Assembly: GCF_009741375.1 (NCBI RefSeq)
Contig: NZ_WOWP01000034.1
Coordinates: 124,001-188,000, forward strand
Length of the DNA stretch: 64,000 bases
Direction: 5' to 3'
Origin: Flavobacterium rakeshii
GTDB taxonomy: Bacteria > Bacteroidota > Bacteroidia > Flavobacteriales > Flavobacteriaceae
Of the stretch, positions 1 to 64,000 are shown in pieces. Position 1 is the stretch's first letter. Every line of letters starts with the position of its first letter. The translations under genes were made by a program, and so were the position numbers. A model generated the notes under the pieces. That model was not told where the DNA came from and ran no database searches. It worked only from the letters and a program-made list of their open reading frames with translations.

Positions 1-141
1 ATCAAGTACCTCATCATCAACTTTAGATTTACCTGCAACAGCTTTTGACAGCTTAGAGAAGAAAGAAGTTTTTGTTTTCTCAAGCCCTTTATCTAAAGTC
101 TCCTTCTTTTCAGAAGAAAATATTTTTTTAAAGAAGTTCAT
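1..141 (-). CDS. ftsY: Signal recognition particle receptor FtsY, N-terminal fragment
   Basis: Only the first 47 codons are inside the window; the gene runs off the left edge. The visible peptide starts MNFFKKIFSSEKKETLDKGL and is a charged, lysine-rich N-terminal segment of the kind that precedes the NG GTPase domain in FtsY. FtsY docks SRP-ribosome complexes at the inner membrane. The assignment rests on this N-terminus and on the neighbourhood: DUF4295, rpmG and rpmB lie just upstream on the same strand, the usual flavobacterial order. The GTPase domain itself cannot be seen. Confidence 0.75.
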   Translation of the reverse strand, partial: MNFFKKIFSSEKKETLDKGLEKTKTSFFSKLSKAVAGKSKVDDEVLD

Positions 142-184
142 ATGCTTTTAAGTCTCGTTTTTCCGATGGTAAATATAGAAAATA

Positions 185-216
185 AAAAAGCTACTCCCGT
201 TACTGAAAGTAGCTTT
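185..216 (-). terminator. Hairpin between DUF4295 and ftsY
   Basis: AAAAAGCTACT pairs with AGTAGCTTTT across a loop of about 11 bases, with A and T runs at the flanks. It follows the stop of the DUF4295 gene on the minus strand and could terminate or attenuate transcription before ftsY. Confidence 0.6.
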
Positions 217-236
217 TCTATATATGTATTGGATAA

Positions 237-389
237 TTATTTCTTCTTTAGAAATTCATCCACAAGTTCTGGTGCCATAACAGCCTCAACAAATGTATAA
301 GCTCCTGATTTTGGAGACTTTACCATTTTTATAGCTTTAGTAAGCCTTTTTGAAGATGTTTGTAACGTTGCTACGGTTTTCTTTGCCAT
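237..389 (-). CDS. DUF4295 small basic protein
   Basis: A 50-residue lysine-rich protein, MAKKTVATLQTSSKRLTKAI at its start and ending in KKK. It matches the DUF4295 family, which in Bacteroidetes sits between the ribosomal protein genes rpmG and ftsY. Its size, basicity and constant linkage suggest a ribosome-associated role, but that is inference. It starts 9 bases after the rpmG stop, so it is surely in the same operon. Confidence 0.85.
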   Translation of the reverse strand: MAKKTVATLQTSSKRLTKAIKMVKSPKSGAYTFVEAVMAPELVDEFLKKK

Positions 390-398
390 GACGTATAA

Positions 399-581
399 TT
401 ATTTGATTTCTTTATGTACAGTTACTCTCTTAAGGACAGGGTTGAATTTTTTAATCTCTAGTCTGTCTGGAGTATTCTTTTTATTTTTAGTAGTAATATA
501 CCTAGAAGTTCCCGGTACACCTGAAGCTTTATGCTCAGTACACTCTAAAATTACCTGTATTCTGTTACCTTTCTTTGCCAT
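399..581 (-). CDS. rpmG: 50S ribosomal protein L33
   Basis: Sixty residues starting [20 protein letters not shown], with the [20 protein letters not shown] stretch and the C-terminal TVHKEIK typical of bacterial L33. This form lacks the zinc-binding CXXC pairs, so it is the C-minus type. L33 is a large-subunit protein near the E site. It lies between rpmB (28 bases upstream) and the DUF4295 gene, an arrangement conserved in Bacteroidetes. Confidence 0.96.
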
Positions 582-609
582 CTTGCTATATATTTATTAG
601 GTAAGGATA

Positions 610-846
610 TTATTTAATAAATCCATTAGCTTTAGCATCTTTAAGAACTGCAGCTAAACCTTTTTTATTAATCGTCTTGATAGTAGAAGCAGCCACCCTA
701 AGAGTAATCCATCTGTCCTCTTCAGGAAGATAAAAACGCTTCTTCACTAAGTTTACACTAAACTTTCTTTTAGTCTTGTTCATCGCGTGGGAAACGTTAT
801 TTCCTACCATCGCTTTTTTACCAGTAAGGGCACAAACTCTTGACAT
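610..846 (-). CDS. rpmB: 50S ribosomal protein L28
   Basis: Seventy-eight residues starting [20 protein letters not shown], followed by [11 protein letters not shown] and a [18 protein letters not shown] segment, all characteristic of L28. It is a large-subunit protein needed for subunit joining. It is the first gene of the rpmB-rpmG-DUF4295 group, and a promoter with good -33 and -7 elements lies in the short gap separating it from cinA. Confidence 0.97.
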
Positions 847-884
847 TATTTATCGCTTTTATATCGTTATTCAAAATCAGGGTG

Positions 885-916
885 CAAAGTAACAAAAAAT
901 AAAACTATTACACAAA
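885..916 (-). promoter_or_regulatory. Promoter of the rpmB operon
   Basis: On the minus strand TTTG (913-916) is followed after 20 bases by TTACTTTG (885-892). This fits the Bacteroidetes TTTG-N(about 20)-TAnnTTTG consensus with one mismatch. It lies about 40 bases upstream of the rpmB start. Confidence 0.65.
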
Positions 917-925
917 CATAATTAA

Positions 926-2173
926 TCAGTTTTTTAAAATTTCCTGATAAATAATTTCTAAAGCTTTGTTTGCCGCACGTTCAATGACCTTTTCACGTGG
1001 TTGACCAAAGTCAAACTTCTCACTATAAACTCCTTTTGGAGTAGCTACACCTATAAAAACAGTACCTACTTCGGCATCAGAGTCACCTTTTGTCGGGCCG
1101 GCATTTCCGGTAGTGGCAACAGCATAATCAGTACCGAAAATTTTCTTTGCCTGAGACGCCATAGCTTCGGCTACCTTAGCGCTAACCACACTAAATATAT
1201 CTATGAGTTGCTGATCTATCTTCAGCATATTCACTTTGGCTTCGGTTGCATAAGCCACCGCACTACCCTTAAAATAAGCCGACGACCCCGGCTGTGCTGT
1301 TAGCATTTGCGCTATCCTTCCGCCGGTACAGCTTTCGGCTGCCGATATGGTAAACTTCTTTTCGGTTAAAAGTTTGGCTAAAACCACCTCAAGGGTCTCA
1401 TCTTCATCATAACCAACAATAATATCATCTATAATTGCTTTCAGCTTTTCGGCTTCCTCTAAAATACTTTTGCGTAAAAAATCTTCATCTATACCTCTTG
1501 CCGTTAGGCGCAGCCTTACCCTCCCCGGACTTGGCAAATAAGCCAACTTAATAAACTCCGGAAGATTGTCTTCCCACTCCTCTATACGCTCGGCAATAAG
1601 ACTTTCCCCCTGCCCGTATGTAAGTATGGTTTTATGAACTATAAAAGGACGTTTGAATTTTGAAATAAGCCTCAGGATAACTTCATTATCCATTAGGTAT
1701 TTCATTTCATAAGGCACTCCCGGAAGCGATACAAAAACCGTATTTTGGTTTTCCATCCATATACCCGGTGCGGTACCTACTCTGTTAAACAGCACCGTAC
1801 CTCTTGAAGGTACCAGCGCCTGATCTTTATTCATTTGTGAAGCCGGGCGTTTCATTACCTTTTCAATAAGCTCTGTTACATGTTCCAGCACATCCTCATT
1901 TACCACCAGCTCGTCATTAAAATACTCGCAAAGTGTTTTTTTGGTAATATCATCTTTTGTAGGCCCAAGTCCCCCTGTCATAATAACGAGATCAACTCGA
2001 TTTTGGAGTGAAGCAAGTGTTTCCAGTATATGCTCGCGGTCATCACTTATAGAAAGCATCTCTATTACTCCTATCCCTATTTTATCTAACGATTTTGCTA
2101 TAAAGGCCGAGTTAGTATCTACTATCTGCCCTATTAAAATCTCATCGCCTACGGTAACAACTGCTGCTTTCAT
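926..2173 (-). CDS. cinA: CinA family protein (competence/damage-inducible, NMN deamidase type)
   Basis: The 415-residue protein has the two classic parts. The N-terminal molybdopterin-binding-like domain (about 1-170) begins [20 protein letters not shown] and contains [11 protein letters not shown]. The C-terminal CinA domain (about 255-415) carries the [15 protein letters not shown] and [20 protein letters not shown] motifs of nicotinamide-nucleotide amidohydrolase (PncC). The known activity of the C-terminal domain is conversion of NMN to NaMN, a pyridine nucleotide salvage step; the N-terminal domain can act as an ADP-ribose pyrophosphatase in some homologues. It begins 6 bases after the stop of the Hpt gene, so the two are probably co-transcribed. 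Confidence 0.95.
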
Positions 2174-2179
2174 ACTTTA

Positions 2180-2524
2180 TTAAAGGCTGTAATCTTTTTT
2201 TATCTCTTTAAGCGCGTGTTCTATTTTATCTTTAAGGCTTTTATAAACCTCTTTAATTTCTTTTTTTCGGCCCTCGCTCCTACTCCATGTCTCAATAGAG
2301 AGCACATCTTCATAAGCCAGGTCCATACCCAGCATATCAAGCGTTGGCTTTATTTTATGAGCCGCATGGTATACCATTTCATAATCTTTCTCTTTTAGTC
2401 CGCGCCTTATGTTTTTCACCTCCGGCGGAACCTCTTCCGTAAAAAGTACCATTATTTGTTTTGCAAATTCCACATCGTTATCAGAAATCGCATAAACCTT
2501 AGATAAATTATAGTGTAATGCCAT
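2180..2524 (-). CDS. Hpt-domain phosphotransfer protein
   Basis: A stand-alone 114-residue histidine phosphotransfer domain. The phosphorylatable histidine is probably His56 in AAHKIKPTLDMLG, the usual HxxKxxxxxxG pattern. Helical throughout, with no membrane segment. Hpt proteins relay phosphate between hybrid histidine kinases and response regulators; no kinase partner is in this window. Its ATG overlaps the stop of the upstream FAH-family gene by one base (TAATG), suggesting translational coupling. Confidence 0.88.
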   Translation of the reverse strand: MALHYNLSKVYAISDNDVEFAKQIMVLFTEEVPPEVKNIRRGLKEKDYEMVYHAAHKIKPTLDMLGMDLAYEDVLSIETWSRSEGRKKEIKEVYKSLKDKIEHALKEIKKDYSL

Positions 2525-3138
2525 TATTTTACCTGTATCCTGAATATTTTTTTTCCTTCAATCGAACCTTCCAGCACATCGTCCGGGTTTACTTTACCTA
2601 CTCCTTCGGGCGTACCTGTAAAAATAATATCTCCTTTTTTAAGCGTAAAGTATTGTGAAACATAAGCAATAAGCTCATCTATTTTCCATAGCATGTTTTG
2701 CGTATTGCCTTTTTGCACTACTTCACCGTTTTTAACAAGCTCAAAGTTAATATCATCTACCGAGGCAAACTCCGACTTATTAATAAACTCTTCCCCTATT
2801 ACTGCCGAGCCGTCAAACCCTTTAGCCTTTTCCCAAGGCAATCCCTTTTCCTTTAGTTTGGACTGCAAATCGCGGGCGGTAAAATCTATACCAAGCCCTA
2901 TCTCGCTGTAATACTTGTGGGCAAATTTAGCATCTATATACTTACCTACCTTATTAATTTTTACAAGTATTTCCACCTCATAATGCACATCATTGCTAAA
3001 CTCTGGGATAACAAAAGGAAACTTTCTTAAAACAGGAGCTGTATCCGGCTTTAAAAAAATAACCGGCTCTTCCGGCCTTTCGTTTGCAAGCTCCTCTATA
3101 TGGCGGGCATAATTCCTGCCAATGCAGATTATTTTCAT
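2524..3138 (-). CDS. Fumarylacetoacetate hydrolase family protein
   Basis: A compact 204-residue FAH-fold protein. It begins MKIICIGRNYARHIEELANE, has the metal-binding glutamates in HYEVEILVKI, and the GIDFTARDLQ and FTGTPEGVGKV motifs of the catalytic core. The length matches single-domain members such as acylpyruvate hydrolases and oxaloacetate decarboxylases (YcgM/FAHD1-like). The exact substrate cannot be told from sequence. It heads the FAH-Hpt-cinA run. Confidence 0.9.
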   Translation of the reverse strand: MKIICIGRNYARHIEELANERPEEPVIFLKPDTAPVLRKFPFVIPEFSNDVHYEVEILVKINKVGKYIDAKFAHKYYSEIGLGIDFTARDLQSKLKEKGLPWEKAKGFDGSAVIGEEFINKSEFASVDDINFELVKNGEVVQKGNTQNMLWKIDELIAYVSQYFTLKKGDIIFTGTPEGVGKVNPDDVLEGSIEGKKIFRIQVK

Positions 3139-3168
3139 TCTTGTAACGTTATATAAACGGGGATTATT

Positions 3169-3945
3169 TTATACTAATTTATTGTTTAATTTTCTCAATT
3201 TAATAGCCGTAAGCACTTTTTTTGTGTACAACGGGAAATCGGCATTTTGTATCCACCCGAAATAACCCGGTTCTTTTTCCAGTATCTCGTCTACTTTTGC
3301 CCCCTTGTGCTTACCAAAGGTAAATATTTCGTTTCCGTCGTCATCCAGCGCTATAAAACCGGCAAAATCGACCGCTTTTTTGCGTGTGGTAAATTCCGAA
3401 AGCAATTTCATATCATTCTCTAAATCGTCATACCTGTCCAGTTGTGATTTAAGTATCTCGTACGTAGCATTCACATCGGCTTCGGCACTATGGGCATTTT
3501 CAAGTATCTGTCCGCAATAAAATTTAAATGCCGCGCTAAGAGTACGTTCCTCTTTTTTATGAAAAATGGTTTGTACATCTACCGTTACCCTGTTTTTCAT
3601 ATCAAAGTCTACATCGGCTCTAAGCAATTCTTCTGCCAGTAACGGAATATCAAATCGGTCTGAATTGTATCCTGCCAAATCAGAATCCTTAATCATATTA
3701 TATACCTGATGCGATAAATCTTTAAACGTAGGCTCATTTGCCACCTTTGCATCATCAATACCATGAAAAGCGGTAGACTGTGGCGGAATGGGTCTTTCCG
3801 GGTTTACCAGCCAGGTTTTACTTTCTTTGTTCCCGTTTGGGAATACCTTTAATATTGATATTTCAACTATTCTGTCTTTGGTTATATCTGTCCCTGTTGT
3901 TTCCAGATCAAAAAAACAGATAGGCCTGTTCAGTTTTAGTTCCAT
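3169..3945 (-). CDS. DEDDh 3'-5' exonuclease (DnaQ-like) with ExoX-type C-terminus
   Basis: The 258-residue protein begins with an epsilon/DnaQ exonuclease fold: FFDLETTGTDI (ExoI), YNSDRFDIPLL (ExoII) and AHSAEADVNAT (ExoIII with the DEDDh histidine). The tail (about 200-250) with FTFGKHKGAKVDEIL and YFGWIQNADF resembles the ExoX C-terminal module. Such proteins remove 3' nucleotides from DNA or RNA in repair or turnover. It is not the replicative epsilon gene by context; its neighbours are metabolic. Confidence 0.88.
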   Translation of the reverse strand: MELKLNRPICFFDLETTGTDITKDRIVEISILKVFPNGNKESKTWLVNPERPIPPQSTAFHGIDDAKVANEPTFKDLSHQVYNMIKDSDLAGYNSDRFDIPLLAEELLRADVDFDMKNRVTVDVQTIFHKKEERTLSAAFKFYCGQILENAHSAEADVNATYEILKSQLDRYDDLENDMKLLSEFTTRKKAVDFAGFIALDDDGNEIFTFGKHKGAKVDEILEKEPGYFGWIQNADFPLYTKKVLTAIKLRKLNNKLV

Positions 3946-3954
3946 TTCTTTTAT

Positions 3955-4626
3955 TTATTGTTGTGTTTTGTCGTCGCATTCCCACCTAAAGTCGGAAGTC
4001 TCATATCGTTTCTTTCTGTAATCAAAATGCCACCATTCATTATCATAGGGAGTAAACCCCGCTTCCTTCATAATATCGCGCAGCTGTTTGCGGTTATTTT
4101 GGGCTTTCGCCGATATCTTATCGGAAATATAATGAGAAAGACTCGAAAAATCATCAAACTCATTCCCCATATCCAGTAAATTCCCCTCATTATCTGCCAG
4201 AGACAAATCTACGGCAGCACCCCTGTTATGGTTTGAACCTTTACCCGGAGGCGCCACATATTTTGGATTGTTTACAATTTCAAACATTTTTTGCTGATAC
4301 CCGTAAGGACGGTAGCAGTCAAAAATAACCAATTTAAGATTTTTTTGGTTAGCCAGTGTGTTAGCTTTTTCTAAAGCTTCGGCTACTTCCGGCCTAAGGA
4401 AACATTTGGCACAGGGATAAATTTTCTGCCCCATAAAGTTAGCCGTATCGGCATAAGCCATTTTATTGACCATACCTTTAGCATCCATATTTATTTCCTG
4501 CCAGTCGCTGCTGTCTTTCATAACCAATTCCTGATGAAAACTATTTGTACGCTTTTGATCTGTAACCGTACTTGTACCAAGCACCAACAGCACCAAAACA
4601 CCTAATATAGTCAAAATAGTTTTCAC
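3955..4626 (-). CDS. D-alanyl-D-alanine dipeptidase (VanX/DdpX, M15D family)
   Basis: 223 residues with an N-terminal hydrophobic helix (about 3-20), so exported or membrane-anchored. The zinc-site motifs of M15 peptidases are present: SNHNRGAAVDLSL (SxHxxGxAvD) and EWWHFDY (ExxWH); FDCYRPYGYQQKMF is the usual upstream signature. These enzymes split D-Ala-D-Ala during peptidoglycan recycling. Vancomycin resistance is not implied, since no vanHA genes are nearby. Only 9 bases separate its stop from the exonuclease start. Confidence 0.92.
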   Translation of the reverse strand: MKTILTILGVLVLLVLGTSTVTDQKRTNSFHQELVMKDSSDWQEINMDAKGMVNKMAYADTANFMGQKIYPCAKCFLRPEVAEALEKANTLANQKNLKLVIFDCYRPYGYQQKMFEIVNNPKYVAPPGKGSNHNRGAAVDLSLADNEGNLLDMGNEFDDFSSLSHYISDKISAKAQNNRKQLRDIMKEAGFTPYDNEWWHFDYRKKRYETSDFRWECDDKTQQ

Positions 4627-4683
4627 CGGTTTTTTGTTTTATATCACAAAGATAGGGAATTGAATTAATGACCAAAGACAAAT

Positions 4684-4717
4684 AAAAAAGGGAGACAGAA
4701 AAAAACTGTCTCCCTTT
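4684..4717 (-). terminator. Terminator after rtcB
   Basis: AAAGGGAGACAG and CTGTCTCCCTTT form a perfect 12-base stem around an A/T loop, with a T run following on the minus strand. It ends the rsr-rtcB transcription unit. Confidence 0.88.
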
Positions 4718-4729
4718 GCACCACATTGT

Positions 4730-6154
4730 TTAATCTTCCCGACTTCCGTCGTCGGCCATTCGTACCATTTTCGGGGTAAACTTAGCCACAACATCCACCA
4801 GGTCTTTTTGAGAGGCCATCACTGTATTGATGTCTTTATAAGCCATAGGCGCTTCATCTTTTCCGGCCCCAATAAGGGTCACACCATGATCTTTAAGCAC
4901 CTGCCTCATATCATCTCTTGTAACATTCTTAATAGCCTGTGTTCGGCTCATTAACCTTCCGGCACCGTGTGAGGCCGAATTAATCGCGTTTTCCTCACCT
5001 TTACCTCTAACAAGGAATCCGGGCGCGGTCATACTCCCCGGTATAATACCCATAACACCTTTCCCCGCCGGAGTTGCTCCTTTACGGTGTACAATTACCT
5101 CTTCACCGTTTAAAATTTCCTTCCAGGCAAAATTATGACGGTTCTCTACCTTAGCCAGTACTTTACCTCCCACAGCCCTCGTCATTTTATCGTGTATAAC
5201 CTGATGACAGGCCGACGCATAATCTCCGGCAAGGTTCATGGCTATCCAATATTCCATACCTTCCTGCGAGTTCATATCAAGGTAAGCAAGGTTCTCTGCC
5301 TCTCTTGGCAGTTTACAAATACTTTTTGCCAACTTGGTATAATATCCTGCAACAATACCTCCCAATCCTCGCGAACCCGAATGGGTTAACAGGGCGAGGT
5401 ATCTACCCTTATCAATATTAAGCACCTCATCCCTTTGTTCAAATTCTATAATACCGAACTCCACAAAGTGGTTACCTCCACCCGATGTACCTAGTTGCGA
5501 CCAGGCTTTATCCTTTAAGTTTTTTAATAACGGATTTATATTGAACTCATCTCGGTCAAGCACATCGTGGTTTGCTTTTTCCTTTCCCTTAAATCCCTGT
5601 CCGGCACCAAATTTAGACTGGGCAATTAACTCCCTTTTAAATTTTGCCTGATTTTCCATAAAGAAACTTTCAGGGATATCATATATGGACAAAGCCATTC
5701 TACACCCAATATCTACACCTACTCCATAAGGGATAATGGCATTTTTTGCAGCCAGCACACCACCAATCGGCAGTCCGTAACCCTGATGAGCATCGGGCAT
5801 TAATGAACCTGCTACTGTTACCGGAAGCTTCATAGCCACCTTCATCTGGTCTTTTGCTCCTTCTTCAATATTCTGCTCTCCGTATATGGTATATCCGTTA
5901 GCGTTTTCAACCAGCGGAATCACTTCATCTTTCGGCTTGTTAGCTTCATCAATTATAGCCTGAGCCAAGTTCCCTAACGCTTCATCTTCAAGAAAACTTT
6001 CGGGAGCATCATTCAGGTTTTTCAGTAAAACCAATACTTCTTCTTTATCCTGCGAAGCGTATTTTCTGTTCACAAGATCAAGTGTCATCCCTAAAACTGC
6101 ATTTTCTTTAAAACCGATGTTTAACAAATCGGTTCCCGTAATTAATCGTTCCAT
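4730..6154 (-). CDS. rtcB: RNA-splicing ligase RtcB
   Basis: The 474-residue protein carries the RtcB active-site blocks in order: DAHQGYGLPIGGV, GVGVDIGCRM with the Mn-binding Cys151, GTSGGGNHFVE (222-232), THSGSRGLG (258-265), NRHNFAWKE, HRKGATPAGKG, and NSASHGAGRL with His396, the residue that becomes guanylylated. RtcB uses GTP and Mn2+ to join 2',3'-cyclic-phosphate ends to 5'-OH ends. About 70 extra N-terminal residues distinguish it from E. coli RtcB (408 residues). No rtcA or prfH lies beside it. It follows rsr on the same strand across a 560-base non-coding stretch and ends in a strong terminator. Confidence 0.98.
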   Translation of the reverse strand: MERLITGTDLLNIGFKENAVLGMTLDLVNRKYASQDKEEVLVLLKNLNDAPESFLEDEALGNLAQAIIDEANKPKDEVIPLVENANGYTIYGEQNIEEGAKDQMKVAMKLPVTVAGSLMPDAHQGYGLPIGGVLAAKNAIIPYGVGVDIGCRMALSIYDIPESFFMENQAKFKRELIAQSKFGAGQGFKGKEKANHDVLDRDEFNINPLLKNLKDKAWSQLGTSGGGNHFVEFGIIEFEQRDEVLNIDKGRYLALLTHSGSRGLGGIVAGYYTKLAKSICKLPREAENLAYLDMNSQEGMEYWIAMNLAGDYASACHQVIHDKMTRAVGGKVLAKVENRHNFAWKEILNGEEVIVHRKGATPAGKGVMGIIPGSMTAPGFLVRGKGEENAINSASHGAGRLMSRTQAIKNVTRDDMRQVLKDHGVTLIGAGKDEAPMAYKDINTVMASQKDLVDVVAKFTPKMVRMADDGSRED

Positions 6155-6209
6155 AATTTTATTATGTGTGCAAATACATGCGTTTAAACTAAAATTTATT
6201 TTTTATATA

Positions 6210-6281
6210 AAAAGAGGCAATAAGCGTAAAGTGACTGAATTTTTGGAGAAACAAAGTAACACTTAACAACGGCACTCTTTT
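6210..6281 (-). ncRNA. Y-like RNA unit D (short, degenerate), next to rtcB
   Basis: On the minus strand the ends AAAAGAG and CUCUUUU can pair over 7 bases, enclosing a degenerate copy of the locus repeat (6251-6275: GUGCCGUUGUUAAGUGUUAC, then UUUGU where the others have UUCGUC). No T arm or D arm is recognisable, so it is a short or decayed member. It ends 56 bases upstream of the rtcB start and may lie in the rtcB leader. Expression is inferred. Confidence 0.4.
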
Positions 6282-6370
6282 ATTACCGGGGCTAAATCGT
6301 GAAGTGATTGGCAGGGTTTGACCGCGCCTTAATCAGTTGGACGAAGTAACACTTCACTACGGCACCCGAC
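6282..6370 (-). ncRNA. Y-like, tRNA-like RNA unit C
   Basis: Minus-strand order: a hairpin closed by GUCGG/CCAAC containing the repeat (6340-6366); a T-arm-like hairpin at 6311-6327 (loop GUCAAAC, one C-C mismatch in the stem); an AAUC/GAUU helix capped by seven bases; then UA and a D-loop-like AGCCCCGGUA (6284-6293) with the invariant GG. The order repeats that of unit A, but the D stem is poor. CACUUCAC after the T arm could alternatively pair with GUGAAGUG in the repeat, so two folds compete. Confidence 0.45.
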
Positions 6371-6379
6371 AGATTTTAA

Positions 6380-6524
6380 AAGAACAAAGAAGCAAAAAAC
6401 GGCAAGAGAACGAGGCATGTCCTGCCGGAGTCGAACCGGATAACCTTGCCATATTAAAATGACTACGCTATTCCTCCCCAAAGTTGAGACGAAGTATCCC
6501 TTACCTACGGCATCCTTTTTTCTT
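6380..6524 (-). ncRNA. Y-like, T-arm-containing RNA unit B
   Basis: On the minus strand AAGAA-A-AAAGG (5' end) can pair with CUUCUUUGUUCUU (3' end) with one mismatch. Inside are a repeat hairpin (6488-6515) and a clear T arm (6425-6439, CCGG-UUCGACU-CCGG). The T arm is followed one base later by a capped helix AGGAC-AUGCCUC-GUUCU, and all of this is bracketed by GGCAAG/CUUGCC. No D arm is seen. It looks like a variant of unit A. Size and ends are guesses from base pairing. Confidence 0.5.
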
Positions 6525-6526
6525 AA

Positions 6527-6652
6527 AACAGGGTTATAAACGAAAAGAGACTATTTTTCTTGCTCTACCGGACTGAGCTACATTTTACAATGACAGGATT
6601 CGAACCTGTGACACAGAACTGGACGAAGTAACTCTTATCAACGACACCTGTT
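6527..6652 (-). ncRNA. Permuted tRNA-mimic / Y-like RNA unit A, next to rsr
   Basis: The ends AACAGG and CCUGUU pair. Reading the minus strand: the repeat hairpin (6622-6648), UUCU, a five-base GUGUC, a perfect T arm at 6593-6609 (ACAGG-UUCGAAU-CCUGU), the helix CAUU-GUAA-AAUG (6581-6592) with a GNRA tetraloop, the linker UA, a perfect D arm at 6562-6578 (GCUC-AGUCCGGUA-GAGC), A, then AGAA, which can pair with UUCU as a short anticodon stem. Residues equivalent to U8, A14, G15, G18, G19, A26, C48, U54, U55, C56 and A58 are all present. It therefore has a tRNA elbow with the ends moved to the anticodon stem. Resemblance to the YrlA class of bacterial Y RNAs, which carry a tRNA-like module, is inferred. 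Confidence 0.75.
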
Positions 6653-6683
6653 ATATTATCAATATTTTATGAACTTTTATTAA

Positions 6684-6712
6684 GCTCCCGCAGCATCCCC
6701 GGCTGCGGGAGC
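6684..6712 (-). terminator. GC-rich 11-bp hairpin just after rsr
   Basis: GCTCCCGCAGC and GCTGCGGGAGC pair perfectly around a 7-base loop, three bases past the rsr stop. On the minus strand it is followed by UUAAUAAAAG rather than a U run, so it is a poor intrinsic terminator. It may be a processing, stabilising or attenuating stem that separates rsr mRNA from the RNA units. Confidence 0.6.
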
Positions 6713-6715
6713 AGT

Positions 6716-8230
6716 CTACAATTTGATTTGGCTTATCTTTTCCATAGCAATCGCTGTATCATCTACAGCATTAAGAACATCAAAGATCTTGTCAGACCAG
6801 CCTGCAATCAAATACACATCATTTCTTTTTATATCCAGAGGCATGCTACCATGTCCTGCAAGGTCAAATATATACAGCTTAGCTTTTGGCGCCAGTCGCT
6901 TGTACATTTTCCATGAATTTTCAAACGAATTGAATCCATGATTACTATACATCTGTACATCGGTAAACAGCATCACCTTATCTACAAGCTGTTTTCTTTT
7001 TATAAGGTCGTCTATAACAAGATAACCGTATGTAGAATAACCTACTTCACCCTCTCTCCTGTAATACTCCTGTACATTTGCCAGTACATTTCTACGTGGC
7101 ATGTTTATTATTTTCCACCTGTCGCCAAACATACCGCTAACCACGTTTTTACATTGCGACTGCAGCAACATACCCAGCATAAGCCCCACATCATAAAGCA
7201 TTACACTACTTCTTGCCGAAACAGGTTGCCGCATGGAACCCGAAACATCGCAGGCAATAACTACCGAAGTATCTGCATCAAAACCCTTTATATTACGCGC
7301 GCTGTGCATCACAGCATCTTCAAGAGCTTCCAGTACTACAGAGGTATATTTAGAGTCATGCTTTTTAACCTCCCTGTATGCTGCAAGAAACCTGAAAGGC
7401 AATTGTTTTGAATTTGCCACAGCCTGCTCGTTTGCTATATAATCGCAAACCATATATAAATGATTTGCCGAAACATTAGCATCAAGTATATTCCTTAGGT
7501 TACGCATAATTGCCATATAACCTACTTTTTTACTCTCTATAAGCTCTTCCCATTTTTGGGCTATCGCTAACTGCTTAACATGTTCGTTTTCAAATTTGGC
7601 TTTACCCAGTTCAGATAGCTCTGTTTCCCATGTATAAGGAGTAGCCAGAGTATCGGCAGCAATTTTATTGAATACTGCCTGTTGGCTCTCATCTTTTGCT
7701 TTTGGGTGTACCAGAAACAGGGCATCTTTTAGTTTTACTTCTGTTTTCCTGTTGTACTTCGCAAACTGATACTCATCAAACCTGTTAAATGATGTTGCAA
7801 GTCCTTTTTGCACCTGCTTAGAAAGCCTGTTCAGCTTTTTTACACCATTACGCTGGTTTGCTATTTGATAGTAAGCCAAAAGCTCGGCTATCTCATCTGC
7901 ACGCTGTACTACACCGTTTACAGCCTGACTCACTATTGATGTGCCCGATGCCTGTTTTGCAAGCTCTACCGAAAGCACCAGTGGTATACTCCTTAAGTAC
8001 ATTTGTGTTCTCACATAAACGGCTAACTTTGTAACAAACTCAGCATCACATTGAGTTATCAGGCTTTTAATCCTTTTAAGTCTGTCATCCCCCGATTCGT
8101 AAAATGTATTACTCAGCCCGGTTGTAACCACCGCTGTATACAGTTCTATTTCGGGAGTAACCTTATAAGCTTTTACCCCTTGGTAATTCACAGTCGTGTT
8201 TTTGGTTTTGGCTAAAAAATTGAATTTCAT
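6716..8230 (-). CDS. rsr: Ro60 orthologue Rsr (TROVE and vWA domain RNA-binding protein)
   Basis: The 504-residue protein has an N-terminal alpha-helical TROVE region (about 10-310) with the typical opening YKVTPEIELYTAVVTTGLSNTFYESGDDRL. A C-terminal vWA domain (about 320-504) carries the MIDAS motif DVSGS at 328-332 and LFTD at 421-424. Ro proteins form a ring that binds misfolded RNA ends in the hole and Y RNAs on the outer face. In Deinococcus and Salmonella, Rsr works with Y RNAs and PNPase; in Salmonella it is encoded with RtcB. Here the same genomic link is seen, with candidate Y-like RNAs directly downstream. Confidence 0.95.
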   Translation of the reverse strand: MKFNFLAKTKNTTVNYQGVKAYKVTPEIELYTAVVTTGLSNTFYESGDDRLKRIKSLITQCDAEFVTKLAVYVRTQMYLRSIPLVLSVELAKQASGTSIVSQAVNGVVQRADEIAELLAYYQIANQRNGVKKLNRLSKQVQKGLATSFNRFDEYQFAKYNRKTEVKLKDALFLVHPKAKDESQQAVFNKIAADTLATPYTWETELSELGKAKFENEHVKQLAIAQKWEELIESKKVGYMAIMRNLRNILDANVSANHLYMVCDYIANEQAVANSKQLPFRFLAAYREVKKHDSKYTSVVLEALEDAVMHSARNIKGFDADTSVVIACDVSGSMRQPVSARSSVMLYDVGLMLGMLLQSQCKNVVSGMFGDRWKIINMPRRNVLANVQEYYRREGEVGYSTYGYLVIDDLIKRKQLVDKVMLFTDVQMYSNHGFNSFENSWKMYKRLAPKAKLYIFDLAGHGSMPLDIKRNDVYLIAGWSDKIFDVLNAVDDTAIAMEKISQIKL

Positions 8231-8297
8231 AATACAAATCTTTATGGTTAAACTTAAAATTAGTAAGGTGTGGTTTTAATGTCTCATCCTGACATTG

Positions 8298-8305
8298 CAA
8301 AGATG
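8298..8305 (-). promoter_or_regulatory. Probable -7 element of the rsr promoter
   Basis: On the minus strand the octamer CATCTTTG matches TAnnTTTG with one mismatch, about 70 bases upstream of the rsr ATG. Operator 1 lies 10-29 bases further upstream, covering where the -33 element should be. Confidence 0.5.
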
Positions 8306-8315
8306 GCCACCTATA

Positions 8316-8334
8316 TGCGCAATGAATATGCGCA
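8316..8334. promoter_or_regulatory. Operator 1 in the rsr/WYL intergenic region
   Basis: TGCGCA-N7-TGCGCA, followed by GTAAAAT. The half-site and 7-base spacer match operator 2, including the trailing GTAAAAT. The likely ligand is the divergently encoded WYL regulator. Position over the rsr -33 region suits either activation or repression. Confidence 0.65.
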
Positions 8335-8427
8335 GTAAAATATTTTTTGAAAATTTTTATTTAAACACATGATTTTAAACAAACTAAATCTTAAAATAAT
8401 TTTTAAAAATTATCAAAAAATAAAATG

Positions 8428-8446
8428 TACGCAATTATACTGCGTA
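8428..8446. promoter_or_regulatory. Operator 2 in the rsr/WYL intergenic region
   Basis: TACGCA-N7-TGCGTA, a perfect inverted repeat followed by GTAAAAT like operator 1. It ends 17 bases before the -7 element of the WYL gene, so it overlaps that promoter's -33 region; autoregulation is the simplest reading. Confidence 0.65.
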
Positions 8447-8463
8447 GTAAAATGAATTTTACC

Positions 8464-8471
8464 TACATTTG
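8464..8471 (+). promoter_or_regulatory. -7 element of the WYL regulator gene
   Basis: TACATTTG is an exact TAnnTTTG match, 39 bases before the ATG at 8511. It argues against the in-frame TTG at 8469, which lies inside the promoter element. Confidence 0.65.
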
Positions 8472-8510
8472 AAGTATCAATTTTTACCCAAAACCGACAA
8501 AACCATCAAT

Positions 8511-9530
8511 ATGGCTACAAATAAGCTTGCCCTTTTGCGATACAAAACCATTGATCAATGTCTTAAAAACAGGTTTAGAAAATGGACACTGGAAGATCTT
8601 ATTGAAAAAGTATCAGATGCTTTGTACGAATATGAAGGCATCACCACGGGGGTAAGCAAACGTACTATTCAGTCAGACATACAAACCATGCGTAGTGACA
8701 AGCTGGGTTATAATGCCCCCATAATAGTTACCGATAAACGATTTTACACGTATGAGGATGCTGATTACAGCATTACCAATTCCCCTATCAATACTGCCGA
8801 TATGGACAAGATGAAGGAGATTGTAAGTGTACTCAAACAGCTTAACGGGTTTAACTATTTTGACGAGATGAGTGACCTGATTGCAAAACTGGAGAACAAC
8901 GTAAACAAATCGGCCGACAGTAATAAGAACTTCATACAGTTTGAAGATAATAAGGAGTTAAAAGGAAGGGAACACATAACTCCTTTGTATCAGGCTATAT
9001 TTAATAAAACGCCATTGTTTTTAGAATACAAATCGTTCAAGGCATTAAAGCCAAGTAAGGAAATATATTATCCGTACCTTTTAAAGGAATACAGAAACCG
9101 TTGGTTTTTGGTTTGCCGACCTAAATCTAACCCAAACCTGCTAACACTGGCGCTCGACAGGATTATTGAGTTTCACCCGTTACCTAAAGAACTGTATGTA
9201 GAATATGAAGGGGTTAACTTTGACCGTTATTTTGACGATTTACTTGGTGTAACCAAATCACACAGGGACAGACCCAACAAAATAATACTACACGTAAACA
9301 AGTACAACGCACCTTATGTTATTACCAAGCCCATACATGCTTCCCAAAAACTTTTAAGTGAAAATGAAACAGGTATAACAATACGTATAGATGTAGTACA
9401 TAATTTTGAATTGGAAAGAGAAATATTAGGATTTGGAGAAACTATAGAAGTACTATCTCCAAAAAAACTCAGGGATATAATTGCACGCCGTTTACATAAG
9501 GCTTCAAATAAATACAGGGACGACCAGTAA
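8511..9530 (+). CDS. WYL-domain transcriptional regulator of the rsr-rtcB locus
   Basis: About 339 residues from the ATG at 8511; the longer frame from TTG at 8469 would overlap the promoter. The N-terminal helix-turn-helix region (about 1-75) contains TLEDLIEKVSDALYEYEG and SKRTIQSDIQTMR. The centre and C-terminus (about 115-330) form a WYL domain: LEYKSF, then YYPYLLKEYRNRWFLVCRPK with a YLLKEYRNRWFL core, then a WCX-like tail. WYL proteins often sense nucleic-acid ligands or nucleotides and control DNA-damage, phage-defence or RNA-repair genes. It is divergent from rsr across 280 bases holding two matching operators, so it is the probable local regulator. Confidence 0.88.
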   Translation: MATNKLALLRYKTIDQCLKNRFRKWTLEDLIEKVSDALYEYEGITTGVSKRTIQSDIQTMRSDKLGYNAPIIVTDKRFYTYEDADYSITNSPINTADMDKMKEIVSVLKQLNGFNYFDEMSDLIAKLENNVNKSADSNKNFIQFEDNKELKGREHITPLYQAIFNKTPLFLEYKSFKALKPSKEIYYPYLLKEYRNRWFLVCRPKSNPNLLTLALDRIIEFHPLPKELYVEYEGVNFDRYFDDLLGVTKSHRDRPNKIILHVNKYNAPYVITKPIHASQKLLSENETGITIRIDVVHNFELEREILGFGETIEVLSPKKLRDIIARRLHKASNKYRDDQ

Positions 9531-9552
9531 GCCTATTTTCTACTATTTATAG

Positions 9553-9576
9553 TATTGTCAACACTATTGTCAACAC
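9553..9576. repeat. Two tandem copies of a 12-base unit
   Basis: TATTGTCAACAC is repeated twice without a gap, directly downstream of the WYL gene. No coding role is seen; the rest of 9531-9735 holds nothing else recognisable except AT-rich leader sequence for the next gene. Confidence 0.6.
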
Positions 9577-9735
9577 GATATTTATCACCATAAACAGCTG
9601 TAAAATAATTTTGTATGGCTTTGCCAGATAAAATGACAGGTATAACACTTTAAAGTACAATTTTTATCATTGATTCTATTGTAACTTTACACTACTTAAT
9701 AATCATCATCAATCATCATCTAAAAACCAACAATT

Positions 9736-9951
9736 ATGAAAAAAGTGTTCGTTTTTAAAACCTCTGTCCGTACCAGTAAACAAATACGTTTTGCCAGCAG
9801 TATACTTGCTGCTATCGATTCGGTTTTAAGAGTCGATTTTGACCCCGAAGACTGCGACCGCATTGTGAGAATTGAAAGCAATAAGGAAATCGCAACGAAG
9901 GTTATCAACCTCTTTAAGGCAAACGGACTAAACTGCGAGGAATTAGTTTAA
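9736..9951 (+). CDS. Small HMA-like hypothetical protein
   Basis: Seventy-one residues, MKKVFVFKTSVRTSKQIRFA at the start. The predicted beta-alpha-beta-beta-alpha pattern and the phrase INLFKANGLNCEELV suggest a ferredoxin-like fold of the heavy-metal-associated kind, but the CxxC metal site is missing. A single cysteine lies near the C-terminus and another at DCDRI. Function unknown. It is followed 31 bases later by the DinB-family gene. Confidence 0.75.
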   Translation: MKKVFVFKTSVRTSKQIRFASSILAAIDSVLRVDFDPEDCDRIVRIESNKEIATKVINLFKANGLNCEELV

Positions 9952-9982
9952 CCATTCAACAATCAATCAAAAAACAAACAGT

Positions 9983-10525
9983 ATGATTACCAAACCCGAA
10001 ACAAACGAGTATCCGCCAAGATTAGAAATGTATATAGGCCTAACTAAAGAAAACGGACTTATACAGCTTATGAGACAGGATCGTAAACAGACGTACAACT
10101 TTTTTAAAAACATTAGCCCCGATATGGCAAACTACAGCTATGCCGAAGGCAAATGGACTATTAAGCAGGTATTAATGCATATAAATTATGTAGAAAGAAT
10201 AATGCAGTACCGTGCCCTGGCAGCTTCCAGAGGAGATAACCAAACTCCGTTTGGATTCACTAACCATGAAGCTTACATAAAAAACGCTGAAGTAGAACGC
10301 CATGATATTGACGAGCTACTGGAAGAGTTTAATGTAATTCGTAACTACAGTATAGAGTTCTTTTCGGGACTTACCGAAAAGCAACTGCAATTATGCTTAG
10401 GAAGCGGAGAAGATGCTGTTTCTGCAAGAGCTGTGGGTTATGCGCTTATTGGGCATGTACGCCACCACATGAATATTATTAACGAACGTTACCTTAACAC
10501 TGTAGCAGAATACAAAGCAGTATAA
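9983..10525 (+). CDS. DinB-family putative metal-dependent hydrolase
   Basis: A 180-residue four-helix-bundle protein of the DinB/YfiT type. The probable metal-binding histidines are in the VLMHINYVERIM segment (about residue 57) and in GHVRHHMNIINERYL near the C-terminus (about 153-157). Family members include thiol-S-transferases such as bacillithiol transferase; the specific substrate here is unknown. It is probably co-transcribed with the small HMA-like gene and ends before a bidirectional terminator. Confidence 0.85.
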   Translation: MITKPETNEYPPRLEMYIGLTKENGLIQLMRQDRKQTYNFFKNISPDMANYSYAEGKWTIKQVLMHINYVERIMQYRALAASRGDNQTPFGFTNHEAYIKNAEVERHDIDELLEEFNVIRNYSIEFFSGLTEKQLQLCLGSGEDAVSARAVGYALIGHVRHHMNIINERYLNTVAEYKAV

Positions 10526-10550
10526 AGAAGCATTGCTATGAATAAGAAAC

Positions 10551-10582
10551 AAAAAAGCCTCCTTAATAAGGAGGCTTTTTTT
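10551..10582. terminator. Bidirectional terminator
   Basis: AAAAAAGCCTCC-N7-GGAGGCTTTTTTT, symmetrical with A and T runs, between the convergent DinB and E2 genes. Confidence 0.9.
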
Positions 10583-10595
10583 ATGAGTTTAGAGA

Positions 10596-11918
10596 TTATA
10601 TATCTCTGTTTGGATCAAATGCTTCAAGGTATTCAGCAACTCGCTTAACGAATGAACCTCCCAGTGCTCCGTCTACCACACGGTGGTCATAACTGTGTGA
10701 AAGGAACATTTTCTGACGGATACCGATAAAGTCACCATCAGGAGTTTCGATAACTGCAGGTACTTTCCTTATCGCTCCAAGAGCAAGGATACCTACCTGA
10801 GGCTGGTTGATGATTGGTGTACCAAACACACTACCAAATGTACCTACGTTAGTTACTGTATAAGTACCTCCCTGAGTATCGTCCGGCTTAAGTTTACCAG
10901 CCTTAGCACGGTTACCTAAATCGTTAACCGCTTTTGCCATACCTACAAGGTTAAGCTGATCTGCATTTTTAATTACCGGAACGATAAGGTTACCGTTTGG
11001 TAATGCAGCCGCCATACCAAGGTTAATATTTTTCTTCTTGATGATGTATTCACCATCAACAGATATATTCATTAATGGGAAATCTTTAAGTGCTTTTGCC
11101 ACAGCCTCCATAAATATAGGAGTAAATGTAAGCTTCTCACCTTCTCTCTTCTCAAACGCACCTTTTACCTTATCTCTCCATTTTACAATGTTGGTAACGT
11201 CTACTTCGATGAACGACTGTACGTGTGCCGAAGTTTGTACCGACTGTACCATGTAACCTGAGATAAGTTTTCTCATCCTGTCCATCTCCACGATCTCATC
11301 CTGACCGTTTACAGATACAGGAGCAGCTTTAGCAGCCTGAGCCGGTTGTGCTGCAGGAGCAGCCTTAGCAACAGGAGCAGCAGTTTGAGCCGGTTGTGCA
11401 GCTGGCTGAGAACCTCTGTTCTTAATATAATCTAAGATATCATTTTTGGTTACCCTTCCGTCTTTACCTGTACCGTTAATGGCTTCAAGTTCAGCTAGAG
11501 ATACACCTTCTTCTTTTGCAATGTTTTTTACTAACGGAGAGAAAAACTTGTCAGACTCAGAGAAGTCTACCTGAGCAGTAGCTGCAGTTTCCTGAGCCAC
11601 CTCAACCGTTTTGGTTACAGCCTCTGCAGCAGCAGGAGCGGCTTCGGTTGCTTTTGGAGCTTCGGTTGCAGCACCGCCTTCAGTTTCGATATAAGCGATA
11701 GTTTGCCCCACCTGAACCACATCATCCACCTGGAATAAAATCTCGGTAAGTACTCCCGAAACTTCCGAAGGAACTTCTGAGTCCACTTTATCTGTGGCAA
11801 TTTCTAAAACCGCTTCATCAGCTTCAATGCGGTCTCCCACATTTTTTAACCAATTTGTAATCGTTGCCTCAGCAACACTTTCACCCATTTTGGGTAATGT
11901 TAATTCAAATTTTGCCAT
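10596..11918 (-). CDS. 2-oxo acid dehydrogenase E2 (dihydrolipoamide acyltransferase), probably branched-chain type
   Basis: The 440-residue protein has one lipoyl domain (1-78, lipoyl-lysine Lys44 in ATDKVDSEVPSEVSG), an Ala/Pro/Thr-rich linker, a peripheral subunit-binding domain (about 122-162), a second Ala/Pro-rich linker, and the catalytic domain (about 205-440) ending with the active-site SHSYDHRVVDGALGG. E2 transfers acyl groups from E1 to CoA. The DKVDSEVPS lipoyl motif is more like the branched-chain keto acid enzyme than SucB or AceF, but substrate choice is inference. No E1 or E3 gene is adjacent. Confidence 0.9.
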   Translation of the reverse strand: MAKFELTLPKMGESVAEATITNWLKNVGDRIEADEAVLEIATDKVDSEVPSEVSGVLTEILFQVDDVVQVGQTIAYIETEGGAATEAPKATEAAPAAAEAVTKTVEVAQETAATAQVDFSESDKFFSPLVKNIAKEEGVSLAELEAINGTGKDGRVTKNDILDYIKNRGSQPAAQPAQTAAPVAKAAPAAQPAQAAKAAPVSVNGQDEIVEMDRMRKLISGYMVQSVQTSAHVQSFIEVDVTNIVKWRDKVKGAFEKREGEKLTFTPIFMEAVAKALKDFPLMNISVDGEYIIKKKNINLGMAAALPNGNLIVPVIKNADQLNLVGMAKAVNDLGNRAKAGKLKPDDTQGGTYTVTNVGTFGSVFGTPIINQPQVGILALGAIRKVPAVIETPDGDFIGIRQKMFLSHSYDHRVVDGALGGSFVKRVAEYLEAFDPNRDI

Positions 11919-12022
11919 ATCGTTAACCTAAAGGTAAAATTAATCTTTCCGCTTGCGAAATTACTAAAAAAAATCAGTTTTTGCCCGTTTTACAATAGGT
12001 TTGTGAGCACTTTTACAATTAT

Positions 12023-13183
12023 TTAAGCTTTAATTGTAATTACCTGCCCCCTGTCGTTACTATCGTTACTACCAATAATAAAACGGCTGCCTTCCGGCCT
12101 GATCTTAAAGGTAAGCCCTGATTGACTGAATTTTTCCATAAATTTAATTATCTCAAAAAAATCAACCGAATTATTATCAAAAATTACCTCAACCTGTCCG
12201 TATCCGGAAAACGATTGCGAATTTAATAATTTTTCATCAGGTTTAGCATAACGCGTTACTTTTTTTTCAAGACTGTCTTCCAATGCAATACGCAAAGTCT
12301 CATCACCTGAGAAAAGCACATACTCTTGAGGAACAACAACCTCTCCTTTCCTACTGCGCTTTACTACAGCAAAAAACAAAGTACCCGCACGCATAAACAA
12401 ATCAAAAACAGGAGAACTCCTAAAGTGTTTTTTATAAAAAAACTGCATCGCTTCCCTAAAGCGTTTCATATAAGTACCGTCTTTAACCGTACTCTCACCT
12501 TTATAATGTATAACCGTAGTTTCGTGAAAGTAATAGTTAACCTTACCCATTTGCTGTATGGTATACGACAAATCGATATCATCACTATACATAAAACACC
12601 CTTCATCAAAACCACCTGCCTGCAAGTACAGTTCACGTTTCATAACCATAAAGGCACCCACCAGTATATCTACCACACCCGTTTCATTTTGAGTAATGTG
12701 CTGGGCATAATATTTATTAAACCCTGATGATTTAGGGAAAAACTTATACAGTCCGGCTATTTTGGTAAAAGCCACCCAGGGAGTAGGCACCCCCCTTTTA
12801 CTTTCAGGCAAAAAATTACCGCGACCGTCTACCAGCTTAACTCCGGCAATCCCCATATTAGGTTTCCCTTCGGCAAACTGTAATACTTTTTTAAAAGTAT
12901 CTTCTGCCACCACGGTATCCGGGTTCAGTATACATACATACTCACCTTTAGCCGCAGCTACACCTATATTATTACCTTTTGGAAACCCCGAATTCTCTTT
13001 ACTTTCAATAAGGGTAATATCAGGAAAGCGCTGTTTCATCATTGCACAGCTATCATCCGGAGAATTATTATCTACCACAATTATCTCTCCGTCAATATCT
13101 TTAAGAGCCTTTTGTACACTTAGCACGCATTGCTCCAAAAAATAGCGGACATTGTAATTGAGAATAATAACCGATAACTGCAT
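12023..13183 (-). CDS. Family 2 glycosyltransferase
   Basis: The 386-residue protein starts MQLSVIILNYNVRYFLEQCV, the usual GT2 opening. VDNNSPDDS and LNPDTVVAEDTF (DXD-like) mark the nucleotide-sugar site, and GAFMVMKRELYLQAGGFDE the acceptor region. This resembles rhamnosyltransferases of the WbbL type. A C-terminal part (about 295-386) is not recognised. It stands alone, without other polysaccharide genes nearby, so its product (O-antigen, glycoprotein or other glycan) is unknown. Confidence 0.92.
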   Translation of the reverse strand: MQLSVIILNYNVRYFLEQCVLSVQKALKDIDGEIIVVDNNSPDDSCAMMKQRFPDITLIESKENSGFPKGNNIGVAAAKGEYVCILNPDTVVAEDTFKKVLQFAEGKPNMGIAGVKLVDGRGNFLPESKRGVPTPWVAFTKIAGLYKFFPKSSGFNKYYAQHITQNETGVVDILVGAFMVMKRELYLQAGGFDEGCFMYSDDIDLSYTIQQMGKVNYYFHETTVIHYKGESTVKDGTYMKRFREAMQFFYKKHFRSSPVFDLFMRAGTLFFAVVKRSRKGEVVVPQEYVLFSGDETLRIALEDSLEKKVTRYAKPDEKLLNSQSFSGYGQVEVIFDNNSVDFFEIIKFMEKFSQSGLTFKIRPEGSRFIIGSNDSNDRGQVITIKA

Positions 13184-13236
13184 AGCGCAAATATAATTAT
13201 TATGTTGAATTGGTTATTTACCTAATGTACTAAAAT

Positions 13237-13265
13237 AAAAAAGCGTCCTTAATCAGGACGCTTTT
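13237..13265. terminator. Bidirectional-looking terminator after hsp20
   Basis: AAAAAAGCGTCC-N7-GGACGCTTTT. On the minus strand it lies downstream of the small heat-shock gene. Confidence 0.88.
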
Positions 13266-13286
13266 CAAACCAACTAACTCAAATCA

Positions 13287-13712
13287 TTATGAAATACTAA
13301 TCACTCTTTTTTCTTTTGGAAGTGCTTCCTCTTTTTTCGGAAGCATTATTTTTAAGATTCCGCCTTCATATTGAGCATCAATCCCTTCCTGATTTACTGT
13401 TTCAGGTAAAGTGAACGATCTTTTGAAAGATGAGTAACTAAACTCCTTACGGGTAAACTTACCTTCTTCCCCTTCTGTCTTTTCCGTTTTCACTTCATTA
13501 GAAATAGTAAGAATATCGCTATCTAACTCAATATTGAAATCTTCTTTTTTGAATCCCGGAGCCATAAGCTCTACTAGGAAATTACTTTCTGTCTCTTTTA
13601 TATTAACAGGCGCTGTTTTGTTTACATACTGTGTACCACCCATTAAATCTTTAAATAATTCGTCCATTACAAATGGAAAGCTGTTTGTGTTGTTACGTTT
13701 TACTAAGTTCAT
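13287..13712 (-). CDS. Hsp20-family small heat-shock protein
   Basis: 141 residues from the ATG at 13712 (MNLVKRNNTNSFPFVMDELF); a longer reading frame upstream looks non-coding. The alpha-crystallin domain (about 40-130) shows VELMAPGFKKEDFNIEL and YEGGILKIMLPKKEE, followed by a short C-terminal IxI-like tail (VISIS). Such chaperones form oligomers that hold unfolding proteins for refolding by DnaK/ClpB. Flanked by hairpins on both sides, so a single-gene unit. Confidence 0.94.
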   Translation of the reverse strand: MNLVKRNNTNSFPFVMDELFKDLMGGTQYVNKTAPVNIKETESNFLVELMAPGFKKEDFNIELDSDILTISNEVKTEKTEGEEGKFTRKEFSYSSFKRSFTLPETVNQEGIDAQYEGGILKIMLPKKEEALPKEKRVISIS

Positions 13713-13830
13713 ATCTTTTAATTTTTTAGTTTCAAACATTTGCTTAGTAATAGTCAACTTCTGTTCCAATACAAAAAACAGTGTCATTTCGTCAGTTTAC
13801 ATGACTTTTTGTCTGTTTTGCGTACAAAAA

Positions 13831-13852
13831 AAGCGTTCACATTTGAACGCTT
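13831..13852. terminator. Hairpin between DUF2199 gene and hsp20
   Basis: AAGCGTTC-N6-GAACGCTT with a run of A on one side (a U run for minus-strand transcripts). Terminates the DUF2199 gene. Confidence 0.75.
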
Positions 13853-13880
13853 CTGCCAAAACACCAGCAATACTACTGGA

Positions 13881-14441
13881 TTAAGCTTTACTATTACACC
13901 CTTTTAAAACATTAATAACCCTTTTTTGCGCTTCTTCTATGGAAATACCATTATAATACTCCTCAACAAAAGGGTGAGAATAATCTCCATGCGGTATAAC
14001 CTCAGGCCTATTACTTCCACCTTTATACATCACATCTACAGGAATACTTAAAGTATCACTACCCCCTTCTAAATCATTAGATATCCATCCAAAATAGCAT
14101 GCCTCATAATCTTCAACATCATAATGAGCCTTATAATCTAAAAAACTCTTTTCACTAAGTGAAACCCATAATCCGTAATGTAAATCTTCACAGCTAGCAA
14201 CCACCTTTTGAAATAGTACTACACGAATAAACCTATCAATTTGATCAGAATGTTCAATAACACAAAAATCACGATCCAAAGAAGCTATCCTTTCCTTATC
14301 TTCAGCAGACAATTGCGAATAATAAACAGGAGCATTATAAACCAATGCAGGCCAGTTATCATGATATTCACCACATTCTGCACATTTATATCCAGTATTC
14401 TTCCCTTTATTAAAGAACATATTTTTTAACCTGTTAAGCAT
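13881..14441 (-). CDS. DUF2199 family protein
   Basis: 186 residues from the ATG at 14441 (MLNRLKNMFFNKGKNTGYKC); the upstream in-frame extension is hydrophobic and unlikely. It opens with CAECGEYHDNWP, a CxxC pair that could hold zinc, and contains HYGLWVSLSEKSFLDY and YFGWISNDLEG, typical of DUF2199. No function is known for the family. It is divergent from the ABC-F gene. Confidence 0.82.
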   Translation of the reverse strand: MLNRLKNMFFNKGKNTGYKCAECGEYHDNWPALVYNAPVYYSQLSAEDKERIASLDRDFCVIEHSDQIDRFIRVVLFQKVVASCEDLHYGLWVSLSEKSFLDYKAHYDVEDYEACYFGWISNDLEGGSDTLSIPVDVMYKGGSNRPEVIPHGDYSHPFVEEYYNGISIEEAQKRVINVLKGCNSKA

Positions 14442-14519
14442 ATCATATAAATTTAGACACGTAAAATGTAAAGATAGTAGTGAAAACAAGTTTAAAAGCA
14501 AAACATGACACAAAAAGAC

Positions 14520-14527
14520 TATTTTTG
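14520..14527 (+). promoter_or_regulatory. -7 element of the ABC-F gene
   Basis: TATTTTTG matches TAnnTTTG exactly, 17 bases before the GTG start at 14545, supporting that start and a very short leader. Confidence 0.6.
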
Positions 14528-14544
14528 CACAAAATCATACAGCA

Positions 14545-16410
14545 GTGAACTATCTTTCAGTAGAAAACATATCTAAATCGTTTGGCGAACGCACCCTTTT
14601 TGATAATTTATCTTTCGGAATCAACAAAGACCAGAAAATTGCCTTTGTTGCCAAAAACGGAACCGGAAAAACAAGCATACTTAAAATAATTACCGGAGAA
14701 GATACTCCCGACAGCGGACAGGTAGTAATACGCAAGGAAATAAAAATGGCTTTCCTTTCACAGGAACCTAACCTTGACCCCGAGCTTACTATTGAAGAAA
14801 GCATATTTGCATCAGACAACGATACACTGAAAGTAATTGAGCAGTACGAAAAAGCACTGGAAAACCCCGAAGATGAAGAGGCTTACCAAAAGGCTTTTGA
14901 GCGCATGGACGCTAATAATGCATGGGATTTTGAAACACAGTACAAACAGATTCTCTTCAAGCTAAAGCTGGAAGACCTGAAACTGAAGGTTAAAAACCTT
15001 TCGGGAGGACAAAAAAAGCGTTTGGCACTGGCTATCATCCTTATTAACAAGCCCGACCTGCTAATACTGGACGAACCTACCAACCACCTTGACCTTGAAA
15101 TGATTGAGTGGCTGGAAAATTATTTCGCCAAAGAAAACATGACGCTGTTTATGGTTACTCACGACCGTTTTTTCCTGGAACGTGTATGTAACGAAATAAT
15201 AGAACTTGAAAACGGAAACCTATACCAATACAAAGGCAACTACTCTTACTACCTTAATAAGAAGGAAGAACGTATAGCTGCCGAAAACGCAAGCATAGAC
15301 AAAGCAAAAAACCTTTATGTAAAAGAATTGGACTGGATGCGCCGTCAGCCAAAGGCACGTACCACCAAGTCAAAGTCCCGTCAGGATGACTTTTATGTAA
15401 TTAAAGAAAAGGCACACAGTCGCCGCAAGGAACACCAAGTTGAGCTCGAAATAAACATGGAGCGCATGGGTAGTAAAGTAGTTGAACTACACAATGTGTC
15501 TAAAAAATTTAAAGATAAAACCATACTGGATAACTTCAGTTACAACTTTAAGCGTGGTGAACGTATAGGTATTATAGGTAAAAACGGAACCGGAAAATCT
15601 ACCTTCCTTAATATACTTACCCAAAGTATGCAGCCCGATAATGGTAAGGTTGTTATTGGCGAAACCATAAAACTGGGCTACTATACCCAGTCGGGCATTA
15701 ACCCGAAACCCGAACAAAAGGTTATTGATATTATTAAGGAGTTTGGCGAATACATTCCGCTTACAAAAGGCAGAACCATCTCGGCAGCACAACTGTTGGA
15801 GCGTTTTTTATTCGACCGTAAAAAGCAGTACGACTTTGTTGAAAAACTAAGCGGTGGCGAATTAAAACGTCTTTACCTGTGTACTGTACTGATACAAAAC
15901 CCTAACTTCCTTATACTGGATGAACCTACAAACGATCTTGATATTGTTACATTAAATGTACTGGAGGCTTTCCTATTGGATTACCCGGGATGTTTGCTTG
16001 TAGTATCGCACGACCGTTACTTTATGGATAAAATTGTAGACCACCTGTTTGTTTTCCGTGGTGAGGGTATTATTGAAGACTTCCCAGGCAACTACAGTGA
16101 TTTCCGTGTTTATGAAGACAGCGCCGAACCGGTTAAGGAAGAAACCAAACCTGCTGCCGATAAGAAGGCATGGAAACAAAATCAGGTAAAAGCCGGACTT
16201 ACCTTTAACGAACAGAAGGAATACCAGAAAATAGAAAAGGAAATTAAAGATCTGGAAAAAAAGAAGGAAGACATCGAACAGCTTTTCTCTGACGGTAAGG
16301 TGGCCGACGATGCCATTGCTGCTAAAGCCGACGAACTACAACAGATACTGGATAAAATAGACGAAAAAACAGAGCGCTGGTTTGAGTTAAGCGCTAAAAT
16401 GGAAGAATAA
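14545..16410 (+). CDS. ABC-F family ATPase, Uup-like
   Basis: 621 residues starting at GTG (MNYLSVENISKSFGERTLFD). Two ABC domains are in tandem without membrane segments: first Walker A KNGTGKTS, signature LSGGQKKR, Walker B LLILDEPTNHLD; second GKNGTGKST, LSGGELKR, LILDEPTNDLD. A charged coiled-coil tail (about 545-621) is the Uup C-terminal domain. ABC-F proteins act on ribosomes, easing stalls or removing antibiotics; Uup has also been linked to DNA branch processing. A second, different ABC-F protein is at 43.9-45.5 kb. Confidence 0.93.
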   Translation: MNYLSVENISKSFGERTLFDNLSFGINKDQKIAFVAKNGTGKTSILKIITGEDTPDSGQVVIRKEIKMAFLSQEPNLDPELTIEESIFASDNDTLKVIEQYEKALENPEDEEAYQKAFERMDANNAWDFETQYKQILFKLKLEDLKLKVKNLSGGQKKRLALAIILINKPDLLILDEPTNHLDLEMIEWLENYFAKENMTLFMVTHDRFFLERVCNEIIELENGNLYQYKGNYSYYLNKKEERIAAENASIDKAKNLYVKELDWMRRQPKARTTKSKSRQDDFYVIKEKAHSRRKEHQVELEINMERMGSKVVELHNVSKKFKDKTILDNFSYNFKRGERIGIIGKNGTGKSTFLNILTQSMQPDNGKVVIGETIKLGYYTQSGINPKPEQKVIDIIKEFGEYIPLTKGRTISAAQLLERFLFDRKKQYDFVEKLSGGELKRLYLCTVLIQNPNFLILDEPTNDLDIVTLNVLEAFLLDYPGCLLVVSHDRYFMDKIVDHLFVFRGEGIIEDFPGNYSDFRVYEDSAEPVKEETKPAADKKAWKQNQVKAGLTFNEQKEYQKIEKEIKDLEKKKEDIEQLFSDGKVADDAIAAKADELQQILDKIDEKTERWFELSAKMEE

Positions 16411-16431
16411 CCCTAACACACTTTTGAGACT

Positions 16432-17040
16432 ATGTCATACCTAACGTTTCTTTTAAAATCAAGCAATGCACACGGCATACATTCGCCTTTTGTATATGAG
16501 TTGGTAACCGAAGGATTTTATTCCGGAAAGAAAATATCAGGCAATGGTAAAAACGGTCTCAGCAGCAAGGTACTTACCATTTTATTTAAAACCATTAACC
16601 ACTGCAAGTCGTTCAAACTGGTAGTATATGGAGAAAACTCAAACGAGGTTACCGAAACCATTCGTGAAGTAGGCGAAAGAACCAAAACCAAACTATGGTT
16701 CTTTTCCCCTATGGCACCCGTACCGGGCGGACTGGACCTTGGTTTTATTTGCGGAAGCAATACCCAAAGCATCATGAAAGCCTTTGAACAGCTTCATAAA
16801 GATGTAACCGACCAAAACCTGTTTGTACTCCCTAACATCCACAAAACCCCAGAGATGGAAAAAGCTTGGGAAACCATAAAAAAAGACCCAAATGTTACCG
16901 TCACTATAGACACGTATCATTTAGGCCTTATTTTTTTCCGTAAAGGGCAGGCAAAACAAGATTTTATTATCCGACCTTACCGCTCCTTTTTGCTAGATGC
17001 TGTTTTAGGCATCCGTAACCTGTGGGGATTACTCGCTTAA
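16432..17040 (+). CDS. Bacteroidetes-specific protein, degenerate methyltransferase-like
   Basis: 202 residues beginning MSYLTFLLKSSNAHGIHSPF; the HGIHSPFVYELVT phrase is shared by a Bacteroidetes family often labelled as SAM-dependent methyltransferase. The usual SAM-binding glycine loop is not visible here, and the middle (KSFKLVVYGENSNEVTETIREV) only loosely follows a Rossmann pattern, so it may be a non-catalytic member. It follows the ABC-F gene by 21 bases, likely in one transcript, and its stop overlaps the stop of the converging gene. Confidence 0.7.
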   Translation: MSYLTFLLKSSNAHGIHSPFVYELVTEGFYSGKKISGNGKNGLSSKVLTILFKTINHCKSFKLVVYGENSNEVTETIREVGERTKTKLWFFSPMAPVPGGLDLGFICGSNTQSIMKAFEQLHKDVTDQNLFVLPNIHKTPEMEKAWETIKKDPNVTVTIDTYHLGLIFFRKGQAKQDFIIRPYRSFLLDAVLGIRNLWGLLA

Positions 17041-17291
17041 TTATGTCGCAAAGCATAAGCCAGTTGCGCTTTGGTCATTTTGCTTCGCCCTTCAATACCC
17101 ACTTTTTTAGCTTCATCATACAGGCTTTGTTTGGTGCGGTCTTCATACTTTTTAGCCTTACCACCTCTATACCCTGCACCTTCACTATTAGCGATACGTG
17201 CCGATTTTTCTTTACTGTAACCCTTGTCTCTTAGCGCCTCATACTGCTCTTCATTTTTTATTTGAGGTCTTGTATCTTTTCCTTTAGGCAT
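17037..17291 (-). CDS. Small basic protein with Rho N-terminal-like helical motif
   Basis: 84 residues from the ATG at 17291 (MPKGKDTRPQIKNEEQYEAL). It has the KGYSKEKSARIANS stretch and a C-terminal SLYDEAKKVGIEGRSKMTKA region resembling a Rho-termination-factor N-terminal / SAP-like nucleic-acid-binding motif. Very basic. Function unknown; nucleic-acid binding is inferred. Its stop overlaps the end of the converging gene by four bases. Confidence 0.8.
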   Translation of the reverse strand: MPKGKDTRPQIKNEEQYEALRDKGYSKEKSARIANSEGAGYRGGKAKKYEDRTKQSLYDEAKKVGIEGRSKMTKAQLAYALRHN

Positions 17292-17383
17292 AACATATTT
17301 TTTAATTGGTTTTACCACATAAAGTTACCAAACCAGTAAGTAACAACACGTTAACCACTGGTTAAAACAAACCCAATAAAATT

Positions 17384-17413
17384 AAAAAAGCCGGCATATA
17401 GCCGACTTTTTTT
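17384..17413. terminator. Terminator after lipoprotein gene
   Basis: AAAAAAGCCGGC-ATATA-GCCGACTTTTTTT, an imperfect stem with flanking A and T runs, downstream of the minus-strand lipoprotein gene. Confidence 0.85.
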
Positions 17414-17445
17414 CCACAAACACAAATTTATATAAAACCTTATAC

Positions 17446-18111
17446 TTACTCTGTCGCTTCTTCTTTAGCTTCCTGGTTTTCTTCACCTTTAGCTGTCATA
17501 CGCTCCCATTTAAATTTAGGGGCAAACTCTAATTTAAGAGCCGCAATTTTACGGTTATCTTCTGATGACAAACCTTCTTTCTCTACTGTGTTTTTTCTGG
17601 CATCAAGTGCCTCATACCAAGCTTTGATTTTATCAAAATCCTGTCTTGAATAGCTATCTTTATTTTTATTAAAGGTATCTACAAAGTTTTGGTACACACT
17701 AAGAATGTTATCCTTGTTTACCCAGTTAAAGTTTAGGTCATCACCAACCATGTTATCCGGACCAAAGTATGAAACCACAAGTGCATCAGCAGCTGTTTCT
17801 TTAGCTTCCTTCTCTGTTTCAGTTTTTACGTTCTCATACTTGGTTTTCGTATCGTTAATACGAGTTTCTGCATTTTGGCTTTCTTTAGCCTCACTTAGTG
17901 CTGCTTCAGCTTCTGCAAGTCTTGCCTGATATTCAGCCTCAATCTGAGCCCAGTTAGCCGACCTTTCGGTAGCATCAAGGTTTCCAATTGAGTCTACATA
18001 CGACTCATAACGATCAATATTCTGTTCTGCCATTTGCTCGGTATCAGTCTTACAAGACGTTACACCCGCTGCTACTAACACTGCTCCTAATAATAAATTT
18101 AATCTTTTCAT
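17446..18111 (-). CDS. DUF6565-like lipoprotein
   Basis: 221 residues from MKRLNLLLGAVLVAAGVTSC, a clear lipoprotein signal with the lipid-bearing cysteine at position 20. The mature part is highly charged, glutamate/lysine-rich and predicted helical (ANWAQIEAEYQARLAEAEAA), likely coiled coil, ending in repeated EE/KEEA. Similar flavobacterial proteins are classed as DUF6565. Role unknown. It has its own promoter with good -33 and -7 elements. Confidence 0.82.
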   Translation of the reverse strand: MKRLNLLLGAVLVAAGVTSCKTDTEQMAEQNIDRYESYVDSIGNLDATERSANWAQIEAEYQARLAEAEAALSEAKESQNAETRINDTKTKYENVKTETEKEAKETAADALVVSYFGPDNMVGDDLNFNWVNKDNILSVYQNFVDTFNKNKDSYSRQDFDKIKAWYEALDARKNTVEKEGLSSEDNRKIAALKLEFAPKFKWERMTAKGEENQEAKEEATE

Positions 18112-18164
18112 AGTCATTTAATTATTTGATTTGTTACTTGTAATTATTTCGTTACTTGATAGAT

Positions 18165-18196
18165 CAAAGGTAACATCACAATCACGACATTTCAAA
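18165..18196 (-). promoter_or_regulatory. Promoter of the lipoprotein gene
   Basis: On the minus strand TTTG (18193-18196), 20 bases, then TACCTTTG (18165-18172): a full match to the Bacteroidetes vegetative promoter, about 54 bases before the start codon. Confidence 0.75.
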
Positions 18197-18365
18197 GTTT
18201 TGGTTAAATTATTAAGAATAGTTTAATACATTTAAAGAATATATTAAGATTTTTAAGAAATACTTAACGGATTTAAAAACAGATATTGAAGGCTAGAAAG
18301 TCATAAAGCACAAAAATCCTATTACCCATAAGGACCTGAGTACTTTAAAACTTAAGAAAGATTAT

Positions 18366-18884
18366 TTACCTGCTTAGGTACATGGTTTCAGCAAGATCAT
18401 TGTGTGTTTTTACATCCCTGCCGTAAAAGTCAATTTGAGAAACATTAGTCCCAAGGGCATTACAGTGTAAAAACATACGTTCCAGTTCCATTTCCTTACC
18501 GTTAATGTTTACGGTAACCACAGGCTTGCCCGATTGCATGGCAAGAGTAAGTGTTTTTTCAGGATAGGCAGCAAGGGTAAACTCAAACTTGTTTTCCCCT
18601 ACTTTATTAAAGGTAACCCCGTAAGCCATTTTACGCTGTAATCCGGTAAGTTCTTCACGGGTTCCGTCCTTTTTATAGTCTATTTGGTACACATCAATAG
18701 GATCAGTATCCTTTATATTGGTATTGCTAATAATATTAGCATCATAAACATAGGTGTTGTGATTTTTACTGTGCTGAATATAAAAAAGGCGTTTGTGGCT
18801 ATCGGGAGGTTCAGGATAACCATGTTGTGCCAGGCATGCAGGCATGCTGATAATAAAAAGTATGAGTAGGAAATGATTTTTCAT
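18366..18884 (-). CDS. DUF4833 domain secreted protein
   Basis: 172 residues with an N-terminal signal peptide (MKNHFLLILFIISMPACLAQ). The mature protein contains RLFYIQHSKNHNTYVYDAN and YGVTFNKVGENKFEFTLAAY, features of DUF4833. A cysteine occurs in the signal (PACLAQ), so a lipoprotein is possible though the spacing is unusual. Function unknown. Monocistronic by spacing. Confidence 0.78.
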   Translation of the reverse strand: MKNHFLLILFIISMPACLAQHGYPEPPDSHKRLFYIQHSKNHNTYVYDANIISNTNIKDTDPIDVYQIDYKKDGTREELTGLQRKMAYGVTFNKVGENKFEFTLAAYPEKTLTLAMQSGKPVVTVNINGKEMELERMFLHCNALGTNVSQIDFYGRDVKTHNDLAETMYLSR

Positions 18885-18968
18885 ATACTGACTATCAACA
18901 TTATAAATATAGTAAAAAAAATGTTCGAAAGCAGTTTTATGTAAAGAAATTGTAAAGCTTTAATATTC

Positions 18969-20255
18969 TTATAGCAATTTATCTTTAAGGTTTTTCATTA
19001 AATCTTCATATATCTTTTTAAACTCATTAATATCCTCCAAACTTAATTTACCGCAAATACTCTCTATAAAATTAATACTATTAAGAAATATAAGTTCATT
19101 TGAATTAGTTTCATAATTTACCAGTTCATCAAGACTATCTAAAGGACGAAAAATACTATTCAAGGAATCCATTTTATGACAACCTCTAAAATCTCCTCTT
19201 ATACATAAATTTTCAATATTAAAATCCGTAAAACCACAGGCTCGAAAATCAATCTCTAGCATACTTTTATTTCCTCTAAACAAACAATTTTTAAAACTCG
19301 AACCGAAAAAACTAACTTTAAGTAAATCAACTTCAATAAAATTCATCTCCTCAAAATAAGACAACAAAAATTCTGTCTTATATATCTCCATACAACTTAG
19401 ACTAGAATTAGATAACTTACAATGAATCAAATGCGAGGAGTTAAGATCGGCATTTTTAAAATTAGAATCAGATATTTCAACAAACATAAAATTAGAGTTA
19501 TAGAATTTTGAACTTTCAAAATTAACCCCTTTAATTACTGAACTTTGAAAAACAGTATAACTTAAATCCGCTTCTGATAAATCAACATTTTGAATTTCCA
19601 TAGGAAATATACAATGTTTAAGATTGAATTTACTCAAATCAATACCATTAATATCGATATATTTAAAATTTGTATAGCTTAAATTACCAAACAACCCCTC
19701 ATAAGGAGATTTATCCTTGTCCTTAAACACATAATTAATAATTGTCTGTATAATGGTAATATTTCTGTCTTCCGAATTTAATTTTACTGTTGCAATAGAC
19801 CTTACATAGCTCAATAAAATATTTAATACAACTTCACTATAATCCTTTGAATTTTCCTTTGCTATTTGATGTAGTTCTGCGACACCCCCTAATATAATCG
19901 GCTCTTTTTCAGAACCTAGATGTTCAATGGCATTTTTAAATCTTTCATCAATCTGAGATTTCCTCGACAATTCCAATTGCTCACTTTGCTTATTTATAGC
20001 TTTCCCTTGCAAGTCAATACCTTTCTCTGTAGTAACAGCTCTTCTATATGACAAATGTAAGCTATACAACACCCCTAACCCTCCAATTACAGTTAGTATA
20101 ATTTTAAATAACTCAGCATTTCTATCTTTATTTAAGGGATATAGCCATAAAGCAAAATTTTCAAATTTTTGAAGGAAAAATTCTGAAGAAGAAGCTAAAT
20201 AAAATAGAATGAGCAAACAAATTAGAATTAATAAAAGTTTAAAAACTGTCCTCAT
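18969..20255 (-). CDS. Membrane-anchored pentapeptide-repeat protein
   Basis: 428 residues from the ATG at 20255 (MRTVFKLLLILICLLILFYL). Two membrane helices (about 4-22 and 49-68) precede a helical segment with RFKNAIEHLGSEKEPIILGGVAELHQIAKEN, as in other membrane pentapeptide proteins. About 185-340 is a run of A(D/N)LXX-like repeats (NVDLSEADLSYTVFQSS, FKNADLNSSHL) that should form a right-handed beta-helix. The gene is conspicuously AT-rich beside its neighbours and has divergent codon use, suggesting acquisition. Function unknown. Confidence 0.82.
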   Translation of the reverse strand: MRTVFKLLLILICLLILFYLASSSEFFLQKFENFALWLYPLNKDRNAELFKIILTVIGGLGVLYSLHLSYRRAVTTEKGIDLQGKAINKQSEQLELSRKSQIDERFKNAIEHLGSEKEPIILGGVAELHQIAKENSKDYSEVVLNILLSYVRSIATVKLNSEDRNITIIQTIINYVFKDKDKSPYEGLFGNLSYTNFKYIDINGIDLSKFNLKHCIFPMEIQNVDLSEADLSYTVFQSSVIKGVNFESSKFYNSNFMFVEISDSNFKNADLNSSHLIHCKLSNSSLSCMEIYKTEFLLSYFEEMNFIEVDLLKVSFFGSSFKNCLFRGNKSMLEIDFRACGFTDFNIENLCIRGDFRGCHKMDSLNSIFRPLDSLDELVNYETNSNELIFLNSINFIESICGKLSLEDINEFKKIYEDLMKNLKDKLL

Positions 20256-20366
20256 TTCGAAATCTTTAATTTTGTTAAAGATAAAAAATAGAATCTCTAA
20301 TTTACAACTAGTAGTTTTAATACTTTCCAACAAAAATTCCTTACTTTTAAGCCTCAAAATAAAAGT

Positions 20367-21068
20367 ATGGCACAACCAATTATCGATATAAAAGGCATAA
20401 CCAGAAACTTTCCGCTGGGCAATGAGGTGGTAAAAGTTTTAAAAGGCATAGACCTAACCATAAACAAAGGCGAATATGTGGCATTAATGGGCCCGTCGGG
20501 ATCCGGCAAATCCACTCTTATGAACCTGTTAGGCTGCCTGGATACCCCTACCGGAGGTACTTACATTCTTAACGGAAAGGACGTGAGCAAAATGAGCGAT
20601 AATGAGTTGGCCGAAATACGTAACAAAGAAATAGGTTTCGTTTTCCAAACCTTTAACCTACTACCGCGCACCACCGCACTGGATAATGTAGCATTGCCTA
20701 TGGTATATGCAGGCCACAAAAAACCCGAGCGTAACGAGCGTGCCTCACAGGTACTAACACAGGTAGGACTGGAAGACCGCATGGACCACAAACCCAACCA
20801 GCTTTCGGGAGGACAGCGCCAAAGGGTTGCCGTAGCCCGCGCATTGGTTAACCACCCTTCTATCATCCTTGCCGATGAGCCTACAGGTAACCTGGACAGT
20901 AAAACATCGGTAGAAATTATGAACCTTTTCAATGAGATACACGCAAACGGTAATACCGTTATACTGGTAACCCACGAGGAAGACATTGCCGCTTATGCCC
21001 ATAGGGTTATCCGCCTTAGGGACGGTGTTATAGAAAGCGACAACATTAACCCTAATCCGCACAGGTAG
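20367..21068 (+). CDS. ABC transporter ATP-binding protein, LolD/MacB type
   Basis: 233 residues with Walker [11 protein letters not shown]-loop [20 protein letters not shown], signature [15 protein letters not shown] and Walker [17 protein letters not shown]. The [12 protein letters not shown] phrase and length place it in the MacB/LolD/FtsE-like group that powers lipoprotein release or macrolide export. No permease gene is adjacent, so the partner must be elsewhere. Confidence 0.92.
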
Positions 21069-21084
21069 TAATTAGTAAAAACAC

Positions 21085-21160
21085 TGCCATTCTGAACGAA
21101 ATGCAAATGGAGTGAAGAGTCTAAATCAGTAAAAGAGATCCTTCCTGCGTCAGGATGACA
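21085..21160. repeat. Imperfect inverted repeat, dispersed-element type
   Basis: The left arm (CCATTCTGAACGAAATG...) and right arm (...CTGCGTCAGGATGACA) are imperfect reverse complements with an internal GTGAAGAGTCT/AGAGATCCTTC pairing. Elements of this look (CATTCTGAAC...GTCAGAATGAC) are scattered between genes in many Bacteroidetes. Only one copy is in this window. Confidence 0.55.
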
Positions 21161-21212
21161 ACCTTCTATATTTTTAATCATTAAATTTTAAATCTTTCAA
21201 TAGCATAACAAA

Positions 21213-21785
21213 ATGAAAGTATATACTAAAACAGGAGACAAAGGTACTACTGCCCTTTTTGGCGGAACACGTGTACCAAAACACCATATACGCATAGAAA
21301 GCTACGGTACAGTAGACGAACTTAACTCACACATTGGTCTTATCCGTGATCAGGATATGAACCCGCATTACAAAAAAGTACTGGAGCATATTCAGGACCG
21401 CCTGTTTACTTTAGGTGCCATATTGGCAACCGATCCCGAAAAACTAATCCTGAAAAACGGAAAAGAAAGACTTAACATCCCTAAAATTTCTGATGAAAAT
21501 ATTCAATATCTTGAAAATGAGATTGACGCTATGGATTCTGAATTACCCCCAATGACACATTTTGTGCTTCCGGGAGGTCATACAACCGTGTCATATTGTC
21601 ACATAGCACGTTGTGTTTGCCGTCGTGCAGAGCGTTTATCGGTACATTTACACGAGCTTGAACCTACAGATGAGAGGGTTTTGACATACTTAAACCGACT
21701 TTCTGACTACCTTTTTGTGTTGGCACGAAAGTTGTCCCATGATTTGAACGCTGACGAAGTGAAGTGGATACCTGAAAAGTATTAG
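21213..21785 (+). CDS. Cob(I)alamin adenosyltransferase, PduO type
   Basis: 190 residues starting MKVYTKTGDKGTTALFGGTR, the ATP-binding signature of PduO-type enzymes, with YGTVDELNSHIGLIRD, FVLPGG, CRRAERLSV and the C-terminal NRLSDYLFVLARKLSHD. It transfers the adenosyl group of ATP to cob(I)alamin, making coenzyme B12. MeaB at 33.7 kb, which services B12-dependent methylmalonyl-CoA mutase, fits the same metabolism. Confidence 0.96.
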   Translation: MKVYTKTGDKGTTALFGGTRVPKHHIRIESYGTVDELNSHIGLIRDQDMNPHYKKVLEHIQDRLFTLGAILATDPEKLILKNGKERLNIPKISDENIQYLENEIDAMDSELPPMTHFVLPGGHTTVSYCHIARCVCRRAERLSVHLHELEPTDERVLTYLNRLSDYLFVLARKLSHDLNADEVKWIPEKY

Positions 21786-21934
21786 TTAGCAAACCCTTAC
21801 GGTTATCAGTAAAATTGGGGAATCTAAGCAGTTTTAAACTGCCCGTGAATACCGCAAATGGGACACCGAAAAAACGTTCTTAACTTTTTATTGAAAATAA
21901 ACAAAAATTTACTTGACTATTTCAGTATAAAATT

Positions 21935-21942
21935 TATTTTTG
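21935..21942 (+). promoter_or_regulatory. -7 element of the DUF2795 gene
   Basis: TATTTTTG, 23 bases before the ATG at 21966, an exact match to TAnnTTTG. Confidence 0.55.
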
Positions 21943-21965
21943 CATAAAATTAAATCGTTTATAAG

Positions 21966-22187
21966 ATGTATTGGACATTAGAACTAGCATCCTATTTGAG
22001 TGATGCCCCATGGCCGGCTACAAAAGATGAGCTGATTGACTATGCCATCAGAACAGGAGCACCACTTGAGGTAGTAGAAAACCTACAATCTATTGAGGAT
22101 GAAGGAGAAATCTACGAATCAATGGAAGAAATATGGCCTGACTATCCTACAGACGAAGACTATCTTTGGAACGAGGATGAATATTAG
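21966..22187 (+). CDS. DUF2795 family protein
   Basis: 73 residues, very acidic, with LASYLSDAPWPATKDELIDYAIRTGAPLEVVENLQ, the helical core of DUF2795, and an acidic tail rich in D, E and Y. Conserved across Bacteroidetes upstream of secA. Function unknown. It has its own promoter and is followed by a terminator. Confidence 0.88.
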   Translation: MYWTLELASYLSDAPWPATKDELIDYAIRTGAPLEVVENLQSIEDEGEIYESMEEIWPDYPTDEDYLWNEDEY

Positions 22188-22204
22188 GAAAAATAAAATC
22201 AACT

Positions 22205-22234
22205 GAAAAGTCTCTTCAATGAGGCTTTTTTTTT
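22205..22234 (+). terminator. Terminator after DUF2795 gene
   Basis: AAAAGTCTC-N6-GAGGCTTTT followed by a run of T. Confidence 0.75.
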
Positions 22235-22285
22235 GGTTAAATTTGTACCTAACAGAGAAAAACAAACAAAAGTAATTATATAATA

Positions 22286-25200
22286 ATGAGTTTAATAAAC
22301 AGCATTCTAAAAGCTTTTGTAGGTGATAAATCGCAAAAGGATATAAAGGCAATCCAGCCTTTAATCAATAAGGTTAAAACCTATGAGGAAGCTTTAGCGC
22401 AACTTTCTAACGATGAGCTTAGAGCTAAAACTATCTACTTTAAGGAGAAGATACGTGATGCCCGTGCTGATAAAGATGCTAAAATCGCGTCTTACCAGCA
22501 GGAAGTTGAACAAACAGAAGACATTGATGCAAGAGAAGATATTTATGCATCTATCGATGCTCTTGAAAAAGAAGCATATGAGATAAGTGAGAAAGTATTA
22601 ATGGATATACTACCGGAAGCATTTGCCGTAGTGAAGGAAACAGCCCGCCGATTTAAAGAGAACAGCTCTGTCACGGTTAAGGCTACTCCAAAAGACATCG
22701 AACTTTCTGCAACTAAACCATACATTACCATTGAGGGCGATAACGCCTCGTGGGCTAACACGTGGAATGCCGCAGGTAAGGAAATTACCTGGGACATGAT
22801 TCACTATGATGTTCAGCTTATTGGTGGTATAGTACTTCACCAGGGTAAAATTGCCGAGATGCAAACGGGTGAAGGTAAAACCCTTGTGGCTACCCTTCCG
22901 CTTTACCTTAACGCGCTTACAGGAAACGGTGTTCACCTTGTAACGGTGAACGACTACCTTGCACGAAGGGATAGCACATGGAAAGCTCCTTTATTTGAGT
23001 TCCACGGTATGACGGTTGACTGTATTGATAACCACCAACCTAACTCTGACGCCAGAAGAAAAGCGTATGCTGCAGATATTACTTATGGTACAAACAACGA
23101 ATTTGGTTTTGATTACCTAAGGGATAACATGGCTCACGCTCCTAGCGACCTTGTACAGAAAAAGCACAATTATGCTATTGTCGATGAGGTTGACTCGGTA
23201 TTGATTGACGACGCCCGTACGCCGCTTATCATATCAGGTCCTATTCCGCAGGGAGACCGTCATGAGTTCAACGAACTTAAGCCAAAAGTAGACAACCTTT
23301 ACAACATGCAGAGAACACTTATCAATGGTGTACTTGCAGAGGCTAAAAAACTTATCAAAGAAGGTAATACTAAAGAAGGTGGTTTCCTTTTATTAAGAGC
23401 ACACCGTGGTTTACCTAAAAATAAAGCACTTATCAAATTTTTAAGTGAAGAAGGTGTGAAGCAACTGCTTCAAAAAACCGAAAATCACTACATGCAGGAC
23501 AACAACCGTGAAATGCATAAAATTGATGAGGCTCTTTACTTTGTAATCGAAGAAAAAAACAATCAGGTAGAACTTACTGATAACGGTATTCAGTTCCTTT
23601 CTCAGGATACCGACAATGACTTCTTTGTACTTCCGGACATTGGTACTGAGATTGCCAACATTGAAAAGAAAAACTTAAACAAAGAAGAAGAGGCAGAACA
23701 GAAAGAAGTTTTATTTAAAGACTTCTCTATTAAGAGTGAGCGTATCCATACCCTTACTCAGCTTTTAAAAGCCTATACCCTGTTTGAAAAAGACGTTGAG
23801 TATGTAATCATGGACAACAAGATCATGATTGTAGACGAGCAAACCGGTCGTATTATGGACGGTAGACGTTATTCAGACGGTTTACACCAGGCGATTGAGG
23901 CAAAAGAGAACGTTAAGATTGAAGCTGCTACCCAAACTTTTGCTACCATTACCCTGCAAAACTACTTCAGGATGTACAACAAACTGGGTGGTATGACAGG
24001 TACAGCTGTTACAGAAGCTGGTGAGTTTTGGGAAATTTATAAATTGGATGTTGTTGAAATTCCAACTAACAGACCAATTGCACGTAAAGACAAACACGAT
24101 CTTATATACCGCACAATGCGTGAGAAATTCAACGCTGTTATTGAAGATGTAACAGAACTTTCTCAGGCAGGAAGACCAGTGCTTATTGGTACAACATCGG
24201 TAGATATTTCTGAGTTATTAAGCCGTATGCTTAAAATGAGAAATGTACCGCACAACGTACTGAATGCGAAACTTCACAAAAAAGAGGCAGAAATTGTTGC
24301 CGAAGCAGGTAAACCGGGTATTGTGACCATTGCTACAAACATGGCAGGTCGTGGTACCGATATTAAGCTTACTCCGGAAGTTAAAGCCGCAGGAGGTTTA
24401 GCAATTATTGGTACAGAACGTCACGATTCAAGACGTGTGGACAGACAGCTTCGTGGTCGTGCCGGTCGTCAGGGAGACCCGGGAAGTTCTCAGTTCTATG
24501 TATCTCTTGAAGATAACCTGATGCGTTTATTCGGTTCTGAAAGAGTTGCTAAGATAATGGACAGAATGGGACTTAAAGAGGGTGAGGTTATCCAGCACTC
24601 TATGATGACTAAGTCTATTGAGCGTGCACAGAAAAAAGTGGAAGAAAACAACTTTGGTGTACGTAAGCGTCTTCTTGAATATGATGACGTAATGAACGCA
24701 CAGCGTGAGGTAGTATACAAACGTAGAAAGCACGCATTATTCGGGGAGCGTCTTAAAGTAGATATCGCTAACATGATGTATGATACTGCTGAGGTTATTG
24801 CCGAAAACAACAAAGCCACAAACGACTTTAAAAACTTTGAGTTTGAGCTTATCCGTAACTTTGCTATAAGTTCTCCTATTAGCGAAGCCGAATTTGGTAA
24901 ACTAAACCCTATAGAAATTGCAGGTAAAGTTTACAAAGTTGTAAGCCAGGCTTATCATGATAAAACAGAGCGCACTGCTGCCGAAGCGTTTATCGTAATC
25001 AAAAACGTTTACGAAAACAATCAGGGACAGTATGAGCGTATTGTAGTACCGTTTACCGATGGTGTGAAATCACTTAATGTGGTTACTAACCTTGAAAAAG
25101 CTTACCAAAGTGAAGGTAAATCACTTATCACTGATTTTGAGAAGAACATCACCCTTGCTATTGTTGATGAAGCATGGAAGAAACACCTTCGCAAAATGGA

Positions 25201-25648
25201 TGAGCTAAAACAATCGGTACAGCTTGCAGTACACGAACAAAAAGATCCGCTGCTTATCTATAAGTTTGAAGCATTCGAACTGTTTAAAAAGACAGTAGAC
25301 AGTATTAATAAAGATGTAATCTCATTCCTGTTTAAAGGAGAGCTTCCGGCTCAAAATGCTCAGCAAATTCAGGATGCAGAACAGCAGGTTCAGCAAAAAG
25401 AAGAGTACACTGAAAGCAAGGAAGAAGTTTTAAACACTGAGGAAATGGCCGAAAAAGCACGTCAGGTGTCACAACAAAGCCAAAGCCGCCCTCAGGTTAC
25501 TGAAACCATTGTAAGGGATGCTCCAAAAATTAACCGTAATGACAACGTTACTATTAAACATGTTATGAGCGGTAAAACCGAAACCATGAAATTCAAAAAG
25601 GCAGAAAGCCTTATTTCAACCGGTGAATGGGTTGTAGTAAACGAGTAA
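22286..25648 (+). CDS. secA: Preprotein translocase ATPase SecA
   Basis: 1120 residues. Motor motifs: [11 protein letters not shown] (Walker A, about 191-201), [27 protein letters not shown], and later [12 protein letters not shown] and [14 protein letters not shown]. It is longer than the 901-residue E. coli protein because of a Bacteroidetes-type insertion after the DEAD-like motif (about 350-480) and a Q/E-rich C-terminal linker. The C-terminal zinc-binding SecB-docking motif is absent; the tail ends [17 protein letters not shown]. It drives protein export through SecYEG. A terminator follows. Confidence 0.97.
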
Positions 25649-25667
25649 TTATATTAGCTCTATAAAT

Positions 25668-25698
25668 AAAAATCCCGCCCGTTAAGGCGGGATTTTTT
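25668..25698 (+). terminator. Terminator after secA
   Basis: AAAATCCCGCC-N6-GGCGGGATTTTTT, strong GC stem with T run. Confidence 0.92.
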
Positions 25699-25749
25699 AT
25701 ACCTACTATTTAAAACAAACCTTTTATCTTTATGAAAAACCAAACAACT

Positions 25750-26325
25750 ATGAAAAAATATCTTATCGCCTTTGTTTTATTATTCACAGCTATTTCAGGA
25801 TTTTCTCAGGATGTAAAAGCACTAAAAACTACAGCCGAAGAAATGTATAAACACAGTGTAAACAAAGATTTTGAAGCTGTAACCGAATTTATTTACCCTA
25901 AGTTTTTTGAAATACTTCCAAAAGAACAAATGGTTGAAGGGATGAAGCAAATGCTTGAAGGTAATGATGATTTTAAAATGGAAATAACCAACACCCCTTT
26001 AGACATAGAGGTTGGAGACATCAAAACAATAAACAACGGACATTACACTACACTTAAACAAAACTACGCCCTTAAAATGATCTTTAAAGATGTAATACCT
26101 AAAGATAATTCAGAAATGTTTATTGATATGTATAAAAAGATGTTGAATACCGAAGATGTCACCTTTAATGCAAAAGACAACTCCTTAAATATTATCAAGC
26201 GAATAGATTATATAGCCATTGCTAACAATCTAACCAATAACAAATGGAGGTTTATTGGCGCAGCACAACCCGAGCTTATGAATCAGATTCTGGATCCCGA
26301 AGTAATAAAAGAACTGGGGTTATAA
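25750..26325 (+). CDS. Secreted hypothetical protein
   Basis: 191 residues from the ATG at 25750, where a typical signal peptide begins (MKKYLIAFVLLFTAISGFSQ, cleavage after SGFSQ). The mature part (KTTAEEMYKHSVNKDFEAV, IYPKFFEI, NKWRFIGAAQPELMNQILDP) resembles the NTF2-like/DUF4878-type fold seen in many Bacteroidetes periplasmic proteins, but no family is certain. An in-frame ATG six codons upstream is an alternative start. Single-gene unit between two terminators. Confidence 0.78.
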   Translation: MKKYLIAFVLLFTAISGFSQDVKALKTTAEEMYKHSVNKDFEAVTEFIYPKFFEILPKEQMVEGMKQMLEGNDDFKMEITNTPLDIEVGDIKTINNGHYTTLKQNYALKMIFKDVIPKDNSEMFIDMYKKMLNTEDVTFNAKDNSLNIIKRIDYIAIANNLTNNKWRFIGAAQPELMNQILDPEVIKELGL

Positions 26326-26346
26326 AACCTATTAAAAGTTTAACAC

Positions 26347-26372
26347 AAAAGCCCTTTAATTAAAGGGCTTTT
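26347..26372. terminator. Terminator
   Basis: AAAAGCCCTTTAATTAAAGGGCTTTT, a perfect palindrome downstream of the secreted-protein gene. Confidence 0.85.
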
Positions 26373-26409
26373 GTGCTTTAAAAGAATAGGTAAATCCTTT
26401 GGTTTTCTG

Positions 26410-26417
26410 TATTTTTG
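26410..26417 (+). promoter_or_regulatory. -7 element of the antiporter gene
   Basis: TATTTTTG, 39 bases before the ATG at 26457, an exact TAnnTTTG match. Confidence 0.55.
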
Positions 26418-26456
26418 GGAAACCCGCATTTATTACTCATATACCTTTAAACACCT

Positions 26457-27698
26457 ATGGAATTATACTATTCTCTCTCTGTACTGATAGTATTAGCATC
26501 TTTTTTTGCCTATTTTAATGTACGTTTCCTTAAACTACCCTCCACTATTGGGATCATGGTTATTGCAATGGCTGTGTCTATATTTCTGGTAGTGTTCGGC
26601 CATGTAGTTCCCGATACGTTACACAGAATATCAACACTTATCTCCCAGTTTGATTTTACCGAACTCCTAATGGGTGCCATGCTTAACTTCATGCTTTTTG
26701 CAGGAGCTATTCATATTAATTTAAAAGACCTTAGGGAACAGCGACTCCCTATAATTATATTCTCTACCGTTAGTGTTGTAATCTCAACGTTTGCCGTAGG
26801 AACATTCCTGTATTACCTCACGCCCTTTTTACATCTTGAAATACCTTATATGTACTGCCTGCTTTTTGGTGCGCTTATATCCCCTACAGACCCTGTAGCA
26901 GTACTTAGTATATTAAAAGAGGTAAAAGTGCGTAAATCACTGGAAACAAAAATTGCAGGAGAATCCCTTTTTAACGACGGTATGGCAATTGTTGCCTTTG
27001 CCGTTATACTAAATATCGCTCAGGATAACGAATATACCCCTACCGTTTTTAATGTGGTTTGGCTGTTTTTAAGAGAAGCAGGTGGTGGTTTTTTACTGGG
27101 TGTACTACTAGGAGCCGGTGCAGCAGCAGCCATCCGTAAAATTGACGATTACAAAGTAACCGTACTAATAACACTAGCTGTTGTTATGGGCGGATACTTA
27201 ATTGCTTCGGCAATGCATATATCAGGTCCGCTTACCATGGTATTTGCCGGTTTGATTATAGGTAACTTTAAAAAGAAGTCGGCCATGTCGGCAGAAACAA
27301 AAGACTACCTTGAAAAGTTTTGGGAACTTAACGACGAAATACTAAATGCCGTGCTATTCCTTTTTATCGGTTTCAACCTGCTTATGGTAAACAACATCAA
27401 TAGCTACTGGTTACCGGGACTTACCTGTGTTGTAGTAGTATTACTGGCACGCTATGTGTCTATATGGTTGCCAACCCTTATTGTACCCTTTAAAAAGAAA
27501 TTCAGCTCCAGCACCATAAAAATACTGGTATGGGGCGGACTAAGAGGTGGTGTATCCATAGCGCTTGCCTTATCAATAGATGATGTACCCTATAAAAATG
27601 ATATAATTGCCATTACTTACTTTGTAGTGGTATTCTCCATTTTAGTACAGGGACTATCTATCGCTAAAATTGCCGGAAAACTGATGGCTAAAAAGTAA
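26457..27698 (+). CDS. CPA1-family Na+/H+ antiporter (NhaP type)
   Basis: 413 residues with about 12 membrane helices. The CPA1 hallmarks are present: GALISPTDPVAVLSILKEV (ion-binding TDP) and GESLFNDGMAIV (ND motif), then WGGLRGGVSIALAL near the end. It exchanges cytoplasmic Na+ or K+ for protons across the inner membrane. It lacks the long C-terminal cytosolic domain of some relatives. It converges on the GlcD-type gene with no gap. Confidence 0.94.
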   Translation: MELYYSLSVLIVLASFFAYFNVRFLKLPSTIGIMVIAMAVSIFLVVFGHVVPDTLHRISTLISQFDFTELLMGAMLNFMLFAGAIHINLKDLREQRLPIIIFSTVSVVISTFAVGTFLYYLTPFLHLEIPYMYCLLFGALISPTDPVAVLSILKEVKVRKSLETKIAGESLFNDGMAIVAFAVILNIAQDNEYTPTVFNVVWLFLREAGGGFLLGVLLGAGAAAAIRKIDDYKVTVLITLAVVMGGYLIASAMHISGPLTMVFAGLIIGNFKKKSAMSAETKDYLEKFWELNDEILNAVLFLFIGFNLLMVNNINSYWLPGLTCVVVVLLARYVSIWLPTLIVPFKKKFSSSTIKILVWGGLRGGVSIALALSIDDVPYKNDIIAITYFVVVFSILVQGLSIAKIAGKLMAKK

Positions 27699-29111
27699 TT
27701 AGCCTAAATTATCAGGAAGTACCTTACCCGGATTCAGTACGTTATTCGGGTCAAATATCTTTTTAATGCTTTTCATTAACTGAAGCTGGGTATCGTTAAA
27801 AGCGATATCCATATAATTTTTTTGTACATAGCCAATACCATGCTCACCCGAAAGCGTTCCCTTTAACGATACTGTTAGTTCAAAAATTTCACGTATCCCT
27901 TTAGGTACTTCGGTTTTCCAGTTCTCATCGGTCATATCACCTTTTATGATATTTACGTGCAGGTTACCGTCTCCGGCATGACCGTAGCATACCGAATGAA
28001 AACCATACTTTTTGCCTATTGTTTTTATTCCTTCTAAAAGTGTAGGAAGTTCATATCTGGGCACCACTGTATCTTCCTCTTTATAAACCGAGTTTGACTT
28101 TACAGCTTCACCTACAGCCCTGCGGAGTTTCCATAACGCGTTTTTCTGATCTTCGTTATCGGCAAATAAAATCTCGTCAATATCAAACTGTTCCAGCACT
28201 TGGGTTATCTTTTCGGCTTCGGCAAAAAGCATATCAGGATAATTACCGTCTACCTCAATAAGCAAATGTGCTTCAACCTCATCTTTTATATCAAGGCTCA
28301 CACCCTCTACATATTTAAGCGTCCAGTCTATCGCATCACGTTCCATAAACTCCAGTGCACTGGGTACTACTCCAGCCCTGAATATTTGTGCCACAGCTTC
28401 ACAGGCTTGTCCTGCCTTAAAGAAAGGCACTAACATTAATATATTATGAGAATTATCAGGCAGCAGCTTCATTACAATTTTAGTAATGATACCAAGTGTA
28501 CCTTCACTACCCACCATAAGTTGGGTTAAATTATATCCGGTAGAGTTTTTAAGTGTATTGGCACCTGTCCATATAATTTCGCCATTAGGCAGTACCACTT
28601 CAAGGTTAAGCACATAGTCTTTAGTAACACCATATTTAACGGCACGGGCACCTCCTGCATTCTCGGCTACATTCCCCCCTATGGTACAACTACCCTGGCT
28701 ACTTGGATCTGGCGGATAAAAAAGCCCTTTCTCCTTAGCTGCTTCCCTAAAAACCTGAGTGATTACAGCAGGCTCTACAATTGCCTGAAGATTTTTTTCA
28801 TCAATCTCAATCTTATTAAAGCGTTCCATGGAAAGACCGATACCCTCATAAATACTAAGCGCACCGCCACTAAGCCCTGTACGCCCGCCAATAGGCACTA
28901 CAGGAATACCATACTCGTTTGCCAGTTTCATAATAGCAGCCACCTCTTCGGTACTACCCGGCTTAAGTACAACCGAGGGCGGAAAAACATAATCCTCGGT
29001 TTCATCATGTCCGTAATGGTTTCTGGTATCTGTATCTAAAAAAAGAAATGACTGCCCTACTATAGTTTCAAGTGAGGCAATCATTTCTTGTGTTAGCGGC
29101 TTAGTCATCAT
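27699..29111 (-). CDS. FAD-binding 2-hydroxyacid oxidase/dehydrogenase (GlcD-like)
   Basis: 470 residues of the GlcD/D-lactate dehydrogenase type. The PCMH FAD domain has VVLKPGSTEEVAAIMKLA, PIGGRTGLSGGA, DPSSQGSCTIGGNVAENAGG and MVGSEGTLGIITK. The C-terminal FAD-oxidase domain has YGHAGDGNLHVNI and LSGEHGIG, the substrate and metal-site signatures. It oxidises a D-2-hydroxyacid such as glycolate or D-lactate; which one is unclear. No glcE or glcF partner is beside it. Confidence 0.93.
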   Translation of the reverse strand: MMTKPLTQEMIASLETIVGQSFLFLDTDTRNHYGHDETEDYVFPPSVVLKPGSTEEVAAIMKLANEYGIPVVPIGGRTGLSGGALSIYEGIGLSMERFNKIEIDEKNLQAIVEPAVITQVFREAAKEKGLFYPPDPSSQGSCTIGGNVAENAGGARAVKYGVTKDYVLNLEVVLPNGEIIWTGANTLKNSTGYNLTQLMVGSEGTLGIITKIVMKLLPDNSHNILMLVPFFKAGQACEAVAQIFRAGVVPSALEFMERDAIDWTLKYVEGVSLDIKDEVEAHLLIEVDGNYPDMLFAEAEKITQVLEQFDIDEILFADNEDQKNALWKLRRAVGEAVKSNSVYKEEDTVVPRYELPTLLEGIKTIGKKYGFHSVCYGHAGDGNLHVNIIKGDMTDENWKTEVPKGIREIFELTVSLKGTLSGEHGIGYVQKNYMDIAFNDTQLQLMKSIKKIFDPNNVLNPGKVLPDNLG

Positions 29112-29173
29112 AGTATTAATGTAAGTTTACATCAAAAGTACTACAAAAAACCAGCCTGAAAAATATAAAAGTA

Positions 29174-29602
29174 CTAATAAAACATCTTCCTTTTCTTCCT
29201 GCATATCAAATGGTCTAACGAATATTTCCCGCTACCCGTAATAAGCAACAGTACGTAAACCATTAAATATATGCTTCCCAGCTCCTGTCGTTCAAAACCA
29301 TCAGAACCATGAATCATAAACACTGCCACTACCATTGTTATTATTAGCGGTAGTACTGCCAGCCTGGTAGCCAAACCAACAATTAACAGTGCAGAACACA
29401 CCACCTCTGCAAATACCGTTAGCATAAGAGAAGCTGTTGCTCCTATACCAAAGGGATCGGCAAACTGTACGGGTTCATCACTAAGCAGTAAGTCTATTTT
29501 TTTAAGCCCGTGCGTAAGCATAAAAAGGGCTATTGTAATCCTGATTAAAAAAAGAACGAAATTGTATAATCTTTTATCTCTTGTAGTATCAAAAATCCAC
29601 AT
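29174..29602 (-). CDS. DoxX-family membrane protein
   Basis: 142 residues, four predicted membrane helices. RITIALFMLTHGLKKIDLLL and FAEVVCSALLIVGLATRLAVLPL match the DoxX family. Such proteins have been linked to quinone or oxidative-stress functions, but their biochemistry is unsettled. It lies 62 bases downstream of the GlcD-type start, on the same strand. Confidence 0.85.
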   Translation of the reverse strand: MWIFDTTRDKRLYNFVLFLIRITIALFMLTHGLKKIDLLLSDEPVQFADPFGIGATASLMLTVFAEVVCSALLIVGLATRLAVLPLIITMVVAVFMIHGSDGFERQELGSIYLMVYVLLLITGSGKYSLDHLICRKKRKMFY

Positions 29603-29915
29603 AATGAAAAATTCCTTTAAATGTTAAGTGGGGAGTTACTTTATACATTGTGGGGGAAACTTTTTATGCGCTACAGGTATAGGCACCATAGCAGGTGTTT
29701 TTTTGGGGAGATACTTACTGCCGATAATTTCAAAAATTACCAGCCTTGCAGCCCTTAATACCTTAAGTACAGGGCCTGCTGTTAACTTTAATGCAGACAT
29801 ATTATTTTGAGTTTAGATGGATTTCATAAACTTAGTTAAAATACTACAAAAAAGAACAAAAAGCCGATAATAAAACAATATTACCGGCTCCTGTTAAAAT
29901 TATAACTGATTTTAT
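29603..29915. other. 313-base intergenic region
   Basis: Short open frames exist on both strands (60 codons on plus at 29628, about 54 codons on minus ending near 29640), but neither resembles a known protein and they shadow each other. A weak hairpin, GCCGaTAAT...ATTAcCGGC (29863-29888), may terminate the DoxX-upstream side or the plus strand. Nothing else supported. Confidence 0.5.
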
Positions 29916-31115
29916 TTATTTCTTTTTCAGATTTGGAAGGAAATAAGCGATAACACCTATTAATGGCAAAAAGGCACAAATGTTATACACATGTTCAATA
30001 CTTGTTTTATCGGCCAGATAACCCAGTAAGGCAGAACCCAGTCCGCCCATACCAAAGGCAAAACCATAGAAAAGCCCCGATACCATTCCCAGTTTTTTAG
30101 GAAGCAGTTCCTGTGCATATACTAATATTGCCGGGAAAGCCGATGATATTATAACACCTATAATCACGATAAGTATGGCTGTCCAAAACAAATTAGCAAA
30201 TGGCAACATCAATGTAAACGGTGCCGCCCCCAGTACCGAGAACCATATTACATATTTACGTCCAAACTTATCTCCCAATGGTCCACCAAGTAATGTACCC
30301 GCAGCTACCGAGATAAGGAACATAAACAGGTAAAACTGTGCATCCTGTACCGAAAGGTAAAACTTATCCATTAGGAAAAAGGTAAAGTAACTGGAAATAC
30401 TCGCCACATAAAAGTACTTAGAAAATATAAGTACCAACAATATAACTACCGAAACCACCACCTGAGTTTTTGTTAAATCAGGCAGTTGTTCTATTTTTTT
30501 CTTACGGGCAGTAAGGTTTAAATGTTCCTGGTACCACCTTCCAATATGGCTTAATACCATAATAGCCAGTATAGCTACAATGGCAAACCAAACGATGTAA
30601 CGCTGTCCGTTTGGCACCACTACCCATGCTATTAATAACGGACCAATTGCCGTACCTGTATTACCCCCTATCTGGAAAATGGATTGTGCCAGTCCCCTTT
30701 TACCTCCTGATGCCAGATAAGCCACCCTCGATGCTTCAGGATGGAATATAGACGAACCAATACCAACCATTATTACCGAAAGCAATATAACCGGGAAAGA
30801 CCCTGCATAAGAAAGCGTAATGATACCCGAAAGGGTAAACAGCATACCTATAACCTTAGAGAACGGCTTCGGGTTTTTATCGGTAAAGAAACCTACAAAA
30901 GGCTGTAGTATAGATGCGGCTACCTGATAGGAAAAGGTAATAAGCCCTACCTGAGTAAAGTTAAGATTGTAATTTTCTTTAAGTATAGGATAAGATGCCG
31001 GAATAACCGATTGTAGTAAATCGTTTAACAAATGGGCAAAACTTATGGAAAAGAGAATCGAATAAACGGTTTTAGAAGCAATTTCTTTTTGCTTCTCTGT
31101 AAGAACATTATCCAT
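29916..31115 (-). CDS. MFS transporter, fosmidomycin-resistance (Fsr)-like
   Basis: 399 residues with about 12 membrane helices. The opening SISFAHLLNDLLQSVIPASYPILKENYNLNFTQVGLI and GIGSSIFHPEASRVAYLASGG are the hallmarks of the Fsr family, in which the first helices carry the HLxND motif. It probably exports a small drug-like or metabolic compound. It is followed upstream by the AEC transporter on the same strand, 22 bases away. Confidence 0.9.
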   Translation of the reverse strand: MDNVLTEKQKEIASKTVYSILFSISFAHLLNDLLQSVIPASYPILKENYNLNFTQVGLITFSYQVAASILQPFVGFFTDKNPKPFSKVIGMLFTLSGIITLSYAGSFPVILLSVIMVGIGSSIFHPEASRVAYLASGGKRGLAQSIFQIGGNTGTAIGPLLIAWVVVPNGQRYIVWFAIVAILAIMVLSHIGRWYQEHLNLTARKKKIEQLPDLTKTQVVVSVVILLVLIFSKYFYVASISSYFTFFLMDKFYLSVQDAQFYLFMFLISVAAGTLLGGPLGDKFGRKYVIWFSVLGAAPFTLMLPFANLFWTAILIVIIGVIISSAFPAILVYAQELLPKKLGMVSGLFYGFAFGMGGLGSALLGYLADKTSIEHVYNICAFLPLIGVIAYFLPNLKKK

Positions 31116-31137
31116 AAAAAAACAACGGACTAGAAAA

Positions 31138-32055
31138 TTAGTAATTCAGTATTAACCAATACCAAAAGTCCAGTGTTATAAAAGAAACTGGGATTCCTAC
31201 CCCTATCATCATACCGGCAAGTTTAGGCTTTAAACCATATGCCGATGCTAACACTGCCGCGGTTACCATGGGGCCCATGGAAGCCTCTATTAAAGAGACA
31301 TTGGTTTCAAGGCCTTTACCCCCAAGTATTACCTTGTAAAGGGTAAATATTATAGCCGGCATCAAAATTAGTTTAAAAAACAATCCGATGTATAGTGAAT
31401 TCCAATATTTGCTTTTTCTGTCAATTTTTAACTGCATTCCTACAGCAACCAATGCTACCGGTGCCGTAGTACGGCATATATTCATAATAACTTCCTGAAT
31501 ATCTTCCGTAAAATCAAATCCGCTAACATTCATTGTGGCAGCAATAAGGAAGGCGATAAACGGCGGAAATGTAAATACCCGTTTTAAAATCACGCTTGCT
31601 CCGCTGTCTTTCAAACTGGCAGAGTGTGTGGTTGCAACTAATATCCCCAGTGTAGCCATTACCACAAAGGTTCCTGCCTGATCCAGTACTATAGCCGTTT
31701 TAAGCCCCTGTTTACCAAAAAGTGCCTCCACCACAGGAAAACCGATAAATGCCGTATTACCCAGACCTCCCGTAAGGATAAGACAGCCTATTAGTTTTTT
31801 AGACCAGCCCAGCCATCTGCCTAATAAGGTAAAAAATACATAAGCAAGAATAAACCCTATCCACGAAGTACATAAGGGAAACAGCAGTTCACTACGCATT
31901 ACTACCTTAGGTATAAAATAAAGTGATAATGCCGGCAGTGAGATATAAATTACAAACTGATTTAATGTTACATGTCCGTTTTTAGGGAATACTTTAATTT
32001 TTTGCAATACCACTCCCAACATCAGGCATATAAAAATCAATATAACATTACCCAT
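31138..32055 (-). CDS. AEC-family (auxin efflux carrier-like) transporter
   Basis: 305 residues with about ten helices. LGVVLQKIKVFPKNGHVTLNQFVIYISLPAL and the closing SMGPMVTAAVLASAYGL are typical of AEC permeases, which move malate, malonate or other anions in bacteria. Its ATG overlaps the stop of the 82-codon gene upstream by one base (TAATG), suggesting coupling. Confidence 0.88.
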   Translation of the reverse strand: MGNVILIFICLMLGVVLQKIKVFPKNGHVTLNQFVIYISLPALSLYFIPKVVMRSELLFPLCTSWIGFILAYVFFTLLGRWLGWSKKLIGCLILTGGLGNTAFIGFPVVEALFGKQGLKTAIVLDQAGTFVVMATLGILVATTHSASLKDSGASVILKRVFTFPPFIAFLIAATMNVSGFDFTEDIQEVIMNICRTTAPVALVAVGMQLKIDRKSKYWNSLYIGLFFKLILMPAIIFTLYKVILGGKGLETNVSLIEASMGPMVTAAVLASAYGLKPKLAGMMIGVGIPVSFITLDFWYWLILNY

Positions 32056-32303
32056 TATAAACCTGTATTACTTAAATGAGAAATATTTATTTTTTGGGGA
32101 GGTATATTCCCGAAACACAATGTAGAAAGCAGTACAACCAAAAAGGAATATGTAAATCCTGACGACTGAAAAAACACATAATCTCCCGAGAAACTTACAG
32201 CCATGTAAAAACTAATAATTAAAATAATCTGTAAGGTGATATCCGGAAAACCAAAACGTAATCCAGACACAAAAAACGGGGCGATTCCTTGTATTCCTTT
32301 CAT
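32055..32303 (-). CDS. Small membrane protein upstream of the AEC transporter
   Basis: 82 residues, two to three hydrophobic stretches (about 20-38 and 48-65). Not recognised. The one-base stop/start overlap with the AEC gene and the intact frame argue it is real. It may be a small partner of the transporter, but nothing in the sequence proves it. Confidence 0.6.
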   Translation of the reverse strand: MKGIQGIAPFFVSGLRFGFPDITLQIILIISFYMAVSFSGDYVFFQSSGFTYSFLVVLLSTLCFGNIPPQKINISHLSNTGL

Positions 32304-32416
32304 TCTTATAGGTGGTAGTGTTTTTAGAATATGCTAAAAGCAAATATAAACTTTAATTTTTTTTCACCTAATTTTTAAATAAAAACATTCAATTATGTTT
32401 ATTTCAAATAATATCG

Positions 32417-32424
32417 TACATTTG
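32417..32424 (+). promoter_or_regulatory. -7 element of the Rrf2 gene
   Basis: TACATTTG, 19 bases before the ATG at 32444; exact TAnnTTTG match. Confidence 0.6.
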
Positions 32425-32443
32425 TAACATATTTTATTACAGT

Positions 32444-32851
32444 ATGATTTCAGGTAAGTTTGCCATAACATTACATATACTCACACTCCTTTCTAAATTT
32501 CCGGACGAATACCTTTCGTCAGAATTTTTGGCAGGCAGTATGAATATTAATCCCGTTTTGGTACGCAAGGAAATTGCTAACCTGAAAAAACATAATATGG
32601 TAGAAAGCCGTGAAGGAAAAAATGGCGGTACCCGTTTGGCAAAATCAGTTAAGAACATTACCCTTGACGATATTTTTAAAATGACCTTTCAAAAGGTAAG
32701 TCTTGGTTATGCCAAAAACGACCCTAACCCTGCCTGCCCCGTAGGAAAAAAAATAAATCAAAATCTGGATGCATTATATGATGATATAAACAATAAAATC
32801 AGCGCTCAGTTAAAAGACATCAGCCTTATGGAATTCACTGATAAGTTCTGA
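32444..32851 (+). CDS. Rrf2-family transcriptional regulator
   Basis: 135 residues with an N-terminal winged helix (KFAITLHILTLLSK, VLVRKEIANLKKHNMVESREGKNGGTRLAK) of the Rrf2 type. Only one cysteine (about residue 98, in NPACPVGKK) is present, so it lacks the three-cysteine FeS site of IscR/NsrR and resembles YwnA/CymR-like members. It is followed 45 bases later by an NAD(P)-binding protein, the same pairing as ywnA-ywnB in Bacillus, suggesting a redox or electrophile response. Confidence 0.9.
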   Translation: MISGKFAITLHILTLLSKFPDEYLSSEFLAGSMNINPVLVRKEIANLKKHNMVESREGKNGGTRLAKSVKNITLDDIFKMTFQKVSLGYAKNDPNPACPVGKKINQNLDALYDDINNKISAQLKDISLMEFTDKF

Positions 32852-32896
32852 TTTTTTTTACCCAAAACTGTAACAATTTTAATTACATATAAAATT

Positions 32897-33541
32897 ATGA
32901 AAATAGCAATTATCGGAGCCACAGGATTTTTAGGCTCTAATCTGGTAAAAGAGTTCACTTCAAGAAATCACGAAGTAACTGCCATTGTACGTAACCCAAA
33001 AGAAGACATTGCCGGTGTTACCTGGAAAAAAACAGACATTTTTGATACTGAAGCTCTTGCCGAAGCATTAAAAGGAAGCGATGCTGTTGTAAATGCCTAC
33101 AACCCGGGATGGACTAACCCAAACATTTATGACGATTTTATTAAAGGATCACAGTCTATACAGGAAGCCGTTAAGAAATCGGGTGTGAAAAGATTTATCA
33201 CTATTGGTGGTGCAGGAAGCCTTTACATTGCTCCTAACCTACAACTTGTTGATACTCCTGAATTCCCTGAAGATTACAAAGCAGGTGCTACTGCTGCAAG
33301 AGACTACCTTAATATACTTAGAGATGAAAAAGAGCTTGACTGGGCTTTCTTTAGTCCTGCCATAGAAATGCATCAGGGTATTGATACAGGTCGTACAGGT
33401 AACTACCGCTTAGGATTGGAAAACCCTGTGTTTAATGATGATAAAAGAAGTATCCTTTCGGGAGAAGATGTTGCCGTTGTTATTGCCGATGAGGCCGAAA
33501 ACCCAAAACATCACCAGCAACGTTTTACCGCAGCTTACTAA
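32897..33541 (+). CDS. NAD(P)-binding atypical SDR (YwnB/YhfK-like)
   Basis: 214 residues starting MKIAIIGATGFLGSNLVKEF, the GxxGxxG dinucleotide motif, with TAIVRNPK and a NmrA-like core (AVVNAYNPGW, GVKRFITIGGAGSLYI, DWAFFSPAIEM). Such proteins act as NAD(P)H-dependent reductases or sensors of redox state. It is in a likely operon with the Rrf2 regulator. Confidence 0.9.
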   Translation: MKIAIIGATGFLGSNLVKEFTSRNHEVTAIVRNPKEDIAGVTWKKTDIFDTEALAEALKGSDAVVNAYNPGWTNPNIYDDFIKGSQSIQEAVKKSGVKRFITIGGAGSLYIAPNLQLVDTPEFPEDYKAGATAARDYLNILRDEKELDWAFFSPAIEMHQGIDTGRTGNYRLGLENPVFNDDKRSILSGEDVAVVIADEAENPKHHQQRFTAAY

Positions 33542-33564
33542 TCCCCATATATCTACTATATATT

Positions 33565-33592
33565 AAAAAGGAATGCATGTGCATTCCTTTTT
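33565..33592 (+). terminator. Terminator after the SDR gene
   Basis: AAAAAGGAATGCATGTGCATTCCTTTTT, near-perfect palindrome with a T run. Confidence 0.88.
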
Positions 33593-33660
33593 ATGTTTAA
33601 CCCAACAGCTATGGCGTTTTGCACAAAAAAACGTAATTTTACCCTACTAAGAAATTACAC

Positions 33661-34749
33661 GTGAATAACCCGAAAGCCCATAAAACTGCCCTGCACGAAA
33701 AAGAAGGTGTTAACCAGCCGGAAAGCATCAGTAAATCTTCCATTGAGCATATTACCAATCTTAGGAGAAAACAGCCTTCTGCCAAAGAACTGTCTGACGG
33801 TATACTTAACGGAGATAAAATTGCGCTTAGCCGTGCCATTACACTTATAGAAAGTACTAACCCATCGCATCTTGAAAAAGCTAACGAGGTTATTGCTACC
33901 TGCCTTCCGCATGCAAATAAGTCGGTTAGAATAGGGATTACCGGTGTACCGGGTGTAGGGAAAAGTACATTTATTGAGGCTTTTGGTAAACACCTAACTT
34001 CACAGGGGCACAAGGTTGCCGTACTGGCTGTAGACCCCAGCAGTTCGTTATCACACGGTAGTATACTGGGCGATAAAACCCGTATGGAAGAACTGGTAAA
34101 AGACGAAAATGCCTATATACGTCCGTCAGCATCGGGTGATACACTGGGTGGTGTAGCCCGCAAAACCCGTGAAGCCATTATACTTTGTGAGGCATGTGGT
34201 TTTGATACTATTATAATAGAAACCGTAGGAGTTGGACAAAGTGAAACTGCCGTACACAGTATGGTTGATTTTTTCCTGCTGCTTAAAATTGCCGGAGCCG
34301 GAGACGAACTTCAGGGGATTAAACGCGGCATCATGGAAATGGCCGACCTGATTGTAATCAATAAAGCCGATGGTGATAATATTAAAAAGGCAAAACTTGC
34401 CAAAACCGAATTCAACAGGGCTTTACACCTGTTTCCTGCAAAAACATCAGGATGGCAACCCAAGGTAAGTACCTGTAGCGCCGTTACCCACGATGGCATA
34501 GATGATGTTTGGCAGATAATGAACGAATATTTTTCCCTTACGAAAGAGAACAGCTACTTTGAAAGCAGACGCAGCGAGCAGAACAGCCACTGGCTTACCG
34601 AAACTATAAACGAACAGCTTAAAAACCGTTTTTACAACAGACCCGATATTGCCGAACTGCTTAGCCAAAACAAAAAAGCGGTGCAAAACAATGAAATGTC
34701 ACCGTTTGCAGCCGCTCATATATTGTTGGAAAAATATTTCGGTAAATAG
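33661..34749 (+). CDS. meaB: Methylmalonyl-CoA mutase-associated GTPase MeaB
   Basis: 362 residues from a GTG start. P-loop GITGVPGVGKST, LAVDPSSSLSHGSILGDKTRM, ETVGVGQSE (switch region) and NKADGDN (NKxD) identify the MeaB/ArgK G3E GTPase. It loads and protects the B12 cofactor in methylmalonyl-CoA mutase. The mutase genes are not in the window, but the PduO-type adenosyltransferase at 21.2 kb makes the same cofactor. Confidence 0.95.
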   Translation: MNNPKAHKTALHEKEGVNQPESISKSSIEHITNLRRKQPSAKELSDGILNGDKIALSRAITLIESTNPSHLEKANEVIATCLPHANKSVRIGITGVPGVGKSTFIEAFGKHLTSQGHKVAVLAVDPSSSLSHGSILGDKTRMEELVKDENAYIRPSASGDTLGGVARKTREAIILCEACGFDTIIIETVGVGQSETAVHSMVDFFLLLKIAGAGDELQGIKRGIMEMADLIVINKADGDNIKKAKLAKTEFNRALHLFPAKTSGWQPKVSTCSAVTHDGIDDVWQIMNEYFSLTKENSYFESRRSEQNSHWLTETINEQLKNRFYNRPDIAELLSQNKKAVQNNEMSPFAAAHILLEKYFGK

Positions 34750-34754
34750 GTTAC

Positions 34755-34985
34755 CTACTCATTTTCGTAACGTTCCATTTCCCTGTCGTAAAAATTGTTA
34801 GCCATTTCAATAAGACCTTCCATTTCACTGTTCAGTTCGTTTTCGTCCAGATCTTCCGGTTCTTCCAGGAACTCTACTTCATCATCTTTCAAATTGATAA
34901 TAAATCGAGGATAGTCAAGGTGAATAATGTAAATATCTTCCGGATGATCGGTATTATCTCCCAATAAAAATTTAGGTAGTTCCAT
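34755..34985 (-). CDS. Small acidic conserved hypothetical protein
   Basis: 76 residues, strongly acidic (FLEEPEDLDENELNSEMEGL) with a GDNTDHPEDIYIIHLDYPRFIINLK beta-rich start. Not recognised beyond Bacteroidetes. It converges on meaB with a 5-base gap and lies 38 bases downstream of the MATE gene start-side neighbour, so it may share that transcript. Confidence 0.75.
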   Translation of the reverse strand: MELPKFLLGDNTDHPEDIYIIHLDYPRFIINLKDDEVEFLEEPEDLDENELNSEMEGLIEMANNFYDREMERYENE

Positions 34986-35023
34986 AGTATAGTTTATAAA
35001 ATATAAGTCTTACAATAAATCGT

Positions 35024-36418
35024 TTACGCTACTTTGGCTTTGCTAACGGGATTAGCAATAAGCCTTTTGGTAAGTACGTGAAAGCGAATATACAAAAATA
35101 TTGCGGCAGCTGTTAATCCTGCCAGCAGTCCTATCCATATTCCGGTCGCTTTTAAAGGCGTATGTAACCCTAAATAATAAGATACAGGGAAACCAATAAC
35201 CCAATAGGCTACAAAGGTAATATAGGTAGGTATCTTTACATCCTGCAGTCCGCGGAGTGCTCCAAGCACCACAACCTGAATACCATCGGTAATCTGGAAA
35301 ACAGCAGCCACCAGTAATAAGGTAGAAGCAATATTTATAACCTCACTGTTTTCAAGCGCCAGTTCTGGGTTCTTCATATTAAGGAAGAACATTGGCAGAT
35401 AGTCATGAAACAGTACAAAGAATAATGCAAACACTATTTCAAGTATAATAGCCAATAGGAATATGGAACGCGCCACCAGTTGCAGCTTTTTATAATCCTG
35501 AAGTCCTTTTTGGTTCCCTACCCTAATCATAGCCGTAACACTAAGCCCCATGGCAAACATAAATGTCATGGAAGCAAGGCTCAGCGCAATTTGGTTTGCT
35601 GCCTGACTGTTTGCCCCAATAGAGCCCGAAAGCCATACCGCACCCGTAAACAAGGCTACCTCAAACAACATTTGCATTGACGACGGCACGCCCAATGAAG
35701 TAATCTTTTTTAGTATAGGCTTTGTAATTTCCTTAAAAGTAAAACCTTTAAAATAGGTTTGCAGTTTAGAGTTTCTGTACAGACTTATATGCATATAAAT
35801 AAGCATAAATATCCTTGAAACCACTGTACCCAGTGCCGCACCTATAATACCCATTTTAGGGAATATCCAAATACCATATATAAGCAGGTAGTTTACTACT
35901 ACATTAATAACATTTGAGGCTATAACAGCATACATGGCATATTTGGTAAGCGAAAGTCCGTCGGCAAACTGTTTATATCCCTGAAATATAACCATAGGCA
36001 GTAACGAAAAAGCTACCCAGTCCACATAAGGCGCTGCAAGACTAACCACCTCATCAGGCTGTCCCATTAAGTGCATAAGCGGTTTGGCAAACCACACCAC
36101 AGCAAACAGCATTATACCCAGCATGGTACATAAAAACAGTCCGTGATGGAAAACCGTCCTTACTTTAGCAGTATCTTTTTCGGCATCACCTTCAGCAATA
36201 ATAGGTGTAATTGCTGTAGAGAAACCAATCCCTACAGACATAGCTACAAACACCATACTGTTACCCAGTGAGGCAGCAGCGAGTTCGGCAGCACCCAGCT
36301 GCCCTACCATTATGTTGTCTATAATACCCGTAATGGTATGACCCAACATACCCAGTATTACCGGATAGGCCAGCCTAATGTTATAAGAGAATTCTTTTGT
36401 GTATTGCGCTAAGTTCAC
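35024..36418 (-). CDS. MATE-family multidrug/Na+ efflux transporter (NorM-like)
   Basis: 464 residues, 12 membrane helices. LAYPVILGMLGHTITGIIDNIMVGQLGAAELAAASLGNS is the MATE signature at the start; the second half repeats it (LGVPSSMQMLFEVALFTGAV). These antiporters expel cationic drugs in exchange for Na+ or H+. It has no adjacent regulator. Confidence 0.94.
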   Translation of the reverse strand: MNLAQYTKEFSYNIRLAYPVILGMLGHTITGIIDNIMVGQLGAAELAAASLGNSMVFVAMSVGIGFSTAITPIIAEGDAEKDTAKVRTVFHHGLFLCTMLGIMLFAVVWFAKPLMHLMGQPDEVVSLAAPYVDWVAFSLLPMVIFQGYKQFADGLSLTKYAMYAVIASNVINVVVNYLLIYGIWIFPKMGIIGAALGTVVSRIFMLIYMHISLYRNSKLQTYFKGFTFKEITKPILKKITSLGVPSSMQMLFEVALFTGAVWLSGSIGANSQAANQIALSLASMTFMFAMGLSVTAMIRVGNQKGLQDYKKLQLVARSIFLLAIILEIVFALFFVLFHDYLPMFFLNMKNPELALENSEVINIASTLLLVAAVFQITDGIQVVVLGALRGLQDVKIPTYITFVAYWVIGFPVSYYLGLHTPLKATGIWIGLLAGLTAAAIFLYIRFHVLTKRLIANPVSKAKVA

Positions 36419-36540
36419 CGCTTAAAATTTTCTGCAAAAATAAGAAGAACACCTAATACACTAAAAATCAACATAAAACCAATTTAACGTTAAAAAACTA
36501 AAAATAATAACAGTTTTTAACCTTATATTAAAAATATTTT

Positions 36541-36548
36541 TATATTTG
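36541..36548 (+). promoter_or_regulatory. -7 element of the outer-membrane beta-barrel gene
   Basis: TATATTTG, exact TAnnTTTG, 39 bases before the ATG at 36588. Confidence 0.55.
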
Positions 36549-36587
36549 AAAAGTTAATTTTACTTCATAATCATAACAAATTGATCT

Positions 36588-37091
36588 ATGAAGTTGAAGA
36601 AACATTTTTTAATGGCTGTTATTCTGCTAATTACGGGAGCCAGCCATGCACAACAGGTAAGTGAGAACACAAATTACGACCAGGGATTCCGTTTAGGGTT
36701 TGGTCTTAACGCCGGGGCAGTAACCGGAGATTATTTCAATTTTGCCTTGGGAGGCGATGCAAGGTTACAGTATGACCTTTCTCAAAAAACCTCTCTAACC
36801 CTTACAACGGGTTACACACATCTTTTTGGAAAGGATGAAGTAAAAGATCTTGGATTTATTCCTGCTAAAGCCGGTTTTAAAGCCTTTGTTTGGGGTGACC
36901 GATTTTACGTACTGGGCGAAGCAGGTGCCGGATTTGCTGTAACAAACAATTACAATGAAACCACCTTTTTATGGTCGCCGGGTATAGGGTATGCCAACAG
37001 CTTTATTGACCTGAGCCTGCGATATGAAGGGATGAATAATTTTAATGCCGACCAGATTGCCTTTAGGGTAGCCTACGGGTTTAAACTGTGA
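36588..37091 (+). CDS. Small outer-membrane beta-barrel protein
   Basis: 167 residues with a signal peptide (MKLKKHFLMAVILLITGASH, cleaved near HAQQ). The rest is alternating hydrophobic/polar strands rich in G, Y and F, ending in FRVAYGFKL with a C-terminal aromatic-type strand. Consistent with an eight-stranded barrel. Ligand or role unknown. A terminator follows. Confidence 0.82.
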   Translation: MKLKKHFLMAVILLITGASHAQQVSENTNYDQGFRLGFGLNAGAVTGDYFNFALGGDARLQYDLSQKTSLTLTTGYTHLFGKDEVKDLGFIPAKAGFKAFVWGDRFYVLGEAGAGFAVTNNYNETTFLWSPGIGYANSFIDLSLRYEGMNNFNADQIAFRVAYGFKL

Positions 37092-37132
37092 AACACCAAA
37101 ACAATTAAATAAATAACCTAAGTAGACCAAAT

Positions 37133-37163
37133 TAAAGCCTGTAATGTAAAAGTTACAGGCTTT
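37133..37163. terminator. Terminator
   Basis: AAAGCCTGTAA-N8-TTACAGGCTTT followed by AATGTTTTTT; serves the barrel gene and, on the other strand, the end of the ppk2 gene. Confidence 0.85.
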
Positions 37164-37172
37164 AATGTTTTT

Positions 37173-38051
37173 TTAAGGCTTTTCATTAAGTAACTGCACT
37201 CTGTATAAGGCAATATTATCCAGTACATCATCACTTACTTCGGGTTCCTTAAAGTCATATTTTTTAAGTTCGTTAAGTATTGTTTTAGCTACAAGCAGCC
37301 TCGCTGTTTCTTTATCATCCGCAGGAATGGCAAACCAAGGTGCATGAGGCTTACTGGTTTTACTTATTGCTTCCTCATAATAGGTTTGATAGGTATCCCA
37401 CAATCCTCTTTCATTAAGATCTCCGGCAGAAAATTTCCACAGGTGGTCTTCCTTTTCCAGTCTGCGTAACAACCTTTGCCTTTGCTCCTCTTTCCCTAAG
37501 TGCAGGAAAAATTTAAGCACAATCGTTCCGTTTTCGGCTAAATGCTGTTCAAAGTTATTAATCTGTTCAAAACGGCTTTCCCAAAAAGCATCGGTTATAT
37601 CTTCCTCTTTATCCACTCCGGGAAGGTTTTCGTTTAAAATATAGTTGGGATGCACACGGGTTACCAGTACGTTCTCATAATGCGAACGGTTAAAAACGGC
37701 AAACTTTCCCCTTTGTGGCAGGGCAATATAGTGCCTCCATAAATAATCATGCTTCAACTCGTTTGATGTTGGCGTTTTAAAGCTATGCACCACCACCCCT
37801 CTGGCATTAAAGTTTTTAAACACCTCGCGAATAAGACTGTCCTTCCCCGCTGTATCCATACCCTGCAGGCATATCAAAACACTATAGCGGTTATTGGCAT
37901 ACATCTTGTCCTGAAGCTTGCCCAGCTTTTTACTGGTTTTCTCAATTTTCTTTATTTTCTTTTTAGCTGTGAGTTCCAGTTCTATCTTTGTAGGCGCTTT
38001 GCTTATGGAAAAAGCTTCGGTTACTTTAAAATCGTCGGTATTGATATTCAT
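37173..38051 (-). CDS. PPK2-family polyphosphate kinase
   Basis: 292 residues. Walker A GMDTAGKDSLIREVF, then the lid-related NARGVVVHSFKTPT and Walker B FNRSHYENVLVTRVHP, and the R-rich lid RQRLLRRLEKEDHLWKFS. PPK2 enzymes transfer phosphate from polyphosphate to nucleotides. Class I, II or III cannot be told by eye. Monocistronic. Confidence 0.93.
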   Translation of the reverse strand: MNINTDDFKVTEAFSISKAPTKIELELTAKKKIKKIEKTSKKLGKLQDKMYANNRYSVLICLQGMDTAGKDSLIREVFKNFNARGVVVHSFKTPTSNELKHDYLWRHYIALPQRGKFAVFNRSHYENVLVTRVHPNYILNENLPGVDKEEDITDAFWESRFEQINNFEQHLAENGTIVLKFFLHLGKEEQRQRLLRRLEKEDHLWKFSAGDLNERGLWDTYQTYYEEAISKTSKPHAPWFAIPADDKETARLLVAKTILNELKKYDFKEPEVSDDVLDNIALYRVQLLNEKP

Positions 38052-38122
38052 GCGAAGAAATATTTATCTTTATAAATGTAAGAAATTAAACAACAACACG
38101 TTTACAACAAAAACACAAGTTT

Positions 38123-38974
38123 ATGCAAAAATTTAAGCTGGAACTGCTGTTACACATCATGGGAATAGGCTCTGCATCAGGGTTGCTTTTTAACGACAAT
38201 TCACTATTCCTTATTTCAGACAACAGCAATATGCTGTATGAATACAACATGACCGACAAGACCACCAGCAAGGTATCGCTTGCCGACAGTACTTATACGG
38301 GTCCGCTTGAAAACATCCCTAAAAAAGACAAGCAGGACTTTGAGGCTATCACTAAACTTGACAACAACTTATATATATTTGGTTCGGGGTCTGGACTAAA
38401 GGAAAACCGAAATAGCCTTGCTCATTACAACTTTAAAACCAAAACCACACAGGCACCTACCGATTTGACCGATCTTTATCTTGGTATGCAAAGCTTTGGA
38501 GAGATAAGCCCCGAAGACTTTAATATAGAAGCTGCGGTTAACGACGGAACATTATGGTACCTGTTTCAGCGTGGTAACGGACCTGCACAGCAAAACGGTC
38601 TGTTTACCTTAGATGGTGATATTAACGAAATTTATTTCCAGATTATATACAACCCTATTACTCTACCTAAAATAAACGGTGCTCAGGCCAGTTTTACCGA
38701 TGCCGTTAAAGTAGGTGATAAACTGTACTTTATTGCTGCTGCCGAGAAATCAGACTCTACTTATCTTGATGGTGAAGTGGCAGGTTCTCTTATAGGCTGT
38801 ATAGATATCGAGACTGTAGAGGTTGAGTTTACCCAAATAATATCTAACAAAAATAAGTTTGAGGGTATTACTCTATACAGGGACAATGGCAAATCACTGG
38901 AATTCCTTTTGTGTGAAGATACCGATAGTGATGCAACCGAATCTGACATATATAAACTTACTATTGATAAATAG
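38123..38974 (+). CDS. DUF6929-like beta-propeller hypothetical protein
   Basis: 283 residues with no signal peptide, beta-rich. Repeated blocks such as NDNSLFLISDNSNMLYEYN and KLDNNLYIFGSGSGLKENRN look like propeller blades of the SdiA-regulated/DUF6929 type. NFIEAAVNDG-like and FEGITLY motifs suggest a phytase-like fold. Function unknown. The plus-strand sigma-factor gene follows after 127 bases. Confidence 0.72.
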   Translation: MQKFKLELLLHIMGIGSASGLLFNDNSLFLISDNSNMLYEYNMTDKTTSKVSLADSTYTGPLENIPKKDKQDFEAITKLDNNLYIFGSGSGLKENRNSLAHYNFKTKTTQAPTDLTDLYLGMQSFGEISPEDFNIEAAVNDGTLWYLFQRGNGPAQQNGLFTLDGDINEIYFQIIYNPITLPKINGAQASFTDAVKVGDKLYFIAAAEKSDSTYLDGEVAGSLIGCIDIETVEVEFTQIISNKNKFEGITLYRDNGKSLEFLLCEDTDSDATESDIYKLTIDK

Positions 38975-39101
38975 TTTTGCGTTACGGGTTATTAGTTACG
39001 TGTTTAACTACAACATGAAACCTGAAACCTTAAACAAAAAATTACTCCCTCTCCCAACCTTTAACTGTTTTTTCTGCTCTATATAAACAAAGAGACATAT
39101 T

Positions 39102-39656
39102 GTGATAGACGAAAAACTCATAACAGCATGCAGGAACATGCACCGAAATGCCCAAAGGCAGGTGTATGAACTTATGGCGCCCAAGCTATACCACACCTGC
39201 AAAAGGTATTTAAAGAGCGAAGAGGAAATAGAAGAGGCAGTGGCCGATGCCTTTTATACCATTTTCACAAAACTCAATCAGTTAAAAGAAGTCAAGGCTT
39301 TTGAGGCCTGGGCTAGGCGTATAGCCATAAACCAGTGTCTTTTAACTTTAAAAAGGAAGGTAAACTTTAATATTTATATTGAAGACATGAGCACATCGGC
39401 AGAGCCTTCGCAAAACGAACCGGCCAGTCTCGAAGAGGAAGACCTGCTTAAACTGCTTGACTACATTCCTGAAGGTTGCCGTACGGTATTTAACCTTTTT
39501 GCCATAGAAGGTTACTCTCACAAAGAAATAGCTGCAATGCTGAATATTACAGAAGGGACTTCGAAATCACAATTAAATGTCTCCCGCAGTAAATTAAAAG
39601 ATTTAATAAACAGTGTTTATTATCAAAATGAAAACAGCTATGGAAAATCAAAATAA
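39102..39656 (+). CDS. ECF-type sigma-70 factor
   Basis: 184 residues from a GTG start. Region 2 (about 20-85: APKLYHTCKRYLKSEEEIEEAVADAF) and region 4 (about 120-175: YIPEGCRTVFNLFAIEGYSHKEIAAMLNITEGTSKSQL) are clear, without region 1.1 or 3, so it is an extracytoplasmic-function sigma. Its last 17 bases overlap the following vWA gene, so the two are translationally linked. Confidence 0.93.
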   Translation: MIDEKLITACRNMHRNAQRQVYELMAPKLYHTCKRYLKSEEEIEEAVADAFYTIFTKLNQLKEVKAFEAWARRIAINQCLLTLKRKVNFNIYIEDMSTSAEPSQNEPASLEEEDLLKLLDYIPEGCRTVFNLFAIEGYSHKEIAAMLNITEGTSKSQLNVSRSKLKDLINSVYYQNENSYGKSK

Positions 39657-42600
39657 ATTAGATAATCAGTTTAAAAACGCTGCCGGAAAAGTCGAGAACA
39701 AAGGCTTTGACCGAATGGAAGCGATATGGGACAGAGTTGAAGAAAAACTGGACCACAAAAAGAAACGAAGAGGCCTTATTTTTTGGAGGTATGGCGGTGT
39801 TGCTGCTCTGTTGCTAATATTATTAGCAATAGGTGGTCAGTTCTTTAAAAAGCACGCTAACCCTACAGAACCCGAAACACAGGTTACCACTATAGACCAC
39901 AATAAAGTAGAGGAAACATTTAACCCAACAACAGTAAGGGATACTCAAAAAATTGAAGTGGTTGTAGGGGAAGAAGAAACTATAATTCGTAAAAATGATT
40001 CTGTCGTTAATATAAAGAACAGTGCTTTTATAAAAAGCAAAGAAACTCCTATTGACAGCAGTAAATATGTATTAATGGGGAATAAAAAAATATACCTGCA
40101 AGACATTTTTAAACATGCTCCCGGAGATACTATATATTTTAAAGACGAAGGAAAAATTGTTGTTTTAAATGATTCAAAATTAAAAGTATGGGATACCAGA
40201 ACCGACAAAGGAGAATTTCGGGTAAAAGGAGAAATAACACCTAAAAAAGATGATAGTTCTTCTTCTGCCGTTACTTATAGTAACGTAGCTATTCAGGATA
40301 CTGAAAACGAAAACCTGAATGAATTTATAGTTCCTTCAAAAGACAAGTACACTCATCTTAACAGCCTTTATTTTGGTAAAGACAGCTTACAGAACAAAGA
40401 AGCCATAACAGCAACTGTTACTGTAAATAATAATATGGTTACTGGCGTAGTAAGTGACTTTTCAGGAGCTTTACCCGGAGCTTATGTAACCATTAAAGGA
40501 ACAAACAAAAGCGTTTCGACAGATATAGAAGGTAAATTCTCTATCGAAGCCAAAAAGGGGGATATTCTGGAAATTTCGTATATAGGCTATAATGAAAACA
40601 GTGTCGCTATTAATAATCCTAACATCCCCCACAATATACTACTGGAAGAAAGCACAAATAAACTGGAAGAAGTTGTTGTGGTTGCATACGGAACACAAAA
40701 AAGAAAAAAAGAAGAAAAACGTAGAAAGCAAATAAAACAAAAACAACAGGCTACTATCGCTTTTGCCAAACGTAATTACAGGGATGGCGACAAGCAGACT
40801 ACTAGTTATGTAAGCGCGCCAAAAGGTGAACTTGATAAAGGTTTTCAAAACAATCAGGACTATTATCGTAAAAACATGTATAAAGAAGGTGCTACAGTAG
40901 TAACCTCCAGCGATATACAATATGACACCTTATCTAACGGAAGAATTCAGTTTCGTGAGATACCTGGACAAATTTCTGAGACAGATGAGCCTACATATAT
41001 AGCCATTTTAAACACAGCTTATATAACCAACACAGCTCCACTGTATGTAGTAGACGGTGTAGCTGTTAACGAAGACACCTTCAGGAATTTAAACCAAAAT
41101 GATATTGCTACAGTTAAAGTTCTTAAAGATCAGGATGCAATATCGGCTTACGGAGACAAAGGTGTTAACGGTGTAATTGTTATAACTACAGTAAAAGGCA
41201 CAACTATAGAGATGAACACAGCCGCTTTAGACAATCAGTCGGATTCAGAGAAAAGGGCGTTATTACAGGGTGTTGTTACTACCCGCGGGAACAGTACTCC
41301 TCTTTACATTCTTGACGGCATGCCTGTAGATGAGGAAACCGTAAAGAATATGAATGTAAACGATGTGGCCAACATCAGGGTTTTAAAAGATGCCGGTGCT
41401 ACATCGTTATACGGTATGAGAGGTAGTAACGGTGTTGTGGTTATCAAAACAAAACAGGGAGAATATGCCCGCGAAATTATTGAAGAAGACGAAGAGGAAA
41501 ACGAACCTATAGATCCGTCTAAAATACAGGTAGACCGTGAAAGCTATAATATGTTTGAGGAAAATCAGTTTGAAAACCCAACCTCAAATCCGCTTTCCAC
41601 TTTCTCTATTGATGTTGATAATGCTTCTTATACCAATATAAGACGCTTTTTAAACAACGGGCAAAAAGTACCTAAAGATGCGGTTCGTGTTGAAGAAATG
41701 ATAAACTTCTTTAAGTATAATTACCCTCAGCCTAAAGGCAAAGAGCCATTCTCTATCAATACAGAGTATAGTGATGCCCCTTGGAATCCTGACCACAAAC
41801 TCCTTAAAATAGGACTAAAAGGTAAAGAGATACCAATGGACAAATTGCCTGCTTCTAACTTTGTATTCCTGATAGATGTAAGCGGTTCTATGAGTGATGA
41901 CAACAAACTACCGTTACTTAAACAGTCAATGAAGCTATTGGTTAACCAAATGCGCCCTGAAGATAAAATTGCAATTGTGGTATATGCAGGTGCTGCCGGA
42001 CTGGTATTGCCTTCAACCAACGGAAGTGAAAAAACAAAAATAATTGATGCCCTTGATGAGCTATCGGCAGGTGGCAGTACTGCCGGTGGAGAGGGTATTG
42101 AACTGGCTTACAAAACGGCACAGGAAAACTTTATTAAAGGCGGAAACAACCGTGTAATACTGGCTACCGATGGTGACTTTAATGTAGGTGACTCTTCTGA
42201 CAGGGATATGCAGACTCTAATTGAAGAAAAAAGGCAAAGTGGTGTGTTCCTTACCTGCCTTGGTTACGGAATGGGTAACTACAAGGATTCTAAAATGGAA
42301 ATACTGGCAGACAAGGGCAACGGAAACTATGCCTATATAGACAACATGCAGGAAGCCGACCGTTTTCTTCAAAAAGAATTTAAAGGCTCTATGTATGCCA
42401 TAGCCAAAGATGTTAAAATACAAATTGAATTTAACCCTAACCATGTACAGTCGTACAGGCTTATAGGTTATGAAAACCGTAAGTTAAGGGATGAAGATTT
42501 TGAAAACGACGCTATAGATGCAGGCGAACTGGGTAGCGGGCATACTGTAACGGCTTTATATGAAATAATCCCGGTTGGTGTGGAAAGTGATTACTTTACC

Positions 42601-42936
42601 CCAGATACAAAACTGAAGTATACCCAACAGGCAAAAGAGAAAAACAAATATAAAGACGAACTGGCAACAGTTAAGCTAAGACACAAAAAGCCGGATGGTA
42701 ATAAGAGTACCGAAACAGAACTGGTTATAGAAAACAAACCAGTTGAACTTGATGAAGCTTCGTCCGACTTTAAGTTTGCTGCATCAGTAGCATGGTTTGG
42801 GCTTAAACTAAGGGACTCAAAACTTATACCAAGTAAATCGTCTAAAAAGATTAAGAAACTCGGCAAAGAAGGTATTAAAAACGATACCGATGGCTATAAA
42901 GCCGAGTTTATACGACTGGTAGACATGGTACAATAA
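39640..42936 (+). CDS. Multidomain membrane protein: carboxypeptidase-like, two TonB-plug-like, YfbK-type vWA
   Basis: 1098 residues from the ATG at 39640; an upstream in-frame ATG at 39628 is also possible. A membrane helix at about 48-69 follows a charged, anti-sigma-like cytosolic segment. Then a carboxypeptidase-regulatory-like domain (about 266-340, GVVSDFSGALPGAYVTIKG) with a SusC-like VVVAYGTQKR end, and two TonB plug-like segments (about 467-517 and 554-604, LYVVDGVAVNEDT and LYILDGMPVDEET, each with VLKDxxAxSxYG). A YfbK-type vWA domain (DVSGS at 746-750) and a DUF3520-like tail complete it. Its start overlaps the ECF sigma gene, so it may be its membrane partner. Confidence 0.88.
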   Translation: MENQNKLDNQFKNAAGKVENKGFDRMEAIWDRVEEKLDHKKKRRGLIFWRYGGVAALLLILLAIGGQFFKKHANPTEPETQVTTIDHNKVEETFNPTTVRDTQKIEVVVGEEETIIRKNDSVVNIKNSAFIKSKETPIDSSKYVLMGNKKIYLQDIFKHAPGDTIYFKDEGKIVVLNDSKLKVWDTRTDKGEFRVKGEITPKKDDSSSSAVTYSNVAIQDTENENLNEFIVPSKDKYTHLNSLYFGKDSLQNKEAITATVTVNNNMVTGVVSDFSGALPGAYVTIKGTNKSVSTDIEGKFSIEAKKGDILEISYIGYNENSVAINNPNIPHNILLEESTNKLEEVVVVAYGTQKRKKEEKRRKQIKQKQQATIAFAKRNYRDGDKQTTSYVSAPKGELDKGFQNNQDYYRKNMYKEGATVVTSSDIQYDTLSNGRIQFREIPGQISETDEPTYIAILNTAYITNTAPLYVVDGVAVNEDTFRNLNQNDIATVKVLKDQDAISAYGDKGVNGVIVITTVKGTTIEMNTAALDNQSDSEKRALLQGVVTTRGNSTPLYILDGMPVDEETVKNMNVNDVANIRVLKDAGATSLYGMRGSNGVVVIKTKQGEYAREIIEEDEEENEPIDPSKIQVDRESYNMFEENQFENPTSNPLSTFSIDVDNASYTNIRRFLNNGQKVPKDAVRVEEMINFFKYNYPQPKGKEPFSINTEYSDAPWNPDHKLLKIGLKGKEIPMDKLPASNFVFLIDVSGSMSDDNKLPLLKQSMKLLVNQMRPEDKIAIVVYAGAAGLVLPSTNGSEKTKIIDALDELSAGGSTAGGEGIELAYKTAQENFIKGGNNRVILATDGDFNVGDSSDRDMQTLIEEKRQSGVFLTCLGYGMGNYKDSKMEILADKGNGNYAYIDNMQEADRFLQKEFKGSMYAIAKDVKIQIEFNPNHVQSYRLIGYENRKLRDEDFENDAIDAGELGSGHTVTALYEIIPVGVESDYFTPDTKLKYTQQAKEKNKYKDELATVKLRHKKPDGNKSTETELVIENKPVELDEASSDFKFAASVAWFGLKLRDSKLIPSKSSKKIKKLGKEGIKNDTDGYKAEFIRLVDMVQ

Positions 42937-42937
42937 C

Positions 42938-42969
42938 AAAAAAGGCAGGATTTAATCCTGCCTTTTTTG
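42938..42969. terminator. Bidirectional terminator
   Basis: AAAAAAGGCAGGATTTAATCCTGCCTTTTTT, between the converging vWA and hydrolase genes. Confidence 0.9.
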
Positions 42970-42970
42970 T

Positions 42971-43885
42971 TTATCTTCCATGATACTTCATATCCGGTAA
43001 TGGCTCGTTATTTTTAAGAAAACGGTCAAACCAGTTTAGTACCATTTTATTTACTTCATTTTTGTTTTCATTGATACCATGATCACTCCCTTCAAAAACT
43101 ACAAGCCTGTAGGGTATTCTGTATTTTCCAAATTCAATAGCCAATTTCAGGCTCTGCTCACATTTTACACGCCAGTCGGCATTACCGTGAAGCATTAATA
43201 AAGGAACATTTGTTGGTAATTTATCTACCCATTCAATAGCCGATCTTTTTGTAAGTTCCGCTTCTTTATTATTTGCATAATTAGGAATAAGTTCGCTGTA
43301 TACCTTTTCCATTTCAGGTCTTTCAAGTCCGGCTCTCATGTCAGAAAGTGCTCCTCCCACAACAGCCGCCTTTATCTTATTGGTTTCTGTAAGCGCCCTT
43401 AAAGTCATCATTCCGCCCCTACTCCAGCCATACATACCTATACGTGTTGTATCTGCCTCTTTAATTTCGGCAAGCACATCAATTAAGTTAACCACATCAT
43501 CAACGTCACTGCCGCCAAATTCCTCGACTCCTTCGCTGCCACCGTTGCCACGATACTGGCTGGCTATTACCACATAACCTTCTTTTGCCAGTTGGCCCAA
43601 AAAGCGATATGCATAAGGAAGAATCAATTCTCCAAAATCCCTGTTGCCTCCCCTGTTAAATATAATTACTGGGTGTGGCCCCTGGGTTTTAGGCTGTACA
43701 AGATATCCGTTAACTTTTAAACTGTCACTGGTATAAGTTATACCATACACTTCAATACTGTCTTTATATGATATTTTTGCGGGAGTAGTTTGCAGCTCTT
43801 TTTTCAAAAGTAGCTTTTGCTGATTTTGGGCAAAGACAACAATCCCTAAAAACAATAATATTACAGTACTGAATGTTTTAACCAT
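42971..43885 (-). CDS. Secreted alpha/beta hydrolase (S9-like)
   Basis: 304 residues with a signal peptide (MVKTFSTVILLFLGIVVFAQ, cut after AQN). Fold of prolyl-oligopeptidase-like hydrolases: nucleophile elbow GWSRGGMMTL, acid near LMLHGNADWRVK, and histidine in GSDHGINENK. Probably an exported peptidase or esterase. It ends 3 bases from the ABC-F gene upstream on the same strand. Confidence 0.9.
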   Translation of the reverse strand: MVKTFSTVILLFLGIVVFAQNQQKLLLKKELQTTPAKISYKDSIEVYGITYTSDSLKVNGYLVQPKTQGPHPVIIFNRGGNRDFGELILPYAYRFLGQLAKEGYVVIASQYRGNGGSEGVEEFGGSDVDDVVNLIDVLAEIKEADTTRIGMYGWSRGGMMTLRALTETNKIKAAVVGGALSDMRAGLERPEMEKVYSELIPNYANNKEAELTKRSAIEWVDKLPTNVPLLMLHGNADWRVKCEQSLKLAIEFGKYRIPYRLVVFEGSDHGINENKNEVNKMVLNWFDRFLKNNEPLPDMKYHGR

Positions 43886-43888
43886 GGT

Positions 43889-45520
43889 TTACTTTTCTAT
43901 TTCTCTCAGGTTTTCCATCTTTTTAAGTTCAAGGAAACCTTTAATATCTTCAAAGTGTTCTTTAACACGTTTGTTACCAAACTCAAATACTTTAGTCACC
44001 AGTCCGTCAAGGAAATCCCTGTCGTGCGATACTAATATCAATGTACCGTCAAAAGCTTTAAGAGCATCCTTTATAATATCCTTAGTACGCATATCAAGGT
44101 GGTTGGTAGGCTCATCGAGAATAAGTACATTAACCGGCTCAAGCAACAGCTTTATCATAGCCAAACGTGTTTTCTCTCCACCCGAAAGTACTTTTACTTT
44201 CTTAGTAGTATCATCCCCGCTAAACATAAATGCACCTAGCAGGTTTTTTATTTGTGTACGAATATCACCTTCGGCAATACGATCAATCGTTTCAAAAACA
44301 GTAAGGTTCTCATCTAAAAGCGATGCCTGGTTTTGTGCAAAGTATCCTATTTGTACGTTGTGTCCTACCTCAAGGCTACCTTCAAACTCAAGTTCTCCCA
44401 TAATAGCTTTAATCATGGTCGATTTACCTTCACCGTTCTTACCTACAAACGCCAGTTTTTGTCCGCGTTCAATAACCATCGAAGCATCTTTAAACACTAC
44501 GTGATCACCGTATGATTTTGAAAGCTCGTTAACCACCACAGGATACTGACCCGAGCGTGGTGATGGCGGAAACTTAAGCCTAAGTGCCGATGTATCTACT
44601 TCATCAACTTCTACAAGCTCCAGTTTTTCCAGCATTTTTACACGCGACTGTACCTGTAGGGTTTTAGAATAAGTACCTTTAAAACGCTCAATGAACTCCA
44701 TGTTTTCGGCAATCATTTTCTGCTGCTCATCATACGCCTTTTGCTGTTGTGCACGGCGGTCTTTTCTAAGCTCAAGGTAATGTGAATATTTCGCTTTATA
44801 ATCGTATATCCTTCCCATAGTAACCTCTATGGTACGGTTAGTAATATTATCAACAAAAGCCCTGTCGTGAGAAATTACGATAACTGCTTTAGCACTGTTT
44901 AAAAGAAAATCCTCCAGCCACTGTATACTCTCAATATCCATGTGGTTAGTAGGCTCATCCAGCAGGATAAGATCAGGTTTTTGAAGTAATATCTTGGCAA
45001 GCTCAATACGCATTCTCCATCCACCACTAAACTCTGATGTAGGTCTTGTAAAATCGGTACGGCTAAAACCCATACCAACAAGCACCTTCTCTACTTCTGC
45101 CTCATAATTCACCTCTTCTATGGAGTAGAATTTCTCACTAAGTTCAGATACCCTTTCGATAATCTTGTAGTACTCATCAGACTCATAATCGGTACGAACA
45201 GTAAGCTCCTCATTTAAGGCATCAATCTCTTCCTTCATCTTAAAGATAGTAGCAAAAGCCTTAGACGTCTCTTCAAAAACCGTAGCATTATCTTCGGTAA
45301 GTAAATGCTGAGGAAGATAAGCTATAACAGTCCCTTTTGGTGCCGATATAGCTCCGGTTGAAGGCTTGTTAACTCCTGCTATTATTTTTAGCAATGTCGA
45401 TTTTCCTGCCCCGTTTTTACCCATAAGGGCAATCTTATCAGTCTCATTTATAGAAAAAGAAACATCACTGAATAATGTGGTACCGCCAAATTGTACCGAA
45501 AGCGCATCTACAGTTATCAT
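43889..45520 (-). CDS. ABC-F family ATPase (YdiF/EttA-like)
   Basis: 543 residues from the ATG at 45520 (MITVDALSVQFGGTTLFSDV); a longer frame upstream is unlikely. Two ABC domains: GKNGAGKST, FSGGWRMRIELAK and LILLDEPTNHMD; then GKNGEGKST, LSGGEKTRLAM and LILDEPTNHLD, joined by a charged helical linker (RAQQQKAYDEQQKMIAEN) that reaches into the ribosome in this family. It lacks the Uup C-terminal coil present in the 14.5 kb paralogue. Likely a translation factor. Confidence 0.93.
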   Translation of the reverse strand: MITVDALSVQFGGTTLFSDVSFSINETDKIALMGKNGAGKSTLLKIIAGVNKPSTGAISAPKGTVIAYLPQHLLTEDNATVFEETSKAFATIFKMKEEIDALNEELTVRTDYESDEYYKIIERVSELSEKFYSIEEVNYEAEVEKVLVGMGFSRTDFTRPTSEFSGGWRMRIELAKILLQKPDLILLDEPTNHMDIESIQWLEDFLLNSAKAVIVISHDRAFVDNITNRTIEVTMGRIYDYKAKYSHYLELRKDRRAQQQKAYDEQQKMIAENMEFIERFKGTYSKTLQVQSRVKMLEKLELVEVDEVDTSALRLKFPPSPRSGQYPVVVNELSKSYGDHVVFKDASMVIERGQKLAFVGKNGEGKSTMIKAIMGELEFEGSLEVGHNVQIGYFAQNQASLLDENLTVFETIDRIAEGDIRTQIKNLLGAFMFSGDDTTKKVKVLSGGEKTRLAMIKLLLEPVNVLILDEPTNHLDMRTKDIIKDALKAFDGTLILVSHDRDFLDGLVTKVFEFGNKRVKEHFEDIKGFLELKKMENLREIEK

Positions 45521-45606
45521 AGAGGTATTTTTTTGAAGCCGCAAAGATAGGATAATTAGGCAATTACACAATCAACACGCATTTTGTTTAGATTAAGAAG
45601 TTTGTA

Positions 45607-45614
45607 TATATTTG
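45607..45614 (+). promoter_or_regulatory. -7 element of the small-membrane-protein array
   Basis: TATATTTG, exact TAnnTTTG, 25 bases before the first ATG of the array. Confidence 0.55.
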
Positions 45615-45639
45615 GGTTTTACTACAAATACACTTTACA

Positions 45640-45843
45640 ATGAATAAAAAACTTATAGCAGGACTTATATTTTTTGTCTTTATGTTCTCAATATCCACAT
45701 TTCTTTTCCCGATTATTGGCATAGGCGATGAAGTGCCATTACAAACCAGAGTTATTGTAGGTATACCGGTATGGATAGCTGCCAGCTTTTTTTGGGTAAA
45801 GTATTCGTTAAAAAAACAAAACACTAAAACTCCAAACCAATAA
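45640..45843 (+). CDS. Two-helix membrane protein 1 of tandem array
   Basis: 67 residues, two membrane helices (about 4-26 and 38-55) and a basic tail (KKQNTKTPNQ). Shares with its neighbours the pattern FP-I after helix 1 and a G-P-W-I motif in helix 2. Closely followed (3 bases) by the next copy. Function unknown. Confidence 0.75.
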   Translation: MNKKLIAGLIFFVFMFSISTFLFPIIGIGDEVPLQTRVIVGIPVWIAASFFWVKYSLKKQNTKTPNQ

Positions 45844-45846
45844 CTT

Positions 45847-46050
45847 ATGAAAAACTGGATAGTACAGGGCTTTACATGGGCATCAATAATGTGTCTTTTA
45901 TTAGATGTAGTCTTCCCGTTAATGAGTGAAGAAACCCTTAAGCCTTTAAGAATTATAATAGGCTTTGTTATATGGTGTATTGTTGGCTTAGGTTTTAGCT
46001 ATTACAACCACAGAAAAAATAAAGGCCCTCAAAAACAGATAGACGGATAA
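45847..46050 (+). CDS. Two-helix membrane protein 2 of tandem array
   Basis: 67 residues, MKNWIVQGFTWASIMCLLLD at the start, helices about 8-26 and 37-53, tail GPQKQIDG shared almost exactly with copy 3. FPL and WCIVGLGFSYY give the family pattern. Function unknown. Confidence 0.78.
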   Translation: MKNWIVQGFTWASIMCLLLDVVFPLMSEETLKPLRIIIGFVIWCIVGLGFSYYNHRKNKGPQKQIDG

Positions 46051-46052
46051 GC

Positions 46053-46250
46053 ATGAAAAGCTGGATGAAATTTGGGATAGGCTGGGGGATATTTATGTTC
46101 TTTTTAATGAACATAGGTTTTCCGCTATATGACGGTGTAGAAATTGACATTAAAAAATGCATTTTCATGTTTCCCTTATGGATAATATTCGGGTTAGTGT
46201 TTGGTTATTTTTCAAGAAAAAAAGGACCTAAAAAACAAATAGATGAATAA
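46053..46250 (+). CDS. Two-helix membrane protein 3 of tandem array
   Basis: 65 residues, MKSWMKFGIGWGIFMFFLMN at the start, FPLYDGVEI after helix 1, WIIFGLVFGYFSRKKGPKKQIDE at the end. The closest relative is copy 2. It starts two bases after copy 2 stops, and overlaps the next gene by 8 bases. Function unknown. Confidence 0.8.
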   Translation: MKSWMKFGIGWGIFMFFLMNIGFPLYDGVEIDIKKCIFMFPLWIIFGLVFGYFSRKKGPKKQIDE

Positions 46251-46470
46251 ATTAAAAAACTGGTTAACAGGAGTATTATGTCTGTTCGTTTGGATGGGGT
46301 TATGGAAATTTATTCTGTTGCCGTTTTTAGTAAAAGTATTTGAGCTTAATGACTCCCTTCCATTATATAATTTAACCGATTTGTTAGGATACCTTATAGG
46401 AGGATTTCTTTTTGCATTTATTTCGATAAGAGCCAAAAAGACTTCAGTAAACAAAAAAACTACCCTGTAA
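46243..46470 (+). CDS. Two-helix membrane protein 4 of tandem array (divergent)
   Basis: 75 residues, the most divergent member: MNKLKNWLTGVLCLFVWMGL at the start, LLPF in place of FP, an extra loop (VFELNDSLPLYNLTD) and GYLIGGFLFAFISIRAKK in helix 2. The 8-base overlap with copy 3 indicates co-expression. Function unknown. Confidence 0.72.
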   Translation: MNKLKNWLTGVLCLFVWMGLWKFILLPFLVKVFELNDSLPLYNLTDLLGYLIGGFLFAFISIRAKKTSVNKKTTL

Positions 46471-46567
46471 ATTTACATTTAACTATTTCTTTTCCAGCCC
46501 ATCATTGCTTAGTTGCAGGAATAATCGTATCTTACTTAGTAAATTAATCCTGCAAAATTAAGAAGTC

Positions 46568-46765
46568 ATGAAAAGATGGTTAAGATCCGGACTTGTTTGG
46601 GGCGGAGTGCTTTATATTATCGCCATGATTATTTTCCCTATAATAGATGGCGAAACACTCTCCTATCACAAAATACTATTTGGTATTCCCTTTTGGATAG
46701 TAGTAGGCCTAATTATAGGCTACCTGTTTGAAAAAAGAAAAAAGCATCAAAAAACAAAACATTAG
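46568..46765 (+). CDS. Two-helix membrane protein 5 of tandem array
   Basis: 65 residues, MKRWLRSGLVWGGVLYIIAM at the start, FPIIDGETLSYHKILFGIPFWIVVGLIIGYL, basic tail. It fits the shared pattern best (GxxWG, FPxxxGE, PxWIxxGLxxGY). It lies 97 bases after copy 4, the only sizeable gap in the array, and its stop overlaps the end of a minus-strand hydrolase gene. Function unknown. Confidence 0.8.
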   Translation: MKRWLRSGLVWGGVLYIIAMIIFPIIDGETLSYHKILFGIPFWIVVGLIIGYLFEKRKKHQKTKH

Positions 46766-47574
46766 TTTGACAATATCTCGGCAAGCTTTGCTGTAAAAAC
46801 TTTGTTATTGCCATTAATCAAATGGTCAGTTCCCTGTAATGTAGTTAGTTCTATTTTATCAGGAAAGGCTTCCTTAAGCTTTTCTGAATTGGAATAAGGT
46901 ATAACCCTGTCCTTAGTACCGTGAAAAGTATATACAGGGCATTTAACATTCTCCAGAAACTTATAGGTTTCAAACTTATACTTCCTTAAAAAATCAGGCA
47001 TAAAAGGCACCCTGCCATCTATTACATTATTAAGGCTGTAATAAGGTGCTTTTAATATAAGTAGCTTTGGGTTGTTAAGTGATGCCAGCATCGCGGCCGA
47101 CCCTGTACCAATACTATAACCCATAATAATCACATTGTCCTCATCATACCTTTTAAGTAGTTCGGCATACGATTTTTTTACATCGCTAAAAAACTGATCT
47201 TCACTTTCAATGTAACCTTCACTTTTACCATACCCTCTGTAGTCCAGTATAAAAATATCGTAGCCCAAATTGGTATAGGTAGATGCAATATCACCCCATG
47301 AGTCAAGCGCACCTCCATTTCCATGCAAATAGAAAATAAGCCCTTTAGAATTTTCGGCTTTAAACAGTAACCCGTTAAGCTTTATATTGTCATTCATTGA
47401 AATATAAAGCTCCTCAAATTTACCATCAAATTTAAATTCATACTCCTGCAACAACCTCTCTGCAGGAAATATAATTTTCTCCTGATTAAAATACAGCAGT
47501 GTTACAGCCAGTAAATAAAGTAGAGTTAAAAAAGAAAATAGTGTAATCATTATCAGTTTAAGACTTTTCAGCAT
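46762..47574 (-). CDS. Membrane-anchored alpha/beta hydrolase
   Basis: 270 residues with an N-terminal membrane helix (about 7-28). Oxyanion YLHGNGGALDSW, nucleophile elbow GYSIGTGSAAML, acid in FHGTKDRVIPY and histidine in GTDHLINGNN. Similar to FrsA/BEM46-like cell-envelope hydrolases. Its start overlaps the end of the upstream GNAT gene by 17 bases, so the two are coupled. Confidence 0.9.
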   Translation of the reverse strand: MLKSLKLIMITLFSFLTLLYLLAVTLLYFNQEKIIFPAERLLQEYEFKFDGKFEELYISMNDNIKLNGLLFKAENSKGLIFYLHGNGGALDSWGDIASTYTNLGYDIFILDYRGYGKSEGYIESEDQFFSDVKKSYAELLKRYDEDNVIIMGYSIGTGSAAMLASLNNPKLLILKAPYYSLNNVIDGRVPFMPDFLRKYKFETYKFLENVKCPVYTFHGTKDRVIPYSNSEKLKEAFPDKIELTTLQGTDHLINGNNKVFTAKLAEILSN

Positions 47575-48097
47575 ATGTATTTGGGTTTAGCATTTCATAC
47601 CATACCTCTTCAACACCATCCAGATCAAAAGTTTCTATATGTTGTAAGCCCGCCTTTTCCAGCACCTTGCGCGAAGCAGTGTGTACAGCATCGGCGTAGG
47701 CATTTATTTTTTCCAGTTTCATAACAGTAAAACCATGCTCCACAAAGGCTTTAGCCGATTCGCTCGCATAACCTTTACCCCAGTGCTTTTTAAGAAAACG
47801 ATAACCTAAATCGCAAAATATGCCACGGTCTTTTAAATTACGTTCTCTTTTAAATCCTGCCCAGCCTACAAACTCATTGGTTTCTTTAAGCACAACAGCC
47901 ATGCGCCCCATACCAAAGGTTTTGTATTGCCATTGCAGGTTCTCTATAACGAATTTTACCTCATCAATATTTTTAACCGGATTGTTCCCTAAATACAAAT
48001 GGACATCAGGATCAGAGTCCATTTCAAACATGGCTTCCGCATCTGTAAGTTCAAGTTCTCTAAATAATAAGCGTTGGGTTTCTTTTACCGGAAGCAT
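47558..48097 (-). CDS. GNAT acetyltransferase (RimJ/RimL-like)
   Basis: 179 residues of the Acetyltransf_3 group: TQRLLFRELELTDAEAMFEMDSDPDVHLYLG, then WAGFKRE and YRFLKKHWGKGYASESAKAFVEHGF with the R/K-GxGYA acetyl-CoA loop. RimJ/RimL relatives acetylate protein N-termini or small amines. Substrate unknown. Part of a minus-strand run that also contains DUF2007. Confidence 0.9.
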   Translation of the reverse strand: MLPVKETQRLLFRELELTDAEAMFEMDSDPDVHLYLGNNPVKNIDEVKFVIENLQWQYKTFGMGRMAVVLKETNEFVGWAGFKRERNLKDRGIFCDLGYRFLKKHWGKGYASESAKAFVEHGFTVMKLEKINAYADAVHTASRKVLEKAGLQHIETFDLDGVEEVWYEMLNPNTYAEKS

Positions 48098-48105
48098 TAA
48101 AAATT

Positions 48106-48318
48106 TTATTTAGTATAGTTTGTTATAAGTGTTTTGGCTTTATCGGCTTCATAAGCCTCTACATACAGTTCTATAGCCTGACCAAAAGTACCGAACCCTG
48201 CAAGGGTAGCCGACTGCACATTGTTTTTAACCACAGGGTTAATACCTGCCTCCTCTAATACTGCTTTTACCGGAGTTACCTCTATCTCACTACCGGAATA
48301 TACTTTTACTAATGCCAT
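48106..48318 (-). CDS. DUF2007 putative signal-transducing protein
   Basis: 70 residues, MALVKVYSGSEIEVTPVKAV, then LEEAGINPVVKNN and AIELYVEAYEADKAKTLI: the small alpha/beta DUF2007 fold, related to PII-like signal proteins. Function not established. It lies 8 bases upstream of the GNAT gene. Confidence 0.88.
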   Translation of the reverse strand: MALVKVYSGSEIEVTPVKAVLEEAGINPVVKNNVQSATLAGFGTFGQAIELYVEAYEADKAKTLITNYTK

Positions 48319-48350
48319 AGCGTTACGTTTTTACTTAAAGATACGGTATT

Positions 48351-48830
48351 TTAAGCAATAAGCTTTTCTTCCTTCATTATTTTAACGGCATCCTCTACAG
48401 CTTCCTGCCCTCCCGAAATAGACCCCGGCAACATAACTATTCTTTTTTTCAGTTTACCTTTCTCATCTTCAAAATCAATCAAAAAACAGGCTCTAGTTAA
48501 AGCTGTTGCTTTTTTAAACGTAACTGCTTTTATTTTATTTCTTGGTATTACAGGAGTAGCCGAATTGTTAATGCTTTTAAGCAACACAAAAAACAATAAT
48601 GCCGCAACAGCCAAATGAAGTATAGCCCTTACCATATCGCCAATAGCGTATAGCGTTACTACTTTATAAATAAGGTAAACTAAAAAAAGGGAATATATAA
48701 TCATACTCCTTTTTATTGTATTACCAACAGCAATTTTTGATATTTCACCTAAAACTCCATCTCTTGTAAGCACTATATTGTCTGGAAGAATATGACAGTA
48801 ACCTGTTTTGGTTTTAAACTTCTTTTCCAT
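48351..48830 (-). CDS. Hypothetical protein with two central membrane helices
   Basis: 159 residues with a bacterial-PH-like opening (YCHILPDNIVLTRDGVLGEI), two membrane helices (about 40-62 and 68-86) and a second hydrophilic half (KIKAVTFKKATALTRACFLIDFEDEKGKLKKRIVMLPGS) that also looks PH-like. No family recognised. It begins 2 bases after the next gene upstream, in the operon headed by the sigma54-type regulator. Confidence 0.7.
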   Translation of the reverse strand: MEKKFKTKTGYCHILPDNIVLTRDGVLGEISKIAVGNTIKRSMIIYSLFLVYLIYKVVTLYAIGDMVRAILHLAVAALLFFVLLKSINNSATPVIPRNKIKAVTFKKATALTRACFLIDFEDEKGKLKKRIVMLPGSISGGQEAVEDAVKIMKEEKLIA

Positions 48831-48832
48831 TT

Positions 48833-49276
48833 TTAAGTTAAATTATTATCTGTAAGGCTCCTTTTAAAATTAAGTACTGCATTATAATCTTCAAGCCCTA
48901 AAACCAGGGTAAGATTATCAAAATCAAACTTCCCTGCTTTATGATAAGCAATAAGCTGTTCTTTTATACTTCGTATTTCATAACGCTCACTCAAAGCAAA
49001 GTAATATGTCTCTTTATTTCCGTTTGCCAACAGCAACTCTACTACATTGTTATCACCCTTCGTAATATTACCTTTATCATTTCTACCATAATAATCATGA
49101 AATACAGGAATACGTATTTGTTGCAAATCGGCAAGAAGAATATCCCTGCCGGCTACTACTATTTTATCATTATGAAAAACGATTTCCCCAAGCAGACTCT
49201 TGTACTCTTTCCGCCTTAAAAAACCGAAAAGGCCCGAAGCCTTTTCTGTATATTCATAAATCTTAAATGTGTTCAT
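48833..49276 (-). CDS. Hypothetical protein (PH-like)
   Basis: 147 residues, no signal or membrane segment. Starts MNTFKIYEYTEKASGLFGFL and has beta-rich GEIVFHNDKIVVAGRDILLADLQQIRI, the shape of a bacterial PH-like domain; the C-terminus is helical. Not assigned to a family. Linked to the genes on both sides by 2-base gaps. Confidence 0.7.
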   Translation of the reverse strand: MNTFKIYEYTEKASGLFGFLRRKEYKSLLGEIVFHNDKIVVAGRDILLADLQQIRIPVFHDYYGRNDKGNITKGDNNVVELLLANGNKETYYFALSERYEIRSIKEQLIAYHKAGKFDFDNLTLVLGLEDYNAVLNFKRSLTDNNLT

Positions 49277-49278
49277 CT

Positions 49279-49923
49279 TTACTGGTTCTCGTCAGCTTCC
49301 TCTTCCTGCTCATCATCAAATTCAAAGAAATAAGGCTCAATCATAATCCTGTCAGCAAGTATCTCTACCCTTTCGGTAATTACATCGGTAAAAAAGATAC
49401 GTTGTACCTTAGCTATACTGTTAGAAATCCTGCTAATTTTCGGCTCCAGCCTGTTTTTAAGCAATATCTCAGTATCATCTACTATAAACATTTTAAGCTG
49501 GTTTACATCAAAGCCGGCACCGCCAAACATATCATTCAGTTTGTTTGGTGTACCAATAAGCACATCAATACCTACAGATATCTGGTTTTTATCCTCGTCT
49601 ATATCACTCTTGTCATACACACCATAAACCCTTAAATTGGTATACTTGCCCAGCACCTCAAACATCTCCTGCATTTCCTGAACCTTTTCCTTATCCTGAA
49701 CCACAATAAGGGCACGCGGAGACTGCTCAAATGCTTTTTGAAGCTTTTGAATTACATTAATAACAATAGTTGTGGTTTTACTTCCGCCATCAGGCATGGC
49801 AAGCACACAGTCAGCACCACTTTTAATAGTACCAAAGCTTTCTTTTTGCAGTTCGGTAGGCTCGGTAAAACCAGCCAGCTCCACTCCCTGCGCGAGTTTG
49901 TCGTATATCTTCTTTAAAAACAT
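49279..49923 (-). CDS. Degenerate DEAD-box-like protein, RecA1 domain only
   Basis: 214 residues from the ATG at 49923. A good Q motif (GFTEPTELQKE) is followed by PDGGSKTTT where AxxGxGKT is expected, VDDTE where DEAD is expected, and FFTD where SAT is expected. The second helicase domain is absent. It therefore resembles the first half of a DEAD-box RNA helicase with ruined ATPase motifs; an RNA-binding or regulatory function is more likely than unwinding. Intact frame, in an operon, so probably not a pseudogene. Confidence 0.82.
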   Translation of the reverse strand: MFLKKIYDKLAQGVELAGFTEPTELQKESFGTIKSGADCVLAMPDGGSKTTTIVINVIQKLQKAFEQSPRALIVVQDKEKVQEMQEMFEVLGKYTNLRVYGVYDKSDIDEDKNQISVGIDVLIGTPNKLNDMFGGAGFDVNQLKMFIVDDTEILLKNRLEPKISRISNSIAKVQRIFFTDVITERVEILADRIMIEPYFFEFDDEQEEEADENQ

Positions 49924-49957
49924 AATATCGTTGACCAACAGTTATGGTCCGTCATTT

Positions 49958-51121
49958 TTATTTACTTGCAAAAAGTTTTACATCATTTTCAGAGATCTCT
50001 CCTCCGCCTAAAATAATAAGGCGTTCTACCACATTACGCAGCTCACGGATGTTACCCGTCCAGTCGTACTCCTGTAACAACTTCACTGCTGAATCTGAGA
50101 ACGATTTTGGAGCCGTACCCTGCTCTGCAGCAATTTTACCGGCAAAATGGTTTATAAGCTCAGGAATATCATCCCTCCTGTCGTTAAGCGCCGGAACCTT
50201 AATTAAAATTACAGCTAAACGGTGGTATAAATCCTCACGGAAACGACCTTCTTCAATCTCCTTTTTAAGATCTTTATTAGTAGCTGCTACTACACGTACA
50301 TTTACTTTAATATCCTTTTCGGCACCTACCCTCTGTATCATATTTTCCTGAAGCGCACGCAGTACTTTTGCCTGCGCAGGAAGGCTCATATCCCCTATCT
50401 CATCCAGGAAGATAGTTCCTTTATCGGCAGCTTCAAACTTACCTGCTCTGTCTTTCACAGCACTGGTAAATGCTCCCTTAACATGACCGAAAAGTTCGCT
50501 TTCAATAAGTTCGCTTGGTATAGCTGCACAGTTTACCTCAATAAACGGAGAAGCACTACGCTCACTCTTTTCATGCAGCCAGTGTGCCACAAGCTCCTTA
50601 CCGGTACCGTTTGGTCCTGTAATGAGTACTCGGGCATCTGTTGGAGCAACCTTCTCTATAATATCCTTAATAAGATTTATAGGCTCGCTGCTCCCTATCA
50701 TTTCATAATTCTTACTTACTTTCTTTTTAAGCCTTTTGTTCTCTACTACCAGCGTTTTTCTGTCGAGCGCATTACGCACGGTATTAAGCAAACGGTTTAA
50801 ATCGGGCGGTTTTGAAATGTAATCAAACGCTCCCAAACGCATGGTTTGAACAGCTGTTTCTAAATCACCGTGACCGGATATCATTACAAACGGAATTTCA
50901 GGCTTAATTTTTTTCACCTCTTCCAATACTTCAACCCCGTCCATTTTAGGCATTTTTATATCACAAAGCACCAGGTCAAAATCGTTTTCTTTAATTTTTT
51001 CTATTCCCTGTTGCCCGTCTTCGGCTTCTTCAATTTTATACGAATCGTTCTCCTCTGCCAGTATTTTTGACAATACCCTACGGATTGCTGCTTCGTCTTC
51101 TATTATAAGTATTTTAGACAT
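49958..51121 (-). CDS. NtrC-family response regulator lacking the Fis HTH
   Basis: 387 residues: receiver domain (1-120, phospho-acceptor Asp54 in LVLCDIKMPKMDG), AAA+ sigma54-interaction domain (about 140-375, GPNGTGKELV, FLDEIGDM, NDRRDDIPEL). The protein stops at ENDVKLFASK, so the usual C-terminal Fis helix-turn-helix (about 60 residues) is missing. The sigma54 loop reads GAFTSA, not GAFTGA. It could act without specific DNA binding or through a partner. It heads a four-gene minus-strand operon. Confidence 0.92.
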   Translation of the reverse strand: MSKILIIEDEAAIRRVLSKILAEENDSYKIEEAEDGQQGIEKIKENDFDLVLCDIKMPKMDGVEVLEEVKKIKPEIPFVMISGHGDLETAVQTMRLGAFDYISKPPDLNRLLNTVRNALDRKTLVVENKRLKKKVSKNYEMIGSSEPINLIKDIIEKVAPTDARVLITGPNGTGKELVAHWLHEKSERSASPFIEVNCAAIPSELIESELFGHVKGAFTSAVKDRAGKFEAADKGTIFLDEIGDMSLPAQAKVLRALQENMIQRVGAEKDIKVNVRVVAATNKDLKKEIEEGRFREDLYHRLAVILIKVPALNDRRDDIPELINHFAGKIAAEQGTAPKSFSDSAVKLLQEYDWTGNIRELRNVVERLIILGGGEISENDVKLFASK

Positions 51122-51148
51122 ACTCTTGTTGATTGTTTGATTTTAAAA

Positions 51149-52444
51149 TTAATATTTAAGCCACTTAAATATTTCTTTATAGCTTGGTTTCTTACCATAC
51201 ATAAGTATACCGATGCGGTATATTTTTGAGGCGAACCATACCACTGCAAAAAAGGTTCCAAAAAGAATAAGCAGTGAAACTATTATTTGCCACATAGGTA
51301 CTCCAAAAGGTATACGCATAAGCATCACAATAGGCGATGTTAACGGTATCATGGAGAATACGGTTGCCACAGTACCATGCGGATCGCTTATAACCGTAAA
51401 TATACCCACATAAACCCCAAGCATTAACGGCATTATTATAGGCAGTAAAAACTGCTGTGAATCGGTTTCACTATCAACCGCTGCTCCAATTGCAGCATAA
51501 AAACTACTGTACAGGAAGTACCCCCCTATAAAATACAGTAAAAATGAAATAAATATGGTAGCCAGAGGGAGTTTTGCAAACTCCGAAAGATAAATTTGTA
51601 TACTACTCATTGCCTCCTGTGTTGCTGCGGCAGCTTCAGGCTGAGATGATGCTGCTCCCATTTGCACTCCAAATACCATGTTAAGCACAAAAAACAGGGT
51701 AAGCCCAAGTATTGCCCATATTAAAAATTGTAATATCCCTGCAAGTGATGTACCTATAATTTTCCCCATCATTAGCTGGAACGGCTTAACCGATGATATT
51801 ATGATTTCTATAATACGATTGGTTTTTTCTTCAATAACACTTCGCATTACCATGTTACCATATATAATTACGAACATCATGATAAGGTAGCCAGATAAAC
51901 CTCCCAAAGCTATTTTAAGTATACTCCCTTCCTTAAATGTCTCCTCACCGCTAAACTTACTCAGGTGGATATTTGACTTGGTTTTAGCCTTGTCTATTTT
52001 ATCTGAATCAAAACCAAGCTGCTCCAAATTGTATTTGGTAAGCTTACTGTTTACCACGCCTTCAATCTCAGAAACATACTCAAGGTTTGGTGTTTCGTTA
52101 GTAATATACTCCACCTTATTGACAAGTTGTGGCAGGCTGTCTACCTGAGGAACATAAATAAGTCCCAAATAACCTTCAGACGCTTTTTCTTTTGCTTTCT
52201 CCAGCGACATACCAGACAGGTCAGTATATACCGTATAATCTGTATTTTCAAAATCCGACTTCAGTAAACCGGCTTTATCATAAACAACAACCTTATTAAC
52301 CTCGTCACCATTTACACTCGCCAGATAACCTACCAGGCACCCCATTACCACAACAAGCAACGGACTTAAAAAAGTCATTACTATAAACGACTTATTACGC
52401 ACCTTGGCATTAAACTCTCTTTTTATAATAAGGGATAGGCTCAT
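51149..52444 (-). CDS. ABC-2 type permease, NatB-like
   Basis: 431 residues with one helix near the N-terminus (about 23-44), a large extracytoplasmic loop (about 45-180), and five more helices (about 185-415). LIIKREFNAKVRNKSFIVMTFLSPLLV and SVIEEKTNRIIEIIISSVKPFQLMMGK match the NatB (Na+ exporter) permease family. Its start is 2 bases from the NatA-like ATPase gene. Confidence 0.92.
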   Translation of the reverse strand: MSLSLIIKREFNAKVRNKSFIVMTFLSPLLVVVMGCLVGYLASVNGDEVNKVVVYDKAGLLKSDFENTDYTVYTDLSGMSLEKAKEKASEGYLGLIYVPQVDSLPQLVNKVEYITNETPNLEYVSEIEGVVNSKLTKYNLEQLGFDSDKIDKAKTKSNIHLSKFSGEETFKEGSILKIALGGLSGYLIMMFVIIYGNMVMRSVIEEKTNRIIEIIISSVKPFQLMMGKIIGTSLAGILQFLIWAILGLTLFFVLNMVFGVQMGAASSQPEAAAATQEAMSSIQIYLSEFAKLPLATIFISFLLYFIGGYFLYSSFYAAIGAAVDSETDSQQFLLPIIMPLMLGVYVGIFTVISDPHGTVATVFSMIPLTSPIVMLMRIPFGVPMWQIIVSLLILFGTFFAVVWFASKIYRIGILMYGKKPSYKEIFKWLKY

Positions 52445-52445
52445 A

Positions 52446-53372
52446 TTATTTCTGACTTACGGTTTGAATAAAAATATCGTTAACACTAGGTATCTTCTCT
52501 ACAAAATAAGTTACCTCTCCATGCTGCATAAGGTACTGCATCAAATCGCGCGGAGAACCTCCCTGTGGCAGGGTAACAGCCAGTTTAAGTTCGTCGTCAA
52601 GCGTTTTAAAGTCGGCTTTCTCAGTTTTAAATTTCGTATTGATATCAGCCAGTAACTGCTGGAAGTTATAAGGAGCGATACCTACATCAAAAGTATTGGT
52701 TCTGTACTGCTTTTTAACATCGTGCAGTTTACCCTCAATAAGTTTGTTGGATTTATGGATAAGCGCAATATGATCACACATCTCCTCTACGCTTTCCATT
52801 CTGTGGGTAGAAAATATAACTGTTGCCCCCTTATCACGAAGCTCCAAAATCTCGTCTTTAATAAGATTGGCGTTAACAGGGTCAAATCCGCTAAACGGCT
52901 CATCAAATATTAACAGTTTCGGTTGGTGCAGTACCGTAACCACAAACTGAATTTTTTGTGCCATACCTTTAGAAAGCTCCTGTATTTTTTTATTCCACCA
53001 GCCTTTTATTTCCAGCTTTTCAAACCAGTAGTCCAGTTGTTTTTTTGCCTCCTGCTTGGAAATCCCTTTAAGCTGTGCCAGGTATAGCGCCTGCTCACCC
53101 ACTTTCATGCTTTTATAAAGCCCTCTTTCTTCGGGCATATAACCTATATGAGCAACATGTTCGGGTTTAAGTTTTTCTCCGTCGAGTAAAACCTCACCGC
53201 TATCGGGCATGGTAATTTGGTTTATAATCCTTATAAGTGAAGTTTTCCCCGCACCGTTAGGACCTAAAAGTCCGTAAATACTGCCTTTGGGAACATCAAG
53301 AGAAACGCTGTTTAAAGCCGTATAATCACCATACTGCTTAACAACATTATTTACCTTTAAAATTGAATCCAT
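52446..53372 (-). CDS. ABC transporter ATPase, NatA-like
   Basis: 308 residues. Walker A GPNGAGKTSLIRII, Q-loop YMPEERGLYKSMKVGEQALYL, signature ELSKGMAQKIQF and Walker B LLIFDEPFSGFDPVN; a C-terminal domain of about 80 residues follows as in NatA-type ATPases. Pairs with the permease immediately downstream. Substrate could be Na+, a lipid or a drug. Confidence 0.94.
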   Translation of the reverse strand: MDSILKVNNVVKQYGDYTALNSVSLDVPKGSIYGLLGPNGAGKTSLIRIINQITMPDSGEVLLDGEKLKPEHVAHIGYMPEERGLYKSMKVGEQALYLAQLKGISKQEAKKQLDYWFEKLEIKGWWNKKIQELSKGMAQKIQFVVTVLHQPKLLIFDEPFSGFDPVNANLIKDEILELRDKGATVIFSTHRMESVEEMCDHIALIHKSNKLIEGKLHDVKKQYRTNTFDVGIAPYNFQQLLADINTKFKTEKADFKTLDDELKLAVTLPQGGSPRDLMQYLMQHGEVTYFVEKIPSVNDIFIQTVSQK

Positions 53373-53553
53373 CTGCTTTGATTGTGATGATGTAAAAGTA
53401 AAAATTATATAGCGGATACCGAAAAAAATAAAACAGATACCGAAAAAGCCTATTATTTAGCCTGTAAAAAGCATCAATAACACAGTAGTTATTATAAAAA
53501 AAAGCACTACAATAAGCGACATTTTCAAGTAACTATACTCAATTTTACTACGG

Positions 53554-53585
53554 TTTGCAATTCCGTTTTATATAAAATACCTTTG
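53554..53585 (+). promoter_or_regulatory. Promoter of the YigZ gene
   Basis: TTTG (53554-53557), 20 bases, TACCTTTG (53578-53585): a full Bacteroidetes promoter match. It supports the TTG start at 53605, which is only 19 bases downstream. Confidence 0.75.
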
Positions 53586-53604
53586 CAGCCAATTAGCTAA
53601 TCTC

Positions 53605-54216
53605 TTGGAAAAAGACACCTACAAAACACTCGCAGCCCCATCGGAAGAAACACTTTTCAAAGAAAAGAACAGTAAGTTCTTCGGTTATGCATTTCCCGTA
53701 ACCAGTGAAGACGAGGTTAAATCCATACTGGAAAACATTAAAAAGCAGCACCATTCGGCACGTCACTGGTGTTATGCCTTCCAACTGGGCACCGACGAGA
53801 AAAAGCTATACTACCGTGCTAACGACGACGGCGAACCAAACAATAGTGCCGGCATGCCTATATACGGACAAATACAATCGTTTGATGTTACTAATGTACT
53901 GGTTATATCGGTTAGGTATTTTGGCGGAGTAAAACTTGGAGTGGGCGGACTCATAACAGCTTATCGTACTTCGGCACAAATGGCTCTGGAAGCATCAGAG
54001 ATAATAGAGAAAACAATTGATGTTCATTACCAAATTAAGTTTGGTTACCATAATATGAACAAGGTTATGCGCGTTATTAAAGAAAAGAACCTTGACATAG
54101 TCGCTCAAAAAATGGAGATGGACTGTGAAGTAACAATAAGTACCCGAATGAAAAATGCCCCAATGGTATTTGAGGCATTTAACAGTTTATACGAGATAGA
54201 AATCAAAGAAGTATAA
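53605..54216 (+). CDS. YigZ/IMPACT family protein
   Basis: 203 residues from a TTG start. The UPF0029 core is clear: EVKSILENIKKQHHSARHWCYAFQ, DDGEPNNSAGMPIYGQIQ and RYFGGVKLGVGGLITAY. Bacterial YigZ relatives of eukaryotic IMPACT; exact role unknown. The next in-frame ATG would remove the conserved N-terminus, so TTG is preferred. Confidence 0.9.
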   Translation: MEKDTYKTLAAPSEETLFKEKNSKFFGYAFPVTSEDEVKSILENIKKQHHSARHWCYAFQLGTDEKKLYYRANDDGEPNNSAGMPIYGQIQSFDVTNVLVISVRYFGGVKLGVGGLITAYRTSAQMALEASEIIEKTIDVHYQIKFGYHNMNKVMRVIKEKNLDIVAQKMEMDCEVTISTRMKNAPMVFEAFNSLYEIEIKEV

Positions 54217-54263
54217 CTTCCGTTTTGTAGTTTTTATGTAATTTAACAATCTGTTAAATTTAG

Positions 54264-54671
54264 TTAATTTTTAACTAATTCCATTTTCGCTGCAACATAA
54301 TCAGGAGGAGTAACAGGACGCCCTGTTTTCATATCTACAAACACCAAAACTGAGTTGCCGGTTGTTAATAACTCACCTGCCTCATTTAGGATTTCGTAGT
54401 CAAATTCTATCTTGACAGACTCCTGTTTTTTGAAGATGGTACGAACTGTTAATAAATCATCATATCGGGCTGGTTTTTTGTAATTCATTAACAAGGAGAC
54501 AACTGGTAACATAACACCGTTTTGCTCCATAAACTTATACGTAAGACCCAGATTTCTAAGCCATTCCACTCTACCCATTTCAAAGTATTGGGCGTAGTTA
54601 CCGTGATAAACAACGGCCATCTGGTCTGTTTCAGCATATCTGACTCTTACACTAAATTCATGAATTTTCAT
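54264..54671 (-). CDS. Acyl-CoA thioesterase (YbgC/4HBT type)
   Basis: 135 residues, hotdog fold: RVRYAETDQMAVVYHGNYAQYFEMGRVEWLRNLG with the catalytic Asp in AETDQMAVVYHGNY, and VSLLMNYKKPARYDDLLTVRT. YbgC-like thioesterases act on short acyl-CoAs or acyl-ACP, often linked with phospholipid synthesis or Tol-Pal. Divergent from dnaA. Confidence 0.9.
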   Translation of the reverse strand: MKIHEFSVRVRYAETDQMAVVYHGNYAQYFEMGRVEWLRNLGLTYKFMEQNGVMLPVVSLLMNYKKPARYDDLLTVRTIFKKQESVKIEFDYEILNEAGELLTTGNSVLVFVDMKTGRPVTPPDYVAAKMELVKN

Positions 54672-54861
54672 ATTTTTTTACTGTTAATTTTGTTTTAATT
54701 TTTATTTAAATTCGCTTACAATATTTTTTTAGAAAAATCAATATGCAAACCATTTTTTTTTAAAAAAAAATGTTCACATATTTGTTCTCCCGTAGAGGAG
54801 TAAAATTCTCTGTTTTTTCTTTTGCAAAACAACCAATATTAAACATTTAATTTTCAGATAT

Positions 54862-56289
54862 ATGACTAAAACTGCGCAATCGGTATGGGAGAACTGTCTG
54901 GCATTCATAAAAGACAATATTCAGGAGCAGGCTTACAAAACCTGGTTTGAGCCGATTAGAGCAGTAGAACTGGCTGATAATTCTCTATACATACAGGTAC
55001 CCAGTAAATTCTTTTACGAATGGCTGGAAGAACACTATGTAAAACTGCTTAAGGTTGCCCTTACAAAAGAACTTGGAAACGGTGCAAAGTTACTCTATAA
55101 AATTAAAATGGAGAACACTTATGGCAACAAACAACCGTTCACAGAACAGTTACCAAGTGCTAACCGTATTCCTGTAAAACCACAGGAAGTAGATGTACCG
55201 TTACAAAACAAAAACCCCGAACTTAAAAACCCATTTGTTATACCGGGAATACGAAATGTAAAAATCGAATCCCAGCTTAACTCTAACTACAGCTTTGACA
55301 ACTTCCTTGAAGGTGACTCAAACAGGTTAGCGCGTTCTGCAGGTATGGCTGTGGCAAACAAACCGGGAGGAACTTCATTCAATCCGCTACTTATATTTGG
55401 TGGTGTAGGTTTAGGTAAAACCCACCTTGCACATGCTATTGGTGTGGAGATAAAAGAGAAATTCCCGGAGAAAACGGTTTTATACATTTCTGCAGAGATT
55501 TTCACTCAACAGTATATAGACTCTGTTAAACGAAATACAAGAAACGACTTTATCCACTTTTACCAGTTAATAGATGTACTTATTATAGATGACGTACAGT
55601 TCTTATCGGGTAAAACAGGAACACAGGATGTTTTCTTCCACATATTTAACCACCTGCACCAAAACGGAAAACAGGTTATCCTTACTTCAGATAAGGCTCC
55701 TGTAGACATGCAGGATATCGAGCAAAGGCTTTTATCCCGTTTCAAATGGGGACTATCTGCCGAGCTTCACCAACCGGATTATGAAACAAGGATCTCTATC
55801 CTTAAAAACATATTATACCGTGACGGTGTGGAGATGCCGGAAGAAATTGTGGAATATGTTGCTAAAAACATCAAATCAAACGTTCGTGAACTTGAAGGCG
55901 CTATTATATCATTAATAGCACAATCATCTTTCAATAAGCGCGAAGTAACCATCGACCTTGCAAAACAGGTAGTGGAAAAGTTTGTGAAGAATGTAAAACG
56001 AGAAATATCTATAGACTACATTCAAAAAGTAGTTTCAGATTATTTCCAGTTGGACATAGACACACTACAGTCAAAAACCAGAAAACGCCACGTAGTACAG
56101 GCACGTCAGTTAGCTATGTTCTTTGCTAAAAAGTTCACTAAGGCATCACTGGCAAACATCGGCTCTCAAATTGGAGACCGTGACCACGCCACAGTATTAC
56201 ACGCATGTAAAACGGTAGACAACCTGGTTTCTACAGACAAGCAATTCCGTAAATTTGTTGACGATATCAACAAAAAATTATCGATATAA
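54862..56289 (+). CDS. dnaA: Chromosomal replication initiator DnaA
   Basis: 475 residues with the four-domain plan: domain I (1-90), a flexible linker, AAA+ domain (FGGVGLGKTHLAHAIG; DDVQFLSGK; SRFKWGLS), and domain IV with the DnaA-box signature IGDRDHATVLHACKT. It melts the origin and recruits the helicase. The 190 bases upstream are AT-rich but carry no convincing cluster of DnaA boxes. The next gene starts at its stop codon. Confidence 0.97.
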   Translation: MTKTAQSVWENCLAFIKDNIQEQAYKTWFEPIRAVELADNSLYIQVPSKFFYEWLEEHYVKLLKVALTKELGNGAKLLYKIKMENTYGNKQPFTEQLPSANRIPVKPQEVDVPLQNKNPELKNPFVIPGIRNVKIESQLNSNYSFDNFLEGDSNRLARSAGMAVANKPGGTSFNPLLIFGGVGLGKTHLAHAIGVEIKEKFPEKTVLYISAEIFTQQYIDSVKRNTRNDFIHFYQLIDVLIIDDVQFLSGKTGTQDVFFHIFNHLHQNGKQVILTSDKAPVDMQDIEQRLLSRFKWGLSAELHQPDYETRISILKNILYRDGVEMPEEIVEYVAKNIKSNVRELEGAIISLIAQSSFNKREVTIDLAKQVVEKFVKNVKREISIDYIQKVVSDYFQLDIDTLQSKTRKRHVVQARQLAMFFAKKFTKASLANIGSQIGDRDHATVLHACKTVDNLVSTDKQFRKFVDDINKKLSI

Positions 56290-56759
56290 TGCCCGTTAAA
56301 GTTTTAATGGTGTGCTTGGGAAACATTTGCCGTTCTCCCCTGGCTGAAGGTATTTTACAATCTAAGCTGCCATCAGACAAATTTATGGTAGATTCTGCCG
56401 GAACTGGCGGATGGCATGCAGGCGAATTACCGGACAAGCGCTCTATAGCAACTGCCAGAGATCGCGGACTGGATATTACCCACCAAAGGGCACGTCAGTT
56501 TAAAGTAAACGACTTTACCGAGTTTGACCATATTTTTGTTATGGACACCTCTAACCTTAAAGACGTTTTAAAACTTGCCCCAAACGATAAGGCTAAAACC
56601 AAAGTAAGCCTTATGATGGATGCATTACATCCGGGAGAAAGTATTAATGTACCCGACCCATATTACGGAGGTCCTGAAGGTTTTGATAATGTATATGATA
56701 TGCTGGACGAAGCCTGCCAGATTGTAGCCAACAAACTTATTAACGATAACGCCCGATGA
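56289..56759 (+). CDS. Low-molecular-weight protein-tyrosine phosphatase
   Basis: 156 residues. P-loop VCLGNICRSPLAEG (Cys9-X5-Arg15) and the catalytic aspartate in VPDPYYGG. A true tyrosine phosphatase, not an arsenate reductase, as the resolving cysteine pattern is absent. Starts on the last base of the dnaA stop and its end overlaps the methylase start by 4 bases. Confidence 0.93.
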   Translation: MPVKVLMVCLGNICRSPLAEGILQSKLPSDKFMVDSAGTGGWHAGELPDKRSIATARDRGLDITHQRARQFKVNDFTEFDHIFVMDTSNLKDVLKLAPNDKAKTKVSLMMDALHPGESINVPDPYYGGPEGFDNVYDMLDEACQIVANKLINDNAR

Positions 56760-57472
56760 AAACAATAGGAAAACTATACCTGTTACCCGTACCTCTTGGC
56801 CCAGACGCCAACCCAAAAGAAGTGCTTCCGGAAACGGTAGAGCGATCTGTTGAATTTATCGACCATTATATTGTGGAAAACGAAAAAACGGCACGCCGTT
56901 TTATCAAAGCCATACTACCTATTAAAAAACAACCCGAACTAAAGCTTTCACTACTCAACAAGCGCACCGAAGCTCATGAATATGACGACTTCCTAAAGCC
57001 TTGCTTTGAAGGTTTTAACGTAGGCTTAATGAGTGAAGCCGGATGCCCCGGTGTAGCCGATCCAGGCGCTGTTGTTGTTAAACTGGCACACGAAAAAGGA
57101 ATACAGGTAGTACCGCTTGTTGGTCCGTCATCCATACTGCTTGCCATGATGGCATCGGGCATGAACGGGCAAAGCTTTGCTTTTAACGGTTACCTTCCTA
57201 TTGATAAAGGGGAAAAGAAAAATGCTCTTAAAAACTACGAAAGACTTTCTAACGAGAAAAGTCAGTCTCAGCTTTTTATAGAAACACCTTACAGAAACAA
57301 CAAACTTATTGAAGATATACTGCAAACCCTGCAACCATCTACTCATTTATGTATTGCCTGTGATATTACCCTACCTACAGAGTATATAAAAACCAAAACG
57401 GTAGCACAATGGAAAAAAGAAAAGCCAGACCTGCATAACAGACCGAGCATTTTTATAATCCATAAGTTTTAG
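56756..57472 (+). CDS. Tetrapyrrole-methylase-fold SAM methyltransferase (RsmI-like)
   Basis: 238 residues beginning LYLLPVPLGPDANPKEVLPE, with GLMSEAGCPGVADPGAVVVK and VPLVGPSSILLAMMASG, the hallmarks of RsmI (16S rRNA C1402 2'-O-methyltransferase). A Bacteroidetes variant, shorter than E. coli RsmI (286 residues). Co-transcribed with dnaA and the phosphatase by their overlaps. Confidence 0.88.
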   Translation: MKTIGKLYLLPVPLGPDANPKEVLPETVERSVEFIDHYIVENEKTARRFIKAILPIKKQPELKLSLLNKRTEAHEYDDFLKPCFEGFNVGLMSEAGCPGVADPGAVVVKLAHEKGIQVVPLVGPSSILLAMMASGMNGQSFAFNGYLPIDKGEKKNALKNYERLSNEKSQSQLFIETPYRNNKLIEDILQTLQPSTHLCIACDITLPTEYIKTKTVAQWKKEKPDLHNRPSIFIIHKF

Positions 57473-57473
57473 A

Positions 57474-57956
57474 CTAATAATCGTTTTCTTCCCTTCGTTT
57501 TTGTTCGGCAAGGATTAAATCCTCATCAACATCAAAAACATATTTATTTAGAACCGCAACTACATCTTCAAACGAGAAACAGATGCTTATTTCCTTTTGG
57601 ATAATATCAGCGCCCTCATATTGGGTTATTATACCTTCATCATAATCTATACATCTTAAAACCTCTTCTTTAAGATCTTCAATATGATATTCACCCACAT
57701 ATTCCCAAACCGGCTCCACTTCAAAATCAGGATTGTATAAGGTATGCGCCACTACCCTGTTTACCAGTGTATCTTCAAAAAACTCTGACTTCAGGAAATA
57801 GCGCCACTTTTTACCATCCTTATCATACAATAGGGAATGATTATCCTTTATAAGAAGTTCTGTAGCCGGAGCTTTTTTTAAATTCTCCTCTTCAGGAATC
57901 AGGTCTACATGATTAGAGTCGTATATATCAACTAGCGGAAATTCGGGTTTCTCCAT
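57474..57956 (-). CDS. Conserved hypothetical acidic protein
   Basis: 160 residues, acidic, cytoplasmic. No motif recognised; KWRYFLKSEFFEDTLVNRVV and YVGEYHIEDLKEEVLRCIDYDE stand out. Converges on the methylase gene (1-base gap), and the acr3 gene ends 29 bases upstream. Function unknown. Confidence 0.72.
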   Translation of the reverse strand: MEKPEFPLVDIYDSNHVDLIPEEENLKKAPATELLIKDNHSLLYDKDGKKWRYFLKSEFFEDTLVNRVVAHTLYNPDFEVEPVWEYVGEYHIEDLKEEVLRCIDYDEGIITQYEGADIIQKEISICFSFEDVVAVLNKYVFDVDEDLILAEQKRREENDY

Positions 57957-57985
57957 AAATAAGGTACTTTATCATAAAAATAAAC

Positions 57986-59065
57986 TTATTTATCTAACGC
58001 AGAAACTCCAAAATATTTTTTCTTTATCCAAAAAGCCAAGTTAACTAATGCTATAAGAGCAGGTACTTCTACCAACGGACCTATAACACCCGCAAAAGCC
58101 TGACCGCTGTTTATTCCAAATACCCCAATCGCTACCGCTATAGCCAACTCAAAGTTATTACCCGCAGCAGTAAACGAAATAGCCGCCGACTGACTATAGT
58201 CTGCCCCTGTTTTTTTGGCCACAAAAAAACTAACCACAAACATTATCACAAAGTATATAGATAATGGTATTGCTATTCGCAGTACATCCATTGGTATTTC
58301 AACAATAAGTTTACCTTTAAGACTAAACATTACTACTATGGTAAACAATAAAGCTATAAGAGTAAACGGAGATATAAAAGGAATATACTTCTTGTTAAAC
58401 CACTCTTCGCCCTTCAGCTTAATTAATATATAGCGTGATGCTATACCTGCCACAAACGGAATACCTAAATATATAGCCACACTTTCGGCTATATCACTCA
58501 TCGTTACTGCAACCTCAAGCCCCGTTACACCAAACAACGGAGGCAGAAGCGTAATGAATACATAAGCATAAACACTATACAACAATACCTGAAAAATACT
58601 GTTTAAAGCTACAAGCCCGGCAGCATATTCCCTATTCCCCTCGGCAAGTTCGTTCCAAACCATTACCATAGCAATACAACGGGCAATACCTATTAAAATA
58701 AGTCCCGACATATATTCAGGATAGCCTTTTAAAAATAAAATTGCCAGCACAAACATCACTACAGGCCCAATTACCCAGTTAAGTAAAAGTGATGCACCAA
58801 GCACTTTGGTATTCCTGAAAACCTTACCTATATTTTCATATTTTACTTTAGCCAGCGGAGGATACATCATAACAATTAACCCCACCGCAAGCGGAATATT
58901 TGTTGTACCACTTGAAAACGAATTTATAAAACTCTCGGCATTAGGAGAAAAGTAACCTATAGCCACACCAAGAGCCATTGCAGTAAAAATCCAAAGTGTA
59001 AGGTAACGGTCTAAAAAGCCCAGCTTTTTCCTTTCGGCAGCCGGAGCACAATTATTAACACTCAT
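57986..59065 (-). CDS. Arsenite efflux transporter ACR3
   Basis: 359 residues from the ATG at 59065 ([20 protein letters not shown]), ten membrane helices. The conserved [23 protein letters not shown] block (with the catalytic cysteine) and [20 protein letters not shown] identify ACR3. It pumps As(OH)3 (and perhaps antimonite) out, driven by proton motive force. Last gene of the arsR-DUF6428-arsC-acr3 group; a 99-base gap before it contains AATATT inverted sequences that could be a second ArsR site. Confidence 0.95.
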
Positions 59066-59164
59066 ATATAAAATATTACAGAGCAATATTTCCTGCCTCT
59101 ACCTAATGCAAACCCTAAACGACACATAAAAAGTTTACCAGCAAAGGACAGAAAATATTACCCT

Positions 59165-59581
59165 TTATATTGCCATCATATTTATAAAATCTTCGCAGTA
59201 AGTTTTAATCATACCACGCACTCTCCTGAATTCGGCAGCTATTTCTTCCTCCGTTCCCTCATATTTTGACGGATCGGGGAAATTATAATGAAAACGCTGC
59301 GCTTTAGACGGGAAAAACGGACAGTTCTCCTTAGCATTATCACAAACCGTGATTATAAAATCAAAATCTACATCACTATATTCATTCACATTATTAGAAG
59401 TATGCCCTGAAATATCAATACCATCCTCCATCATAAAAGCAATAGCCTTTGGGTTTACACCGTGAGTTTCAACACCGGCACTGTAAACCTCAGCCCTACC
59501 CTCTGCAAAATATTTTAAATAACCATGAGCCATCTGGCTACGGCAGCTATTACCCGTACACAATACTAAAATTTTTGTCAT
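59165..59581 (-). CDS. arsC: Arsenate reductase ArsC (thioredoxin-coupled, LMW-PTP fold)
   Basis: 138 residues. P-loop LCTGNSCRSQMAHG (Cys-X5-Arg) and the resolving pair in VCDNAKENCPFFP (CX6C), as in the Staphylococcus pI258 enzyme; DPSKYEG supplies the aspartate. Reduces arsenate to arsenite with thioredoxin. Lies between the DUF6428 gene and acr3. Confidence 0.94.
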   Translation of the reverse strand: MTKILVLCTGNSCRSQMAHGYLKYFAEGRAEVYSAGVETHGVNPKAIAFMMEDGIDISGHTSNNVNEYSDVDFDFIITVCDNAKENCPFFPSKAQRFHYNFPDPSKYEGTEEEIAAEFRRVRGMIKTYCEDFINMMAI

Positions 59582-59591
59582 CTTATTTTAA

Positions 59592-60053
59592 TTAACAGCA
59601 ACCTCCTCCCGGTGTACAGCAGGACTGCTCATTTTTAACTTCTGTCTCTTTTTTCATTTCGGTAATACCACAAGCGTCTTCAGCAAGGCATGCCGTATTT
59701 TTAATAGTAAGTACAAAGTCCTTTCCATCAAAATCAAGTCCGTACTTATTAATAGTCACTCCCTGATACTCCACCTCAATCACACTATCTTCCATACCCA
59801 GCACACGTTCAGACAATGCTATGATATTACGCAACTTTTTTGGTTTCAATCTATGTTCAAAATCGTTAGCATTCCATAGCTGGAAATTAGCCACAACCTC
59901 TTTCCTTACTGTTCCGCCACAGTCTATAAAATTGCGGGTTACTACACCCACTTCAGTTACATGAAAATGTTCAGGCACATAGCTCCCGTCCGGCAAACGG
60001 AAATTCACCGTTTCAACCGTTTCCAGTATTGTTTTGATTTCAGACAACTTCAT
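59592..60053 (-). CDS. DUF6428 protein with cysteine-rich tail
   Basis: 153 residues from the ATG at 60053 (MKLSEIKTILETVETVNFRL). The body has FRLPDGSYVPEHFHVTEVGVV and RKEVVANFQLW, characteristic of DUF6428, which is commonly encoded in arsenic operons. The tail NEQSCCTPGGGCC holds four cysteines and an internal pair ACLAEDAC, which could bind arsenite or another metal; that role is inference. The body begins 15 bases after arsR. Confidence 0.85.
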   Translation of the reverse strand: MKLSEIKTILETVETVNFRLPDGSYVPEHFHVTEVGVVTRNFIDCGGTVRKEVVANFQLWNANDFEHRLKPKKLRNIIALSERVLGMEDSVIEVEYQGVTINKYGLDFDGKDFVLTIKNTACLAEDACGITEMKKETEVKNEQSCCTPGGGCC

Positions 60054-60068
60054 ATCCATTCCTTTTAA

Positions 60069-60401
60069 TTAACAACAATCAAATTTCTTTTTGGAAAGCG
60101 ACACTGTAACATGATCAAAAAATGATTTTATTTTCTCAAATCCTTCCTCATCTATACAGTAACAAATCGCTGTCCCTTCTATATTACCTTTTATAAGTCC
60201 GGCATTTTTAAGCTCTTTTAAATGCTGAGACACCGTAGGCTGTGCCAGTGGCAACACCCCTACTATATCCCCACATATACACGAATCAACCTTTAAAAGG
60301 TACTCTATAATAGCAATACGTGCCGGATGCCCTAAAGCTTTTGCCAAAGATGCCAGGTCATTTTGCTCCTTTGTAAACTGATCTGATTTAGTAGCTCCCA
60401 T
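60069..60401 (-). CDS. arsR: ArsR/SmtB-family metalloregulator
   Basis: 110 residues, winged-helix fold with recognition helix [25 protein letters not shown] pair in [11 protein letters not shown] fits the alpha3-type As(III) site seen in ArsR; further cysteines occur at CYC and the last two residues (FDCC). It should repress the operon until arsenite binds. First gene of the group, with a perfect ATATTGCAATAT palindrome just upstream. Confidence 0.93.
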
Positions 60402-60414
60402 GTTATTTATTTAT

Positions 60415-60426
60415 ATATTGCAATAT
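60415..60426. promoter_or_regulatory. Probable ArsR operator
   Basis: ATATTGCAATAT, a perfect 12-base palindrome 14 bases upstream of the arsR start, of the form bound by ArsR/SmtB proteins. Confidence 0.6.
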
Positions 60427-60522
60427 TACGATAAAAGAAATTACAAAACCAATTTCAACGTTAATTTTTGATTAAGAAAATCATCATTACTACCCCATAA
60501 AAAGGGTTTACAAAAAAAGCCC

Positions 60523-60530
60523 TATTTTTG
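60523..60530 (+). promoter_or_regulatory. -7 element of the SulP gene
   Basis: TATTTTTG, exact TAnnTTTG, 53 bases before the ATG at 60584. Confidence 0.55.
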
Positions 60531-60583
60531 CGCCTTTTAAAACCGCAGCCTGCGCTAATCTATTAAAATACAACACTTTTAAA

Positions 60584-62116
60584 ATGAACAAAGTTTTTAA
60601 CCTGTTTGATTTTTCCCAAAAAGTAAATTATAAAAACGAAATCCTTGCCGGGTTTACCGTTGCCATGACCATGATACCCGAATCGCTCATGTTTGCTATG
60701 CTGGCTGGCTTCCCCCCTCTTGTAGGTCTGTATGCCGCCTTTATAATGGGGTTGATCACAGCAATATTTGGCGGACGCCCCGGATTAATATCAGGTGGTG
60801 CAGGTGCAACAGTAGTAGTACTTACGGCGCTTATGCAGTTACACGGAATTGAATATGTTTTTGGAGCTGTTGCCCTTGCAGGCGTACTACAAATAACAGT
60901 TGGACTTTTTAAATTAGGGAAATTTATACGACTGGTTCCACAACCTGTTATGTATGGTTTTGTAAACGGACTTGCCGTAATTATATTTACCGCTCAATTA
61001 GACCGATTTAAAGAAACAACCGGCGACTGGTTTACAGGAACAGCACTATATATAATGCTGGGATTAGTAGCCTTAACCATAGCCATAGTAATCATATTCC
61101 CTAAAATAACAAAAGCGATACCAGCTTCTCTTGTAGCCATAATTATAGTATTTGCGCTAGTTTATTTCTTTAACATCCCAACCAAAACAGTTGAAGACAT
61201 CGCATCAATTGAAGGAGGTTTCCCTCCTTTCCATATACCCAATATTCCCTTAAACCTAAAAACTCTTGAAATTATATTTCCCTACTCACTTATTATGGCT
61301 GCCGTAGGACTTACCGAAGGCTTACTTACCCTTAATCTGGTAGATGAGATTACTAAAACAAGAGGAAACAGCAACAGGGAATGTTTAGCTCAGGGAGCTG
61401 CCAATATAGCTAACGGATTCTTTTTCGGAATGGGAGGCTGCCCTATGATTGCACAAACACTGGTTAACCTTTCGGCAGGATCAAGAGCGCGACTATCGGG
61501 AATTATAGCTTCCTTAACCATATTAATCATTATAATGGTAGGAGCACCTGTTGTAGGAAAACTACCTATAGCCGCACTTACCGGAGTAATGATTATGGTA
61601 GCAATAGGCACTTTTGAATGGGCCAGCTTCAAAATTATAAACAAAATGCCTAAATCAGATATTATAACAGGTATACTGGTAGCTATTATAACTATCATAA
61701 CCCACAACCTAGCCGAAGCCGTACTTATAGGGGTTATTATATCGGCATTGGTATTTGCATGGGAAAGTGCCAAGCGCATACGCGCAAGGCACTATATAGA
61801 TGAAAATGGCATTAAACATTATGAAATTTACGGACCGCTTTTCTTTGGCTCAACAACCGTATTTGCCGAAAAGTTCGATATAGATACCGATCCGCAGGAA
61901 GTTATTATCGACTTTAAAGAAAGTCGTGTATCAGACATGTCGGCTATAGAAGCTCTTAACGGCATCACTAAAAAATATCATGAAGCAGGAAAAACCGTTC
62001 ATTTAAGACACCTTAGCGAAGACTGTAAAAGACTATTAAAAAATGCCGAAGCTGTTATTGATGTTAATATTATAGAAGACCCTACTTATAAAGTAGTGAC
62101 CGATAAACATAATTAA
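60584..62116 (+). CDS. SulP-family anion transporter
   Basis: 510 residues, 12-14 membrane helices and a short C-terminal STAS domain (about 430-505). The start VNYKNEILAGFTVAMTMIPESLMFAMLAG and the motif GGCPMIAQTLVNLSAGSRARLSG are diagnostic. SulP proteins carry sulfate, bicarbonate or other anions; substrate here unknown. It is divergent from the arsenic operon and converges on the racemase gene with a 4-base overlap. Confidence 0.93.
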   Translation: MNKVFNLFDFSQKVNYKNEILAGFTVAMTMIPESLMFAMLAGFPPLVGLYAAFIMGLITAIFGGRPGLISGGAGATVVVLTALMQLHGIEYVFGAVALAGVLQITVGLFKLGKFIRLVPQPVMYGFVNGLAVIIFTAQLDRFKETTGDWFTGTALYIMLGLVALTIAIVIIFPKITKAIPASLVAIIIVFALVYFFNIPTKTVEDIASIEGGFPPFHIPNIPLNLKTLEIIFPYSLIMAAVGLTEGLLTLNLVDEITKTRGNSNRECLAQGAANIANGFFFGMGGCPMIAQTLVNLSAGSRARLSGIIASLTILIIIMVGAPVVGKLPIAALTGVMIMVAIGTFEWASFKIINKMPKSDIITGILVAIITIITHNLAEAVLIGVIISALVFAWESAKRIRARHYIDENGIKHYEIYGPLFFGSTTVFAEKFDIDTDPQEVIIDFKESRVSDMSAIEALNGITKKYHEAGKTVHLRHLSEDCKRLLKNAEAVIDVNIIEDPTYKVVTDKHN

Positions 62117-63183
62117 ACAATACGTTTTTCAATATACTTAGAGTTCATTATGCGTACTATACCCATGTAGTCCATAGTGAACTCTACTAAATCTCCTACT
62201 TTATACCCTTTAGGGTTATCTCCTAAATCAAGCACTACCATATCAGATGTTGCACCGGCATATTTAATATCGGTATCAGTAGTATCAAGGTGCTTCATAT
62301 CTATATCCAGAAGCCCTATATCAATAATAGCACGTATTGAGGTCTTACCCTGATTATTTTCGTCAAAATCAAAAGTATCTCCTTCAAGGTTGGTCCCCAT
62401 TTCTCCACTTGGAATCATCGGTTTTTCATACAGCTCAATAACTTCGGCATAAAGCTTAAAGATATCATTCTCCATATTATCAAGCTTCTCGCCGTTGTAC
62501 ACATCTGTACCCATAAATAAGGTTTCCCCTACCCTAAAGTGATTTATACCTACCGGGATAAGCCCCTGCTTAACCAATGGTATTGTAACCGAAGATCCTC
62601 CCGAAATAAACGGAATGTTCACATTAAACTTAATATCTACCAATTGCTTGTAAAGACTTAACTGAATAAGTTTATCATTATTAGGAAGAACCCCATACAG
62701 GCAGGACAGGTTTGTACCAAGCCCTATGATCTCAATATTTTTCATTTGGAAAACCTGCGAATAGAAATCTACAAAATCTTCTCGCATTACTCCCTCACGC
62801 AGCTCTCCCAAATCAATCATTATAATAATTTTATGGGTAACGCCTTGCTTTTGAGCTTCTTTAGAGAGCATTTCAATAGTCCTAAAATCAGTATTCATAC
62901 TGATATCGGCATACTTTATTACATCTTTAATCGCTCCTTTTGCAGGAGGCTTGATGTAAATAGTCTCTACATTCTTATCAATCGCCTTGATTGTTTTAAG
63001 ATTGCTTATCCTGGAATCAGAATACTGACTGATTCCCATTTTAAGCAGTTCGGTAAGATAGTCTTTGTTACCACATAGTATTTTTGTAACAACAGACCAG
63101 TATATGTTGTTTTCTTTAAAAAACGAGTTTAAGTAGTTAAAGTTCTTTTTTAATTTTTTTGTATCGAGTGTTATAAAAGCCAT
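62113..63183 (-). CDS. PLP-dependent ornithine/alanine racemase-like enzyme
   Basis: 356 residues of the fold-type III PLP barrel seen in alanine racemases and Orr ornithine racemases. The PLP-lysine is probably Lys32 in WSVVTKILCGN; IIMIDLGELREGVMRED and RVGETLFMGTDVY lie in the barrel strands that bind the cofactor phosphate. The C-terminal beta domain is present. Substrate cannot be fixed by eye. It shares one base with the GNAT gene upstream, so the two are coupled. Confidence 0.85.
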   Translation of the reverse strand: MAFITLDTKKLKKNFNYLNSFFKENNIYWSVVTKILCGNKDYLTELLKMGISQYSDSRISNLKTIKAIDKNVETIYIKPPAKGAIKDVIKYADISMNTDFRTIEMLSKEAQKQGVTHKIIIMIDLGELREGVMREDFVDFYSQVFQMKNIEIIGLGTNLSCLYGVLPNNDKLIQLSLYKQLVDIKFNVNIPFISGGSSVTIPLVKQGLIPVGINHFRVGETLFMGTDVYNGEKLDNMENDIFKLYAEVIELYEKPMIPSGEMGTNLEGDTFDFDENNQGKTSIRAIIDIGLLDIDMKHLDTTDTDIKYAGATSDMVVLDLGDNPKGYKVGDLVEFTMDYMGIVRIMNSKYIEKRIV

Positions 63184-63647
63184 TAGATTGTTTTTTTGTA
63201 CCTCATTTCAAGATACTTATTTGTAAATCCAAGATTCTCATAAAGTCTTTTCGCAGGATTATCGGGTTCAACATGCAGTGCTACATCCCCTTTACTGGAT
63301 TCAAGAGCCTCCTGCATTAGTTTCTTACCAATACCTTTACCTCTCTGGTTTGGATCTGTTGCGATGTATACCAAAATATTTTCGGGTATATAACCGCCCA
63401 TTCCTGTTTCATTAATCACCACAGCACCTACTACAGCGTTGTTTTCTTCAAGCCTGGCTGTAAGCACAAGTCCACCTGTGGTTTTATCCTTCTCATTATT
63501 CTTATTTAAAGCATAATTAACTGCTTTATTAATATCATCCTCAGGGTCTCCATACTGTTCTAGGCTTTTGTACAAAAAGTTAACAACTTCTTTCTGCAAT
63601 TCATTATTCATAGATTCATTTGGATGATATTTTTGAATTTTTATCAT
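63183..63647 (-). CDS. GNAT acetyltransferase
   Basis: 154 residues with the acetyl-CoA motif YIATDPNQRGKGIGKKLMQEA and the closing VEPDNPAKRLYENLGFTNKYLEM. The start-stop sharing with the racemase gene suggests the two act on the same amino-acid derivative, for example D-amino acid N-acetylation, but this is inference. Confidence 0.88.
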   Translation of the reverse strand: MIKIQKYHPNESMNNELQKEVVNFLYKSLEQYGDPEDDINKAVNYALNKNNEKDKTTGGLVLTARLEENNAVVGAVVINETGMGGYIPENILVYIATDPNQRGKGIGKKLMQEALESSKGDVALHVEPDNPAKRLYENLGFTNKYLEMRYKKTI

Positions 63648-63778
63648 TCTTTTTTGTTTAAAATTAGAAAAAACGCAAGATAACCCTTTAAAAACCCAAT
63701 TAAAAACTATTCCTGTTAAAATATGTTAATGTTGGTTTTTATAGTATAGAAATTATCTGCCAAAATTCAACGATTTTG

Positions 63779-63786
63779 TATTTTTG
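63779..63786 (+). promoter_or_regulatory. -7 element of nhaA
   Basis: TATTTTTG, exact TAnnTTTG, only 4 bases before the ATG at 63791, so the transcript would be nearly leaderless if this is used. Confidence 0.45.
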
Positions 63787-63790
63787 CAAT

Positions 63791-64000
63791 ATGGCAAAAC
63801 TCATTAACCTAAAGACATTTAAAGAATTTTTTAATTCTTCATCAGGAGGAGGTATTATCCTCCTTATTTGTGTAGTAGTATCACTGGCAATCGCAAACAG
63901 TCCATTAGCATGGGGCTTTGAAAAATTCCTGCACGCAGTAGTAGGGTTTAAAACCGAAAGTATAGATTTAGAGTTCTCGGTTATCCATTGGATAAACGAC
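63791..64000 (+). CDS. nhaA: Na+/H+ antiporter NhaA, N-terminal part
   Basis: 70 codons, truncated by the window end. The peptide MAKLINLKTFKEFFNSSSGG followed by GIILLICVVVSLAIANSPLAWGFEKFL and DLEFSVIHWIND matches the first membrane helix and loop of NhaA. This is a different antiporter class from the CPA1 protein at 26.5 kb. Confidence 0.92.
   Translation, partial: MAKLINLKTFKEFFNSSSGGGIILLICVVVSLAIANSPLAWGFEKFLHAVVGFKTESIDLEFSVIHWIND

What the first reader, a model, noticed from the sequence alone, without database searches (positions are those of the whole stretch)
6527..6652. Circularly permuted tRNA mimic between rsr and rtcB
Seen directly: on the minus strand a perfect T arm (6593-6609) is joined by a four-pair helix with a GUAA tetraloop (6581-6592) and a U-A linker to a perfect D arm (6562-6578). 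The order is T then D, the reverse of a tRNA, and the two ends leave where the anticodon stem would be (AGAA pairs with UUCU, leaving a five-base variable loop ending in C). All the residues for the tRNA elbow contacts are present: U8-A14, G15-C48, G18-U55, G19-C56, U54-A58. The GNRA cap means there is no free 3' CCA end, so it could not be charged. The likely use is mimicry of a tRNA by a Ro-bound Y RNA, as proposed for YrlA RNAs. The permutation, completeness and position make it a strong candidate for an undescribed RNA.
Basis: partly seen in the sequence, partly recalled or inferred. Interest (0 to 1): 0.95.

Follow-up and report, generated by a model that had tools for sequence, protein, structure and literature searches.

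The report
YrlA-type Y RNA beside Rsr
The stretch encodes a real, strongly conserved small RNA that imitates a tRNA in rearranged order and very probably partners the Ro60-like protein Rsr; this RNA type (YrlA) is already known, but here it sits in a cluster of four related RNAs, one of which carries a conserved module not found in the Rfam catalogue.

Summary
In detail: on the minus strand at 6527-6652 a T arm, a GNRA-capped 4-bp helix and a D arm lie in permuted order inside a long basal stem. It is a YrlA-type bacterial Y RNA, not an undescribed RNA. Rfam YrlA hits it (43 bits, E=3.3e-8, below the curated cut-off of 69) in the same order, and a covariance model built only from Bacteroidota relatives recovers Rsr-linked YrlA RNAs of Rhizobium, Deinococcus and phages. 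The permutation of YrlA relative to tRNA is already published. The structure is strongly supported: across 26 relatives 29 of 36 pairs show double changes, and in 151 distinct modules the tertiary 15-48 pair switches between G-C (100) and A-U (47), with 4 exceptions. No transcript evidence was available. Unit 2 carries a conserved module (T arm plus a likely pseudoknot) with no Rfam match; its model matched only Rsr-bearing genomes (9 of 15 with Rsr, 0 of 183 without). Verdict: new member of a known kind; the cluster and the second module are the more interesting leftovers.

The parts
6527..6652 (-). Unit 1: YrlA-type Y RNA (whole unit)
   Evidence: R1 112 bits, E 1.3e-25 (the window unit is in the model's training set); RF02553 43 bits; covariation
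6647..6652 (-). Outer basal stem, 5' strand AACAGG (continues as GU at 6645-6644 after a bulged U)
   Evidence: Helix 1, 98.1% of cells paired, double changes in 6 of 8 pairs
6527..6532 (-). Outer basal stem, 3' strand CCUGUU (pairs 6652-6647; AC at 6534-6533 pairs GU)
6632..6639 (-). Inner Y stem, 5' strand
   Evidence: Helix 2, all 8 pairs with double changes
6542..6549 (-). Inner Y stem, 3' strand
6624..6631 (-). Conserved UUACUUCG of the Y core, present with small changes in all four units
   Evidence: direct repeat family D2; nearly invariant in A1
6615..6618 (-). UUCU, anticodon-stem-like strand, pairs AGAA 6557-6560
   Evidence: Helix 3, 81.1% paired, all 4 pairs covary
6557..6560 (-). 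AGAA, partner of UUCU 6615-6618
6610..6614 (-). Variable loop GUGUC, ending in C48
   Evidence: 15-48 pair covaries G-C/A-U in relatives
6593..6609 (-). T arm
   Evidence: Helix 4, 100% paired; U54, U55, C56, A58 constant, but these letters were fixed by the search pattern
6581..6592 (-). Acceptor-like helix CAUU/AAUG capped by GUAA
   Evidence: Helix 5, all 7 alignment pairs covary
6562..6578 (-). D arm
   Evidence: Helix 6, 98.1% paired, nearly invariant in this set chosen for the GCUC type; other D-arm types in the arrays
6385..6519 (-). Unit 2: Y core with the class-2 module
   Evidence: R2 129.9 bits (a training member); covariation; no Rfam match
6412..6479 (-). Class-2 module GGGGAGGAAUAGCG...CCGGUUCGACUCCGG...GAC..GCCUC: T arm at 6439-6425, P1 6479-6476 with 6415-6412, possible pseudoknot GUC 6490-6488 with GAC 6421-6419
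6284..6371 (-). Unit 3: Y core with a short hairpin module
   Evidence: R2 37.7 bits, R1 39.2 bits; fold z=-1.72
6210..6281 (-). Unit 4: simple Y hairpin without a visible T arm
   Evidence: R1 48.5 bits, R2 45.7 bits
6716..8230 (-). rsr (Ro60 orthologue)
   Evidence: Pfam TROVE 3.3e-27, Ro60 vWA 4.6e-5
4730..6154 (-). rtcB RNA ligase
   Evidence: Pfam RtcB 2.9e-80
8469..9530 (+). Divergent WYL-WCX regulator, candidate controller of the operon
   Evidence: Pfam WCX 1.8e-11, WYL 3e-8; homologue upstream of and divergent from rsr in 46 of 94 loci

Best explanation
6527-6652 (minus) encodes a YrlA-type bacterial Y RNA, the first of four tandem Y RNAs between rsr and rtcB. Its basal stem (Y core) is the part that Rsr would hold. 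Its other end is a circularly permuted tRNA elbow: D and T arms dock as in tRNA, the acceptor arm is reduced to a short capped helix, and the anticodon side is where the module joins the basal stem. By analogy with the published Rsr-Y RNA-PNPase complex, it most likely works as a tether: Rsr on the stem, and a tRNA-binding effector (PNPase or a tRNA-handling enzyme) on the module. Shown here: sequence, order, covariation, elbow covariation, Rsr linkage, shared family with accepted YrlA RNAs. Inferred: transcription as a discrete RNA, Rsr binding, effector identity. The identity as YrlA is near certain; the tether mechanism alone I would put at about 0.6.
For: RF02553 match in identical T-helix-D order. 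Structure counts 93.7% paired against 70.4% shuffled, covariation score 0.649 against 0.215, 0/500 shuffles. Pair 15-48 is G-C in 100, A-U in 47 and other in 4 of 151 distinct modules. R1, built only from Bacteroidota rsr loci, finds the Rhizobium rtcR-rsr-rtcB operon RNA that Rfam calls YrlA above its cut-off (R1 55.7, Rfam 92.4 bits), the Deinococcus gobiensis RNA beside Rsr (92.8) and Rsr-linked phage RNAs (up to 108.5). In 198 Bacteroidota genomes every listed R1 match of 61 bits or more lies in a genome with Rsr. Tether model: published text on YrlA and the Rsr-PNPase complex (PMC8394870; PMC7790460).
Against: Score is below Rfam's curated cut-off (43 against 69). Thermodynamic folding of the single sequence is unremarkable. 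No RNA-seq or binding data. The PNPase tether was shown for Deinococcus radiodurans, not for Bacteroidota, and several Y RNAs in one array may have different partners. Related sequences count several times in the covariation tallies.
Confidence: 0.88

Rival explanations
1. A decoy rather than a tether: the tRNA-like module occupies tRNA-targeting nucleases or modifying enzymes and so protects tRNAs, in line with the neighbouring RNA-repair ligase RtcB.
For: Suggested for Salmonella YrlA as a possibility (PMC7790460); rtcB is next in the operon in many loci; arrays hold modules with different D-arm types, including one 17-nt D arm identical to that of the window genome's tRNA-Gln.
Against: The module has no anticodon, so it could only bind enzymes that read the elbow or acceptor side; Salmonella YrlA was not cut by the anticodon nuclease; the conserved Y-core stem is unexplained by a pure decoy.
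Confidence: 0.15
2. A cis-acting mRNA element (processing or attenuation site between rsr and rtcB) rather than a trans-acting RNA.
For: It lies inside a co-directional operon; a strong 11-bp hairpin follows the rsr stop codon (6712-6684), with similar hairpins in relatives.
Against: Four units with individual closed basal stems; rtcB is absent near rsr in many relatives while the RNAs remain; phage RNAs lie upstream of Rsr.
Confidence: 0.06
3. Remnant of two tandem tRNA genes, whose junction happens to read T arm then D arm.
For: Real tandem tRNA junctions do match YrlA-type models, here and probably in many genomes.
Against: No tRNA in the window; closing stems and elbow covary across families; full-length high-scoring matches are confined to Rsr genomes.
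Confidence: 0.01

Closest known systems
YrlA, Rfam RF02553 (Salmonella YrlA, structure 6CU1)
   Same: Rsr linkage, basal stem, T arm - helix - D arm order, elbow residues, often beside rtcB
   Different: Below Rfam's cut-off; acceptor-like helix only 4 bp with a GUAA cap; in Bacteroidota found as one of several units in a cluster
Deinococcus Y RNA (Rsr-Y RNA-PNPase complex, RYPER)
   Same: Y core beside rsr; the RNA beside Rsr on the Deinococcus gobiensis plasmid matches R1 at 92.8 bits
   Different: Effector not tested here; the window carries four units
tRNA and the tRNA-like domain of tmRNA
   Same: T arm, D arm, elbow pairs 8-14, 15-48, 18-55, 19-56, 54-58
   Different: Arms in reversed order, no anticodon arm, no free CCA end
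Class-2 module of unit 2 (neighbour in the same array)
   Same: Shares the Y core and has a canonical T loop
   Different: No D arm; extra stem and likely pseudoknot; no Rfam match at E up to 10 in the window

Membership tests
YrlA (RF02553) | Significant match to the family model over T arm, helix and D arm | tested here: met
   E 3.3e-8, model positions 23-87. It does not reach Rfam's curated cut-off (43 of 69 bits), nor do the Rsr-linked RNA of Deinococcus gobiensis (49.6) or one of two in Rhizobium (63.5)
YrlA (RF02553) | Gene next to a Ro60/Rsr gene | tested here: met
   rsr 6716-8230, TROVE 3.3e-27
YrlA (RF02553) | Basal stem closed by the 5' and 3' ends, shared with other Y RNAs | tested here: met
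   Helices 1 and 2 covary; the model cross-hits accepted YrlA and Deinococcus RNAs end to end
YrlA (RF02553) | tRNA-like domain with permuted T and D arms and elbow contacts | tested here: met
   Helices 4-6; 15-48 covariation
YrlA (RF02553) | Binds Rsr; modified by tRNA enzymes (DusA, TruB) | not testable with these tools
   Reported for the family (PMC8394870)
RYPER tether RNA | Bridges Rsr and PNPase | not testable with these tools
   Reported for Deinococcus radiodurans
tRNA | D arm before T arm, anticodon arm, acceptor stem with free 3' end | tested here: not met
   ARAGORN none; order T then D

The most novel reading that the evidence does not exclude
In Bacteroidota, Rsr is served by a cluster of Y RNAs carrying different adaptor modules: permuted tRNA mimics whose D arms resemble different tRNAs, plus an uncatalogued, probably pseudoknotted T-arm module (class 2), so that one Ro protein could be directed to several effectors.
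Probability: 0.35. Interest if true: 0.65.

Novelty: new member of a known kind. Interest (0 to 1): 0.42.

Why it matters
It places the YrlA tRNA mimic firmly in Bacteroidota, where Rfam's cut-off misses every example tested, and gives comparative evidence (covariation of the 15-48 tertiary pair) that the rearranged arms really fold into a tRNA elbow. The wider locus suggests that Rsr may use several adaptor RNAs; the effector of Y RNAs outside Deinococcus is an open question that these clusters make testable.

Tried and rejected
Undescribed RNA: rejected by the Rfam match, the cross-hits and the published permutation. Tandem-tRNA remnant: rejected. Single-sequence folding as evidence: uninformative. 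GNRA cap as a diagnostic: rejected, 21 of 151. Class-2 module in viral contigs: two exact patterns gave none; a short pattern gave 75 contigs, none of which matches R2. Class 2 outside Bacteroidota was not found in the few Rsr loci tested (Deinococcus, Rhizobium, Halobaculum; phage matches to R2 are weak and can come from the shared Y core); a scan of genomes of other phyla was not possible. Isotype reading of the D arms: only suggestive, most are the common GCUC/GAGC type (121 of 184). The original YrlA papers are not in the paper library, so I could not check whether multi-RNA clusters or class 2 were already reported.

Full report
Observation.

Chance and confounders. The genome-wide E-value is 4.7e-8. 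Two further YrlA matches in the genome, 35 and 31 bits, are junctions of tandem tRNA genes, because the T arm of one tRNA followed by the D arm of the next gives the same order. Most of the 167 of 198 Bacteroidota genomes with an R1 match look like this: below about 60 bits, and many matching only the module part of the model; only those of the own genome were checked with ARAGORN. High-scoring full-length matches are a different set: all genomes listed with R1 at 61 bits or more also have Rsr.

Comparison. Eighty named Rsr loci from genome contigs and further loci from genomes of the same genus were oriented and searched. Permuted T-D modules were found in 89 of 97 rsr loci (a pattern search that requires paired arms and is loose enough to include a few chance hits), and 151 distinct modules with an upstream Y core in 87 loci. 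T arms downstream of rsr are almost all on the rsr-sense strand. An alignment of 26 diverse units gives 36 pairs in six helices: 93.7% of cells pair against 70.4% in shuffles, 29 pairs have double changes, and the covariation score is 0.649 against 0.215 in shuffles and at most 0.167 when slid. The tertiary 15-48 pair was not selected either: G-C 100, A-U 47, four others among 151. Relatedness inflates such counts, but the switch also occurs within the common GCUC-type D arms. The contacts 8-14 and 54-58 are constant, though the search pattern fixed these letters.

Family membership. Model R1, built only from the Bacteroidota alignment, was run on Rsr loci from elsewhere. It finds end to end the Rhizobium phaseoli RNA between rsr and rtcB that Rfam scores above its YrlA cut-off (R1 55.7 bits, Rfam 92.4), a Deinococcus gobiensis RNA just upstream of Rsr (R1 92.8, Rfam 49.6), and RNAs beside Rsr in Caulobacter phage CcrColossus (six matches, five of 53.9 bits or more), Xanthomonas phage Olaya (three) and phage csAssE-Sib (one full-length); three of these coincide with Rfam YrlA matches. 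The window RNA therefore belongs to the YrlA family. The circular permutation of YrlA against tRNA is already described from structure 6CU1 (PMC11472068). The statement that YrlA is widespread beside Ro60 genes rests on my own knowledge of the original papers, which are not held, and on reviews.

The cluster. The gap in the window holds four copies of the Y core; R2 matches the own genome only at these four places (window coordinates). R1 finds 516 matches at E 0.01 in 83 sources (this includes tRNA junctions and shared Y cores, so it is an upper bound on Y RNAs); a stricter core pattern counts about 3.6 per full locus, probably an underestimate since it finds only two of the four units of the window. 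Unit 2 has a second kind of module, GGGGAGGAAUARYG...CAAGRYUAUCCGGUUCGAYUCCGG...GCCCC, found by pattern in 77 of 97 loci. Its structure covaries (22 of 37 pairs with double changes; score 0.474 against 0.225). A helix between the bases after the Y core and those before GCCCC would cross P1 and make a pseudoknot; it is favoured over shuffled partners (87.7% with at least 3 pairs against 72.3%, 0 of 2000 shuffles as high), while P1 itself hardly varies. In 198 Bacteroidota genomes R2 matches 9, all among the 15 with Rsr. The matches at 58-66 bits in other families are altered, shortened versions of the module. Rfam has no match for it.

Mechanism. The best reading is a tether: Rsr on the Y core and a tRNA-binding effector on the permuted elbow, as for Rsr-Y RNA-PNPase. 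The shape, the linkage and the family are shown; expression, Rsr binding and effector are inferred. A WYL-WCX regulator (8469-9530) lies upstream and divergent here and in 46 of 94 loci with upstream sequence; it could replace RtcR as the controller, which is an inference.

Verdict. The finding is correct in observation and largely in interpretation, except for novelty. It is a new member of a known kind. The cluster and the class-2 module are the parts worth following.

Noticed in passing
window 6385-6519 (-): Unit 2: Y core with a highly conserved T-arm module and likely pseudoknot, no Rfam match; present by pattern in 77 of 97 Bacteroidota rsr loci.
   Followed up: partly
window 8469-9530 (+): WYL-WCX transcriptional regulator divergent from rsr, with homologues in the same place in 46 of 94 loci, not found in the Chryseobacterium loci; possible controller of the operon in place of RtcR.
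   Followed up: partly
window 6684-6712 (-): 11-bp hairpin right after the rsr stop codon without a U tract; similar hairpins follow rsr in several relatives.
   Followed up: no
L199 3148-3312 (Caulobacter phage CcrColossus): A feature annotated as tRNA-Gln (3152-3219) overlaps a strong YrlA-type match (96.9 bits) and is probably a misannotated Y RNA.
   Followed up: no
L053, L073, L092: In three Bacteroidota metagenome bins rsr lies among 10-17 ordinary tRNA genes within 10 kb.
   Followed up: no
L034 5576 onward; L035 5583 onward: A GGGAGGAAU element without an upstream Y core directly after rsr, followed by a T arm; in L034 also a GUAA-capped helix and a D-like arm.
   Followed up: no
L068 1461-1603, L088 818-959: Pairs of low-scoring tRNA-like sequences (31-37 bits) upstream of rsr in Chryseobacterium; ARAGORN calls none in L068.
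   Followed up: no
L002, L003 and many genomes: YrlA-type covariance models match junctions of tandem tRNA genes; a source of false YrlA annotations, and possibly how such permuted modules arose.
   Followed up: partly
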